NCBI GenBank assembly: GCA_015039365.1
Contig: WION01000036.1
Span: 62,001 to 126,000, forward strand
Direction of reading: 5' to 3'
Origin: Amanita rubescens
Taxonomy: Eukaryota > Basidiomycota > Agaricomycetes > Agaricales > Amanitaceae
DNA: 64,000 nt
Numbering within the stretch: position 1 is the stretch's first letter; every line of letters begins with the position of its first letter. The position numbers and the translations under genes were made by a program. Under the pieces are notes generated by a model that saw nothing but the letters and a program-made list of their open reading frames with translations, searched no databases and had not been told where the DNA came from. Shown in pieces: positions 1 through 64,000 of the stretch.

Positions 1-387
1 GTTGATGTGAGATATAAGACATCTCTGAGTGGGTAGGCATAGCCATCAGGTACGACCAGTTTCCCTAGCAACACCGAACGTCGTAATGGTTCGAGAGAAC
101 AATGGCAAAGTATTCCACATCTGGGGTCGGATAACAGGAATGTTATTTAGTCTTTGCATGACATATACAAGAAACGTCGGATGTGGAATAGGATACTATG
201 CCGCTTGATAGCCTTGGCTACTGAGGTCATCTTAGTCATAGTTTTAAGAACATGGCACAAAGTCCAACGTCCTACCATAAAAAACAAAACACTCCGTTTT
301 ACTGGAACACATACAAAGTCATTGGCAACATTCACGAACGTACAAAGTACGTAACACTACACAACATCAAGGCACCTCCGATCTCAT

Positions 388-912
388 CTAATACTTGCAC
401 CAGCCATCGCTCTCGGTGATATAGTCAAGAAGTCCAGAGGGTTGAGTCTGGCCACCTTTGTTGATAGCAGTGTTAGAATAGTGGCATGACTTGTACATAG
501 AGCAAGTAAGATCGGGGCTGCCATTCTGTGCAAATCCGTTAGAACCCATCCACTTGAACAAAAGGGTAAAAGACAGCTGACCTTGCCATTGACATCGTGG
601 TAAGCTAAAAGAAGCTCAGCGTCGTACATCTTTGCAGTTGGGAATTAGCTTACTGTTGACAAATTTGCAGCCGGAGACACCATTGCAAGCCGTGAAACAA
701 TCTACAATCACGAATAAGCGTCGAGCGAAAGAATATACGGCCAACACCTTACCATAGATAGTTGGGACAAGAACGTAAGTGAGATAGTCCGAGGCCTCAG
801 TGGCTCCATTGAGGTTCAGGAAAGTCGGATAGAAGAAGCTTCTCTTAGCCACCGTGGCCGCCGAGGCAGCAGAAACAGCGGTGAGAGCGAGGATGAGCGA
901 AGAGAAGTGCAT
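388..912 (-). CDS. Small secreted Cys-rich protein, copy A (fruit-body-specific-like)
   Basis: Four exons on the minus strand: 753-912, 654-701, 582-604, 388-525 (369 nt, 122 aa). The first ATG at 912 opens a signal peptide (MHFSSLILALTAVSAASAA) and a possible KR processing site. The mature part has a DYLTY motif, a CFTAC...GC...FVN block, a YHDVNGK mini-exon and a GGQTQPSG...DGWCK tail with paired cysteines. All junctions have GT-AG signals and consistent phase, and the same exon sizes (48, 23, 138 nt) recur in copy C near 44 kb and 48 and 23 nt in copy B. The sequence reminds me of fungal fruit-body-specific secreted proteins; that name is from memory of the motif pattern. Function is unknown. 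It is probably an extracellular, disulfide-stabilised protein. Confidence 0.8.
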
Positions 913-2520
913 TTCGATCGTAAGACTTGTATCTGAGGACGTGAGTCTGAGGTTGGCTTCGTACGCGCCAGGTTAAATACCCTCAGTGTGTATGTTTCTG
1001 TATCTTGCCGCCCTGGACGCTCACGACTCGTATTGGGCACAGGAACGCCTTCATATTGTTTCTTGACCTCGTACTCGACAAGTCAGGAAGCTCCGTTGTT
1101 TGCGCACGAGATCCGCCCTGTGGTACATTCCACCAAGTCACTCGATCTTCTGTCTTGGCTCCATCATTCAAAACCTACACGTTACGTAGTTGAAAATGTT
1201 ACGTTAAGTTGCTCTCACCGCTCACCACTCGTATTCGGGAATCAGGGGATGCCCAAAACGCCGGTGCTTGAAGTTTGTGCCTAGCCTTGGATTTTTCGTT
1301 GTCCAGCTGCCATTTCAACTCACGTTGATTAGCACGAACCGAGGGCCACAAACGTAAGAAAGTAGCCAAGAATAGTTATGACGGGAGGATGGGGGTAAGG
1401 GGGGAAGCAATAAACTATTGCCAATAAACCGCGACGGTGCCGCGCGCGCTAGCCGAACAAAAGGCTTGGATCACGGGAGCGTGGCGCTACGACACGTGCA
1501 TCAGGTCCTTCAACTTGAAGCTTGAAGCCTGATGTGTGCCTCTTGCTCCTTTGCTTGACATTCGCTCGGCAGGGTCCATTACCTGTCCGTCGATCTCTAC
1601 CAATTTCTTATAATAAATATTAACCCTCACCTCTTTTCGTTCAGTTTACCTTTTTTGGGTATATTTGCATCTTGTATTTTCATGAAGCGAACCGCCTTGA
1701 GGGGGCACAAATTCCGTAGCCAATACGAAGCGGAAAAGAAATGTATTACAAGTTAAAGAAAACACTGCGTACGCCAACCCTGTTTTGATGAAATTCAGAC
1801 TGCAAGACCGCTGTCAACTTCCCGTGGATGTACCTAACGTTTGCCTCGCTTGATGTTACTTGCACGACAGATTATTTGAATCGGCATGGGCAGTTTGACT
1901 GTCCCCATTTACAAAGAAAAATCATTAGGCTTAAATTTGCCTAACGCCTATGTACTCACTCCTTGTTGGTCGGTTCACAAATCCCACAAATATTGAGATA
2001 ATTGGCGGAGTATCCCAAGGTTCGCTACCCGTAAGATGCGGGATCGTTCTACCATCGGCAAGTCCCTAGGCATCCCATTAGTCGATCGCGACCGTAGTGA
2101 AAAGGCACGCCTGTAGGCTGTGAGTCTACTAGCACTAGGCACAATCATGTATTTTCACAGATGGATCTTTGAAACAAAAAAAAATTGTGAACCCCATACA
2201 CCGCCTTCAGTCACTGATGCGCGCGGATTTGCTTGGAGAGCGTACGGCTGAAAGACAGTTGGGTCGCGTTTCATCAGCCGAGTCGTCTCCACAGTCCAAC
2301 CGAGCGATGTTGACGGTGCCACTCATCCTCCTTAAAATATCGTTCAAGGCAGGTGGCCCAAGGCCCAGATATACCCCATGAGACGGTTCATGTTTGTGGT
2401 TCGAGAAACTATCCAATAGACGGGCCAAAAGGTATATACAATGCATACGGATGACATGTTAGGTGTGGACGGCAATTTCCAGGACATGCACACCAGCAAG
2501 TTGCCTCCTCTCTTTTACAC
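913..2520. other. Intergenic, no gene recognised
   Basis: The open frames here are short, lack splice-supported partners and show no family motif. The stretch holds the presumed upstream region of copy A (AT-rich box near 970-980 on the minus strand) and the 3' flank of the peptidase gene. Confidence 0.5.
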
Positions 2521-4913
2521 CTATTCACTATCCCCTTTTTCCCCCGTGGACTCTAAAAACCAGGCTCTCGCAGCTTCCCAACACACTCTTTCACACTCTA
2601 CTCCATTCAGAGGATGAGACTCGCCATCGAACACGAGCATATCCACTCGACTCCCCCCTTTTGCTGTTCCTCTTCCATTCCGAAGAGCTTTAAGAGTATG
2701 GTAATATCCGTATCCTTGAGTAGGGGCGACGCGAAGATCGTCCTTCCCGATGAGGAGGAGAACATCTGCCGTGACTTTATCAGCGAAGCGCAGCGGTGAG
2801 GCATTATATAGCTTTTGGTATATTTCAGGAACCATGCCTAGCTGAGTTGCGGTTGCGTTCTCTGAAGAAACGCCGCCGTCACTTTGTGAAGAGGAATATG
2901 AAATAGTAGTAGGAGGAGAAGAAGCAATTGGGACTGGGTATTGAAGGCCAAATTCAGCGTAACCCCAGTCAGGGATATCACTGGTCGATATTTCGCCAAC
3001 TGAAATGACGGGGTTACGGAGAGCGGCTGCTGTGAATATATCCGGGAACTGGCCAATCACTATATATAAAAATTCCTGTCAGTATATCGATCCGTCGTAT
3101 ATAGAAAAAATTGCATACAGTGTGCGCCTAAAAATCCACCGTGGCTTCCACCAAAGAAAAACACCTTTCCTCGGCCAAATTGAGCATAACCGAGTTCAAC
3201 CAAATGATGCAAGGTCTGAATGCAGTCTTGAACGTCCAGTGAACCGCACTTTCCAATCAAGCGGAGAATAGCGGATTGGCCATACCCTACTGAACCGGTG
3301 TAGTTGGGTAGAGCAACGGTGTCTTGGGAATCAAAAACGATTATTATTGAACGTGCAAGGAATTAATGGTAACTTACACCCTTCCAGAGCGAACGCCGAC
3401 GTAATCGGGTTGAATTCCGTCGTGGTACCGCTGTGCGGACCACCGTGTGGGGCGAAAATACATCGACTCGCCTGGCTCGGAAAATTTGAGCGGATGACGA
3501 CCGTTTCTACAGGGCCCCGGTTGGGAGTAGGTATGATCTTCGTCTCGATGGATAACAATGCAATTCTAAGCTCCTCGGTGAGCGTTGGCTCGTGTATAAC
3601 CCGCCAGTCTACCGAACATGTAGCAGAGATGGTACCCAGTGAAACTTGGTGCGGCACGTTGGGCGCGCTTCGTACGCAAACGATCCTGTCTTGGTCATCA
3701 GTTGTTAAGAGTGTCCAGCTCCAGTTCGATTCGTCTACAGGTGTGAGGTCGATGATCTGGCCTGTTTGGGTATCTATAAGTAGAATTGTATTTCGGGATC
3801 TCCATGTCGACGAAACTACGATCTTTGGTGCGTTCCAGTTGGGGTGATTGACAGTGAATGATGAGGATAAAGTCCAGGGTGGGTATAAGCCAGGGAACGA
3901 TTTGGGATCAGCGTCTTGTATGATTGGGACTAGAGTCTTAGATTGGGCCGATGGGGAATCGGATAATAAAGGAAGGTCGAAAGCGTTCAAAGAATTTGTA
4001 GACGCATGTGGCCCCCCTGTCTCGCTCGATAGATAAACCAGTTTCGTGCCAGCGGACGAAACAAATATGCGTGGAGACCGACATGAGAGATGCGATCGCG
4101 TCAACTTGTCCGCCGTGCATTCTCTCGTGGAATATTCATCAAGATCGCTGGTATCTGAGGTAACGCTTATTCGCCAGATACCGAAGGGCCGATTAAAACA
4201 AAATTTGATTCCTAACAGGCGGTCATCGGGCGAAGATTCATACCCAGTGGCATAGAGTTCGGTATCAGTATGGTATATGACCTGGCCGAAGTGAACCACG
4301 TTCTCAGTTGGAATCGATAGATGATATAGCTTCGGCTTGGTTTCATCTCTTGACCACTGAAGTATGAACACGCCGGGCCGTTTGAAGCTTGGAAGACCTT
4401 CACCAAACGAAGGCGTGTATCTGAATTTGGCAAACGCATCATCTGAAGAAGATGGTGGGTTCTTCTCTGCGATGTAGAGTAGGGAAGTTTCGGACGGGGA
4501 AAATGTGATTGACGATATGAATTCTACATCGCACTGAGGAGCGATAGGCGAATAAAGGGAGAAAACGCACCGTCAGAGTAAAACTGGCCATGTGCACGAG
4601 TCACATCCCTACACGCTACCAACCGGTCGTTGTTCCAGATCTCTACAAATCGACCAGTGCCCCCGGTCTTTGAAGCGTCCCGAAGAATAGCCCGGAAAGA
4701 TCGGGATGGGGATACGAGCGACAAGACGATATCATTCGGCACATCTTCAAGTGCGGTCGAGATTGTCGGAGGAGGTAATGCCACGGATTTGGTGACAACG
4801 CGTTTCACATTTCGTTCGTGATCCCGGACACTGAACACGATGCGTAGAGACGATTGTGACAGGAATTGGGCCGATGTAGGCTGGGGAAGGGCTGATAGTT
4901 GGTTGTAGTACAT
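2521..4913 (-). CDS. Acylaminoacyl-peptidase (prolyl oligopeptidase family S9)
   Basis: Serine peptidase of the S9C type, which removes N-acylated residues from peptides, normally in the cytosol. Exons on the minus strand: 4571-4913, 3378-4523, 3119-3322, 2521-3059 (743 aa, matching the family's roughly 730). The N-terminal half is the expected beta-propeller, with SVRDHER, FVEIWNNDR and DVTRAHGQFYSD segments. The C-terminal hydrolase part has the nucleophile in GGSHGGF, the acid in GKDDLRV and the histidine in DGESHPL, so the triad is complete. Introns are 47, 55 and 59 nt with GT-AG ends. I chose ATG 4913 (MYYNQLS) because family similarity starts there; an in-frame ATG at 5042 would add 43 residues that look non-conserved. 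No signal peptide. Confidence 0.9.
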
Positions 4914-5042
4914 GGAACAGTTGTTCCGGATTCCACTGTGGAACCGTACCCACGCGGGGAATCGGCGGCCATACGAACCATGACGGAAATCCACGAATAG
5001 TCTACCATAACGCCCAAGAGATGCATACATGCAACTTGTCAT

Positions 5043-5590
5043 GGTAAGGCTCTGAAAATCTCGTATGGATCACCATTTAGTCCAACATGTCCGATGTCGT
5101 ACGACGTGGCCGGCGCGATGTGTACCATTTCTCGTCGGTAACTTCCGGATCTCGTTCCCACCATCTACGCTCACCCCGCTATTTCCTTTTACAGACCAGC
5201 AACCGACGAACAGGAATGTCACCTATAGCCTTATCCTCTGCTTTATCCTTAAGAAGACTTGGACGACATTTTCGATGGATGAATTTCTCTTGTTTATCAT
5301 TCAAGATATCGCTTTTGCTATACCTCTGGCCATCATGTAGCTCTTGGACTCTAACGTTGCACCTTGCTTGATTAGATGGCTTGCTTCCAAATTCCACAGC
5401 GAACATCGTCGACGTCTTGTCCCCGGGCAGAGAGTACGGTGCGGCGTGCGCCCGCTCTCGTGGCCGTTATGGACTTCCTCCGTGGGACCTCGAAGTCCAC
5501 CGCGCAAAGCGATACGACATCACATCGATGTCATTCTGTCTGACAGGATGCATTCTACATGTACAATCTATATCTTAGTACAAATTTAAA
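5043..5590. other. Intergenic between peptidase and F-box gene
   Basis: Short overlapping frames on both strands without motifs. It probably contains the peptidase promoter and the F-box gene 3' end. Nothing else seen. Confidence 0.5.
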
Positions 5591-6897
5591 TTACCTACAA
5601 GTCTCTAGGACAGAATGACATGCGACGTGATTTTTCAAGTGGAACGTGACAAGTTTTAGAATACCAATTTCTTCCAATTCTTTTAAACCCTTCACCCGAC
5701 GCACTGCTTCAAAAAACATATCAGTATTTTCTGGATTGTAAATACCCAATATAATCTTGATCAGCTTCAGATTTGGGAACAGGCTCCGGAATTTATCGAG
5801 GCAATTTGGGGACTCGAAAAATCCCAACTTGGACAAGTATTCGTGTACTGAACTGTCATATAGAATGAACTTGAATTGAAGTTCCTCTAGAAGGTTTGGC
5901 GAAGGAAGAGCAGACAACATCTTCCACATGGCCGATACGAGACTTGCGTAGGCGAAATTGGGAAATCCGATAAATAGCGTCCGAAGGTTGATGCATTGCA
6001 GAACTTGGGTTGGCTCCAAATATTTTATTGATTCATCTGTGAGGGTTTACTCACTAAGGTGTCATATAACTGGAACACAAACGGGAGCTTACTGAACGTG
6101 GCAAAAGTATATGGCTTGATAAATGTGATGAGAAGTTGTTCGACGCTATGACCGATGTGCTGTAAAAATCGCCAGGTCAAGGGATCCGCAGCCCGAGCAA
6201 CGGGGTCCCGTATATGGAAGGTATGAATGGTAACGTCAAGGCCGGGGTTAACTAATGGATCAAGTACATGTTTAAAAAACGCGAGGGAGATGTTGTCGAG
6301 TATTCTGAAGTGGAGGGGACGACGAAATATGGATAGATGACGCGAGAAGCCCGAATGTTCTATTTCTTTAAACCGCAGCCTCCGGAAGGCAAGCGTTTTC
6401 AGAGTTGGTGAAAGCCGGCGGAACAATGCCACCACATCTTCGGCTTTCGTCATGCCCACGCCGTCCAACTGCAAATCGTGTATCTTCAATTCGAAGATCA
6501 CATCTAGGACGAAGCGCGGTACTTGTTTCCATCCATATTTCCAGAGCGAATGTATGAATATGCTCAGTGTCTTGACATTACAGAGGTTTGATGCGATTGT
6601 TTTAGGGTCTCTCTCATTGCCATAGTCGTAATTTCGACAGAACAAGTCTTGGAGGTGTATCTCTTCGACAGCGGACGTAAAGCTGGTCCATGGCGCACCG
6701 GCAAGGTTCAAGAACTGTTCAAAATCCTTGTCCGACCGGAACTCGAGGGTGGAAATTAGACGATGCCGGGTTCTGACAAGGGCACGTTTAGAGACGAGGC
6801 CGCAGGAAAGTAATGTCGATGTCTCGTCGAGTTGATCGATTAATTCGTCGAGAAGCTCTGGGGGAAATTTGGAGTCGCTAGCTAGATTGGCAGTGAT
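5591..6897 (-). CDS. F-box-like protein (5' end unresolved)
   Basis: Two exons traced on the minus strand: about 6897-6094, more exactly ending at 6093, and 5591-6036, joined across a 57-nt intron (gtaagc...cacag) in phase 1. The first residues (FPPELLDELIDQLDE, LLSCGLVSKRAL) have the spacing of the basidiomycete F-box motif. The rest is leucine-rich without clear repeats, like substrate-recognition parts of F-box proteins. The product would be an SCF ubiquitin-ligase adaptor. No in-frame ATG lies directly upstream: an in-frame TGA near 6900-6904 precedes the open frame, so either a short 5' exon is missing from my model or the gene is damaged. No stop inside the traced exons. Confidence 0.6.
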
Positions 6898-9150
6898 GAA
6901 TCATCTGATTTTCGCGATTGCAGGTTACTAAAGTAGGCCTAAAATGGAAATTAAATTATTCCCATCAACGCTACACCACATTTGAACGTGATAATATTAG
7001 AGTCTCCTCCCAAAGGAGGTGAATGTGAGGGAATCAGACGGAGAACGATAGATATGAAGGCATGCCGGCGGAGTACATGGGATGACTGAGCCTTCCTCCA
7101 TATACAGGGAGGTGGGGGGCACGAATATCGCGTCATCGAAGGACTTTGATACGTGCCATCATTGAGTTACGGGTGAATTCAAACGCGGAACTAACTCTTG
7201 CCTCACCGTTAGTGGCACCTCCCTGGAGTTTTCGGCCATTTCCGCTTTCAATTTGGCCAAACAACGCAAGTGCGACGTCGCTCAGAGCCGCACTCAATCC
7301 CAGTGAGCCACCTCTTTCAAAGTTTTACTGATCATATCCCACACATCCACCACAACATCGCTCTCTACGTGACTTGTGTGGCCCAACTGACTGCCCACGT
7401 CAAAAAATTTACCACTCAGCGCTTTGTTCATACCACTTCAGCGGTTCACGCGTCGGCGATGTCATTTTTGGCAACTTGCGCTCTGGCGGCTCCCCCTCTG
7501 GCAAGGAACACTCACAAGACTTAATTGCCTATAGTAATGAGTATGTTCTTACACCACTTTCAAAGTTTCACTGCTCATGCCATTCACCATCCAGCCAACA
7601 CGATAATTTTGCACTCCACCGCTCACCGATGCCCGGCGCTGCGCCGCTCGCCACCCCCTTGCCCAGCACCATTGCTATGTCATCAACAACCGGCGCATTC
7701 CTCCACCACATGCTAGTACCCGTTCGTGCCAATTGGTCTTCTGTCTGCTCGGATCGTACTCGCCAGGGTCCCCTTTTATTTCCCAGGGTCTTGTATGCAC
7801 ATCCCTGTCCTTGGTCTTTTTGAAATGCCTGGATCTCGGGACAGGAGTTTGGATGGGAGTAGTTTTCGTGAGCCGGATATTCTATGTTGTTTACGTATAA
7901 CAATTTTGAAAGCATACAGAATCATGAAACGAAGCGGCAGGCCCATATCATTTCAGTGCATAGCCTGTATCGCCATTCGCTGCAAGAAACCTGAATCGTC
8001 GCATCTTGGTGCGAATACAACTCGTAACTGTGACATCCATTTACAGATGTCTATAACATCGCCCTATCCTGCTGATCGATTCCCTGTTTGAAAGCGGCGC
8101 TTGCTTTGGACAGCGAAGCAAACGGCATTCGATGAGCTTCAACTATCAGTACACTGAGGCCAGATGGATGACGAACGTCTCGTTTCCTTGTGTGGTTCGG
8201 TTCGCGTGATGCATATGCCTACTCCACGCCACTTAGTAAGAACATCTTGTTTCGGCAAAGGTCAATACGCAGGCTGCGATGAGTGGGTGATGCATGATGA
8301 TTAATAAATACAACAGTAGCCATCGAGTAGATCACTGACATAAATCATTTCTTGATGGCGCTCGTACGTTTCGTTAGATGTTTGAGACATGTGGGATAGT
8401 ACTACGCTGGCGACCCACAAGCTTTCCCGCCGCCTAGCCTGCTCTGCTGCCTTCCTTCTCGCTCGAAGCTCAAGTGACGATATCTCCAATGATCGCGCAG
8501 TATTCCCCGCATGATCTTGAGCTATGTGAAGGGGCCCTCAGTCAGCTGCGAATGCGAATATGCAATGTCACCATCGCACCATCGGAGATGATAAGCGTTG
8601 GGCGCTGATTGTTCTCGACTATTTTGCCTACGTTTCGGTTCTAGCCAAGCGTACGCTTGCATAAGTCATAGAATGCCCTGATCGATACACGTAGGATATG
8701 CTCAGAATGGGGCGAGAGAATCTGCCACTGGAGGATATCAAACTGGGTATTATAGTCTGAGTCCCGGCTTGGCTCATTGTGGAATTGGGGGAAAGTGGGA
8801 CATGACGAGTCGACATTGCTACTACATCGGGGTGGTCAGATTGGACAGCAAACCTCTGAGCATTGGTACGATGCAGGACATTTTCCAACTCGTACATTAA
8901 TATTAGCTGGATCACCAATATTGATCGCGATCACGACTGTGTCGGAGAGCTACCAATAGCAAAATCTTAACTGAGTGGGTAGAATAGGCCTGGGATCGTA
9001 AGATTGGTGTTTTACGTTTCGTTTCTCATACGACCGGCGCCGCTGCAAAGCAGGTTAGTACTAGGGATGCTGATTCAAAGAACATTGAAGATGGCGATCC
9101 ATACTGTACGTCATATGTCCACCTTGGCACATAGAATTTTTTTTTTCCGT

Positions 9151-9443
9151 TTAGTCTTGGACACAACTTCCTTGATGCTTCCTGATTGAGAGACAGACGA
9201 CGAATAGGATGAAAGCAGTGGAGACAATGAAACACACTCCGAAGGCATACCCCTCGGTTTCCAATCCACGCTCTGAATCAGCCTGCGTATTGCCTGGAAT
9301 ACGCTTTGCAGCGAAGAATGGTCGCATAGTTTGCAGCAAGTCAGAGGTTGCTAAATGAAGTAATTGACCAAATACGTACAACCTGGCTTAGGTTCCAGGG
9401 GTCCCTGCCTCGTGCTTGTTCTTCCGCCAAACGCACCAGCCAT
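9151..9443 (-). CDS. Small single-pass membrane protein, unknown
   Basis: Two exons on the minus strand, 9383-9443 and 9151-9293, joined in phase 1 across an 89-nt GT-AG intron (204 nt, 67 aa). It starts MAGAFGGRTSTRQGP, has a charged middle (SERGLETEG) and one hydrophobic segment of about 21 residues near the C-terminus (YAFGVCFIVSTAFILFVVC), then RKHQ. That is the layout of a short membrane-anchored protein with a soluble N-terminus. I do not recognise the family. It is divergent from, and about 360 bp upstream of, the GTPase gene. The mirrored copy at 22852-23170 carries indels that destroy the frame. Confidence 0.5.
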
Positions 9444-9802
9444 TCCTATCGCAGTGCTCTCAACTGAACACGTCAGTGTTTCATTTTCATGCCGCTGTCT
9501 GGGCTGACCACCCTCATTTCAGAGCCCGACACGCCATCTCAGCACTGCCCAGTGCCGAATTACCTAGACTGCACATACTACTGGTGAGCTCCAGAAACTG
9601 CTGTTACTTCACGACTGATGGCGCCAGTGCCACCATTCACTGTTCCCTAGTACCAGCTGGTTCCTCAATCAAGTTGAACTCGGAGTCTTGGACACGCTGT
9701 CTAGATTCACATCACTTTCCCCTGTCTTGTCTACTTCTCTCCTGAGCTCATTATTACTTCTGCACCATACTACAATAAACATTCTACCACAAAGCACTTG
9801 TG

Positions 9803-12800
9803 ATGGAAGATACTCATACAACTAGCATGCTTCTATCAAGTAGGCAAATATATGCATTTCTACTCCCTCCCCAAAATTTGACTGTGTATTTGGATATAGA
9901 TGACTCAGAGAAACATGTCAGAATGCTCAAAGATCAATACTTATGTCCCCATTTTCGTATCCTTGTCATAGGAAGGGCCAATGCTGGCAAAACAACCATC
10001 CTTGAGAAGATTTGTGGTGTAGCAAGGGGAACAAAGCCTATCATATATGACAAGGATGGTGGGCCTGCTTCAAATTTCTGCTTTTAAATTCTTAGTTCTT
10101 TGTAGGTAAAGAGCTTTTACCCACTGGGTCTCATTTGATTTCATCAATTGAGGTAAGTTGACTTGTAACATCTCAACATACTTTATTCATATCCGGTTAC
10201 ATATCACCAGAGAGGCCTTCATGATATTGAGCATCAAATCACATTTGATGGAAGTAATTTTATCTTCCATGACTCTCAAGGTTTTGAATCCGGTTCAACT
10301 GAGGAATTGGAGATTGTTTGGGACTTCATTGAAAAGAGGTCTGGAGAAACTGAGATAAAGAATCAGTTGCATGCAATTTGGTATATTCCTTGTGCTTTTA
10401 ACATCACATTCCTGATCTGGCTTATTGTACATGTAGGTACTGCATCCCCATGGATGGCCCTCGTCCCATTCTACCTGCAGAGCTTGCATTTTTTACAAAA
10501 GGGACTGGCAAAGGTAAATATTTATTGCTCAAATTGGCTTCTACCTGCCCCAAAATCTATGATGCCAGTGTGTTAACAAATTCATATAACCTTGCAGTTC
10601 CTTTGGTGGTTGTGTTTACCAAATTTGATGGTCAAATCATTAATGAATATGTTACCTTAATGAATCCATACATTGAAGATAAGTGGGAAATGGCTAGGAA
10701 CAATGCTGAACACACTTTTCAAGAGGTTTATCTTCCCAAAGTCTTAGATGCCAAATATCCTCCTAAGGCATATGTGCGATTGGAAGGTGAGAAGGCAAGC
10801 ATTCCATCTCTCTAGTAACATAAATAATATTGCTTGAAAAATAGACATGGATTTACCAGAGAAGCACTGTCCTGAATTAGCTCAACAGACTGCTGATGCA
10901 ATTGATGATGAAAGCTTGCATCATTTGTTTGTCTCAACACAGAAGAATAACCTTGATCTCTGTGTTAAAGCTGCATTTCAGTGAGGTTCATATTAAAGCA
11001 TTTCTTTTCATGCACTGACCATTCTCAGAGCCATCATCACTAAGAGTAATTTCACATGGGAAGACACTGCTATTGTTGTTCTTAGCAAATTTCCACATTA
11101 CTGGGTATGCATAGTTTGTTAAATATCTGCACAGCAATGTAGAAAGAATTGAAATGGGAACAGTTCCGCAGGCAGGCAGGTGTCCAATTTTATATGACAT
11201 GCTAAAGATTCACAAAATATGCAACAGCATGCAAGTAACACTGTGATTTATTTGCATGTGCCCTAATTAGCCTTGTGCTAGATGTCTGCTACAGAAATGA
11301 AAGAAATTCAGGTGTATTCTATCACATACCATTTGTACAAAGTTTAATGATTGGATGACAGTGGGTGAGCAAAATACAATCACTCATAAATATCATGCCT
11401 TGTCTCATGGCCACCAGTTTGTGAGTCATGCTTCTCTTAGTTATGTAAAAGTCTTGTCCCATGATCAACAGGAAGTGAGTGTGCCACTCAATTCCTGACA
11501 GGTACTAGTCCCATGGCTCATGATATGACCAACAGACAGTGAGTAAATCTACCTTTTAAACAGTGTTATCACACCATATTCTACAATTAAAAGGCAGTCA
11601 GTCTCACAACATTTTCCTGAACTTTGGGGCTCACACTATATCACATTCTATTACATCAAGAAAGTGAGTGACACCAACATTTTTTCTAACATCTACCCTG
11701 ATCCAATGAGCAACAGAATGTTTGTGACATTATACTTATATTTGAACAAATCTTGTTTAATTACATCTTAACAATAGCGAGTAAGTGACAGTGTCCATCC
11801 AACTACTGATATTCATTCTAAGCACTCAATAAAACAGGCAGTGAGTGAAGACCTACATTGTCTTGGCAGTCTTTTCACACTGACTACATGAACAAAAGAA
11901 AGTGAGTGATGACAGTACTGTCCACTCCTATGCTAGGATTTATCATGTCCTTATGTCACACAGTCAGTAAGTAATCCCATCATGCACTTTGGCAGGTATC
12001 TTATAACAGCTTGTGGTCATATGAACAACAGTATGTGAGTGAACTTGCACCTTTTTCTGAAACAAGCTCTGAGGAAATATTTATCACATAATCAGTCTGT
12101 GGGTAACATTAGACATTTGTCTGAAAGAAAGCTTCATCACCCCTTCTCTCCACAATGGATAGCATGCAAGTGACATTTATCTCTCTAGAAGGCAACCTCG
12201 TCACATCATGACAATTTTCCATGACAAATAGGAAGTGATTGACATTGTACTATCTTCTGAAAGCAATATTATGACATATATTTCTGCATCTAACAGGATG
12301 TGAGTGATATAGACATTTCTCTGATTGCAATCATCACAGCTCAATTCATATGGTCAACAGCATGTCAGTGACATTACTACAGATTTTTCTGATACTTAAC
12401 CTCATTATATTCTTCCTTTGGTTAACAGTATGTGAGTGACATTTAACAGTTGTCTGGAACAAATATTCATTGTATTTCTCTGTGGCCAACAGTTTGTCAG
12501 TTACAATTTTCTGCAATTCAGTTTCATCACTGGTTTTTCTATCACCAACAGGCAGTGAGTGAACAGTTTTGAAGTTTTTTATCACAGTCTCATCACACAA
12601 TTTCACATCCCCAATAGTTTGTGAGTGACATTTCATATTTTCTGAAAGGTAGCCTGATCACATATTACTCTGTTATCATCAACAGGGAGTGAGTCTGCAC
12701 AGTTTTCTGGTCTTCACACTTATCACATTGTTTTCTACTGCCTACAGTATGTAAGTGAACATATTGCTTGTAAGAGGTGACTTTACCACATCCTTTGCTG

Positions 12801-14601
12801 CTACCAGTTTGTTAGTGATGCTATACATTTTTCTGGAAAACTGTTTCATCACCTTGCCCTACAATCAACAGCGTGTGAGTGACAATGAGCATCTTCCAGA
12901 AAAGCAATCTCAGAATGTATTAAACAGGGAGTGAGTATCATCATGCAAAATTCTCAAGGGTGTCTTATCATCTAGCAATCATGTGATAACTTCTTCTATG
13001 ACCAACAGGCAGTAAGGGAATTATACATTTTCTAAAAAGCAAATTTATTACATACAATCTTTCTTTGACAAACAGCATGGAGTTAGTGTACTTGCATGAT
13101 TTTCTTCAAGGAAGCCTCACCATGTGTTATTTTCTTGGCCAACAGGAAGTGAGTTCTGTGTATTGTTCATTTCTCTGAAATACAGTCTTATGGCATATTT
13201 TCCTATGACCAACAGCCAGCAGTGAGTGGAATAAGATTACAATCCCCTGAGGTGTAGTCTTTTGACATTTTTCCTAACCAACAGAATGGAAATGTGAGTC
13301 ACATTGTATACATACACAATTTCTTCAAACCCTAATATATTTCTTTTCCTTCACCAACAGTTTGTGGGTGGCAATGCACATCATTCTGAAAAGCAACCTC
13401 ATGGTATATTCTGCAATGCACAACAGCCAGTGAGTAGCCTTATTATTAAAAGGCAGTCTTATCACATCATTTCTGGTCTTCAAAAGGTAGTGGGTTATAT
13501 TGTAACACATTTGTGAACAGGAGTCACATTATATCTGTTTCATGATCAATAGGGAGTGAGTGTCATCCTGCACTTTGAATGGCAGACTGGTTCATCACAT
13601 CTTCTCCTAGCATGCCCAACAGCGAGTGCGTGGCATTGCACATCTCATAAAATTCAATTTTATGGCACATTCTCATCATCAACAGCATGTGTGTGATATT
13701 TTACCTTTGTTGTAAAGTTAATTACATTTTGTCCATCTCCAACAGGAAGTAAGTGATATTTAAGGGAAGGAAGTCACATCTGAGTCGAGTCACATCTTAT
13801 ACAATTGAAAGTTTGTGAGTGATATTGTGCAATTTTATGTATGGGGATTCCCATGACCAACAGGGAGTGAGTGAGACTGAACATCTTTATGCTACCAAAA
13901 TCCATGATACTTCTAATGACAACAGAAAGTGAGTGGCACTAAAACTTTTGAACATGAGCCTCATTATATTCCAATCCATCAATGCTTGATGTATTATTTG
14001 AATGTAACAGGAAGTGAGCAGCATACAAGTGTCTTTCTGTGCTTTCCCCATTTTTACTGCTAACCATAGATTGTAAGATTGCTTTTCAGTTTGTCTAATT
14101 CCTGAGCTTTTGTGTCTTCCCAGGCAAGTGATATCAGCATGAGATTTATTAATACTGTGACATTTATCTATATGCTAGTTTGTAAGTCTGCTTCTGCATT
14201 TGAAACCTGATTCTTTCTTATAATATGAAAGGGACCACTTTTATCTTTGTTTGGAGATGTTCCAAACAAATTTTCAATAACTGTATGCATTACTCTTTCC
14301 CATCTGATAAATAACTGATATCAGCACAATTTGAAGCCCACAGCCTGCCAAGTTTTAATTTGTAAAAGTTGCTTCTCTTCACTAACTCTCTTCATGCTAA
14401 TGCATTCAAGCAATGAATATTATTGCTAAGCTATCATTTTGGATTGGCAAACCATTCCGGGAATCAGTCATGGAGGCTTTTGACAAATTTAAGAGAGAGG
14501 GCTATGTGCAGAAACTGAAAATGGCCATTACTTTGCAGGCCATAGATTTGAGCAAGGAAGACTTAGTTGTATTTATGTGCCAGCATGTGACCCACATTTG
14601 A
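9803..14601 (+). CDS. P-loop GTPase with array of one-codon exons (left copy)
   Basis: Leading exons: 9803-9839, 9900-10058, 10106-10152, 10211-10380, 10437-10513, 10598-10786, 10845-10980, 11029-11104; all phases agree (297 aa). Motifs: G1 GRANAGKTT at residues 37-45, G3-like DSQG and G4 TKFD, so it should bind guanine nucleotide. Then comes a run of tiny exons (see separate feature), including a 30-nt exon at 11282-11311 starting MSAT. It ends with 14232-14282, 14325-14361 and 14411-14601, the last with an FWIGKPFRESV segment. The junctions at 11105-11227 and 14073-14178 are not fully resolved. Estimated length is about 448 aa. It resembles the G-domain proteins expanded in Agaricomycetes; the cellular role is unknown. 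The first intron is supported by the mirrored copy, where an indel falls inside it. Confidence 0.75.
11225..14184 (+). repeat. Array of ~45 micro-exon units (mostly 3 nt) in GTPase gene
   Basis: Each unit is a 3' splice site, a short core and a 5' splice site. Examples: cag|TGG|gtgagc at 11362, cag|TTT|gtgagt at 11418, cag|GAA|gtgagt at 11472, cag|ACA|gtgagt at 11536, cag|GCA|gtgagt at 11838, cag|TAT|gtgagt at 12032, cag|GGA|gtgagt at 12686, cag|CGT|gtgagt at 12872. I count 42 cores of 3 nt, two of 6 nt (13076-13081, 13216-13221) and one of 9 nt (13285-13293). Spacers are 49-82 nt, mostly 53-67. Most acceptors end tgaccaacag or tgatcaacag. A few donors are weak (gtctca at 11601, gtttgt at 11720) and two are GC type (gcaagt at 11231 and 12166). 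Spacers share sequence with each other, so the units arose by duplication. Whether the cores are really spliced in is an inference. Confidence 0.8.
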
Positions 14602-14654
14602 TGGTAAGTCCTTCAGTTTCAATTCATAAAATACCCATGCACATTTGAGGCAGG

Positions 14655-14900
14655 ATGTCCAAGTTGGCAGTGCTTCCACAGTACATGAAACTCATTTTAA
14701 TTTACCTGGATATGCTCCATCTTTTGCCACTACTGTTTTCATCCATTCTACTTAAGTTTCTTACTGATGTCATTCCACACTCCAAGTTGGCAGTGCTTCC
14801 ACATGAAACTTATTTTGATTTACCTGGATATACATAGTTCATCTTTTGTCACTACTGTTTTCCTCCAGTGTACTTATAATGCCCCCAGTTTCTTACTTCT
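14655..14900 (+). repeat. Local tandem duplication inside left arm
   Basis: A segment starting tccaagttggcagtgcttcc occurs at about 14657 and again near 14781, each followed by the same tgaaactcat...ttacctggatat...cactactgttttc stretch. The right arm has it once (about 17920-18040), so the duplication arose after the arms formed, or one copy was lost on the right. Confidence 0.7.
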
Positions 14901-15957
14901 GCTGTCCAAATTTCTTCCATAGAAGTATCTTTAGTATGCAGAATCTGATCATATCATGATGGAATGTTTGTGTAGTAGTGTAGCCAAGTCATGGGCTGCA
15001 TGGGACAGTTTCAACAAGAGACTAGAGTGAAAGGATGAATGCAGAGTCAGAAAATGCTTTGACCATTAATGTTGCAATGAAAAGGGAAAAAACTGGCATT
15101 GACAATATGTATCAGTATTGTAAAGGTCAGATCTTACTACAATACAGTGGTGCTGATCCAGAATCAGGTTTTCAAAAATCATTCCCTTGGGAACATGTGT
15201 TACAAACTCATTAATCTCAACCTAAGTTGCAATGGCAACTCTAGTCATGATTTACAAGTCTAAGTCAAACAGCAGTTGAGACTACAAGTTGAATACTAAG
15301 TTAAGCATTAACTTAGTATCAGTGAGGATGATTGTGGTTGAGTGAGTAGAACAAGTGAGATTGGCAATGTAGAACAGCTAAGCCAAACTTAAGGTTCAAC
15401 TCTAGTAATACATGCCTTTATATACATGTTAAAACAAGGTGTACTGTAAGAAGCAATAAGGGAAGTATCGTAATTAGAACAACACATATTGGACAAAGGG
15501 ATGGTATTGATAAAGAAATGGACTTGTCCATATGAATCAAGCATAAGGGATACAATGAGTAAGGTAGGCATAAAGAAAATTAACATGTCTGACTAATTAT
15601 GTATGCATAATGTGGCCCAGGGTCTGTACTGTGTTGCAACAACATGTACAACACACCCTATGGCAAAAGCCTATAATTAGAAATCCTACTGTAACAAGTG
15701 GAAATGCAGGAGTCATGAGGGCCACATCTCGTGTTGGTTGCACTGGGAAGGCCCACAAACTCAACAAAAGACATGCACATATGCAAATATCATGGAATAT
15801 ACCAAGCCAGCACCTGCAATGGAAAGTGTTCCCAGACCTGTTGCCTGAAGTCCATGATAATTCATGAGCTCCATGATGGCCTGGGTCCAGATTGTATGCT
15901 TGAATTCCTCCAGATCATCAGCTTAGTGGAATCTAGCTCAGCAAATGCAGTGTTAAC

Positions 15958-16823
15958 TAGTGTTTACAGGTCAGGTCACAATAACTGGAAAATAACTGTA
16001 ACCTGACCTAACCGCTACCAGTTATAACCTGACTGTCGGTCACAGTTATACCAGTCAGTGATCAGTTACAGTTACAGTTATGGCCAATGGCCCAATTGGT
16101 ATAACTGATCTATAACTGGTCATGACTGGTCATAACCAGTTATGATGACCAACTTGAAATGGGTTATTTGTAGCGAACTACACTGTCTACATTATCTTGA
16201 ATTACCATATATCTTGAGCTCTAAAAGGGATACAACTCCGACTTACCCATGTATTTAAAAAGAAATTTTGAAAAAGATGACTACATGACCACTATACCTC
16301 CCAACTCTCTACCTCACAATCTTCAGAAAAATAGCAAAATACTCTGCCAATAATGACACTGCAATTGGTGGAGCATTTTCTATTTTTAGTTGCAGATTAT
16401 CCTATACATGTCACCACCAACCATCAGAAAAAATAGCAAAATACTCCACCAGTGACAACACTGCAATTGGTGGAGCATTTTTTATTTTCTACTTGCAAAT
16501 TATCCTATACATACATGCCACCAACCCTCAGAAAGAATAGCAAAATACTCTGCCGGTGATGAGACTGAAATTGGCAGAGCATTTTCAATTTCTATTTGCA
16601 GATTTTTAACTGGTCATGACCAGTTAGTATGACCAGTCAATCATAACCAGTCATCTTCTAACCAGTTATAACCAGTTACACAAGGTTAACCTGACCAGTT
16701 GTGACCAGTTACAACTGGTCAGGTTACAGTTACTAGGTTTAGGGGTCATTCAATAACTGGTTACAGTCACAGTTATTCAAAATTTGGGCAAATAACCTGA
16801 CCTGACCTGACCTGTAAACACTA
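15958..16823. mobile_element. Non-autonomous hAT-like MITE with 8-bp target duplication
   Basis: The 866-bp element starts TAGTGTTTACAGGTCAGGTC and ends with the inverse, a terminal inverted repeat of about 20 bp. It is flanked on both sides by the identical octamer gtgttaac (15950-15957 and 16824-16831). An 8-bp duplication and a TAGTG-type end fit the hAT superfamily. There is no transposase frame. Inside are many subterminal copies of short motifs such as taactggtcatgacc in both orientations, and a ~103-bp block repeated three times (16323-16610). Confidence 0.8.
16323..16610. repeat. Three tandem ~103-bp repeats inside the MITE
   Basis: Copies start with cagaaa(a/g)aatagcaaaatact at about 16324, 16424 and 16529. 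Each continues with a gcaattggtggagcatttt-like stretch and a tgca(g/a)att or similar end. They sit between the subterminal motif clusters of the element. Confidence 0.7.
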
Positions 16824-18088
16824 GTGTTAACATTGCACGTTAATATGTTATCAGTGCAACAATCCAAAAGGATGACTGACAGCACTGAATGCTCTCTTTT
16901 TTGCTTGCAACATACAGAAAACAAAAGGTCATGTGATCACAGCAAAACATCACCAGGCATGAATTGTGCATTCCACCCAAAAGTATGCATCACTGACTGT
17001 TAATTACTTTATATGAGTTGTCCTTTACTCTACATTATATCATGCTGCCTGATAAATGACCAGGAAAAATATAGTTTATTGAGCATTGATATATCATTTG
17101 GACAGTATAGCCTCCCATATATTCAACAGTAGCATGGAAGTAGTGTACCAGAAATAGGAGTGGGATATACTGATGATTTATTTGATGCATGCACTCATCA
17201 GACAATGAATCTTTGTTGAATTCTTTGTTGTGGTCTGTATGTGGAAAATAGCCACTGCAACCTGGGATAAATGGTTCTTGACATATTTGGGTTGTGCACC
17301 ACCATGTTCAAACACCATTATCAGCCCATAATCTTAGTAAGATTATGCCTTGTTTTCATGGCACACTCATCTTAGACTATCCCTTTGGTTTTATTAGTCT
17401 AAGCCTACATATATGTATAATAGCATTGTAACTCAGTGATAGTCTTAGTCCATGAGTTGGGCACTGCTTAGTCTACTAAGCCTAAATGTACATATCATGG
17501 CATTTGCACAATAGTCTTAGACTATGTGCATCTGCAGTATAGAGTTTTATTGAATGACAGTGAAATATTTGGGGTGTGCAGGGTTTGTTAATGGTATCAC
17601 TGGTATGGGATAGGTGCAGTACACACCTAGGTGGGCATCTTATATAGCAATTGCAGACTGGAATTCATTGACCAAATCCTACAATAATGATTGGTAGTGT
17701 ATCATTGTGTGATCCTTTGTTACAGCTCTTTAAATGGTAGATAAGTCCTGATAATGTTTTATATAGTAATTGCAGAGTGGGATTTGTTCATCAGAACTAT
17801 CTAGTTATACCAAACACCAGCTGAAATCCTGATGCATGCCTTGGCTACAATACCACACAAAGAGTCCATGATCATGGTATAATCAGAGTCTGCATACTTC
17901 GATGGAAGAAGTTTTGACAGCAAAAGTAAGAAACTTAAGTAGAATGGATGAAAACAGTAGTGGCAAAAGATGGAGCATATCCAGGTAAATTAAAATGAGT
18001 TTCATGTACTGTGGAAGCACTGCCAACTTGGACATCCTGCCTCAAATGTGCATGGGTATTTTATGAATTGAAACTGAAGGACTTACCA

Positions 18089-21000
18089 TCAAATGTGGGT
18101 CACATGCTGGCACATAAATACAACTAAGTCTTCCTTGCTCAAATCTATGGCCTGCAAAGTAATGGCCATTTTCAGTTTCTGCACATAGCCCTCTCTCTTA
18201 AATTTGTCAAAAGCCTCCATGACTGATTCCCGGAATGGTTTGCCAATCCAAAATGATAGCTTAGCAATAATATTCATTGCTTGAATGCATTAGCATGAAG
18301 AGAGTTAGTGAAGAGAAGCAACTTTTACAAATTAAAACTTGGCAGGCTGTGGGCTTCAAATTGTGCTGATATCAGTTATTTATCAGATGGGAAAGAGTAA
18401 TGCATACAGTTATTGAAAATTTGTTTGGAACATCTCCAAACAAAGATAAAAGTGGTCCCTTTCATATTATAAGAAAGAATCAGGTTTCAAATGCAGAAGC
18501 AGACTTACAAACTAGCATATAGATAAATGTCACAGTATTAATAAATCTCATGCTGATATCACTTGCCTGGGAAGACACAAAAGCTCAGGAATTAGACAAA
18601 CTGAAAAGCAATCTTACAATCTATGGTTAGCAGTAAAAATGGGGAAAGCACAGAAAGACACTTGTATGCTGCTCACTTCCTGTTACATTCAAATAATACA
18701 TCAAGCATTGATGGATTGGAATATAATGAGGCTCATGTTCAAAAGTTTTGGTACCACTCACTTTCTGTTGTCATTAGGAATGCCATGGATTTCCATAGTA
18801 TAAAGATGTTCAGTCCCACTTACTCCCTATTGGTCATGGGAATCCAATCCACACTGAAAATTGCACAATATCACTCACAAACTGTGAATTGTACAAGATG
18901 TGATGTGACTTCCTTCCCTTTAAATATCACTTACTCGCTGTTGGAGATGGACAAAATGTAATCAACTGTAGAACAAAGGTAAAATATCACACACATGCTG
19001 TTGATGATGAGAATGTGCTATGAAATTGAATTTATGAGAAGTGTAATGTCACACACTTGCAGTATGTCATGCTAGGAGAAGATGTGATAAACCAGTCTGC
19101 CATTCAAAGTGCAGAATCACCTGTTGGAAATAGGAGAATTTGCCATATTTCAGAGAAATGCAGCAGCGAATACACTGAACCCACTTCCTGTTGGCCAAGA
19201 AAAAACACATGATGAGGCTTCCTAAGTTGAGGAAAATCATGCAAGTGCACTGACATGATGCTATTTGTCAAAGAAAAATATGTAATAAAATTGCTTTTTA
19301 GAAATGTGTAATTCCCTTACAGCCTGTTGATCATAGAAGAAGTGATCATGTGATTGCTAGGTGATAAGACTCCCTTGAGAATTTCACATGATGATACTCA
19401 CTCCCTGTTTGTTGCATTCTGAGACTACTTTTCTGGAAGATGCTCATTGTCACTCACACTCTGTTGATTGTAGGACAAGGTGATGAAACAATTTTCCAGA
19501 AAAATGTATAGCATCACTGACAAACTGGTGGTGGTAAAGGATGTGGTGAAATCACCTCTTACTAGCAATATGTTCACTTACATACTGAAGGCAATAGAAA
19601 ACAATGTGATAAGTGTGACAACCATCCAAAAAACTGTGCAGACTGAACTCCCTGTTGGAGATAACAGTTGTAATATGTCATCACCTTTCAGAAAATATGA
19701 AATATCACTCACAAACTATTGGGGATGTGAAATTGTGTGATGAGACTGCCATCAAAATTTTAAAATATTCACTCACTGCCTGTTGGTGATAGAAAACCAG
19801 TGATGAGACTGGATTGCAGAAAATTGTGTAACATAACTGACAAACTGTTGGTCATAAAGAAATACAATGAATATTTGTTCCAGACAACTGTTAAATGTCA
19901 CTCACTGCCTGTTAACCATAGGAAGGAGGTTAAGTATCAGAAAAACATGTAATGCCACTGACATGCTGTTGACCATAAGAAATGAGCTGTGATGATTGCT
20001 GTTTATATCACCCACACTCTGTAGACATAGGAACAAATGTCATAAGATTGCTTTCAGAAAATAGTGCAATGTTAATCACACGCTATTAATTATCATGTGT
20101 TGAGGTTGCCTTCTAGAGAAATAAATGTCACTTGCATTCTGTCCATTGTAAGAAGAAGAGGTGATGAAGCTTTCTTTCAGACAAATGCCCAATGTTACCC
20201 ACAGACTGATTGCATGATTAATATTTCCTGAGAGTTTGTTTTAGACAAAGGTGCAAGTTCACTCACATACTGTTGTTCATATTACCACAAGCTGTTATAA
20301 GATGCCTGCCAAAGTGCATGATGGGATTACTTACTGACTGCGACATAAGGACATGATTAATTCTCCTAGTATAGGAGTGAACAGTGCACCACTCACTTTC
20401 TATTGTTCATGTACTCAGTGTGAAGAGACTGCCCAGAAGACAATGTAGGTCTTCACTCACTACCTGTATTGAGTGACTTAGAATGAATATCAGTAGTTGG
20501 ATGGACACTGTCACTTACTCGCTATTGTTAAGATGTAATTAAACAAGATTTGTTCAAATATAAGTATAATGTCACAAACATTCTGTTGCTTGTTGGATCA
20601 GGGTAGACATTAAAAAAATGTTAATGTCACTCACTTTCTTGATGTGATAGAATGTGATGCAGTGTGAGTCCCAAGGTCAGGAAAATATTGTGACACTGAC
20701 TGCCTTTTAATTATAGAATGTAGCAGGACAACATTGTTTAAATGGGTAGATTTACTCACTGTCTGTTGGTCACATCATGAGCCATGGGACTCCCTGTCAG
20801 GAATTAAGTGGTACACTCACTTCCTGTTGATGATGGGACAAGACATTTACATAACCAAGTGAAGCATCACTCACAAACTGATGGTCATGAGACAAGGCAC
20901 CATATGTATCTACATGAGTGGTTGAATTTTGCTCACCCACTGCCATCCAATCATTAAACTTTGTACAAATGGTATGTGATAGAATACACCTGAATTTCTT

Positions 21001-22500
21001 TCATTTCTGTAGCAGACATCTAGCACAAGGCTAATTAGGGCACATGCAAATAAATCACAGTGTTACTTGCATGCTGTTGCATATTTTGTGAATCTTTAGC
21101 ATGTCATATAAAATTGGACACCTGCCTGCCTGCGGAACTGTTCCCAATTCAATTCTTTCTACATTGCTGTGCAGATATTTAACAAACTATGCATACCCAG
21201 TAATGTGGAAATTTGCTAAGAACAACAATAGCAGTGTCTTCCCATGTGAAATTACTCTTATTGATGATGGCTCTGAGAATGGTCAGTGCATGAAAAGAAA
21301 TGCTTTAATATGAACCTCACTGAAATGCAGCCTTAACACAGAGATCAAGGTTATTCTTCTGTGTTGAGACAAACAAATGATGTAAGCTTTCATCATCAAT
21401 TGCATCAGCAGTCTGTTGAGCTAATTCAGGACAGTGCTTCTCTGGTAAATCCATGTCTATTTTTCAAGCAATATTATTTATGTTACTAGAGAGATGGAAT
21501 GCTTGCCTTCTCACCTTCCAATCGCACATATGCCTTAGGAGGATATTTGGCATCTAAGACTTTGGGAAGGTAAACCTCTTGAAAAGTATGTTCAGCATTG
21601 TTCCTAGCCATTTCCCACTTATCTTCAATGTATGGATTCATTAAGGTAACATATTCATTAATGATTTGACCATCAAATTTGGTAAACACAACCACCAAAG
21701 GAACTGCAAGGTTATGTATATGAATTTTGTTAATACACTGGCATCATAGATTTTGGGGCAGGTAGAAGCCAATTTGAGCAATAAATATTTACCTTTGCCA
21801 GTCCCTTTTGTAAAAAATGCAAGCTCTGCAGGTAGAATGGGACGAGGGCCATCCATGGGGATGCAGTACCTACATACAATAAGCCAGATCAGGAATGTGA
21901 GTTAAAAGCACAAGGAATATACCAAATTGCATGCAACTGATTCTTTATCTCAGTTTCTCCAGACCTCTTTTCAATGAAGTCCCAAACAATCTCCAATTCC
22001 TCAGTTGCACCAGATTCAAAACCTTGAGAGTCATGGAAGATAAAATTACTTCCATCAAATGTGATTTGATGCTCAATATCATGAAGGCCTCTCTGGTGAT
22101 ATGTAACTGGATATGAACAAAGTATGTTGAGATGTCACAAGTCAACTTACCTCAACTGATGAAATCAAATGAGACCCAGTGGGTAAAAGCTCTTTACCTA
22201 CAAAGAACTAAGAATTTAAAAGCAGAAATTTGAGGCAGGCTTACCATCCTTGTCATATATGATAGGCTTTGCTCCCCTTGCTACACCACAAATCTTCTCA
22301 AGGACAGTTGTTTTGCCAGCATTGGCCCTTCCTATGATAAGGATACGAAAATGGGGACATAGGTATTGATCTTTGAGCATTTTGACATGTTTCTCTGAGT
22401 CATCTATATCCAAATACACTAGTCAAATTTTGGGAGGGGATAGAAATGCATATATTTGCCTACTTGATAGAAGCATGCTAGTTGTATGAGTATCTTCCAT
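18089..22500 (-). CDS. P-loop GTPase with array of one-codon exons (right copy)
   Basis: Mirror copy of the gene at 9803-14601, starting at ATG 22500. The G-domain exons keep GRANAGKTT, DSQG and TKFD with few substitutions (for example AIINKS where the left copy has AIITKS). The second intron has a better donor here (gtaagc, against gtgggc on the left). The region that would be translated if the first intron were retained is frameshifted, which supports that intron. The last exon 18089-18279 encodes the same C-terminal peptide as the left copy. The two genes face each other at their 3' ends across the spacer. Intact frames in both copies suggest both are under some constraint, but expression is unknown. 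Confidence 0.7.
18509..21073 (-). repeat. Mirrored micro-exon array (right copy)
   Basis: On the plus strand the units read as actcac|NNN|ctgttg, the complement of cag|NNN|gtgagt. About 37 units align one-to-one with the left array. Units matching left 13216-13489 are missing here. The core that is GGA at 13553 is absent at 19115-19123, leaving acceptor and donor directly abutting. The 6-nt unit is kept as CATCAT instead of CATGGA. Core differences include GCA/GTA (20461), CAT/AAT (20136), GAA/CGT (20080), GAT/AGT (20016), TAT/GCA (19906), CGT/AGT (19458), GCA/GCT (19321) and GAA/CGA (18935), left codon first. Confidence 0.75.
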
Positions 22501-22851
22501 CACCAGTGCTTTGTGTAGAGTGTTTATTGTAGTATGGTGCAGATGTAATAATGAGCTCAGGAGAGAAGTGGGAAAGTGATGTGAATCTAGGAGAAAGTGT
22601 GTCCGAGACTCCGAGTTCAACTTGATTGTCGGAGGAACCAGCTGGTAGGGAACAGTGAATGGTGGCACTGCCATCAGTTGTGAAGCAACAGCAGCTTCTG
22701 GAGCTCACCAGTAGTATGTGCAAGTCTAGGTAACTTGGCACTGGGCAGTGCTGAGATGGCGTGTCGGGCTCTGAAATGAGGGTGGTCAGCCTCCCAGACA
22801 GCGGCGTGCAAATGAAACACTGACGTGTTCAGTTGAGAGCACTGCGATAGA

Positions 22852-23170
22852 ATGGCTGGTGCGTTTGGCGGAAGAACAAGCACGAGGCAGGGACCCCTGG
22901 AACCTAAGCCAAGTTGTACGTATTTGGTCAGTTACTTCATTTGGCAATGTCATCAGGAAGGTTTCGTCCGAAGTGTGCGACCATTCTTCGCTGCAAAGCG
23001 TATTCCAAGCAATACGTGGCAGGCTGATTCCGAGCGTGCCAGTGGATTGGAAAACGAGGGGGGTATGCCTTCGGAGTGACTTCCTCAGGCCACGTGTTTC
23101 ATCGCCTCCGTTGCTTTCATCCCCGTCGTCCGTCTCTCAATCAGGCAGCATCAAGGAAGTTGTGTCCAAG
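22852..23170 (+). pseudogene. Decayed copy of the small membrane protein gene
   Basis: Mirror of 9151-9443. The first exon is intact (ATG 22852, MAGAFGGRTSTRQGP). The second exon has insertions (near 23017 and 23037) that shift the frame, and the acceptor context changed from ttccag to ttccaag. The reading ends soon after at tga (about 23079), before the membrane segment. Confidence 0.6.
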
Positions 23171-25644
23171 ACTAAACGGAAAAAAATAATATGTGCCAAG
23201 GCTGACATGTGACGTACAGTATGGATCGCCATCTTCAATTCAGCGTCCCTACTAACCTGCTTTGCAGCGCCGGTCGTATGAGAAACGCGGGCCTATTCTA
23301 AATTTCTACCCACTTGGATGGGATTTTGCTAATGATGGTTGTCCGACACAGTCGTTATCGCGATCAACATTGGTGATCTGTCCTTTGGCCAATGTATGAG
23401 TTGGAAAACATCCTGCACAGTGCCAACGCTCGGAGGTTGGCGGTACGCATCTATCCTCTTTGCCCTCTGTCGAATTTGACCGCCCTGATTTGGTAGCAAT
23501 GTCGACCCCGCCCCCCCCAGTATTGCGCATTCGTCATACCCCACTATGGGCCATGCCGGGACCCAGACTAAAATACCCAGCTTGGTACTATCCTCTGGTG
23601 GCATATTCTCTCGCGCCATTCTGGGCCCGTTCTGAGCCTGTTAATGATTTATGCAAGTGTACGCTTGACTAGAACCGAAACGTTCCAGCCGGCGCCCAAC
23701 GCTTACCGTCTCCGATGGCGACGTATTCGCGGCTAACTGAGGACCCATTCTCCATTCACGTAGCTCAAGATCATGTGGACGATCATTGCAGATACCGTTA
23801 CCTGAGCTTCGAGCGAGAAGGAAGGGAGCAGGCTAGGCGGCGGGAAAGCTTGTGGGTCGCCAGCGTAGTACTATCCCGCATGTCTGAAACATCAAACGAA
23901 ACGTACGAGCGCCATCAAGAAGATGATTTAATTTTATGTCAGTGATCTATTCGATGGCTACTGTTGTATTTGTTAATCATCACCCACTCATCGCAGCCTG
24001 CGTATTGACCTTTGCCGAAACAAGATGTTCTTACTAAGTGGCGTGGAGTAGGCATATGCATCACGCGAACCGAACCACGCAAGGAAACGAGACGTTCGTC
24101 ATCCATCTGGCCTCAGTGTACTGATAGTTGAAGCTCATCGAATGCCGTTTGCTTCACTGTCCAAAGTAAGCGTCGCTTTCAAACGAGGAATTGATCAGCA
24201 GGATAGGGTAATGTTATAGACATCCGTAAACGAGGATGTCACAGTTACGAGTTGTATTCGCGGCGATTCAGGTTTCTTTCAGCGAATGGTGATACAGGCT
24301 ATGCACTGAAATGATATGGGCCTGCCGCCTCGTTTCATGATTCTGTATGCTTTCAAAATTGTTATACGTAAACAACACCATAGAATATCTGGCTCACGAA
24401 AACGAATATAATCTACTCCCATCCAAACTCCTGTTCCGAGATGCAGGCATTTCAAAAGGACCAAGGACAAGGATGTGCATATAAGACCCTGGGAAATCAA
24501 AGGGGACCCTGGCGAGTACGATCCGAGGAGACAGAAGAGCAATTGGCATGAACGGCGGGTACTACCATGTAGTGGAGGAATGCGCCGGTTGTTGATGACA
24601 TAGCGATGGTGCTGGGCAAGGGGGTGGCGAGCGGCGCAGCGCCGGGCATCGGTGAGCGATGGAGGGCAAAATTATCGTGTTGGCTGGATGGTGAATGGCA
24701 TGAGCAGTGAAACTTTGAAAGTGGTGCAAGAACATACTCATTACTATAGGCGATTAAGTCTTGTGAGTGTTCCTTGCCAGAGGGGGAACCGCCAGAGAGT
24801 AAGTTGCCAAAAATGACATCGCCGACGCGTGGTATGAACAAAGCGCTGAGTGGTAAATTTTTTGACGTGGGCGGGCAGTCGGTTGGGCCACACAAGTCAC
24901 GTAGAGAGCGATGTTGTGGTGGAATGGTCGAGGTGGGAGGACATGCTCACCGGGATTGAGTGATGCGGCTCTGAGCTAGAGCGTCCTTGAACAGACTACA
25001 GAGAATCGAGATGACGTCGCGCGAGACTGTGACATTCCTCTCACGCCAGGGCTTGCTCTCCATCGTTGATATGGTACTAAATGCTTTCTTGTCTCCAACA
25101 CGGATTTGACTAAAAACAGGACTTTTCCCTTTCATCGCAGGGCTTTTTGTACTCCTCGTGTCGATGGCCGCCTATAGCTATTGTCCCACGTTCGAGTCCT
25201 CATGTAACTGGGACACCGAACCAGCGTTGGCCAGGGAAAGAAATAGAACCAAGACCGTACCCAAAGGGACATAAGTAACAACCACACAAAAAAGTCAATC
25301 ACAAAGCCTTCAAGTAACAATTGATGATGCACTTTCTCAGCCTCATTCAATGATAAGTAAATGTTCTCCACACACACACGATATTATAGTATCACAATCA
25401 GATATTGACTAAATAAGACATCCATCCATCCGAATACTATAATAAATCGAATCTTAGACTGACATCTTTATTCTTCTCGGTGGTAAGTATTGATCCGTGT
25501 GAGATCCCTGCGAACCGTCCTGCCAGTCTCTAGAAAAAAGAATCTCGGCTGCAACGGGTAGAATCTGCCTTCAATGCTTGACATGACACCAACGAGTCAG
25601 CTGTTCCTTAAAGAGCAGTGATGGGACCGTTACTGCTAGTACAA

Positions 25645-26983
25645 TCAGACCCCCTGCGACACACCTCCCCTCCACTGCTCAATACGACCAGCATCCTCGC
25701 TGGCTTTCTTAAGACGGCGTTCTTTTGCAGCCTTGGTGTTTGCCCGAAGAAATAGCATCATGTCATATTCATCCCATGTCTCCTGGTCCTCCGATTCCAC
25801 CAAAGCTCCAGCTCTACGACGATCGGCCGCCTCACGCTTCCTAATTGCAGTGGTCCTGTCGTTTATTGTTCTCTGTGGTCCTGCTTGTGTTGGGACAGGT
25901 ACCCGTGGACAAGCAGGTTTTGCGACTTTCAGAAGGACATCCGTACCACGCCCCCAGTTTTTGATAGCTGCAGCACCGTAGATGTAGTGGAGTAAAATGC
26001 CCGATGGGTAGTCCCGCTTCGGTGTACGTTTCCTGAAAGTGGCATCGCTATTGTTTGGAATAGATGACATCGTGTTTGCGTTCGGGGTTACCAGCCATTG
26101 CAGCGTGTAACGGCAACGGGGCGGATAACTGACTTTTTCCGAGATATGTTCTCGGAGGTGGCGTGGAGGAACGTCTTCAGTTTGAAGAATAGAGTTTGGA
26201 GTCTGAGAGGATTGGTGGGACATAGGACAAGACAAGCAGACGGAAAAATATGACAAACTTTGAGAATGGCTGCACGGCGTCGATCGAATGCGCGATGTAT
26301 GCCAGAGTTCGCGAAGACGCCATTGCGAATATCATTAATCTCATTCAGTTCCTTCACATTCTCGTCGTCTTTCGGTCGATTCTCTATGATCTGCTGAAGC
26401 CACTGAAATAGTAGCCGGACGATGAGACATATTCCCAGCAGAAGATTATGAAACATACTTCGGAACCACGCTTATATGGAATGATATGAAAACCATCTCC
26501 AATAAACGGATCAGTTCCTGTCCACACGCAACAAACATCACGCTCCAGCAAATCGGTGGAAAAATCGTTACGCATTTCTGTAGTTTCTGAAGGCACGTTC
26601 GTCCTGGTCTTAATGACCTCGGGGTCGATAATACTGGCGAGATCTTCGTTGAACAGATAGATATAAGTGTCGTGCGTGTACTCTGCATGACAACAATGGC
26701 ATCATGAAAGAAACATACCTAGCTCATCATATGTAACATAGTGGTATACATCTTCATCCAGGTCTTCATCGGTATCAATCTCATCACCGTCAGGTTCAAG
26801 AGCCAGTACGCCTTCAGCGCCGAGGATGCACCAACCAAGGTAGAGGAGATACTTGAGGGGCTTCAAACATAAATTATTGATGATATCCAATGGGATTTCG
26901 AGATAGAAGACCGAATTTCTGTCCTGCAGAAGAACTAACGCAACATGACCTTCGGCAACTTCAACTTCAACAGGGGAAGACAT
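25645..26983 (-). CDS. HNH_2-type nuclease-domain protein
   Basis: Four exons on the minus strand: 26719-26983, 26459-26682, 26259-26402, 25645-26202 (396 aa); all junctions are GT-AG with consistent phase. The middle contains CCVWTGTDP, GDGFHIIPYKRGSEWL and NDIRNGVF, the pattern of the HNH_2 family common in Agaricomycetes, with conserved Cys and His likely binding metal. The N-terminal block (LEIPLDIINN...YLGWCILGAEG) also fits that family. The C-terminus is Arg/Lys/Glu-rich and probably helical. I start at ATG 26983; the frame stays open further upstream without another ATG. The family's biological role is not established to my knowledge. The nuclease label rests on motif similarity. Confidence 0.8.
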
Positions 26984-27280
26984 GGTTACTGGGAGGTTGA
27001 GGTTTTCAACGGATCGCGTCACCTTTGGCGTGACGTCACCCTTGGCACCGAGCAAACACCACTAGGACAGCTTGCAGACCGTCGCTATCGCGAGAGAGTT
27101 CCACGCCATGCAACAAAGGTCCACGAGTTTGCATTTGCGTTCTGTGGGAAGTTTTGTGTTGCAGCTGTGCGTACTTTACGGCGCGAATGGGAAGAAGTCG
27201 CTTCAGATTCCACGGTTGTCTCCGAAAGTATGACAGACACGGGCGACGAAGACGTTGGAGATGAGGATGAAGAGGCTTAG

Positions 27281-28340
27281 TCTTATCGATATCGATTGAA
27301 CACGTAAAGGGTGGTAGCTTTCAATCTACAGGGAACTTTCTTCAACTCGTGGTAAGGATCTGATAGTCAAGTTCCGCATAACCTTAGTTGCCGTTTTTCG
27401 AGTGATCGCTGGCCACTCTGCGACAATCCGAAAGTGGTCGATTTGGTCTATAGGGTCATTTGTGCACCCAATAGGCGCGTTGCTCGCTCGTTAAACTGAC
27501 CATGATCCTCAGCGCCTTGAACCGGTCCATCAATTTATCTTCAATTCATATACAATAGATTCCATGCGTCGCGAATGGTGGGCCGAACTGATCGACTGTG
27601 AACCCGCACAATGTAACCAACAGCTCACGATTGCTGCATAAACTCTTATCATCTATTAGCTAAATAGATTCGAATTGCCGATGTTGCACCCTCAACCAAC
27701 ACCGCCTTTTGAACTGGTACAAATGCAGGCTGTCCCCCCGCAGCCGCATGTTTGAAGAAAAATGTCTCGGATTATGCTGGCCTATGCTACTCTAGTGGAT
27801 AGGGCGGCCCTGCCACACAGCTGGACGTAGACTATGCATGTATGAATAAGTCGAAAAAAAGAGCGGACATACCACGGGGAACGGGAACAGCAAGCTGCCT
27901 ACATTTCCTAGCACATGCCAGCATTCTTCAAGGCCAAAACTATCGCTATCAATCAACAGGAATGCTTTATTTTCAGGTAGGAATCCGTCAGGCATGAATG
28001 TTTGAATAGAACAATCCAATTGACGCCGTACGACATTTAAGATGTGGCCCATTCACACTCAATATGTCTCTTGATCGTTGTGGGAAAGATGTCATCTACT
28101 TCAGCACTGTGCTTCCTGGAGATGTACGAAACCCGTGTGACAAGCTAGCCAAACAAAGGCGATTCTGCGCTACTGCCCATTTGACATAGCAGAAGGTCTG
28201 CTTATGATTGGAGGACCCACATAACGTCAGATATTAATAACAAGGTTTCATCTAGTTGAAAAGAGTTCAATATATCACTGGCACGAGATGCAGCAAAGAC
28301 GCCTCGGCTGCAAGGTACCCTGAACAGATGAGATGCAAGC
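27281..28340. other. Intergenic, one unassigned frame
   Basis: A minus-strand frame at 27792-28052 (starts MGHILNVVRRQLDCS) is 86 codons long and reads plausibly, but I find no partner exon or family. The rest has short frames only. Confidence 0.35.
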
Positions 28341-28352
28341 AAGTTAGCGAAC

Positions 28353-28934
28353 GCGAATTTTTGGCGGCTCTGGACGATGGGGCGACGTCTGCCCTCTAAC
28401 CGTGAAACTTGGTGACTGCGATGCTGTTGTCAAGATAATCAAGACATGATCATTGGGGCCAGAATTTATCAGACAAGAGGTGTCCCACCTTAAGATAGTC
28501 AAGCAGTTAATCGGTTTGGGACGGGCGAACTTCTCGCCTGGTCCAGAGCTAGACTATATAAATATTATCATGCCAAAAATGGGCATTCCGTTGTCCGAGA
28601 CACTATTCAAAAATGACAGGACGAAAGTCGATGAACTCGTCCTAGATGAAGCAAGAAAGAAATACGACGAGTTTCATCTAGTGAATACGTAAGAGTGTTT
28701 TTGGAGTCCGGCTAGAGCTAGTTGCTTACGGTTGATAATAGAGATCGCCACGACGGAAATGTTGTGTTTAAGAAGGACAATAGTCAGTTTGGCTGGAGAG
28801 CCGAACTAATCAACTGGACATCACAAACAAAGTCGACGGTGATGAGACGCGAGACGATCCTGGACATCGTCCCGGCTAGGGCCCGTACCACGTCGCCTGG
28901 TACTTGGCATTTCGAATCGCAGTACTGGAATTAA
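28353..28934 (+). pseudogene. Protein-kinase-like remnant (FunK1-like)
   Basis: The plus strand keeps a glycine-loop-like piece (IFGGSGRWGDV), a VVKIIK stretch like the ATP-binding lysine region, IIMPKMGIPLSE, and, after an intron at 28690-28740, DRHDGNVVF, which resembles a catalytic loop, and ELINW. An in-frame TGA at 28447-28449 separates the VVKIIK part from the rest, no start codon is evident and the frame ends at 28934. It looks like a truncated, decayed member of the fungal kinase family often called FunK1. An unseen intron spanning the TGA is the alternative. Confidence 0.5.
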
Positions 28935-29125
28935 CTGCAGAGATTAGGATCTAGTTTTCATATGTCGATTTACTACTGAGAAATGGTGCTAGAAAGGAGA
29001 AAGCAGTGTAATCCTGGTTAAAGTAAATGAAGAGAGATTGGTTGTGCTACGTACGATGAAATTGCTAAATTAGTCATGTGTGATGAGGTAATCAAGCAAG
29101 CTCGTCGTTTTGCGCGACGACGACG

Positions 29126-32100
29126 ATGTCGATCCCGCGCGCTCGAACCAACCCCGCCTTTTTCTGGCGCAAACGACCTTCCGTACCGTCAGCTGCACAG
29201 AGCACCGCACCCCGCGTCTCGGAGCCCTCGTCCTCCTCCAGCCTACACACGTCGCAGCCTAGTCTCGAGATCTATGACCTCATCTCATCCTTGACGCCCC
29301 CAGCTGTCCCCTCTCTGGTCTATGCCCGTCATCTCGCTTCGGTCCTCCCAACAGCTTCCCCACTTCCGAAAAGATCTTTCTTTGTACCCATCTGGCTCTC
29401 TTTGTGCGATCCAGACAGACCAACGGCCATACAAGCTGCAGGATACGATCTTATGGGCTCGTACTTCGAGAACGAGCAAAGAGAGGAACTGACGACCGCA
29501 GATAGGTTGACGTTATTCTCACTCTTTACAATGTGCAAAGAGTGGGCCGCAGAGACTTGGGAGCCGAGGCTGAAGGCTCTCAGGGGGATGACAGGGTATG
29601 GCACAGATACCCTAGGGATCGAGGAAGCCGTCCTTGAACTGTTAAAATTTTGGATTCAAACCTCATTCGATGGCCTCCTTATCCTCGAAGCACGCGCGAT
29701 AAACGTGCAGGAGGGTATCAGCCCTCCTCCCCGATCCAGCTCGCTTATAGATGAACGCAACGAAAGAAACGATCGGGAACGGTGCATCACTCTCTGTGCA
29801 GAATTTATCTCGAAAATACTCGAAAAATCCGAAAACGTGGCTAGGATCCCCGATGAAGAGCTAGATGCTGTTATCACGTTCTATGCCACGCTAGTGGATA
29901 GGGCTGTCCAGCTGCCTAGGACAAAAGGGTACGATCCCGCAAGCGAGGAGCCAGAAGAACTTGCTCAGGTTCAACCGTCCACGCCTTCGATAACGACAAC
30001 CGGAGCGCCATCTGCCCGGTCTAATCAGACGCATAGGCGCACGACGTCGACTTCAACAATCGCTTCTGCAACTACATCTGCACCAGCAATTGGACTGGCG
30101 CACCTCAAACACCCTGCGGAAATAGCGATACATCTTTATCTAACTCATCTATCCTCCCAAGACAAGATGCTCTCGCCGCAACATCTGCAGGATATCATCC
30201 CTACTCTGTTCCGAGCTACTGCGTTTTGTGCTACGCCCTTATCTAGGCTGTCTGTCGTTTCGAGACACAATGCTTCGTCAACAGACCGATCTCAATCGCA
30301 GCCCTCCACGAGCAGCGCATCGCTCGACTGGAAGCGTGAAACAGAAGAGAGGATAACGACGTTTTTGGGTCAACTTCTCACGGGTCCTTATGCAACTCTG
30401 TCCAAACTTATCCTCAAGGTGTGGTTAGGACCTCCCGAGACGACGCCAGATATGTCCGCACCGCCGCCTTTGTTCCACTCTGAGCTTCCTCCACCGGCCG
30501 AACCTTTGACAGCAGCTCCACTCGAGCATCAGCCGTCTCCCCAGGTGCATCCGCAGCCTTTGCTAGGCCGTCAGCAAGCCTACGTACAAGGGCAACAGGT
30601 TCAACCAGGCCCAGCAACGGACCGTTTCTCTTTTATGACGAGTTCTCCAGTCCCAACGCAACCTGCGACACCCATCCCACCACTTCTATCTCTTCCACCG
30701 CCGCAGGTACCGCTAACTATGCCTACGTCGCCTATGGCGAGCTTTGTCTCACCGGTTCTGCCCTCCATCTCTGTCCACTTACAGTCCTTCCACCCGTCCC
30801 TCTCTCATCCATCATCTTCGACGCAACAGAGCGCGAGTGCGGGCTCAAGCTCAGTCCCAGCTCCGCCCTCATCAGGAAGTCATGGACAGGCAGACTACCC
30901 CCAACCACTCCATCCTACCTCTCCCACTCTATTCACGATCCACACGTGTCTCGGCGCTCATCGTACGTTACGTACTGCCCTCCGCCGCTCGCTCATCTCG
31001 CGCCTCGCGCGGACGTATATATCCCGCGAGACGAATTTCGGGTACACTATGAGTGGTGTACCCGCGAGAGTGGATGTTGAGTGGCAGGCGATGGAGCGTG
31101 CGTGGCCGAGTGTGGGCGGTTCTGGGGGTGTTGCGCCGCTTGGGGATGCCGTTGGGTTTTTGAAAGAGACCGGGGGTGTGGCGAGGGGGCATGAATGGGA
31201 TATTGTGAGGATTGGACGGACGTTGAGGTGGGCTGTCAAGTCGTGGGTTGAGTGGGAAGTGGGTGTGGAGAGGGGTGCGAGAGGGAAGGGAGGGGACAAG
31301 AAGGCAAAAGCGAAGGATGATAAGGAGGAGAGGCAGAGGTTGAGGGAGGCTACGGAACGTGTGTTGGAAGAGATTGCGGGCGTGTTGAAGGATTTGTTGC
31401 AGGAGGTGGATGAACGAGGGGATGATGATTATGAATATGCGGGAGGTGGTGCTGGATACGCTGGTGCGAACCCCAGCGGAGTGGCCGGCAGCCAGATGGA
31501 GGAAGACGAGAGTGTGGCTATTGGCGAGACGCTGTTCCAATTGGCTGGTTGGTTCAGAGGGTTAAGGTGGGTCCCAAGTTTTTATTTCCTCGGTTGGCCG
31601 TTCTAATGCATAAATGCAGGAAACTAGGAATCACTTATATCATACGCTTACATCCTCAACCTGTCTCAGCGCGACCCCGCCTTGCTCACTCGCTCTCCCA
31701 TTCTGGCGCCATCCCTCGCAGCACCACCCCCACGTCCAGTGCCGCTACGCCACCCACATTTATCTCCCCCCTTGCATGTATGGCTTCGTCTGCCCCTCTT
31801 GCACAATCTCAGCCTACACCAGGTGCCACTCCGCACCTCGGTTCATCGACTCTCATCCGCACGCTCACAACGCTCTTATCCAGATCGCATTTCACGACAC
31901 CCCTTCGCCCTCTCCTTTCTTTAACGCTTGCCTCCCTCTCAGATTACCTCACCGACTCGGACTTGGCTCCGTTGCCAGATGTCATGATGCGAATGCACGA
32001 GCTGAGTCCGACGAGCTTGGACTGGCTGGCGAATTGGAGGTCTCTTTTAGGCGTGGTGTGCGTTGTTGATGCGGGTCTTTCGACGGAGACGAAGGAGGAT

Positions 32101-35100
32101 GTTAAGCGGAGAGGCTTGGCATTGGCCCAACATGATTTGAATTGGATGGAGGAAATCGTGGCGGAGCGCGAGTCAGATCAGTGGGGAGCGTTTGCGGGAG
32201 ATTGGAGAAAACGAGGTGGTGGTGGTGAGGGTGCGGATGAAGAGGGTATTGAACCCGAACGGTGTGCAGGGTTGATTGGGATCGGTGGTCATCTGAGCAG
32301 GAGGAAAACTAGGGAGGAGGCGATGGTGGTGCTGGATAGGATGTACGATAGTGTCCGGGATATGGGGACGTACAGGCGCGCGTTGGCGGATGTCGTGTGC
32401 GAGTTTGCGACGTCAATCGTCTGGTGGGGGATTGACGCGACGAGTCTTGGGGGTGGTGCGATGCCTGCGGGATCTGCGGGGATTATGGGGATAGGTGGAG
32501 GGTTGGAGGCGCGAGACGAGTTTGAGGTTGTCTGGCGGCTCCTTGCTGATGAAGTCGTTTTGCGAACGGTGGAAGGCCTCCCAGTGAAAGACATCGAGCC
32601 ATTTTTGGATTTGATTCTTAATGTGGCTGGGGATGGTGGTGCTGGAAAGGTCTCCGCCGAAGCCAAGTCATTTGATTCGGCCACGTTGAATGGAGGAGCG
32701 GAAGGGACGGCGCCAGTAGGAGGAACACCGCTTCCTTCGGGGGCGACTTCGCCTGTCATATCGAGGATGCAGAGTGAATATGCAGGAACGGGAATTGGCA
32801 CGGGAACAATTCTGATGCCGTCGGCAACTGCGGCAGGGTCAGCGAGAGATGGGGGCAGTGGAGTCGCGAAGGACAATGCAACCAGCGGAAGCGGCTTGAT
32901 CTCGTTGTTGTCATCATTCGCTGCAGGCAAGTTTTCACCCGCCTTTGTCTTCTTTCCGATGTTGACCGGAAGCCTATGCAGGTACCACTTCCACGTCGAA
33001 TGCAAGTTCCAGTACGGGTACTAGCAGCGCTGCCACTACTGATGAGTCTTCGACTTCGTCAAATGCCACTACTACCACTAGTGCCACCTCTGCCAACAAC
33101 AACGCGCCTATTGATCCGTCTGTACGTCAGGTCAACGCCTCACCTCAGCCAATGCTTTCCCGGGAGGCTGTTTACACTGCTCGATCGTTATGCGGCGTTT
33201 GTGCACTGGTTTCGATATTCAGCCAATTGGTTTTTTCACCGTTCACGATGGACCAGGAAGGGATTCGTTTAGTAATTCAGGTGTATGAAGCCTTGGTGAG
33301 CATTGCTGGTGGTGAGTTACTTTACCCGCTTAGAGACCAAGTGTAACGAGAACAAAACAGGTTCAGGAACTATTGGACAGAATGCGACGGTTGAGGCACG
33401 CCTGACCGCGCTGATATTTTTGATGCGGTTGAGGGCTGATAGTGATCATCGCGTTTTCTTCATCCAGGATTATTACGATGGGAATGGGAGCGTTGAATCG
33501 TTAGCCGCATCAATAGGGCGATTGAAGGATGTCGGTGGAAGTGGTGGCAACGGCCGTGACAGACAAGGAGCTCTCTCACATTCCAGTAGTCTCAGCGAAC
33601 GAAGCGATGCTCATAAAGCCCGTTCAAGAGTGCCACAGGAGAGGCTGGGGAGACAGGGATCGAGAGGGAAAATTGTTGGCACTGGAGTAACTAGAAGAAC
33701 ATCAAGCCGAAGTCGATCAAGGGTTCCTGCAGGGTATTCTATTGGATTGCAACCCCAGGTGACCATCCCCGCACCGATAAAGCCCAGAGACCCATTGTGG
33801 TACTATCCTGAAGTAATACCATTTTCGGTAGAAACCGATTCGCCAAGCGAAACCCTCACGACTCACGATTCTCGGGAATCCGGTCCGCCTACTTGCTATT
33901 GCTTGCCCGTGAGCAAGCACGTCGAAATGCTCATCAGCATACTGGAAGGTGAGAAAGAGTGGGAGCTCATATCGTACGCTTTGTGTCATCTACCGCTTCA
34001 ACTCGCAAACAAGCATTTCTTCTGTGGACCCAAGACAAAGGAAATGATTTCACAGTTATTGACTGTGCTATGCTCAGGCATCTTAAACAAGTCCCTGGCT
34101 ATGGGATCTACGCGGCAGAGAGATGCACTAGGATTGGCGCACTACACGATCGAGGTACTAATCGGCTACCGACGATGTTATGAACCGCAACAAAGACACG
34201 TCCTTATGGAAGTCTTATACGCTGGTTTGAATGAAAGCCCGTCAACAACTAAATGTGTTCTCCACGCCCTCACATTGGCAGCGTTTGAAATGCCGCGCTC
34301 GACGACCAGATATCTGCCCAAGATTTTGGAGAATCTGTCGCAAATCATGTCCAATCCGGATATGGCCGTCCACATTTTGGCCTATATCAGTATCATCGCA
34401 TCACTTCCCCACCTTTATGCGAGCTTTACCCAGGAGGATTTCAAGACTGTTTTTGGCGTCGCCCTGCAATACCTTCAGCACTACAGCCGACACAATGCAT
34501 CGCCGACAATTTCTTGGGCATTATCACAGCACGTACGAGTATTGTCGTACTACGTCATCTATGTCTGGTTCCTTGCGCTTCGGTTGCCAGATAGGGTGAA
34601 ACATATCAAGTTCATTACAAGGCAACTTCTCATAGCAAATGAAGGGAACGAAGCTGTTGACGGCCCGACCGAAGTGTGCTTCGATTGGCTGGCGAGGTAC
34701 ACTTATGCTACTGCCGATCCTCGTCCCGCAAACTCTCTTCTCGCCGACGTCGTGATGAATCCAACCAATGAACAACCGTCGGAAGTAACAGAAAAAGAGA
34801 AGACATGGGTAATCGGCAATGCCGTTGTCACGATTCGTGCGCTTCCGAGGCTTGGATGGCTGGAAGTCCTAATGCGGAGGCCTAGTGGGTTCACGAAGTT
34901 CTTGTGTCGAGTGGAGAATGCACCGGTCGTAGGACCGGGTGAAGTTGACCTTGATCGCGTCTCGATACCTGCGGCGCTGCTAATGGAAAGAGATCCACCG
35001 CAGATCCTGCGTGCAGGACCCGAGGACTACGAAGGCCCACTGTTCTCGACAGAAGAGGCGCAGGTATCGCTTAACTATTCGGGGCTAATGCTAAAGGACT

Positions 35101-36127
35101 GACTTGTCGATAGACAGTGCAACTAGGGAAAATATTCGAGGCTGTGGCAGACACAGAGTATGAATTACCTCGACCGGATCCCATTACTGGATATGTATGG
35201 AAGAAGTCAGCACCTTCGCAAAGACGAAAGGAAGTAGCTGTGGATCCATCGTACTTTGCTATCCAGTTTTCTCCCTATCCCACATTCCTTAATCCGCCTA
35301 CCGTGCAAGTACGCGCAGATCCGACAACAGTGCCCAAATTTGTTAACACAATCGACCGAATACCCGTCATCGACACGCACAAAGTTGGAATCTTGTACGT
35401 CGCGCCAGGGCAGACCAACGAGGTTGAAATACTGCGCAATACGCATGGCTCCCCAGCATACACACGTTTTTTGGAGGGCATGGGCAGGCTAATCAACCTT
35501 CGTGGACAGCTAGACGTTTACGCCGGCGGGCTGGACCCCGATGAGGACGGAGAGTACGCATATGCATGGTGGGACGACATCGGCCAAATACTATACCACA
35601 CCGCAACGATGATGCCAAGTTGTGCTCACGATCCGCAATCCAATAACAAAAAGCGTCACATCGGCAATGACTACGTGCGGATTGTTTGGAACGATTCTGG
35701 ATTGCCGTATCGCTTTGATACGCTGTCTACCCAATTCCAATTTGTCAACATCGTCATCGAGCCACACTCTCCTGGTGGGATATCAGCATTTTCTGATAAA
35801 GAATACGAAAGCGAGTATTTCAAGGTCATGGTGCAACGAGCACCTGGGATGACGGAATTTGTTCCTGTGGGAAACTTTAAGCTCATCTCGGGTATGAACC
35901 TACCGTTTCTCGTCAGACAGCTTAGTCTGCTGGCCGATTGGTTCGCGTCCATTTTTGCGCAAACAAATCGCGACACAACGAGAAACGAAGTCAAGACAAA
36001 TTGGCATATGAGGCTCGAGGCGATTAGGAGATTCAAGAGCAATCTTCCGATACCAGAATCACCTGAGCTCGAAGTCGAGGGAATTATGAGGCAGGAAGCA
36101 TATAGAGACTACACGCAGGCATTCTAG
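29126..36127 (+). CDS. TSC2: Tuberin (TSC2) homologue with Rap-GAP domain
   Basis: Five exons: 29126-31566, 31620-32926, 32982-33311, 33361-35063, 35114-36127 (6795 nt, 2264 aa); all phases agree. The C-terminal exon holds the Rap/Rheb-GAP domain, with KKRHIGNDYVRIVWNDSG where the Asn of HIGND is the catalytic asparagine thumb. Upstream exons are helical-repeat-like, as in the tuberin N-terminal region, with low-complexity Ser/Pro/Thr linkers (about residues 270-330, 430-600, 850-950). In the TSC complex, tuberin stimulates GTP hydrolysis by Rheb and so restrains TORC1. The second intron appears to be GC-AG (gcaagt at 32927); the others are GT-AG. It is longer than the human protein because of the linkers. 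The start is the first ATG of the open frame. Confidence 0.9.
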
Positions 36128-36360
36128 AACGCATCGATTCTGTTTTTAAAAGTATGGTACAACGTTATCAATCGGATATAACCGAGCAACCTTTTGTGTA
36201 TTAGCAATTATCAACAAGGACTCGGTAAGATTCGGGCCCTGGGCGGTAAAAAGTACAATGGTGTCACTGGGTGGACTTTTAGAGGGCCGTGACCGAATCA
36301 ATAATAGTTTTCAGGGCGTCGGAAGGTCCATTCGGTATCACCCCCGGTGGCAGTGTTTGG

Positions 36361-37005
36361 CCTATAGCCAAGTTCGATCTATGTCCGTCTGAGTTACAAC
36401 TTAATTAACTGATGATCAGAAAATAACTCACGAGCTCGGGTATCTCCAGGTTATGGTACCAAAAGAACTCGTCGCTTTCCGGATGAAGGATTCTGGGCGA
36501 GGCACTCCGCAAAGGACCGAATAAATAAACAGTGTACCGCTTACATATGGCTTCCATCACTGACGCTCTCCAATCGCCACAGGAATGGGCGCGAGCTCCA
36601 TGCAAGCCGTATGCCATTTCCGGCATCCTGATACACAACTCATTTCCGTAGTCCGATGGAAGAACCGATGAAACCCACGTATGGAGCAATGAACAGACCA
36701 GAGTATCTATCATAGATAGAACTCAGGCGACCCTCCTCGAGCGGCGGATACAACACCAATGCCTATCAGGATGAGTAAGTACACCTGGAGTTTCAAGATA
36801 TGCTAAGTCATACCCGCGCAGTTAGAGGAGGTTTATCTTCGTCACCGTGGCATTTGGCAATATGAACGGGGTCGCCTGGCAGCTCGTAACCACTGCCGCT
36901 GATGTAGTATTTCGTGTTCGCAGTTCCTAGGACATACTGAGAGGCGACAAAGCGGAGGCAGAGAATCTGCAGAAACAGCAAGGAATACATGATGGAGGAC
37001 GCCAT
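36361..37005 (-). CDS. Small secreted protein, unknown (exons partly tentative)
   Basis: ATG 37005 opens a clear signal peptide (MASSIMYSLLFLQILCLRFVAS) followed by QYVLGTANTKYY and an H/C-containing stretch. A cttata box lies about 58 bp upstream. A second well-formed frame, about 36405-36720 on the same strand, contains DYGNELC, GDWRASVMEA and ESDEFFWYHN, and leads through a gtgagt donor to a short last exon ending at a stop near 36361. The join between first and second parts is uncertain; one option is a phase-1 intron from about 36847 to 36721. I do not recognise the family. Confidence 0.45.
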
Positions 37006-37009
37006 CAAC

Positions 37010-39640
37010 CGGTGGAAAGATCGCCGGCGGAATGTGGTGCAGGCGTGGATGGGAGAAGTTGGCTTATATCCTTTTCATACCAGTTGTCAGGTCTATAAGG
37101 ATCCTCTTACAACCGACGATTTTTATAACCTTCCCGGTGGGAGTTGAGTGGTTGAATATGTTATTCTGACTTGACGCATCAGATTTCGATGTAAATGGAA
37201 AGGCCGGCTCTGCGAAAGTTCGACAGTAATCGGATCCGAACAAGAGAAAATCATTCTCGAAGCTCGTGTGAGCTGTACTCGTCTTTGCGAGCCTGGAGGA
37301 ATACCTCGTCGAAGGCTTGTGCTAAGGGACAAATTCGCATAGATGGCTGGAACCCTCCAGTAGCGAGATATTTAGGTCAGAATAACACTCTGGACCTGGC
37401 TATCACGGAATAAGCTATACGTATCTTGTGCGGAGCGATGAGGTAACTGACAGGAAGAATGCCCAGCTCCATCTACCCTTCCGTCACGGCCGAATTCTCG
37501 GGGCTCATATTCCCAGAACAAGAGAAATTATTGGAGTTTTCCTGCGGATCTTCCAACCACGTTGCTGATCCTTGCATTGCCATTGGCATGGGCATTGAAT
37601 AATGCCAATGAAGAGGAGTGGAAGTGGGAACCAGATGAATGTATAGAATGTTACAATATGCAATGAACGGCCTGAAAACGCTGGAAGGATTTGAAAACGG
37701 TGCATCCTTCGGGGCCCGGGGGTTGCCGTCTCAATACACGTTTTCGACTAGGTCAAAAGCGATATAGCGTGGGATCCGACGAACGTTCTTGCACAGTCCA
37801 TGAGAATGATGACAAATTACACCATTTGCTCATGGCCCTTTTACATAAGACCAGGCCAGGTCGCGAAAAGCAAACCTGATGCTTCTCACAGAGTTGAAAG
37901 GGTCAGTAAAGTGCGCATTATAGATACATGACACCCGCTATAGGGACATTTCAGCGCAATTTTCTTTGGTGACGCAGTCCGATTGTCGGTTCAAACATTC
38001 CCCAGCGAGAGGTGTGCGGGGACCGGTACCGCACATCTGCCAAGGGCTATATTAATATGCACCCTAATTCAAGTTGGCGCCTACCATTGCGGGCAACATC
38101 CGTGGGTGAGGTGAAGTTTACCGAACGTGCGATTCGGATAGTCAAATGCTACTTCGCCAGCTTCTGTCTTCTGCAAAAGTTCGCATGTCTCGAAGCATTC
38201 TAGCCCCTAATCTTATCACTAACTCCCACTCAGGTATCTTAGGTGTAGCTTGGATCGAGGTATCTCGACCTGCAAGTCTTTAGTCGAATGATTAAGGTGA
38301 TAAAAGTGAATGCTCGTTCACTATTTATTGATACCGAAATGCGCGCCAGATTCACCGGAATGCCTCGCATTCATCCGACGTATGCTGGCCAAGTTATGAA
38401 CGCCTTGCTGTAGAAGGTTGAGATCATAAATACAACAAAGTTTACTGCATGACGCACTTGGGTGGGCATCCTTTTAGCATTCCAAAATGGCGCCCGCCCG
38501 GAGCGCTGTTCAATCTGGCCTCGGAAGGAGACGACTCAAGTGGTCCTACCCAGAAATTAAGGATCAGTAACTTGTGCGAAATGAATTTGCATACAGGCGC
38601 ACGTAAGGCCCGGAGGCGACGTAGAAGTATGAGTCACTGTAGAATGCATAACAAAAATATGACTCCCTCCAGTGGCCAAGCGTATGCTACGTTCTAGCTT
38701 CGCTTGGATCATCAGTATGTGTCATCTGTATGATGTGTCCCATTTACCGTGCATCACATGGCCCTGGCCCTGACCCCGAGGATGTCGGATGTTGTGTGAA
38801 CCTGCCATAACATGAGTGCTAGGGTTAACAATCAGGGAAGGAACAATCGCCTCGAATAATCTCTAATTATACTTTGCATCAAAAACAGGAGACATAGATC
38901 CAACCGTTCGGTACCGAAGTCTAAATAATTTATAGGGCATTCTGGACGCCGTCTAGTATAGCCTCAGTTTGCGGGGTTGGCCACACCACGTTATTAAATT
39001 ACCTTTAGAGTTTAATATCTGAGTCTGGGAGTTTATTTCACCAAGAGCTTTATTTGCATGCATACGGGGATCACGAACCTGCCATGAGTATTCATGGAGT
39101 GCCGTACGTCCGAGATGGACGTCGCATGGACCCGGCGGTCCTGGATGTGTTAAGAATCTAGTCCTTGAACGTACTGCATTGGGCTTTTGAGTCCATCCAA
39201 CATAATCCACACCCATCGTTTGTGCGATGGCTGGAGGGTCTTGGATAAGTAGTAAGCCTTTCTTGATAAAAGTTGAAATGCGTGACGCGTGACGCGTGAC
39301 GCATTGCGATAGCCGGATAGCCGGCGTGCTTCCTCAGCTTCCTCCCAGCCTTAACCTCTACCGTCTACTTGACTATCCCACTAAAAATTTGCGAGCGCTT
39401 CCTCGAGATCCGAATAAGCTGAGATAAAATCATTTATTTGTGGTCCCGCCGCCTGGCTTTGACCGTTCGCGAAATTTAACAAATTTTTCTCCGGAGGGGT
39501 TGACAGCCGAAAAATGTTCGATACGTTTTTTAATTTTGTTAATGAAGATCATTATCGTTGCTACCAAATCCGACCGCATTCCCCATAGAAAACTATCCGG
39601 CTATAATAATGGTATTGATCTTTCACCACACAATATCGGC
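37010..39640. other. Long gene-poor stretch
   Basis: 2.6 kb with only short frames. The one small feature is three tandem copies of gacgcgt at 39283-39303. Nothing else supported. Confidence 0.5.
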
Positions 39641-39643
39641 ACC

Positions 39644-39810
39644 ATGTCATCCGCTACCGTAATTGTCACAGGTGCATCACAGCCCCCCTTAACTGTGTCC
39701 GGGACTTGTCAATTCTGCACCATCCCCATGCAGTGGCCTAGTACGAATCGCAAGACCAGCAGGCGCTGCTTTTCTGTAGCTCGTACCCGACTTGAGATCT
39801 GCTTTTGATC
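39644..39810 (+). pseudogene. Short-chain dehydrogenase N-terminal fragment
   Basis: ATG 39644 opens MSSATVIVTGAS, the typical first beta strand and start of the glycine motif of short-chain dehydrogenases. The following residues do not continue the TGxxxGxG pattern, and no later SDR block (YxxxK) is seen. It is likely the stump of a deleted gene; chance similarity is possible. Confidence 0.3.
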
Positions 39811-40071
39811 GGTGTAGCTTCTTATGAGGCAATGGAGCATGCGAGACGCCATTCGAACCTTGATCGCTCGGCCGCCGCAATCGTGTTACGGACCAGCAAT
39901 TCATGAGAAGATTCTATATTCTTGCTCATTGAGGGCAGAAGAGATGCCACGGACCTCCAAATCTCATCCTTAGACAAACTTTATTCGGGTGTGCACGGCG
40001 TTTACCCTGAGAAGAGTTCGTAGCTAAGCAGGATGAAACTCTGGATTGAGCTGTAATAGAGTCGACATCCG

Positions 40072-42713
40072 CTAGGTAGGTTGCTTTATACCGACATCAA
40101 CGTATGAACTCGTATTCTCACCACCAGTTTCACCACATGCTACGACTGCCTGTACGTAGAATCTCAGCTCCTCAGCGGTCTCCAACTTGCCCGAAAATGT
40201 AGAGCGTGTCAACAGATTCCTTCCGGTAACCGCGAAGCGACCCAATTCACCTTCCCGGGCATCTCCTACTCCAGACGTTCCAATCCACATTGCATTCCCA
40301 GGTGTCAACCCCTTATCTTCGAATCCAGGAGAAGTCAAAGGTGAAACATAGACATTCCAATATGCAAATCTGTAAAGGGAGGTGGGCTCGGCCACGGAAG
40401 CGATTTCTCTCCATGTCAAGATTCCATCTAGCCCTTCTAATCCGCCGGTCTTCGGTACGCTTTCTTCACCATTATGACTTTTAAAGTCAACTGCAATTCT
40501 CTCGGCCGCTTGCGGGTATTGTTGTGATGCATTGACAATCACCTGCCCAAGCAACAATGAGAATAGCTGTTGATTTGCAGAAGCACATCCCTTGACGTTG
40601 AATCTGAGTCCGAGCGCCAGCTCGACAGGGATGATGGGGGTATTGTCGTTAGCATGAATCTTGATACACGTCTGTAAGCCGCTCCAGCCTCGCCCTAAAG
40701 GACGCGATTCATCCTGATATATCCCTTTAGGCACGCCACAAACATCACCCCTAAACCGTCTTATTTCAAGCCTCACACCCACGACCACGCCTTTCTCAAC
40801 TTTGTCCAGGTTATATACTGCTGTCGCAGTATAGTTCTCCTCGGGAGTAAGCGAAAAGGTCTGCACAGGTACCCAAAATGAACGATCTCCTGGCGCTTCT
40901 TCCGGCTTCGCAGGTTCGGGTTCAGAGAACGATAGCTGAACTGAACTGCCACCGTTCCAGGCGTTACTTAGATTGATGGACACTTGAGCAGTAGGAAGTG
41001 CTGCTTCGTATAATGGCGCGCCGCCTTGAATGTCATCGCGTACTACAGTCGGAACAGGCCACAGAGAATCCCCGATAGAGTAACATTTCTCGACGTCCAG
41101 CCAGCCAGAAGTCCAGCGCTGGTCGTCACCTTCGAGTCCATCCCAAACATTTCCACCCGCTACCCACCATCCCTTTCCAACCCCGGGACAAAGCGTCGTA
41201 AAGAATGGTAAGACTTTTGGGTCAGGCGGAGGTTTCTTAACGAAGAAATCTCCAATTGGCCTAAAAGGCGCTGTATCACTTCCGAGCAGTTTGTTCAAAT
41301 CCAGCCCAGAAGCTTTTCCAGTCCAAAGAGTCACTTCTTCGTCCCACCATGCTTTCCATGTCCGTCCAGTTTCGTCTTGTCTCTTTTCCCATGTCCACCC
41401 TTGCCCGAATATGGCTACGCTCAGTCCCAAAGACTCGGGACAAATCTTTTCCAAAGCTTTGTGGATGCGAAAGCCTCCACCTCCTTGAGATCCCCGTCCC
41501 CAGACGTCGATGCCGATATAAATATCTCGATGAGTCAGAGTATGCGTGGGTGTATTTGAAGGACTTGGGTTATGCTTCTCTATGAGGAGGGTATCGGGAT
41601 TAAGCGAATAAAAATATTCCGCAGTTTCGAAAGGATGATTTTCCTTCCACTTGGTAACGTGCTTAATCGCTTTCATAACATGACTATAAGACTTGCTTAC
41701 AAAATAGTTGGCGAAGAAACCAGTCGAGGAGAGAAAGAACGGAAGGTTCCAATCATTAAGTTTATTCTGGTACCGCACATCCCCGGTGGTGGTGACGCTG
41801 TCGTACCTGGTAAAGATTTCCAGACAAATGCATGTTAGACGAGTTCGCTCGTTATGGGGTCCCGCGCACCATATAACCTCAGCGTGTGGGCCCACTTTCT
41901 TCCATAGTTCTTCTCTTAGATGATACACCCACCTGGCCAATGCCCTCGCTTGCGTTGCACCACCTGGGAGCGATAGCTCGAAGTTCAGAAGGAAACCATC
42001 GAAGCCACGTTGACGGGCCAGATCAGCTAGAATACAGGTGTAGTAATCCGATGGGATAGACGGGTCAATCTCAAGTGCCAAATCTGGACCCGAGAGTAAG
42101 CGGACAAGGTCTGGCAAGTGTTCGCGGTGTTCGAATATCCTGCAGGTAAGATAAGTGTAGAATGGTGGTGAATAGGAAGTGCGTACAAGATTCCGAGCAT
42201 CTTAACTCCATGACGATGTGCAGCATTGATCCACGATGGTGGTGGAATAGTGACGCGGTTGTGCGAAAAGCTGAGGAAAGCCATTGAGGTGAATCTGTGG
42301 GAGTAGGGTGACTGGGAAATGGGCGTACTAGACGAATATGTCTATCATAGACCAAAAATTGAACGTGTATGAGAGCGAGAACGGTGATTCGATGTATCCA
42401 CCCTATCAGATCGTAGCAATTTCAAGTTCTCGGCTTAGATCGCGTGGATGTTATCAAGAGAGGTTGATACCTTGAAATCATGACATACCTGTTCAATCGA
42501 TATAAGGCCAGTGTATGCAGATCATGTTGATGATAAACGCACTAGAAGTTTCCCCCGACTCGCGCCATACGGATCGTCTGGTGGATTACGCGGCACGAAC
42601 GGCAAAACAGTTCTGAGATCTCCTTGAGGTTCACTTGCCCATGCATCCAATTGAGACAAGTTGGTGAAAAAAGGCTTCGGACTGGGAACCGCTGGCTTGC
42701 ATGCAATAGGCAT
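40072..42713 (-). CDS. Endo-beta-N-acetylglucosaminidase (GH85)
   Basis: Cleaves the chitobiose core of N-linked glycans. Seven exons on the minus strand: 42543-42713, 42471-42488, 42329-42402, 42187-42270, 41870-42139, 41701-41806, 40072-41649 (766 aa); every junction keeps phase. GH85 signatures in order: LLVCHDFKGGY, IDIFVYFSHNRVTIPP, GFDGFLLNFE (the Asn and Glu are the catalytic pair), VIWYDSVT, FFANYFW, IGIDVWGRG. The second exon is only 18 nt (VCHDFK) and lies in a conserved motif, which supports it. The C-terminal part, rich in beta-type sequence, should be the accessory domain. No signal peptide is visible, so it is probably cytosolic, like other eukaryotic ENGases. Confidence 0.92.
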
Positions 42714-42899
42714 GAGTTAAAGCGGATTTGTGACGGTTACTAAGTGACATAAATACATTGCAGGTGCGACTCGATCATCGATCGTCATTGACAATTACGC
42801 AAGGATGAGATTACGAATAAAGTTCAACCTAAGAACAGGCTACCAAGGGTATAGGTCTAAGGTCCACACGACATCAACGTTGATTAGGTCGCCACTACA

Positions 42900-43457
42900 C
42901 TAGTGGTAGGGCTTTTTGCACCAACCGTCACTGTCTGTGATATAGTCCTCGCTTCCGTCCGGTTGTGTCTGACCACTGTTTGTAGCGCTCGAAGCATCGT
43001 GGCATTCCTTGAACAACGCGCAAGTAAGCAATGGAGATCCACCCTAGAGAGATCCGTCAGTACGTGTCGATTTTGACAAAGTAAAAGAAAAGGATGATAT
43101 AACTGACCTTTCCGTTGTTATCATGGTAAGCTACAGAAATATTGATATTAACATCAAACAGAAAGTAGGAATTGGTCTTACAGTTAACGAAATTGCAGCC
43201 TACCACCTCGTTACACGCTTCTTGGCACTCTGAAAGCAACATGATTAGAAGTTGTCCGAAGGATGAAAGATGACGGGGTCATACCCAAGACAGTTTCGCG
43301 TAGTTCATATGTCAAATAGTCAGGCGGCGATACGGTTGCCGCTTTGCGGTGTCGGAAGGTTGAGAAGTAGTGAGGATCATCCCTCTTGGCTGGGACAGAC
43401 TATCGAGAACGCGGTGGCGACCGCGGCGAGGCCAACTAACAACGAAGCGAAGTGCAT
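42900..43457 (-). pseudogene. Small secreted Cys-rich protein, copy B (frameshifted)
   Basis: Minus strand: first exon from ATG 43457 to about 43289, then 43182-43229, 43108-43130 and 42900-43043. The 48- and 23-nt exons match copies A and C in size and carry CQEACNEVVGC and YHDNNGK. The last exon has GQTQPDGS...DSDGWCK. The signal-peptide start (MHFASLLVGLAAVATAF) and the downstream DYLTY part are in different frames, one nucleotide apart, near 43385-43395. This could be a real disabling indel or a base-calling error. Confidence 0.6.
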
Positions 43458-43947
43458 TGTGAGCGCGAGCAATCTCAGGACGCGATGTTGGCCTCCTAGT
43501 ACTTACGCGCCTGGCTAAATATGTCTGTAGTGCACGTAGAGTGTCGTTACTAATGATGCCGCCCGCTAACCATCCGAACTGGAAGAGTAGGGATGTCTCA
43601 ATGTAAAGTGTCAGTTTTGTGATTACCCTTGATTTACATCAGCTCAGAATGGTACAATGGTTTCCAAACGCGTAAGAAAAGGAGCTCCGAGTCAGTTTTG
43701 ATGGAGAGTTCAGGAGAAGTATTTGCGTGAAGCGAGCGCAGAAGATCTCTAAAAATCGGTAGCCAGTCGGGACCAAGGCGCGTGCCACTGTTCGGTTCAA
43801 CTTCTTGAGTAAAGACTCAGCACGTTTCCCACCCAGCCATACAATCCCGTGCCTCGTATTGAAATGATCAATTTTACCATCGCTCGCTACTTAGTACAAA
43901 ACAGGCCGATACGTAACCATTCACGTCAGGAAAAACTGTTGGGAAAC

Positions 43948-44735
43948 TCAAGCTTTGCACCACCCATTGCTGTCTTTGATGTAGTCGACGCTCCCGTCGG
44001 GCTGGGTTTGGCCTCCATAGTTAATAGCATCGGCCGCGCCATGGCATATTTTAAATAGCGCGCATGTGAGCAAGGGGCTTCCATTCTGCAGAGAACCGAT
44101 CAAAAACACGCTTGGACGCAAAAGGTAAAAATAACGTCACCTTGCCATTCACGTCATAGTACGCTAGAAGGTCATCAGCACTAGCGTCAGGTACTATGTG
44201 AAAAAACGTAACTGTTAACAAAACCGCAGCCCGTAACAGAGTTACACATGGCTTCACAAGCTAGTAGCTTCATCAATATGTGCCTTGAATGGAATGGGGA
44301 CCTTAACTATACCTGCAACGGTATCGACCAGGCCATAGGTCAGGTAATCAGAAGCTTCAGTCGCGCCGGTCAGGTTGTTGAAGGTTTGATGGTAGCCGTT
44401 GTCGGGGGGCGGGTTACGATTGGAAGGGCATAAGAAACCGAGGCCCAAGAGGTGGAGCAGGTCGCAGATGAGCTGAGATACAAATCAATATTTACTTAAA
44501 AAAACGGAATAAATTATTTGAAGCTTACACCCGAGAGGCAGAGCAAGTTGTGATAACCGCTGGGACAATGTTCACCAAAGTACCACCCAGGATATGAGCC
44601 TCCCTCCCAGGGGGGGATTGGGGAGCCATAATGGCCGGCAGCATTAAATCCCGAAGGAAGCCCCCTGGTGTTAAGCGTCAAAGACGACGCAACGATAGCA
44701 GCGCTGAGACAGACGAGAAGATGAGCGAAACGCAT
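43948..44735 (-). CDS. Cys-rich secreted protein, copy C, with extra N-terminal domain
   Basis: Five exons on the minus strand: 44529-44735, 44313-44472, 44213-44260, 44141-44163, 43948-44085 (191 aa). A TATAAAA box (44794-44800) lies about 60 bp upstream of the ATG. It starts with a signal peptide (MRFAHLLVCLSAAIVASS). The first exon adds a Gly/Pro/Trp-rich region ending GYHNLLCLSG that copies A and B lack. The rest follows the family: GATEASDYLTY, CEAMCNSVTGC, YYDVNGK, GGQTQPDGSVDY...GWCKA. Exon sizes 48, 23 and 138 nt equal those of copy A. It lies in tandem with copy B, about 500 bp apart. Function unknown. Confidence 0.75.
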
Positions 44736-44800
44736 TGGAGTTGGGTGTGGGTAGCTCAAATCGAACTGGAGGAAAGATGTACGACGCAGGTGGTTTTATA

Positions 44801-45464
44801 GGCTTGAGATGTCATCGATGACGTTGAAAGGTGAAGGCCGTTGAGGACTCCTTCGGGAGTCGAACGGTCTCATGGATGACAAGGAGTCGCACGGCTTCCA
44901 AGATAGCGAGAAAAGGAACTGTATTTTTCTAACGAGGGGTCAAACAGGAGGCCAGCAGGTAAAAACATCAAAAACTGACAACTGAAATGTCATTCAAAAA
45001 GGGTTCCGTGTTCTTTTTTCATCAGATGCATGGGCTGGACCGTAGGTGACAATAACTTGTTATTCACTTGCCCAGCATTCGGTTTGATGATAACTGTCAT
45101 TTCAATTCAATAACCGGGTGGACGAGTGAATAATTCTGAATGCAGGGCTGAGCAAATTTATCAGAAATCAGGCACCGACACTAGCGTGAAACTTACCACT
45201 TAGCGAGGCACACAACTTGTAAGCTAGCCATACTTATCGCATAATCGCACATCCATCCGCCAAATTGAATGTTGCAATGGATACAGCATTGTTACGGAAG
45301 GCGAGAAGGACACGGTTGAATAAAGGACACAGTTGCCATTTTTGGAATGGTGTTAGGAGTCATTGGAACCGCGTGACCGAAATGTGTTATCTTCTACTTA
45401 TTACTTAATAATATATTATGCCTAGTGCCGGGGTGGCAGTGCCGGTTTTGCCGACAGTACCAGT
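44801..45464. other. Intergenic, no gene recognised
   Basis: AT-rich flank of copy C and the upstream region of the integrase gene. No motif or terminal repeat that I can support. Confidence 0.5.
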
Positions 45465-46991
45465 ATGTCTTCATCGCATAATCCTAATCCGAAGGGTAAA
45501 AATCAGTATGACGAAGTCTGTGAGTCGTAGCTAGTTTTGGTGGAATCGGTGGTTGCTTCCCTTCAGCTCATGTGAATGTAGTGGGTGCAGACAGTCCCCA
45601 ACTTCAACAGGCTCTCGCAGAATATCATCGCCAACTGATTACTGATAATGAGAAAATATCGGAGCTATTGAGGGAAGAGCATGGGATAGAACTCAAGTAA
45701 GTAGTAAACACACACAATGGATTGGCTGATGGACGATCGGGAGACCAAGGACTGTCAAAAAGAGGCGAAAGCAATTGGGCCTCGTTGGAAGTCATACTAA
45801 CATGAAGAATTTGCCACAGAAAGAGGCAGAACAGTTAGTTTTGGACCAAATGGATGCAGATCCGAATCGTGCTCTCGGGATCCGAAATATTCGACACAAG
45901 ATTGCGATGTCTTCTGGCCTTCATGTCACAAGAGATTTCGTTAAAGATGTCATGCATACCCATGATCCAGGAGGGTCAGAGCAGCGAGATCCCAGCTCGA
46001 GAAAGATCATTCGATCCAAGAAAGTCCCTATCGGTATACATGACCGCTGGGCTGCTGATGGACATGATAAGCTTTATCGCATTGGCTTCCCAATTTGGGC
46101 CATCGTTGATGATGCAACAGGCAAATGGCTTGGGGCATGGGTAGTACCTAGCAATCGCATGGGACACATTGTCGCTTATCTTTTCCTCTGTACTGTTGAG
46201 AAATATGGAGGTATGCATGCACTTCGGACTTCAATGTCTTAATTGATGATTGAAATTGCGATAGGTGTGCCAGTTCAGATGTCAACTGACTGTGGTAGTG
46301 AGACGACTCAATTGTATGGTCTGGTTAATGCCCTTCGGTGTGTTTGACGATGGGATTTGAAGCACTTGGCTTTCTGACCTTCATTCCAGGGAGATATTCC
46401 ATCCTGACTTTGATAATCGTGAGCTTCCAGCTCATGTGTATCTCCGAAGCATCCGAAATATCTCTATCGAGCGATCATGGCTTCGCCTTCGCCTAGAGTT
46501 TGGCAACAATGCAATTATGGTATTTGAAAAAGGTATAGACGATGAAATTTACAAATCCCACATACCAGAACATTAGTATGTGCTTTTGCTATACTACAGC
46601 AGAACCATTAATCCCTGACAATACATGTTACAGTGCATTATGTCAGTGGCTATGGCCCAGGCTGCTTCAGAAGGTTCTTGATGAATTTGTGGAGTCTTGC
46701 AATGCCTATCGCTCTCGGAAGGACAGGAAAAAGGCAGGGCCTTCAGGCATGTCTCGCAATGTCGCTTTCAGCTTGCCTCACACCTGGGGTGGCAGGGACT
46801 GCCTCCTCCCTGTTGATTGTAATATTATTAAACAGATAAAAGAAGCAATGGGAGGTGATGATATTCTCGCATTCACGGATCGTGATTATGCTGCCCAAGC
46901 AGAAATAGCATACAGCTCACTGGGCATCACAGATCTCAACTTCAGTAATGTCTGGAATGTTTTCTCAGCGATGCTAGATATACTAGTATAG
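45465..46991 (+). CDS. Integrase-type (DDE, RNase H-like) protein
   Basis: Six exons: 45465-45519, 45582-45696, 45750-46210, 46265-46337, 46390-46575, 46634-46991 (415 aa, all phases consistent). The N-terminal part is charged and probably DNA-binding (KKRRKQLG, RNIRHKIAMSSGL). The core has DRWAADGHDKL, WAIVDDATGKW, STDCGSET and SIERSW, the layout of integrase-core proteins with acidic catalytic residues. Such genes belong to domesticated or active eukaryotic DNA transposons. I found no terminal repeats, so mobility is unproven. The alpha-kinase gene follows 216 bp downstream on the same strand. Confidence 0.75.
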
Positions 46992-47207
46992 TATGATTTG
47001 TCAGTGTAACTGGATATGTATCATGAGATCTGGCGACGACCAAAGGCCAACTTTGTGCTTATTTTGTTTTGATTACATAAACATCTCGGCGTCAAGTTTC
47101 AACGCACACTCACACGACTGGCGAATAAATATAACTGACATGTGGGCTTGATTCAATCGCATAACTGCAGTGCTAATCTTATCACAGTGTATTCCAAAGA
47201 CATTAGC

Positions 47208-49734
47208 ATGACGATATGTGCAGTGTGTCGGCAGACATTCCCTCTGTTAGATGCTCCTGATCAACTATGCAACAAGTGCCGAGCTCGGAAACCAGGCATG
47301 CCAGTCAGCGACATTCAGGTTCTCAATGTACAGTCTATTTCAACTCCTGATCTTGCCACCCACTTAATAAATGTAGAATCGGCCTCAGTGTGTGACTTGT
47401 GGTGTCATGTCGAATTTGCTCTTGGATGTGATTTGCAAGAGCTGCATTGACATATACAGTGAGTCTAGGGTATTCAAGGGTTTGCCTGCTGAAATCAGAG
47501 TAAAAATTGTCAGGGTTGCAAAACTCAATACCCTTTGATGTTTTGCAAGCTGTTCCGCAACTCGCGAACCTCTTGACTCGTCGAGATTTAGTTCAGAATC
47601 CAGGAGTGAATTCCCAGGGCCAGCCAACAGCTGGAAGTGCCAAGGCATTATCGGTCATATCCTCGGCAGCTACTCACCGAGGTCAGGCTTCAGGATCGCG
47701 ACTTCAGGGTCATAGGATGCCTGGTATTGCCTTGATGCAACCACCGAGTCTGCATCCAAACCTGAATAAGGCAAGGGCACTGATTGCTGAGCGAAAGACG
47801 AAGAAATATGATGCCAACCTTCTTGAGGCGAAAGCTGGGCCCAAGATCTCAATTTCACTGTGGGCATCGTTGGGGGAATCTCGCAATTTCAGGATGGAAT
47901 CTGTATGATAACTAAATAGTACCTTCTCTTTGAACAATAATGACTAACGTGATTCTCATCTAGATTAGTCAATCCAGGATTTCTCGGGTTTTCCCCTTTT
48001 CAAGCCCCTTGCGAGCTGCTTTTGACGATCTCCTTCTTGATGCCAGGGCTGAGCTACAGAGGCTATATCCTCAGGCTCAGGAGATTAACTGGTATTGTCG
48101 TCTTTAAATTGAAACTACATGATATTGACAAACAGAAACAGGGGGAATACAGTCATTTTCGCACATGAAAGTGGCACAAAATTCTCGTTAATTCAAACCA
48201 ATCACCGGGGGGATGGACCAATTCAGGACTTACATGATGAATTCCTCAAAAATCGACGAGGGCCTAGAACAGCACTTGCTGGGCTGCTACTCGAAATACG
48301 ATCTGTCTTTCCGAAGACATTACTGGTAAGTAAAGTAACTTTGCTTGTCAATCGCCCATTAAATGCCTTTAGTCTTTTGAGCCAGACGAGGTGGATGTGG
48401 TGGAAAACTCAGCATGACGTCCGATAGCATCGAAACGACAACGACAATCGACTCGCCCGACAGGCACTGCTGGGCTGTCAAGCCTGCTTAAACAGCACAG
48501 TGCACCATCATTGAACTCCCTGGCTACAGCCTCTGCCCAAGGAAAAAGGCCTGCTATTCAGCTCAGGAGTGCCTTTAGAGTCCCACCCCCAGTCTATTGC
48601 CGAAACCCACCAATGACATCATATCAGTTTACGAGGACAACTGCGACATTTCAAAAAGATGGGTCAGTCGTATTTGAAACCGACAAGGATCTTGAGGAAG
48701 GCATTGAAGTCGCTGATGATTGGTTGGAAGGAAAAGAGGCAATTAGAACAGGGCTCCCACATGAGGCGACTGGCTATGTAGGCGAAGGGTTTTCCAAATA
48801 TGGCATTTATGTGCGTGCTCTTCCCGTTTTGGTAATCCTCTGCTGACAAATGCTCACACAGGCGAGATTTCAAGGGAAGGAATATGTCATGGGACAGCTC
48901 ATTGATGATACACTAACTGCAGGGGAAGCCTTGGGGCTCCTCGAAGCCGAGTACAAAATTCTCTGTCAACGTGATGGATTTAAAGCAAGGTTCGATGACC
49001 ATGCTCAATTGACAGGTGTCTCAGTACCATGTTCGTCGTCGTATCTCATCTTGCCAAATGTCTCATAACTCAAATTCATGGCACTAGCTTTCTATTTCAA
49101 CTTCAAGGGCTCAATCCTGGGTGAGCTAATCGTGAAGCGACGATCTGAACCAAGAAATATTGCACATGTCCATTTCATCGCAACACCTTTGCTACCATGT
49201 GGAAAAGCAGATAGCAAAGTCCAGAAATTCACAGGGAATAATGAAGCTGGCCCGGCGACAGATGACATCACAAAGGCAATACATGCCTTCGCCCACTTTT
49301 CACTTGTATACTCGCACGAGCATCTGGTGTTCTGTGACCTTCAAGGTAACCTGACCAACAATCTATGTTGAACTTGGCTCAGCCTCACTTGCAATAGGTA
49401 CTTATGATGCAGCCAGAGTCATGTGCCTTATTGATCCCCAAGCCCACACGTGAGTCATTAAGTGTTCATCGCATCTTCACAACCTCGCTCACTACTAGTA
49501 TATACTAGCAATTTACAAAATGATTTGTATTGGGATGGGGGTGCTTTCATGATTGGAAAATTCAAAAAGCAACACTTGGAAGTATGCAGCCAGAATTGGG
49601 TTTGCAAACGATTGCTTCTCGAGGATGTCGAGGTTACTAATGAAACCAGTGAAACGGTCACACCTTCACCACCACAGAAGAAGAAAAAGGCCCGAGCCAA
49701 CTTGAAGTATGATATAGGACACCTCGTCGATTAA
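47208..49734 (+). CDS. Alpha-type protein kinase with Cys-rich N-terminus
   Basis: First exons 47208-47318 and 47389-47458 encode zinc-binding-like pairs (CAVC...CNKC, CVTC...CKSC). The middle is a Gln/Ser-rich linker. From about 48560 the frames carry alpha-kinase signatures: GKEYVMGQ, LEAEY, VQKFTGN, TKAIHAFAHFSLVY, LVFCDLQG, VMCLIDPQAH and YWDGGAFMIGKFKKQH, ending with a basic PPQKKKKAR tail and a stop at 49732. This is the atypical eEF2-kinase/myosin-heavy-chain-kinase fold. Not every intron of the middle part was traced. Such kinases are numerous in Agaricomycetes; the substrate is unknown. Confidence 0.8.
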
Positions 49735-49765
49735 GGCAGCGGACAGATGGCATATGAATTATTTT

Positions 49766-50215
49766 GTTCTATCCTGGACAACGATCGTCCAAGATTTGTT
49801 TGAGTATGTATTGTCACCTTCGAGGTCATCATGTATGAAGTAGGCCAAAATAAATATGACCCGAATGATTTGTCTCAATTTGTCATGTTCTATCCTACAC
49901 AACGATCGTCCAAGATTTGTTTGAGTAGTATGTATTGCCATCTTCGAGGCCATCATTTGTTGTGTTCACGATGCTTCACAAATGATCATTAATACCCGAA
50001 TGGTTTGTCTCGTCTCAATTTGTCATGTTCTATCCTGTGGCACAACGATCGTCCAAGATTTGTTTGAGTATGTATTGCCACCTTCGAGGTCATCATTTGT
50101 TGTGTTCACGATGCTTCACAAATGATCATTAATACCCGCCGAATGATTTGTCTCATCTCAATTTGTCATGTTCTATCCTGCACAACGATCGTCCAAGATT
50201 TGTTTGAGTATCATG
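49766..50215. repeat. Minisatellite, four ~120-143-bp units
   Basis: The unit begins gttctatcct and holds acaacgatcgtccaagattt. Starts are at 49766, 49887, 50027 and 50170 (the last one truncated). Later units contain an extra tgttgtgttcacgatgcttc segment. It lies between the convergent 3' ends of the kinase gene and the oxygenase-like gene. Confidence 0.8.
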
Positions 50216-50318
50216 CTAGTACGAGATATCATAGTACCATCCCACTGGCAATATTCCATTTAGCTAACAATATCAATTCCATACAATGATACACTTGGTA
50301 AAGTTTCCCTACTTGAAT

Positions 50319-51834
50319 TCATTCACCGACTCCCAGTTTTTCCAACTTATCTATTACTGCATGCCATTGTGAAGCCAGGCGATCTGAAGTTGAGAATGAC
50401 ATTCCTGTTTGCAAGAAATCAACAACATCGGCTTTGGGGTCATAGCACTGCAGGCTTGTGCCATGAAAATCCCGAGGCTTCCAGGCAATTAAGGTGTTTG
50501 GACACTGTTCAATCTGGATCCCATATTGTGCCATGTAAAACTGCCCCCCTGCATCTGGAGCAACAGGGTCCCGGCCAGTTGTCCATGAGATCGCCCACTC
50601 ATGGGGTGGTTCTTCCTTGTGTATTGGCCTAAAACTAGATGAGGGTGCCGGAAGCTGCCATCTTATAGTAAACTCACGCTGCATAATTGCCACCAAAATA
50701 CCCCTGGGGTGGAGCAAGTCGTGCATCTGTGAAGTTGTACCTGACCCCTTTGATAACAGCTGTGTATGTGCCATCTAAGCCATCAGTTTGAAATTCTGAA
50801 TTCATAGGAGGGAGGCCTTCAGATTCGATAAAGTCATCAAAATCCTGAATTATTTCACCAGGGAGCCATGAGCGAGCAAGGTTCCAGAACAAAGCGAATG
50901 CTGAACTGCATTCATAATCAAAATCTTCAAGTTCGCCCTCAGGAATCTTTCGTATGATGTTACGAACCCAGCCAAATGAAGGCCGGTGTCTGGCACCTGG
51001 CGAAAAGCCAATTATTACAAGAGAACCTGGATCATTTGGCTGCCAGAATTTTATTAAATGTAGGTTGTAAAAGCAATAGACCTACTCTGCAGCTTTTCTT
51101 AAGGCCAACTGCTCGCTCAATAAGCTGATTTATCCATTCCAAGATTGAAAGATCCCTGCAGAAGTTTCGGATAACTAGGCCAACAAGCTTGCCATCATGA
51201 TCTAGAATTTGAACGCTTTCAGTGTGGGGGATGATCTTGATTTTTGACAGATCCAGGTGCATGAACGGTTTCCGATTTTTGTTGGACATAGGGTGCTTTT
51301 TAATCCACGATCTCCAGAGGCTGTGAATTTTGGGGGTATCACAGACCCAGTGGTCAGGCGGAGGGTAGGGCTCGTCCAAACGAACCACTGTTATAACAGG
51401 AATGGTAGCAAGCTGGGCTTTGCAGCGTTGCTCTTGTTTAGGCGATTTCCAGTTAAGTCCAATGTCATCAACGAGCTTCCGTTGTGTCCGCTGGCGCTTC
51501 TTGACAGAATAGTGGCGATGTGCAATGGCATCACAAACATTTTTACCGACAGAGGATTTGTTCCTTGCATATGAATATGGTGTGAGACTAATACTAGTAG
51601 TAGTACCAGCTGATATTCGTACCTTGTACAATATGTGAGAAACGAGCGGACAAGCTGCACATTATGAAGTGCCTGCATGATTCCATGGTGGGCCATTCGG
51701 TCGCAAAGGACCTTATCTAGTTCAGTTCTCCCTTCATCTGTTTGTGCGTGTGCGATGAGAGAGCAGAGAGCAGGGTCAGACTCAAATTCTTTGGCGATCG
51801 CACCAAAGGCTGCTCTCTGCGCATCGCTTGCCAT
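50319..51834 (-). CDS. Oxygenase-like (double-stranded beta-helix) protein, tentative
   Basis: Four exons on the minus strand: 51623-51834, 51086-51563, 50678-51039, 50319-50628 (453 aa, phases consistent). ATG 51834 (MASDAQRAAF) is the first clear start, but an acceptor at cag just upstream could join a further 5' exon. The C-terminal part, with IHKEEPPHEWAISWT, GGQFYMAQYGI, NTLIAWKP and FHGTSL, has the beta-strand and spaced-His pattern of a 2-oxoglutarate/Fe(II) oxygenase-type fold. It could be related to TET/JBP-like or other fungal families; I cannot choose. The N-terminal half is unrecognised. It converges with the alpha-kinase gene. Confidence 0.5.
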
Positions 51835-54037
51835 ATTGAAGGGTTCCTGCACAGTGCTTTGTTGAACAATCAGCTGGATTAAGGTAAATTCTTACCACCG
51901 AATCTTGGGGGGGTGCCTCTTATCGTTATCGTGTTTACCAGTCCAAGATCAGCAACTCAGATACGATTGAGATCCAACTCGAAGGGTAGCTTATTATTGT
52001 TGGGCCAAAACTAAGACTGGGAGAGCACTACCTAGCGATGTACAGATGGGTTAGTGGTAAGCATGTGCAGCATAAGCGTAGTACATACCGTCGTAATCTC
52101 CTGCAGAAAGTGTTTGGTTGTGGGAATTTTACCAGCACCCGTTAGTAATGTATTCCCGCTACTAGCACCAGCCGGACCTCCTGCCTCTCTGCTCCGCGCG
52201 CTACACCACATGTGGTCCCGCTGTGTGCTCTGCCCGGCCGTTATCCACCTGGTGTCAGCCTTAGTGTGTGTGAGGGGCAGCCTGGGGCCAGCTTTGTGCC
52301 TGCCAGCAGGTTACCACCACCCGCGCACACCCCGCAGCGGCTGGGGGCCATAAGGGGCGAAACCCAAAGGAGCCTGCCCGCCTGCCCGCACCCCATTTGC
52401 AACCGGCCCCACCGCCGGCCTCTAAACCCGTCATAAACTTCAAGCAACACCCACGCCCCCATCTGCCCCACCGCACGCCTGTTCCTGCCCCCTTTCCCCA
52501 CTTTCCGCCCATCCCACCCCGCCTTCAGGCGCTTTCCGGAACTGCGGACCCCCAGGCCAGCGGCGCGGCGGCAATACGGATGGGCAGTTTCTTACGAAGG
52601 TGCTCCGGCCCTGCGCTGCCTGGTTCCGCACACACACCGCCCAACTGCCACCAGCTATTCGCGCCTCCATCACGGCCCGCCGCTACCCAACCAGCGCTGG
52701 AATTGAGCCAGCAAATGTATGAAAATGACGGCGGAGGGAGGATGGGGCTAACCGAGAAATCACCTCGCTAGCGTCGTGGTTCCGGCTCTGAACGCCCCTT
52801 CGTTACCCCCGCTGGATGTGTTGGCTGCTGGGCATGGGGGTGAAAACAGTAGTGACGGACAGCAGGGTCCAGCGCTGGCGGAGGTACGTTCATCCCTTTC
52901 TGTATATATCATGACTGACCCCTTCCGCATGCTTCAGATCCTTCATTCAGGTGCGATCCACACCTGGTGCCCACCCGCCGCCCAAACTGCAACCCCAATG
53001 GTTATGAACTCCACATTAGTGCCACCTCCCACCCGATTACAGCCCACCGCCAGATGCCAGCCTAGGTACTTGGACACTTATATTCATATTGTCCCGATAT
53101 TGTACTTACATCTCCTTTCGTTAGGCATAGCACTATTGGGTTGCCCGACGCGCTCGTCAGGGCTGCTTTCGTTATGTCATACCCAGGATTCCGGAACCAT
53201 CGGATGCCGCAATCCTTTCCCCAGCTGGCCACCGGATTGCGAGGTGCAGGGGGAGGTGGGGGTGGAGGCTGGCACCTGGGGTGACGATGCTGGTGCCTTC
53301 CCCCACTAAAGAAGGATCTATAGTTTATGAACCATTAGCTATGATAGCACACTGCTTGCATTAACAAGGGCTGGTAATGGCATCATAAGGATGTTTGTTA
53401 TAGACCAAACTACCTATTCATCATCAGAATCAGAATCGGTGAAACCTGCACTTTCAGGACCCAGGTGGGCAGGCAGGCACTCATAGGAGGCAGCAGGCAG
53501 TACTACTAGTCCCAGTGTGGGGTCGCAGGCAGGCAGGATGCTACTCATAGCTAGTCTGGCATGTCGAGCGCGCTCGCACGTCGAAATTTCGACGCGCATA
53601 GGTCACGTGACTTGCCAAGCGCGGCCAACTGGCAGCGGCCGGCAGTGATTATGATCTGTGAAAAAATACGCATATACATTGTGACGTGACTACGCAAGGA
53701 CCCCACCCCTTGAAACGCAGGGTTTTCTAAATTTATTCAACCGTGTCCTTCTCGCCTTCCGTAATTGTTCGTGTGACTCGCCGCTGAGGACTCTATATCC
53801 TGCCAACAAGTCGTGGTGATGCGAGAGCTGATCCGTGCATTCGGCTGGGACGTAGGATGGCCTCGAAGCCAAGGGGGGATGCTGCGACGCACTGCAAAGC
53901 GGGCTGAGAAGCCCGGATCACAATCGCGTCACGTCACACCAGTTTCTCAGAGGATCACGTGATATGGCTAAATTCGGCACGAGCACCGCCGCCAACGGCG
54001 AGCAAGACGCTGTGGTGCTATAATCTCCCTGTAGGCC
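51835..54037. other. Intergenic with GC-rich block 52.1-53.3 kb
   Basis: From about 52140 to 53310 the base composition turns strongly C/G-rich, with long overlapping stop-poor frames on both strands (Pro/Ala/Gly-rich) that show no family. At 53565-53594 two perfect palindromes lie side by side (cgagcgcgctcg and cgtcgaaatttcgacg). The block differs from everything around it and may belong to an inserted element. Confidence 0.5.
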
Positions 54038-56161
54038 ATGGCGCGACACTCGGATGCCTTTGACGTTATTCCTTATGAGGTGCGCATTTGCGATGCTAAA
54101 AGAGATCACGCCTAGTGTCTATCTCGATGGCGATCAGTGAATGTTTATTAATCTCGGGTTCACTTAGGACATCAAAGGTGACTGGAAGAAACTGGGCTCA
54201 GGTTCTTTTGGAAAGGTTTACAAAGGTTCGTACAACACCTCGACTGCCCGATAGATCTGAATCTATTCGCCGCAAGGAACCTACTTGGGTATCGACGTTG
54301 CCATCAAGGAAGTCCTGCCGTCCACCGATTATGACGTCGCCAAGTATTTCGAGCGTGAATGGCGACTCATGAAGGAATGCAGACACCCGAATATCTGCCT
54401 ATTCATAGGCCTCAGCCGCGCGCCACCACCAGATAACCGCATATTCATAGTGTCGGAGTACATCGAGAACGGTAATGTCCGTACCTATATTCAAGACAAG
54501 TACATGCCTTTCCCATGGCGTCTACGCTTATCTTTCGCAACTGATGTCTCACGTGCTTTGGCATACCTCCACGCGCGAAAATGCATACACCGAGACTTGA
54601 AGGGAGAAAACCTTCTGGTCACCTCCAACGGACGGATCAAAGTCACCGATTTTGGATTTGCACGCATCGCTGCGCGGAATGCCGAGGAATCGAAACGGCT
54701 TACCTTTTGTGGCACAGACGCATATATGTCACCAGAAATACTTCTCGGTAACGAGTTCGACTTGCCCACTGATATTTTTTCTCTTGGGATTATTTTCTGT
54801 GAAATCGCTTCGCGTCGCCTTGCAAACGATAACCATTTCAAAAGATACCCACCGAACTTTGATTTCGACCCTGCTGAAATTCGGCAGTCCGCAAATCCCG
54901 GTTGTCCGCAGGGTTTTCTGGACTTATGCATTGCCTGCATTTCTTTTGACCCCAAGAAGCGACCTACGACGCGCGAAATTTTACAGCGTTTGGCCGCAAT
55001 AGAGGCGGAAGTTCTCGCGCGCCCTGAAGAAAGAGAGGAAAAAACGCATCTTGGTAGCATCAAGTTTATGTCTCGCGGAAAACGGCCTAGTCCTGCTCCC
55101 AGAATACCCAGTTTCGGTATGGGTATAGGAAAGGGCATCAAAGTTAATGATGATATCACTGCATCAGACGATAGCGAAGACGAATTTGATCAAGCCGTTG
55201 AGGCGTTGGCCTCAGTCGACCTTGGAGACAAATTGAATGGTTCTTCCGGTGGTAAGGCACTGTCCAGTCATTTTTGGAAGTAAGACTGATCCGTCGTCCC
55301 AGCTCAACAACCTCTGCTAGAGTCTCATAACGCGGCTTCTGGTTCAAGCTACAGCACATCGGCGATTCGCTCTCATATAGCGCAAAATTCGCCGTCATTA
55401 TCATCTGTTCTTACCGTCCGGCCATCCCCCGATCCCAACTCGATACCCACCGCAGTTTTACCACCCTCTCCAGACAGCGATACCCAATCCGCTGGTGTAG
55501 GAGGGACAAAGCCCCCCGTGTACCACGTACACGAAGCCACTGATGTTCTTGGAATATCGTCACTTATGTCGATCGCTTCCATCGACACTTACCACACTGC
55601 GCCACGAACAGGTTCATCGGTCATATCTAGCACTCGTGCAACTGAAGGCGGATCACCAATAGGCTCCGTATATGGCAACTTTGTCCCTCCGCTTGTGCAC
55701 AGGTTCACGCTTCTCAAACCGGGTGCGAAACAGAGGAGGGAAGGATCTCCCGGACTGAGTGACGGCGGTATTGCCGCGGCGTCAGCAAGCTGGAATCCTT
55801 TGGAGCTGTTCTTTTCCAGCGGTCTGTTGATCTCCAAGTGTGATATTTGTGGTAAAAGGCTTGGGTGGAAACCTGTATTGGAATGTGATGATTGCGGTCT
55901 TAGGTTCGTCGTTATGATCCACGTGTCTCCGTTCATACCTTGATTCAACTTTTTTTAAATGACAGAGCCCATGTTAAGTGCGGTGAAGTCGCACCCCACG
56001 ATTGTGGTATCAGGTTAACTCACAAAGATGGTCAACATTCCATGACGCCATCCACTGCTGTTCCACTTGATGCCGTGTCCCCGTTGTCGAAGGTGAAGCA
56101 GGAAGTTTCACACGCAGCCGATGGCGCACAGACCAAAGCCCTTCCGGGGAAACGACGGTAG
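54038..56161 (+). CDS. TKL-type protein kinase with C-terminal C1-like zinc finger
   Basis: Five exons: 54038-54079, 54168-54225, 54277-55251, 55303-55903, 55966-56161 (623 aa, phases consistent). Kinase domain about residues 18-275: LGSGSFGKVYKG (ATP loop), VAIKEV (Lys), HRDLKGEN (catalytic loop), DFGFARIA, a FCGTDAYMSPE activation segment and FDPKKRPT near the end. After an acidic, Ser-rich linker (DDSEDEFD) comes HRFTLL...CDICGKRLGWKPVLECDDCGLRAHVKC...HDC, with the spacing of a C1 zinc finger. All catalytic residues are present. Probably a Raf/LIMK-like Ser/Thr kinase whose C1-like domain binds lipid or protein. Confidence 0.88.
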
Positions 56162-56630
56162 AGTAATTTTCACAACATCCTTACGACTCCTGTTTTTGGC
56201 ACGGCTGCCACGCATTCTGGACTGTGTATATTCTTTGTATTTGCGGACTAATATGCTCGTCATAGAGCTCCGAAGGCACTGTATAATTCCAACCCTTGTT
56301 GTATAGTTATTGTTATCAAATTCGTGGTAGGACAGATTAGAAATGTAAAGTTTAGATCCCTTCTACCATGCAAGAATGGACGCGACGTCTAACAAAGGGT
56401 TCCTCCGAGTCGTGCCAACATTATTGCTTCCAGATCTGATTAGAGTCGAGGATTACATAGCTGGATTAACCTCACGACGTTTCCCATCACTGCAATCTGT
56501 TGGCACATGTCAATTGTCATGTTTTGAAGATGGCTCCCACGCTCCTTCGTTCCTTACCGTGTTCAACACTGGCAGCGATCCGTGGCCCGGAATGCGTGTT
56601 TAACATCTTCGCATGTCATCATCGCAGGAT
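56162..56630. other. Intergenic
   Basis: 3' flank of the kinase gene. Short frames only; nothing supported. Confidence 0.4.
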
Positions 56631-56926
56631 AAACAGAATGGCTATCGTTTATTACACTCCAATTGAACAGTTTCAGACGTAAAAGACTGAGGTTTAATAT
56701 CCAGTTGCACCACATAGGATGAGGTTCGGAATGTTCTGATCGGCCTTGTGGTGCTGTTACTGGCCCGAAGTGGGAAATTGACACAAGGAATCGAAATGGA
56801 AATCGGCTAACTCTATCAATGGCGCGGTCCTGGCAGATGGACGTTATTCGGTGCGTTATTCGGTTCTATACGTCGATGGGCGAACCCTATTGTTTGTGTT
56901 CATGTTGTAAGACGCCATTGGAGGGG

Positions 56927-56933
56927 TATAAAA
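56927..56933 (+). promoter_or_regulatory. TATA box, copy 1
   Basis: tataaaa 69 bp upstream of the ATG at 56996. The same box is at 63102-63108, 68 bp upstream of the ATG of copy 2. Confidence 0.6.
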
Positions 56934-56995
56934 GGATGTCTGGTCATGCTGTCATCTTTAGCACCTCGAACCCCAACTTCAGAACTTGATCAACG

Positions 56996-57604
56996 ATGAG
57001 CCTTTTTACCATCAGTAGCGTCCAGACTCCAGACGAATTATTTCCTCATCACCGATGAAAAAGAAAAGCCAGGAGATAGTGTCAAAACTGTCTCTGATCA
57101 AGATAAGAACATCGACGATACAGTAAACCCCGTTCACGATTGCCCTCTAACATTTTTGACACAGGGTGGTAGTTTCTTCGCATTCCTTCTCCGCCAGAAG
57201 CCCCACTATGCATCAGCACTTGCAAGGGAAGGCCGGATGATACGTCGCAGTCGAAGGCGTAGGTTCAAACTGACCTTAGCTTCGCCGATGTTCTCAACCA
57301 GGATAATCTTGTCTGGAGTGAGGGGCGCTATGAATGGATATTCCATCGGAACCCAGACGGAAAATATCAGTAAGCCTCGGCTGATTTGGTTGTATCTGGG
57401 AAGCTAACAATATCCGCTATGCAGAATCGTTGTCCCTGGCCAAGATCTCTACTGGTTTGATAAATTCGGTATTGGAAAAACTGTGAGTACGATCTCTGGT
57501 TTTTCAGGACGAGCTAAACTGACGAAAATAGTTCATCGTCAAACCTGGCCGCGACGCTGTGGAGCAAGAGGTCTTTTTCAATGTTGTCAAGATAGCCTTT
57601 TGAG
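56996..57604 (+). pseudogene. Small beta-trefoil-like protein, copy 1 (broken N-terminus)
   Basis: The start MSLFTISSVQ is followed by a 7-bp tandem duplication (gtccagactccagacg) that shifts the frame relative to copy 2. The next acceptor, cag at 63334-63336 in copy 2, is lost. Downstream parts are good: IVVPGQDLYWFDKFGIG and a last exon ending VFFNVVKIAF with a stop. The protein resembles small fungal beta-trefoil proteins (lectins or protease inhibitors) in its repeated short strands and Trp/Tyr pattern; that is inference. No signal peptide. Confidence 0.55.
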
Positions 57605-58084
57605 ATCTCTCTCGACTCCGAATCTCGTGTTCGTAACACAAACGAACGTTGTCTTTACAGTAATGATACGTCGAATAACCAAAATTGTTTTCTTGCCTTC
57701 ATCGGACATGGTATATGGTGGTGTTCCTCGTGCTTTGGTGGTAATAGATTCCTAAGCCAGATCAATATGCCGAAAAGATCAGCATCCAGCATTCGTACAC
57801 TCTCCCACGGTCCCCCGGGCCGTACAGTGATCCGCTGATTCCGCTCCTTCAACTGGTGCTCATGCCGTTAAGCCTCGTCAACTTGCACCAGCCTTTGAGC
57901 GCCGAGCGCTCAGCTGCGTTCTGAAGGACTATACGGCCACCGCCTTGATAACCCAGTGCATCCTTTATCTGGGCAATAACTGTGATATTTCCTACGGAGG
58001 CTGTACCGCCGTATACAACCGAATCGCGCATTAACTTAATCAGGGACACCGTTTTAATTTGCCACTCCTTGACCCAAACCCATC

Positions 58085-59323
58085 ATGCTGGCCATCTCTT
58101 CTCCGTACGTCTCATTCGCACTCGCACAGGCGTTCTACTCCTTCGGCCTAGTCGCAAAACCATCGCCATACAGATGGATGTTCATCCTACCCGTAGCGTT
58201 CTTCACGTTTACCTTTTTCAAACACCTTCTTCACTTTCACAACGCACTCGAGTATACCTTCGCTTGTGCTGTCTTAGCCCAGCTTTTCATTGCATCCAGC
58301 TACATCCTGATCAACGACGTCCAACGCACCATAACCGTTCGAGACCAAAAAGTACCAGCTTACTCATTACCACTCGCCGAACGCGTCAAGTGGGCGGTAA
58401 AGCTGACCACCAACACCCGCGGCACGAGCTGGTCTCACGGAGCAAAAGGCGCCCTCCCACCACCACCTTCACCATCCACCAATCGCATCAACTTTGTACT
58501 TCAACAAATCGGCGCTTTGTTGTTCGACCTAGTCCTTTATGACATAATCGTCACATATGTCAAGAGCATCCCCAACTTTGCTATAAATGGACCCTCCTTT
58601 GCAGAAGGCGGGATGATCCGGCGGATAACGAACGTGCTAGTTTTTGGGTTGGCGGGGAGCACATCGATCCGTGGATGCCACCGTATATGCCGCATTTTGT
58701 GCCTCTGCGTTGGAATAACGGAGCCCCAGGATTGTCCTCCGGTTTTGGTGATATCCGTGACGCGTACACTTTGCGCCGGTTTTGGGGGTGAGTGTCCACA
58801 TATTGGGTCCTATTTTTATTCATGGATAAACAAGGCGCACATGGCATCAAACATTACGATGGGTGAGTGGACAAATAAGCTGTAAAAACTTTGTCTCTCT
58901 GCTAATTCCGTACCACAATAGCCTGCGATCTCTCACGGGCGCTTCCTCGCATACGACGTGTTCCGTCTAAAACGAGGCTCAAAACTTGCACTGCTGGTAC
59001 AAGTGTACACTGCATTCCTCGTGACAGGCCTTATCCACGTTGCCGGAGAGTTTTCACTCATCGGGTACTGGACATATCGGCACGCGTTGCCATTTTTCCT
59101 TTTGCAAGCTGTTGGTATCACATTTGAATTCTTGGTTATCGATGAGATTGCCCGCAAGTTTGCTCTTCGTGGCTTGCCGTGGCAGTGTCTAGGTTATCTA
59201 TGGGTTGTTATGTGGTTTGTCTATACGGTGCCGAACTTTCTAGATCCGCTCCTCCGACAAGGGATTGCGGAGACATCTCCATCTCTTGGGATCTTGTCTA
59301 CCTTCCTGGGATCCCAGAGCTAA
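58085..59323 (+). CDS. MBOAT / wax-synthase-like acyltransferase (internal frame break)
   Basis: Multi-pass membrane O-acyltransferase. Exons: 58085-58787, 58835-58862 and 58922-59323. The first part has hydrophobic helices and the NTRGTSWSHGAKG segment seen in fungal wax-synthase-domain proteins. The second has LRRFWG followed by RTWHQTLRW, where the WHQ histidine is the expected catalytic site, then several more membrane helices. Between VLVFGLAG and GGEHIDPWMPP, at about 58640-58665, the frame must shift by one base and family members would have more residues. I read this as a small deletion that probably disables the gene; a missed intron seems unlikely because no splice sites fit. Confidence 0.65.
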
Positions 59324-60600
59324 CAATGCTACTTCTACTGCCCTTGCTATTCGAGCTTATCGTGTTCACATTTATAGATATTTAGATGTGTTTTACTGCA
59401 ACCCCGAACATAGGAGCCTGTAATCATCCAAAGCGGTCAGTGTGACCTGTGAAAATCACCATAGCACGAGAATCAACGCGTGCCGCTCGTTGAAGACTTA
59501 TCCCTCTCAAAGATTTTTCCATGAGTAAATAAGAATAAAAATCGAAGACTCGTCATGCCAGTTCCTTGGACATTGACAAAGCTGCCCAGGCCGTTGACGA
59601 CTATGTCCCCCAAAGAGCCTATTCATGTGGACCAAGGAAGAACTGCAGAATTGAGGTGTGCTCGACAGGAGCATGACTGGAAGCAATTGCAACCGTTGCA
59701 GTGATTGATATGTATGCGACGCTTCGCCTACGAGGAGCCAATCACCCTCATTTAGCTGTCCACAGACAATCCGATTCTTTAAAGAGTTAAATACACATGC
59801 AGGAAAGTATTTACACTACTACAGCCTAACTTGTATTACATCGGGTTCCGAGTTATCAGTATTGTGGATCAACGTCATCACCATCTTTGTTCGGCAAAGC
59901 GTATTCCGATATCCGAGCAGTATGAGGAGAACCATCTGACAAGCATTCGAGAGGCCGCAAGTGCTATGCTCATCGACGGGCGATGACATGATGATGCTGA
60001 GTCTCATCCCGAGCATCCCACTAAAAAGTGACGGAATGTGCGCGATCCGATCCTCGTCTCAGGCTTCTCCCCATGCCCATCGCTGATCGAGAACGACGAC
60101 GGGATGAGCCCTGCTTGTTCCCTGCTAGATCTGCCGAGAATCTCGAGGTTCCGAATCACGGCACGCTTAGAGATGGCTTCAATGTTGTGGATGATCCCGT
60201 TTCAGAAACATTCTATCATACTGAACAACAACATGAGTGGTATTGTCATCAAAAGGACTCCAGTACGTACGTGAAGAAACCACCATCCTCCTGAACTTAT
60301 AGTACCTTCTCCTCATTGATCTTGAGAATGGTTACAGTAAGTCCTATCGTTGAGTCACGATATCATCGTCGAGGCTGTTAATCTATTAAAAAGCCATTAA
60401 GACAAAGAATTCAACATAGAAAAGGTTACACACCCTACCTGGAACAAGACCTTGGGTCCCATGTAGAAGAAACAGTCCACTCCAGAATGCGAAGACCATA
60501 GGCATATATCTGAGACGTCTGTCAGCCCCCGATCGCGGAATGAATGAAGTTTCACGTACAAACTAAGGAACCAGGGAAGCAATGCTACCGATAGTTGCAC
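59324..60600. other. Intergenic, no gene recognised
   Basis: Short frames on both strands without motif or supported splicing, including an 88-codon plus-strand frame at 60028 that I cannot assign. Confidence 0.4.
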
Positions 60601-60639
60601 GTCGATCGTTTCAAAAGTTTATGGATCATAAGAAGATAT

Positions 60640-61065
60640 CTGGCTACCAGTCGAAGACGCGTTGATCGAGGAGCGTGCATCGACGGCCTGCAGAGCATAT
60701 ACTATCATTAGTAATGAAGAAGAGAATGAACAGACAGCAACATACGAGTAGTGTCCCAGTCGTAATCCATCGCATAGCATCTCCAGAAGCCACTCCTCTG
60801 ACATATAACTACCAATCGCACTTGATAAACAAATCAAGGCGGACAAAAAGGGAAGACCCTAAATTAGGGTCTCCGCTGCAAGTATGTTCATCGCCTATAC
60901 ATCCAGTCAGTTCATGGTTTGCAAAGGGGAGAGAAACGATCAAACCGACCTGACAGTACTCAAGTTCCGGATTCTTGAACAAATACGCGTGCAATACCCG
61001 GCGGAGCGCGCCTATGCCTTCCTCAAATTGGTACCCGGCATATTCAGGTAGACTTCTGTGTGAAT
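60640..61065 (-). pseudogene. Degenerate TBC-domain (Rab-GAP) fragment
   Basis: The minus strand carries SLPEYAGYQFEEGIGALRRV and LFKNPELEYCQ, then YMSEEWLLEMLCDGLRLGHYS and a LLDQRVFDW-like remnant: the order of blocks in TBC domains of the GRAM/TBC1 type. Compared with the usual sequence there are missing residues after YMSEE and a frame break at 60640-60690. Upstream minus-strand frames to about 62.1 kb may be more of the same dead gene, but I cannot prove it. Confidence 0.5.
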
Positions 61066-62790
61066 CCTTCTCAATATCTTCTATGCTTGTACTAGCTTTG
61101 TCTGATCGTAGTAGCCAGGGTTCGTGAAATGAAGGAAAATTGATTTAGAAAGAGTTTCCCATATTTCTCCACGTAGTCTGTTTGGAAGCCCGACTTGAAC
61201 TAGCCTTGTACATCGAGGATAACAGGTTGCGGCCGTGTCCTAGGAAAAGACTCGTCAACTCGTCAAATAGCAGAGTTTAATGATAAACGAGACAATACTT
61301 TTCAAATGCGCCGTCCATAACTTCTTGATCTTTGATGCTTCCTCTGAGTCTGGTTCGAGGTTAGTGAAGAAACATCTTGTGTTGAGGTGGGCTACGCACT
61401 TTTTGGGATCACCTGAAGCGAAAACTCAGCTCGCCGTGGTATGGCAGGAGTACCATTCTTCTCATCGCTGATTAGACCATCTTCTCGTTTGTAATCAATG
61501 ATAAATGAGCTGGATACAAGGGCCTCCGAATAACACGTCTCCCTTTTGCAGTTCGATTTTCAGCGTATCTAGTTCCGTGATGGATGGGCTACGCATGAGT
61601 CTTGGACCGTGCCTGGTCGATGGAGAGTATGTGAGTAAGTTCATCCTTTGTGGGCTCTTTGAAGTTGCGGAGAGCGGTCGAGATCATCGCGACTCTGGGG
61701 TCATGCCATGTGCGTGTCGCCGAAGGAAGAGTATATTGTGACATATTTGGATCTGGCAACTTTTACCAATACCAGCGCTTCAGACATTGTCGACGCGACT
61801 CTACTATCCAGTAATAAGTAGGCTTTTAAGTTGAGCTAAGATGCCGATGCTAATAGTACTATACATGTCAAATTTCGTCGTTCGAAAATAAAGCGGTCAA
61901 ACTCATTGCCTCTTAGAATCCTTTTGGAAAAGGTTTTAATCATTATTGCAAACTGACAAGCCGCCTTCACGGATGACGAGGGCGGCGCGGAAATGGAAAG
62001 AAAAGACGTTTACTCTTGCTTGCTTGGCCCGAGCCGAATTACGTTTTTCTACCCGACGAATATCATTATGTCGATGCGGAGCTATCTCGTAGAGGACGCC
62101 GTTGACAGCGGATTGGAATGCGCCCATTCTAGTCCGTAAACGGATAACATGAACCCACGTCCTTCATAGTGAAACGCTGCGCAGTTGCGTACGTCACCGT
62201 GGAGCCTATCAGATATGGGATATCCACTGCAACTACGCTAAGTGAGGCCCACAAAGGATAAACGTTCATGAGTTTAAATAAGAAACTCGGACTGTCGCTG
62301 GGGCTACACTTTTGATGTCGCAAAATTGACTGCTTTAAGGGACCAACGGTGTACATCGTCTGGTGGAAAATCTTCGTATCCATTCTTCTTGCGATTCGAC
62401 ATGGAACCGAGTCGCGCAGTAATTCGCGTTGTATTATTGATGCATGTACGTCATCCGGTCAGCTGCCATCTTATGCGTGCGAAGATGAAATGCATAATTT
62501 ACGGCACGCACAATGACTTGATACGAGAAGAACTTTAGTGCGACACGTACGGACACAAGTCGTATTACGAATGCCCCGAGCGGAAGCGAGGAGCTTGGAA
62601 TTTCAAAGCGATGGCATTAGCGACCGATTAGGCACTTGGCGTACCACCGGGCAACTTTTTACAGAACTTCAGGACTCCTAGTACGCCTTTTATTGATATA
62701 CGTGAACTCTTATTGTTGATCCCAAGCGGTTGAGCACCATTGCTGGACCATATGAACCAAAGGCAAGAGTCTCCTTCCTTTCCCTCAATG
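61066..62790. other. Region of short frames, possibly remnants
   Basis: Minus-strand frames at 61936-62127 and 62129-62383 (the latter with one hydrophobic segment) are unassigned. No supported exon chain. Confidence 0.3.
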
Positions 62791-62799
62791 ATGAACCGA

Positions 62800-63930
62800 A
62801 TTGCATTCTGGACTAACGTTTGTTGCACGTTGAACAGTTTCAGCCGTAAAGGAGTGACGTTTAATATCCAGTTGCTCCACACAGGATGAGGTTGAGAACA
62901 TTCTGATCGGCCTTGCGGTGCTGTTACTGGCCCGAACCGGGAAATTGACAAGAGGAATCGAAATGAGAATCGAAAATTGGCTAATTCGATCAATGGCGCA
63001 ATTTCGGCAGATGGATGTTATTCGGTGCGTTGTTCGGTTCCACACGTCGACGGGCGAGGCCTATTATTTGTCTTCATGTTGTAAGATGTGCCATTGAAAG
63101 GTATAAAAGCATAGCCAGTCAGCTGTCATTTTCAGCACCTCGAACCCCAACTTCAGAACTTGATTAACGATGAGCCTTTTCACTATCAGCAGCGTCCAGA
63201 CGAAGTACTCCCTGGTCAGCGATGGAACAGAAAGGCCAGGAGAGAGAGTCAAAACTGTCTCTGAACAAGATAAGAACTTCAAAGATACAGTAAGCCTCGT
63301 TCACGATTGCCCTCTAACATTATTGACACGTAGCAGATTCTCCGCATTAACCCTCCGGTACAAGGCCCAGCAACCATCAGCGCTGTGCAAGGCAAGACCG
63401 GATTATACGTCGCAGCCCAAGGCGTAGGTTCAAACTGAAGTTAGCTTCACCAGATGTTCTTAACTCTATTTTTTCTAGAATAATCTTGTCTGGAGTTCTG
63501 AGCCCTTTGATTGGGCATTCTATCTGACCCCGGGCGGAATATATCAGTAAGCTTCGGCTGATTTGGCCACATCTAAGAGACTAACGATATCCGCCATACA
63601 GAATCGTTGTCCCTGGCCAAGATCTCTACTGGTTTGATAAATTCGGTATTGGAAACACTGTGAGTAAGATCTCTGGTTTTCGGGACAAGAGCTGAGCTAA
63701 CGAAAATTGGTGTAGTTCATCGTAAAATCCGGCCGCGATTCGTGGAGCAGAGATTTTCTTCAACGTTGTCAGGGTAGAATTCTAAGATCTCTCTCGACTC
63801 CGAGTCTTGTGTTCGTAACACAAATGAGCGTTGTCTGTACAGTAACGTCGATACGTCGAATATCCAAAGTGTCTTGTGAATCGTGTTCTTGCCTTGATCG
63901 GACAGGATATATGATATATCGTGGTGATGC
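62800..63930 (+). repeat. Direct repeat copy 2 (gene plus promoter)
   Basis: Matches 56640-57760 in the same orientation, including the TATA box at 63102-63108 and the acctcgaaccccaacttcag leader. Confidence 0.75.
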
Positions 63931-63966
63931 CCCCATGCTTTGGTGGTAGCAGATTTCACCTGTATC
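63170..63966 (+). pseudogene. Small beta-trefoil-like protein, copy 2 (altered C-terminus)
   Basis: Exons 63170-63289, 63337-63423, 63479-63546, 63602-63659 and from 63716 onward. The first four keep phase and carry MSLFTISSVQ, GPATISAVQG, GLYVAAQGN, NLVWSSEPF and VPGQDLYWFD. In the last exon small deletions (about 63745-63765) shift the frame, so the conserved end of copy 1 is lost and replaced by unrelated residues. Possibly still expressed with an altered tail. Fold assignment is inference. Confidence 0.55.
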
Positions 63967-64000
63967 ATTTTCTAGTTCTGCATCGCATTCTGCGAATCTT

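Follow-up and report, generated by a model that had tools for sequence, protein, structure and literature searches.

A GTPase gene of Amanita rubescens with an array of apparent one-codon exons

Introduction

Very short exons have been described both singly and in series. RPS24 reportedly contains a 3-bp exon and is said to have three short exons, and the products of schistosome micro-exon genes (MEGs) are secreted proteins with a signal peptide. A 1-nt exon is described for plant APC11 (PMC8831610) and a micro-exon for fungal Xlr2 (PMC11121469). The exons of Schistosoma mansoni MEGs are given as 6-81 bp, mostly 15 bp, with 10 to 20 per gene and introns of 0.1-5 kb, and the abstract of the same paper gives 3-81 bp (PMC10526429). 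Aphid bicycle genes have ~17 exons, the internal ones nearly all in phase 2, and megacycle has >100 micro-exons for ~2000 aa, roughly 20 codons to each (PMC9168663).

The window analysed here is a stretch of 64,000 nt of the Amanita rubescens genome. At 9803-14601 it contains an intact GTPase gene of 58 exons encoding 452 aa, in the middle of which lie 47 micro-exons (11164-14181), 41 of them exactly 3 nt long, that together encode 67 aa. Like the MEGs, it has a coding sequence cut into many consecutive tiny exons whose lengths are mostly divisible by three, and it belongs to a fast-evolving gene family; unlike them, its micro-exons are mostly single codons (41/47), its introns measure 49-106 nt and its product is a GTPase, which places it outside the MEG ranges of exon and intron size. 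It shares with bicycle genes and megacycle the many micro-exons of one phase and the rapidly evolving family, but its phase is 0 and its exon number 58, neither of which fits the bicycle pattern. As in APC11, RPS24 and Xlr2, exons of a few nucleotides lie between ordinary introns, but those exons are single, two adjacent or, reportedly in RPS24, three, and a long series was not found in what is described of them. Introners and stwintrons resemble the arrays reported below in that many near-identical introns occur at many places of one genome (PMC9860276, PMC12403724); they are, however, described as insertions at separate positions, introners as separate introns in unrelated genes, whereas here the introns form a tandem series with single codons between them.

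Among the matches listed for open PMC papers, a collection outside which preprints and most subscription journals fall, there was no report of serial one-codon exons, nor, among the open PMC matches listed, a paper treating both introners and Amanita. We thus found no report of a gene structure in which a GTPase stretch of 67 aa is divided among 47 tiny exons.

Results

Exon structure of the window gene

Exons 1-5 were placed by comparing the annotated A. rubescens protein P0001 with the genomic sequence, and 10606-11104 by spliced alignment of P0022, a protein of jgi origin; translation of all 58 exons confirms the frame. The features are as follows, in window coordinates.

9803-9839, 9900-10058, 10106-10152, 10211-10380, 10437-10513, 10598-10786, 10845-10980, 11029-11104, plus strand: GTPase part of the gene, eight ordinary exons encoding MEDTHTTSM..GRANAGKTT..FTKFD..FPHYW (9803..11104)
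11164-11175, plus strand: 12-nt exon FRRQ, donor gcaggt (P0022 spliced alignment, frame)
11228-11230, plus strand: one-codon exon CAT (H), GC donor gcaagt (P0022 spliced alignment, frame)
11282-11311, plus strand: 30-nt exon MSATEMKEIQ (P0022 spliced alignment, frame)
11362..12165, plus strand: 14 exons of one codon each, W F E T A K N R A K S Y S H, starting at 11362, 11418, 11472, 11536, 11594, 11661, 11717, 11778, 11838, 11899, 11964, 12032, 12096, 12163 (parse, P0022 alignment, frame)
12232..13011, plus strand: 13 exons of one codon each, E D H Y F A F G Y F R G A, starting at 12232, 12297, 12361, 12429, 12493, 12552, 12618, 12686, 12748, 12808, 12872, 12928, 13009 (parse, P0022 alignment, frame)
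13076-13081, plus strand: CATGGA (HG), mixed tract
13146-13148, plus strand: GAA (E), mixed tract
13216-13221, plus strand: CCAGCA (PA), mixed tract
13285-13293, plus strand: AATGGAAAT (NGN), mixed tract
13361, 13427, 13487, 13553 (first bases), plus strand: one-codon exons TTT (F), CCA (P), GTA (V) and GGA (G), mixed tract
13611-13625, plus strand: 15-nt micro-exon CATGCCCAACAGCGA (HAQQR)
13686..14181, plus strand: eight exons of one codon each, H E F G K E I F, starting at 13686, 13746, 13812, 13864, 13926, 14011, 14070, 14179 (parse, P0022 alignment, frame)
14232-14282, plus strand: post-array exon GPLLSLFGDVPNKFSIT (P0022 spliced alignment)
14337-14361, plus strand: 25-nt exon PTACQVLI(S) (P0022 spliced alignment)
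14411-14601, plus strand: last exon MNIIAKLSFWIGKPF.., stop TGA at 14599-14601 (P0022 alignment to 14589, stop by frame)
18101..21695, minus strand: partner copy of the gene in inverted orientation, likewise with a one-codon array (DNA match, P0022 spliced alignment)

Donors are GT at 54 introns and GC at three, and the acceptor is AG at 57/57. The lengths of the micro-exons (<=30 nt), including all of those in the mixed tract 13076..13625, are divisible by three and their junctions lie in phase 0, the gene's last intron being in phase 1. In the series of 14, the last exon (CAT, 12163-12165) has a GC donor and the other 13 were parsed blind. The aligner fused GGAGTTAGT because P0022 has PE at this place; these two residues were misplaced on the window, which has E alone there, and the GAA at 13146 was taken from the parse. 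One predicted tryptic peptide of the window gene across the tract is SYSHEDHYFAFGYFR. The partner copy matches the window gene in two stretches of 87 and 91% DNA identity; the ends of its array are conserved, and its diverged middle was partly resolved by the P0022 alignment.

A preliminary description of this DNA had proposed exons of one codon each, separated by spacers of 49-82 nt and joining the G-domain exons to the last exons in phase 0. The frame held, the final exon list giving a single open frame of 453 codons including the stop. The one-codon length applies to 41 of the 47 micro-exons and not to the remaining six (6, 6, 9, 12, 15 and 30 nt), and the spacer range fits all of the 48 introns flanking micro-exons except one of 106 nt (14073-14178). 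Its exon list had overlooked both GC-donor CAT exons (11228-11230, 12163-12165), FRRQ (11164-11175), HAQQR (13611-13625) and the 25-nt exon (14337-14361).

Transcript-like proteins carrying the array peptide

P0022 comprises 285 aa on a 1099-nt contig, and this contig is therefore without introns; the genomic span of the same residues is ~4 kb. Spliced onto the paralogue L003, it gave 53 exons, 40 of them one codon long with 40/40 residues identical; overall 278/284 aligned residues were identical and the end of P0022 coincided with the L003 stop. This is the product, with the core codons in order, that the preliminary description had named as support for a coding reading. Identity over one-codon exons was 38/40 at L002, 39/40 at L004 and 38/39 at L005. 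Two strings parsed from L003 and L005 before P0022 was known, WFETAKNRAKSYS (13/13) and EDHYFAFGYFRGAHGPEPTKGIFPK (25/25) respectively, are both present in P0022, although the blind L003 parse was imperfect, missing H (GC donor) and HAQQ and adding one V. On the window gene, P0022 was placed in order on AG|codon|GT units with a single array-codon difference (V for K) and three residues substituted in 6- and 9-nt exons. It matched 35 one-codon exons, compared with at most 3 for residue-shuffled peptides (40 shuffles).

A second protein, P0015, led to locus L038, picked as the place nearest its best genomic match. Parsed without P0015, L038 gave 24 cores, all of 3 nt, 21/24 of which agree with P0015 (best shuffle 11/24, 200 shuffles). 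The agreement rests on this parse and not on spliced alignment, as the default intron penalty yielded a wrong, unspliced match and only a lower penalty, picked post hoc, placed P0015 on L038 as 23 one-codon exons in order. Because the contigs are short and ordinary introns are missing too, we infer that P0022 and P0015 come from spliced RNA. A retrocopy lacking introns would give the same picture, though its existence would itself prove splicing. Transcript-like proteins thus document splicing at two loci.

A search with the L010 model returned P0015 alone, and the most homogenised type of array had no match among transcript-like proteins. A search with the P0022 array and tail returned P0022 itself and one tail-only relative, and no skipped form. 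Of the jgi proteins examined that continue past FPHxW, P0003, P0008 and P0061 enter the tract and lack the tail, and P0006 and P0055 stop shortly after FPHxW. In these five, splicing may have failed or gone wrong, or the sequence may be truncated. None of the six annotated A. rubescens proteins examined (P0001, P0002, P0016, P0021, P0081, P0104) carries the array.

Arrays across the genome

With core length left free between 0 and 15 nt, the parser returned mostly 3-nt cores for the window array, with internal exceptions of 6, 6 and 9 nt; chance chains on other strands or at other places were weaker and of scattered lengths. At the 5' end of the array it misread longer or GC-donor exons as two further units, one of zero length and one of 15 nt. 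Genome-wide, the paired pattern ACAG-N3-GTGAGT-N42..70-ACAG-N3-GTGAGT had 1307+1103 = 2410 matches and its reverse none, while the N4 version had 0+1 and the N2 version 1+5, all within the arrays on contigs C13 and C749. The acceptor-3 nt-donor units are confirmed at the coordinates given in the preliminary description. A single fetched array holds up to 87 one-codon cores, and extrapolation (2410 pairs x 1726/711, copies included) gives ~5,850 one-codon exons in the genome.

Loci L002-L030 (n=29) were chosen for matching the window array or adjoining such matches, not as a random sample. Dropping near-copies (11 loci plus the window's minus-strand array), and before that L001, the window itself, left a deduplicated set of 25 arrays. 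In these, 1156/1185 internal non-empty cores were multiples of three. L014 and L020, which contain 1-, 2- and 4-nt cores and are out of frame as assembled, account for most of the others; decay or consensus error in near-identical repeats is possible there.

Core codons and splice sites

Stop codons are nearly absent from the cores, at 2/1160 against 71.3 expected in the deduplicated arrays and 2/1475 against 109.5 in all parsed arrays. Among xAA cores the first base was T in 0, C in 123, A in 77 and G in 148, compared with 42, 29, 17 and 51 among xAT cores. TTA is absent to the same degree as the stops, and part of the avoidance of T..A therefore has a cause other than termination, probably competing acceptors. 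The cores use NAA, NAT, NGA, NTT, NCA and NCT, with few NGT, NTA, NAG or NNC. This suggests that in a 3-nt exon the codon doubles as splice-site context, the codons used mostly creating no competing GT or strong AG. When gene copies were compared in ten pairs, no aligned AG or GT had changed (76-88 sites for each dinucleotide).

Variation of codons and introns

In 21 array pieces with 62-nt introns, variation is concentrated in the codons: divergence per site was 0.09-0.79 for codons and 0.004-0.116 for introns, a ratio of 4.7 to 78, and up to 41 introns within one array were identical. These pieces had at least 8 units of equal length; the window array, whose introns vary in length and sequence, lies outside this set. 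The exact 62-nt intron recurs in arrays on C13, C79 and C749, with near-identical forms on C1 and C3, and a shorter variant dominates the C8 array. Between L009 and L010 the difference is a single 65-nt unit, which adds a CGA codon, together with 1 substitution and 7 intron bases in gaps. At the protein level, P0010 and P0024 are identical at 288/303 residues before the tract and 87/92 after it, and at 25/47 aligned residues inside it (tract lengths 66 and 49).

The evidence for selection on cores is mixed. The two gene copies of the window differ at 22/129 core and 178/2017 intron sites (p 0.004). In close copies of the window gene the cores changed less than the introns or to a similar extent; against L002-L005, 1-2/123 core sites and 68-95/~2860 intron sites differ, and after correction of the exon list the core differences were 1 to 6 of 156. 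Purifying selection on the cores was rejected, as L006 differs from L007 and L008 at 5/105 and 5/93 core sites, exceeding the introns.

Protein product

The predicted product opens with MEDTHTTSMLLSNDSEKHV, a start judged by eye with respect to a signal peptide, and runs into a GTPase domain. Against MMR_HSR1 (PF01926), P0015, P0010 and P0101 scored 16.1, 19.3 and 21.1 bits, under the Pfam curated cut-off of 21.9, and precomputed PF01926 annotation is present on some relatives. The immunity-related (IRG, p47) fold consists of a GTPase domain and a helical domain. In the AlphaFold model of P0015, pLDDT is <50 at 316-332 and 334-360, in and just before the tract, and mostly >80 in the flanks.

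An amphipathic helix or coiled coil was not supported as the selected property of the variable tracts (Stouffer z 1.0, 26 peptides); among single tracts, L024 (p 0.007) and L031 (p 0.018) stood out, with L009 and L021 at the opposite end. Identical neighbouring residues were in excess in L027 (p 0.017) and L019 (p 0.049), and most other tracts had no clear excess.

Discussion

Very probably, the array is true coding sequence that has been divided into exons of one codon. The spliceosome would remove 48 short introns serially and join single codons, all in phase 0, to give an mRNA in which the GTPase domain would be followed by a stem (W F E ..), the variable tract and a C-terminal helical part.

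The preliminary description had set against this a minisatellite within one long intron that mimics splice sites, its cores never reaching mRNA. The units are indeed tandem and, in other arrays, near-identical; the outer exons are in phase 0, such that skipping the whole array keeps the frame, and annotated A. rubescens protein P0081 runs from FPHYW into the tail without the tract. Nevertheless, P0022 and P0015 carry the core residues in order, which contradicts this explanation and, if both represent uninterrupted contig sequence, already refutes it at two loci; avoided stops, core lengths in multiples of three and invariant AG and GT also weigh against it, leaving it extremely improbable. 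It is just as improbable that the AG|NNN|GT units are stepping stones for recursive splicing of a long intron, their codons usually being removed. An AG closely followed by GT does look like a recursive splice site, and in most arrays the parser placed a zero-length AG|GT unit close to the 5' end; in the window, however, that unit is the 3' end of the real 30-nt exon, the codons are present in P0022, and recursive sites require neither 3 nt nor the absence of stops.

Two further proposals accept that the codons are translated. A mobile intron of introner type, inserted between pre-existing codons or replacing introns by reverse splicing, the route by which fungal introners have been interpreted as spreading (PMC9860276), is an origin we consider rather unlikely. 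The recurrence of one 62-nt intron across contigs, exactly or nearly so, and the pairing of identical introns with diverse codons fit a recent spread, but no cause is known that would direct insertion to each codon boundary and to phase 0 alone, unit-sized indels are seen, and the shorter variant dominating the C8 array favours local amplification. The doubtful notion of an isoform generator, in which any subset of one-codon exons could be skipped in frame to yield many peptides per gene, draws on units that, being nearly all multiples of three in phase 0, would tolerate skipping, and on schistosome micro-exon genes, which are described as varying by splicing (PMC10526429). The one transcript-like match of this subfamily, P0022, nevertheless contains every codon, and the search with its array and tail gave no skipped form in a very small sample.

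The window gene belongs to a large A. rubescens family, and with the array taken as coding, the best reading of the variable tract is a hypervariable linker built of 65-bp codon-plus-intron cassettes. In many members the tract is an array of such cassettes, each made of one codon and one near-identical 62-nt intron, and gain, loss or exchange of whole cassettes would alter the protein residue by residue with the frame kept. Codon differences may be maintained by diversifying selection, with recombination or gene conversion making the introns alike, and the tract may be the recognition or interaction surface of a septin- or IRG-like GTPase.

The finding bears on splicing and annotation alike. 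Exons of 3 nt have been described one at a time; a gene with 41 of them, and an array with as many as 87, probe the limits of both exon definition and the steric model of the spliceosome. Gene annotation loses the array segment, and by extrapolation thousands of exons may be absent from the annotation of this genome. As a tentative suggestion that we hold a little below even, the family could be a fungal system of codon-by-codon diversity, in which immune-type or self-recognition GTPases are varied through interchangeable 65-bp cassettes by single-residue, in-frame changes and splice signals restrict the codon alphabet. Identical introns would serve as recombination tracts, and residues would therefore be added, removed or exchanged singly; further variants could arise if individual codons were skipped. 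The combination of homogenised introns with codons that vary strongly looks like a hitherto unknown way of generating protein diversity.

Gene structure

The window corresponds to bases 62001-126000 of contig C289 in an assembly of 75.7 Mb and 786 contigs, and the nearest annotated protein to the gene discussed here is P0001, 'hypothetical protein F5887DRAFT_1135775 [Amanita rubescens]'.

Features in and around the GTPase gene (window coordinates)
9803-11104: eight ordinary exons, P-loop GTPase part, motifs GRANAGKTT and FTKFD
11164-14181: array of micro-exons, between the GTPase exons and the tail
from 11176, 11231 and 12166: three GC-AG introns in the array, donors gcaggt, gcaagt and gcaagt, backed by the jgi protein P0022
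14232-14601: three tail exons
16323-16604 and 49872-50211: ordinary tandem repeats, periods 102 and 140 bp
18101-21695, minus strand: inverted second gene copy with its own one-codon array

Joined in silico, the 58 exons give 1359 nt with a single open frame (452 aa plus stop), bearing out the preliminary description, in which the G-domain exons were linked in frame through the codon cores to the last exons. Donors are GT in 54 of 57 introns and GC in three, while all 57 acceptors are AG. The 47 micro-exons code for 67 aa, 41 of them being one codon long, and the 48 introns around them measure 49-106 nt. Inverted gene pairs like that of the window also occur on contigs C67, C328 and C23.

Arrays across the genome

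Cores, the short stretches between AG acceptor and GT donor, were located both by a regular-expression scan and by a dynamic-programming parse with core length left free (0-15 nt). Over most of the array both methods recovered the series of 3-nt units that had been claimed for the window, interrupted by two cores of 6 nt and one of 9 nt. Every one of the loci L002-L030, picked by likeness to the window array, has at least one array of mostly 3-nt cores; weak chains of units arising by chance, unlike the arrays, showed scattered core lengths in the parse. Genome-wide pattern counts, in which each match comprised two adjacent strict AG-N3-GT units, were less selective than the fetched loci and returned 2410 pairs, against 0 for the reversed pattern, 1 for an N4 version and 6 for an N2 version, these six all within two arrays. 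The window array exceeds chance. Since 38 parsed arrays contain 711 strict pairs and 1726 three-nt cores, the 2410 pairs suggest that the genome may hold ∼5,850 one-codon exons, near-identical copies counted. The longest single arrays have 86 or 87 three-nt cores (L009, L010, L032). Cores of 1, 2 and 4 nt lie amid otherwise near-identical introns in L014 (C13:578000-587900) and L020 (C749:1-9500), which may be decayed arrays or assembly consensus errors.

Evidence for splicing

A protein search with the conceptual product of the window gene, array peptide included, matched annotated A. rubescens proteins and jgi proteins on contigs of ∼1-1.7 kb; the array was absent from all annotated A. rubescens proteins whose sequences were examined. 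The jgi protein P0022 (285 aa, contig of 1099 nt) reads ..FPHYW FRRQ H MSATEMKEIQ WFETAKNRAKSYS H EDHYFAFGYFRGAHGPEPTKGIFPK G HAQQR HEFGKEI F GPLLSLFG... The strings WFETAKNRAKSYS and EDHYFAFGYFRGAHGPEPTKGIFPK had been parsed from L003, a paralogue of the window gene, and L005 before P0022 was known, and are present in it in full (13/13 and 25/25); the blind parse overlooked H and HAQQ and inserted one V. P0022 can be placed on the window by spliced alignment. On L003 it matches all 40 one-codon exons exactly, with identity at 278 of 284 residues overall, and its end coincides with the stop, making it a product of the kind the preliminary description had envisaged, with core codons in order. 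Each stretch of P0022 not in the query (FRRQ, H, MSATEMKEIQ, PE, PT, KGI, HAQQ, tail exons) is flanked by splice sites in the genome. Across 40 shuffles at most 3 one-codon exons were matched, compared with 35 for the real peptide. As its 285 residues span ∼4 kb of genome but sit on 1099 nt, with the ordinary introns gone too, the contig, judged by its length and its protein, has to derive from either a retrocopy or spliced RNA. Judged from sequence, the array codons are spliced together.

Locus L038 (C1:32700-34200) was chosen because the GTPase part of a second jgi protein, P0015 (478 aa, contig of 1486 nt), best matches C1:29740-30945 (86-90%) and strict units lie at C1:33352. Parsed without P0015, it gave 24 cores of 3 nt and the peptide GYYGGEKISEKERDKRKDFVEREI; the corresponding P0015 peptide, GYYGGKKISEKERDHRRDFVEREI, agrees at 21 of 24 residues (shuffles, at most 11). 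Other jgi proteins, considered at the level of protein sequence, make a less clear case than these two: P0010, P0024 and P0054 continue through a tract, the variable peptide, as far as the tail, P0003, P0008 and P0061 run into the tract without reaching the tail, and P0006 and P0055 terminate shortly past FPHxW.

Codon usage and splice-site context

Position frequencies predict 71.3 stops among the 1160 three-nt cores of 25 deduplicated arrays, and 2 were observed (TAA 0, TAG 0, TGA 2). The two TGA cores lie in L006 (at the site equivalent to window 13746) and L023 (array 5161-6024), which may be pseudogenes. First-base T is frequent before AT (42/139) and TT (83/231) and rare before AA (0/348) and GA (2/262). 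TTA cores are also absent, so avoidance of T..A is only partly about stops. The third base was A in 348 and T in 139 cores after second-base A; A in 262, G in 27 and T in 8 after G; T in 231 and A in 21 after T; and A in 48 and T in 22 after C. Presumably NGT is shunned for the competing GT that it creates, and both NTA and CAG for a competing YAG; this avoidance would leave close to a single codon for each amino acid and hardly any Cys (two TGT cores). Thirteen of the 16 CTA cores are in L014.

Variation and its origin

Units were compared within 21 pieces of homogenised arrays whose introns are 62 nt long. Codon positions differed at 0.09-0.79 per site, and introns at 0.004-0.033 in ten pieces and 0.036-0.116 in eleven; up to 41 introns in one array were identical. 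L009 and L010 differ by one unit, a CGA, and L013 and L015 by two adjacent codons, with introns differing at 4 of 3435 sites. On either side of the tract P0010 and P0024 share 95% of their residues; the tract itself is 66 and 49 residues long, respectively, and identical at 25 of 47 aligned positions. The two inverted window copies differ at 22 of 129 core and 178 of 2017 intron sites (p 0.004), with aligned AG and GT unchanged, and in close copies of the window gene core change is less than or equal to intron change. The window's own array is of an older, more diverged type. In the homogenised arrays variation is concentrated in codons.

Strongly different codons between identical introns cannot arise by point mutation after duplication, unless the introns were homogenised or codon variants selected. 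We favour frequent recombination among cassettes (core plus intron), which would act together with diversifying selection on the codons. The main rival is that introns spread by reverse splicing.

Relation to known systems

In the open literature searched, no counterpart seems to have been described for an array of cassettes whose introns are identical and whose codons vary, and we know of none ourselves; in the portions of that literature consulted, no description of serial one-codon exons was found. Micro-exon genes of schistosomes (PMC10526429), bicycle and megacycle genes of aphids (PMC9168663) and single exons of 1 nt (PMC8831610) to 3 nt are already known. The one-codon array is an extreme form of micro-exon gene. 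Two further jgi proteins of the same GTPase family, P0110 and P0112, have similar G domains and differ in H/E/Y/L/R-rich stretches where the Amanita array sits, and one-codon arrays are perhaps also present in other Agaricomycetes.
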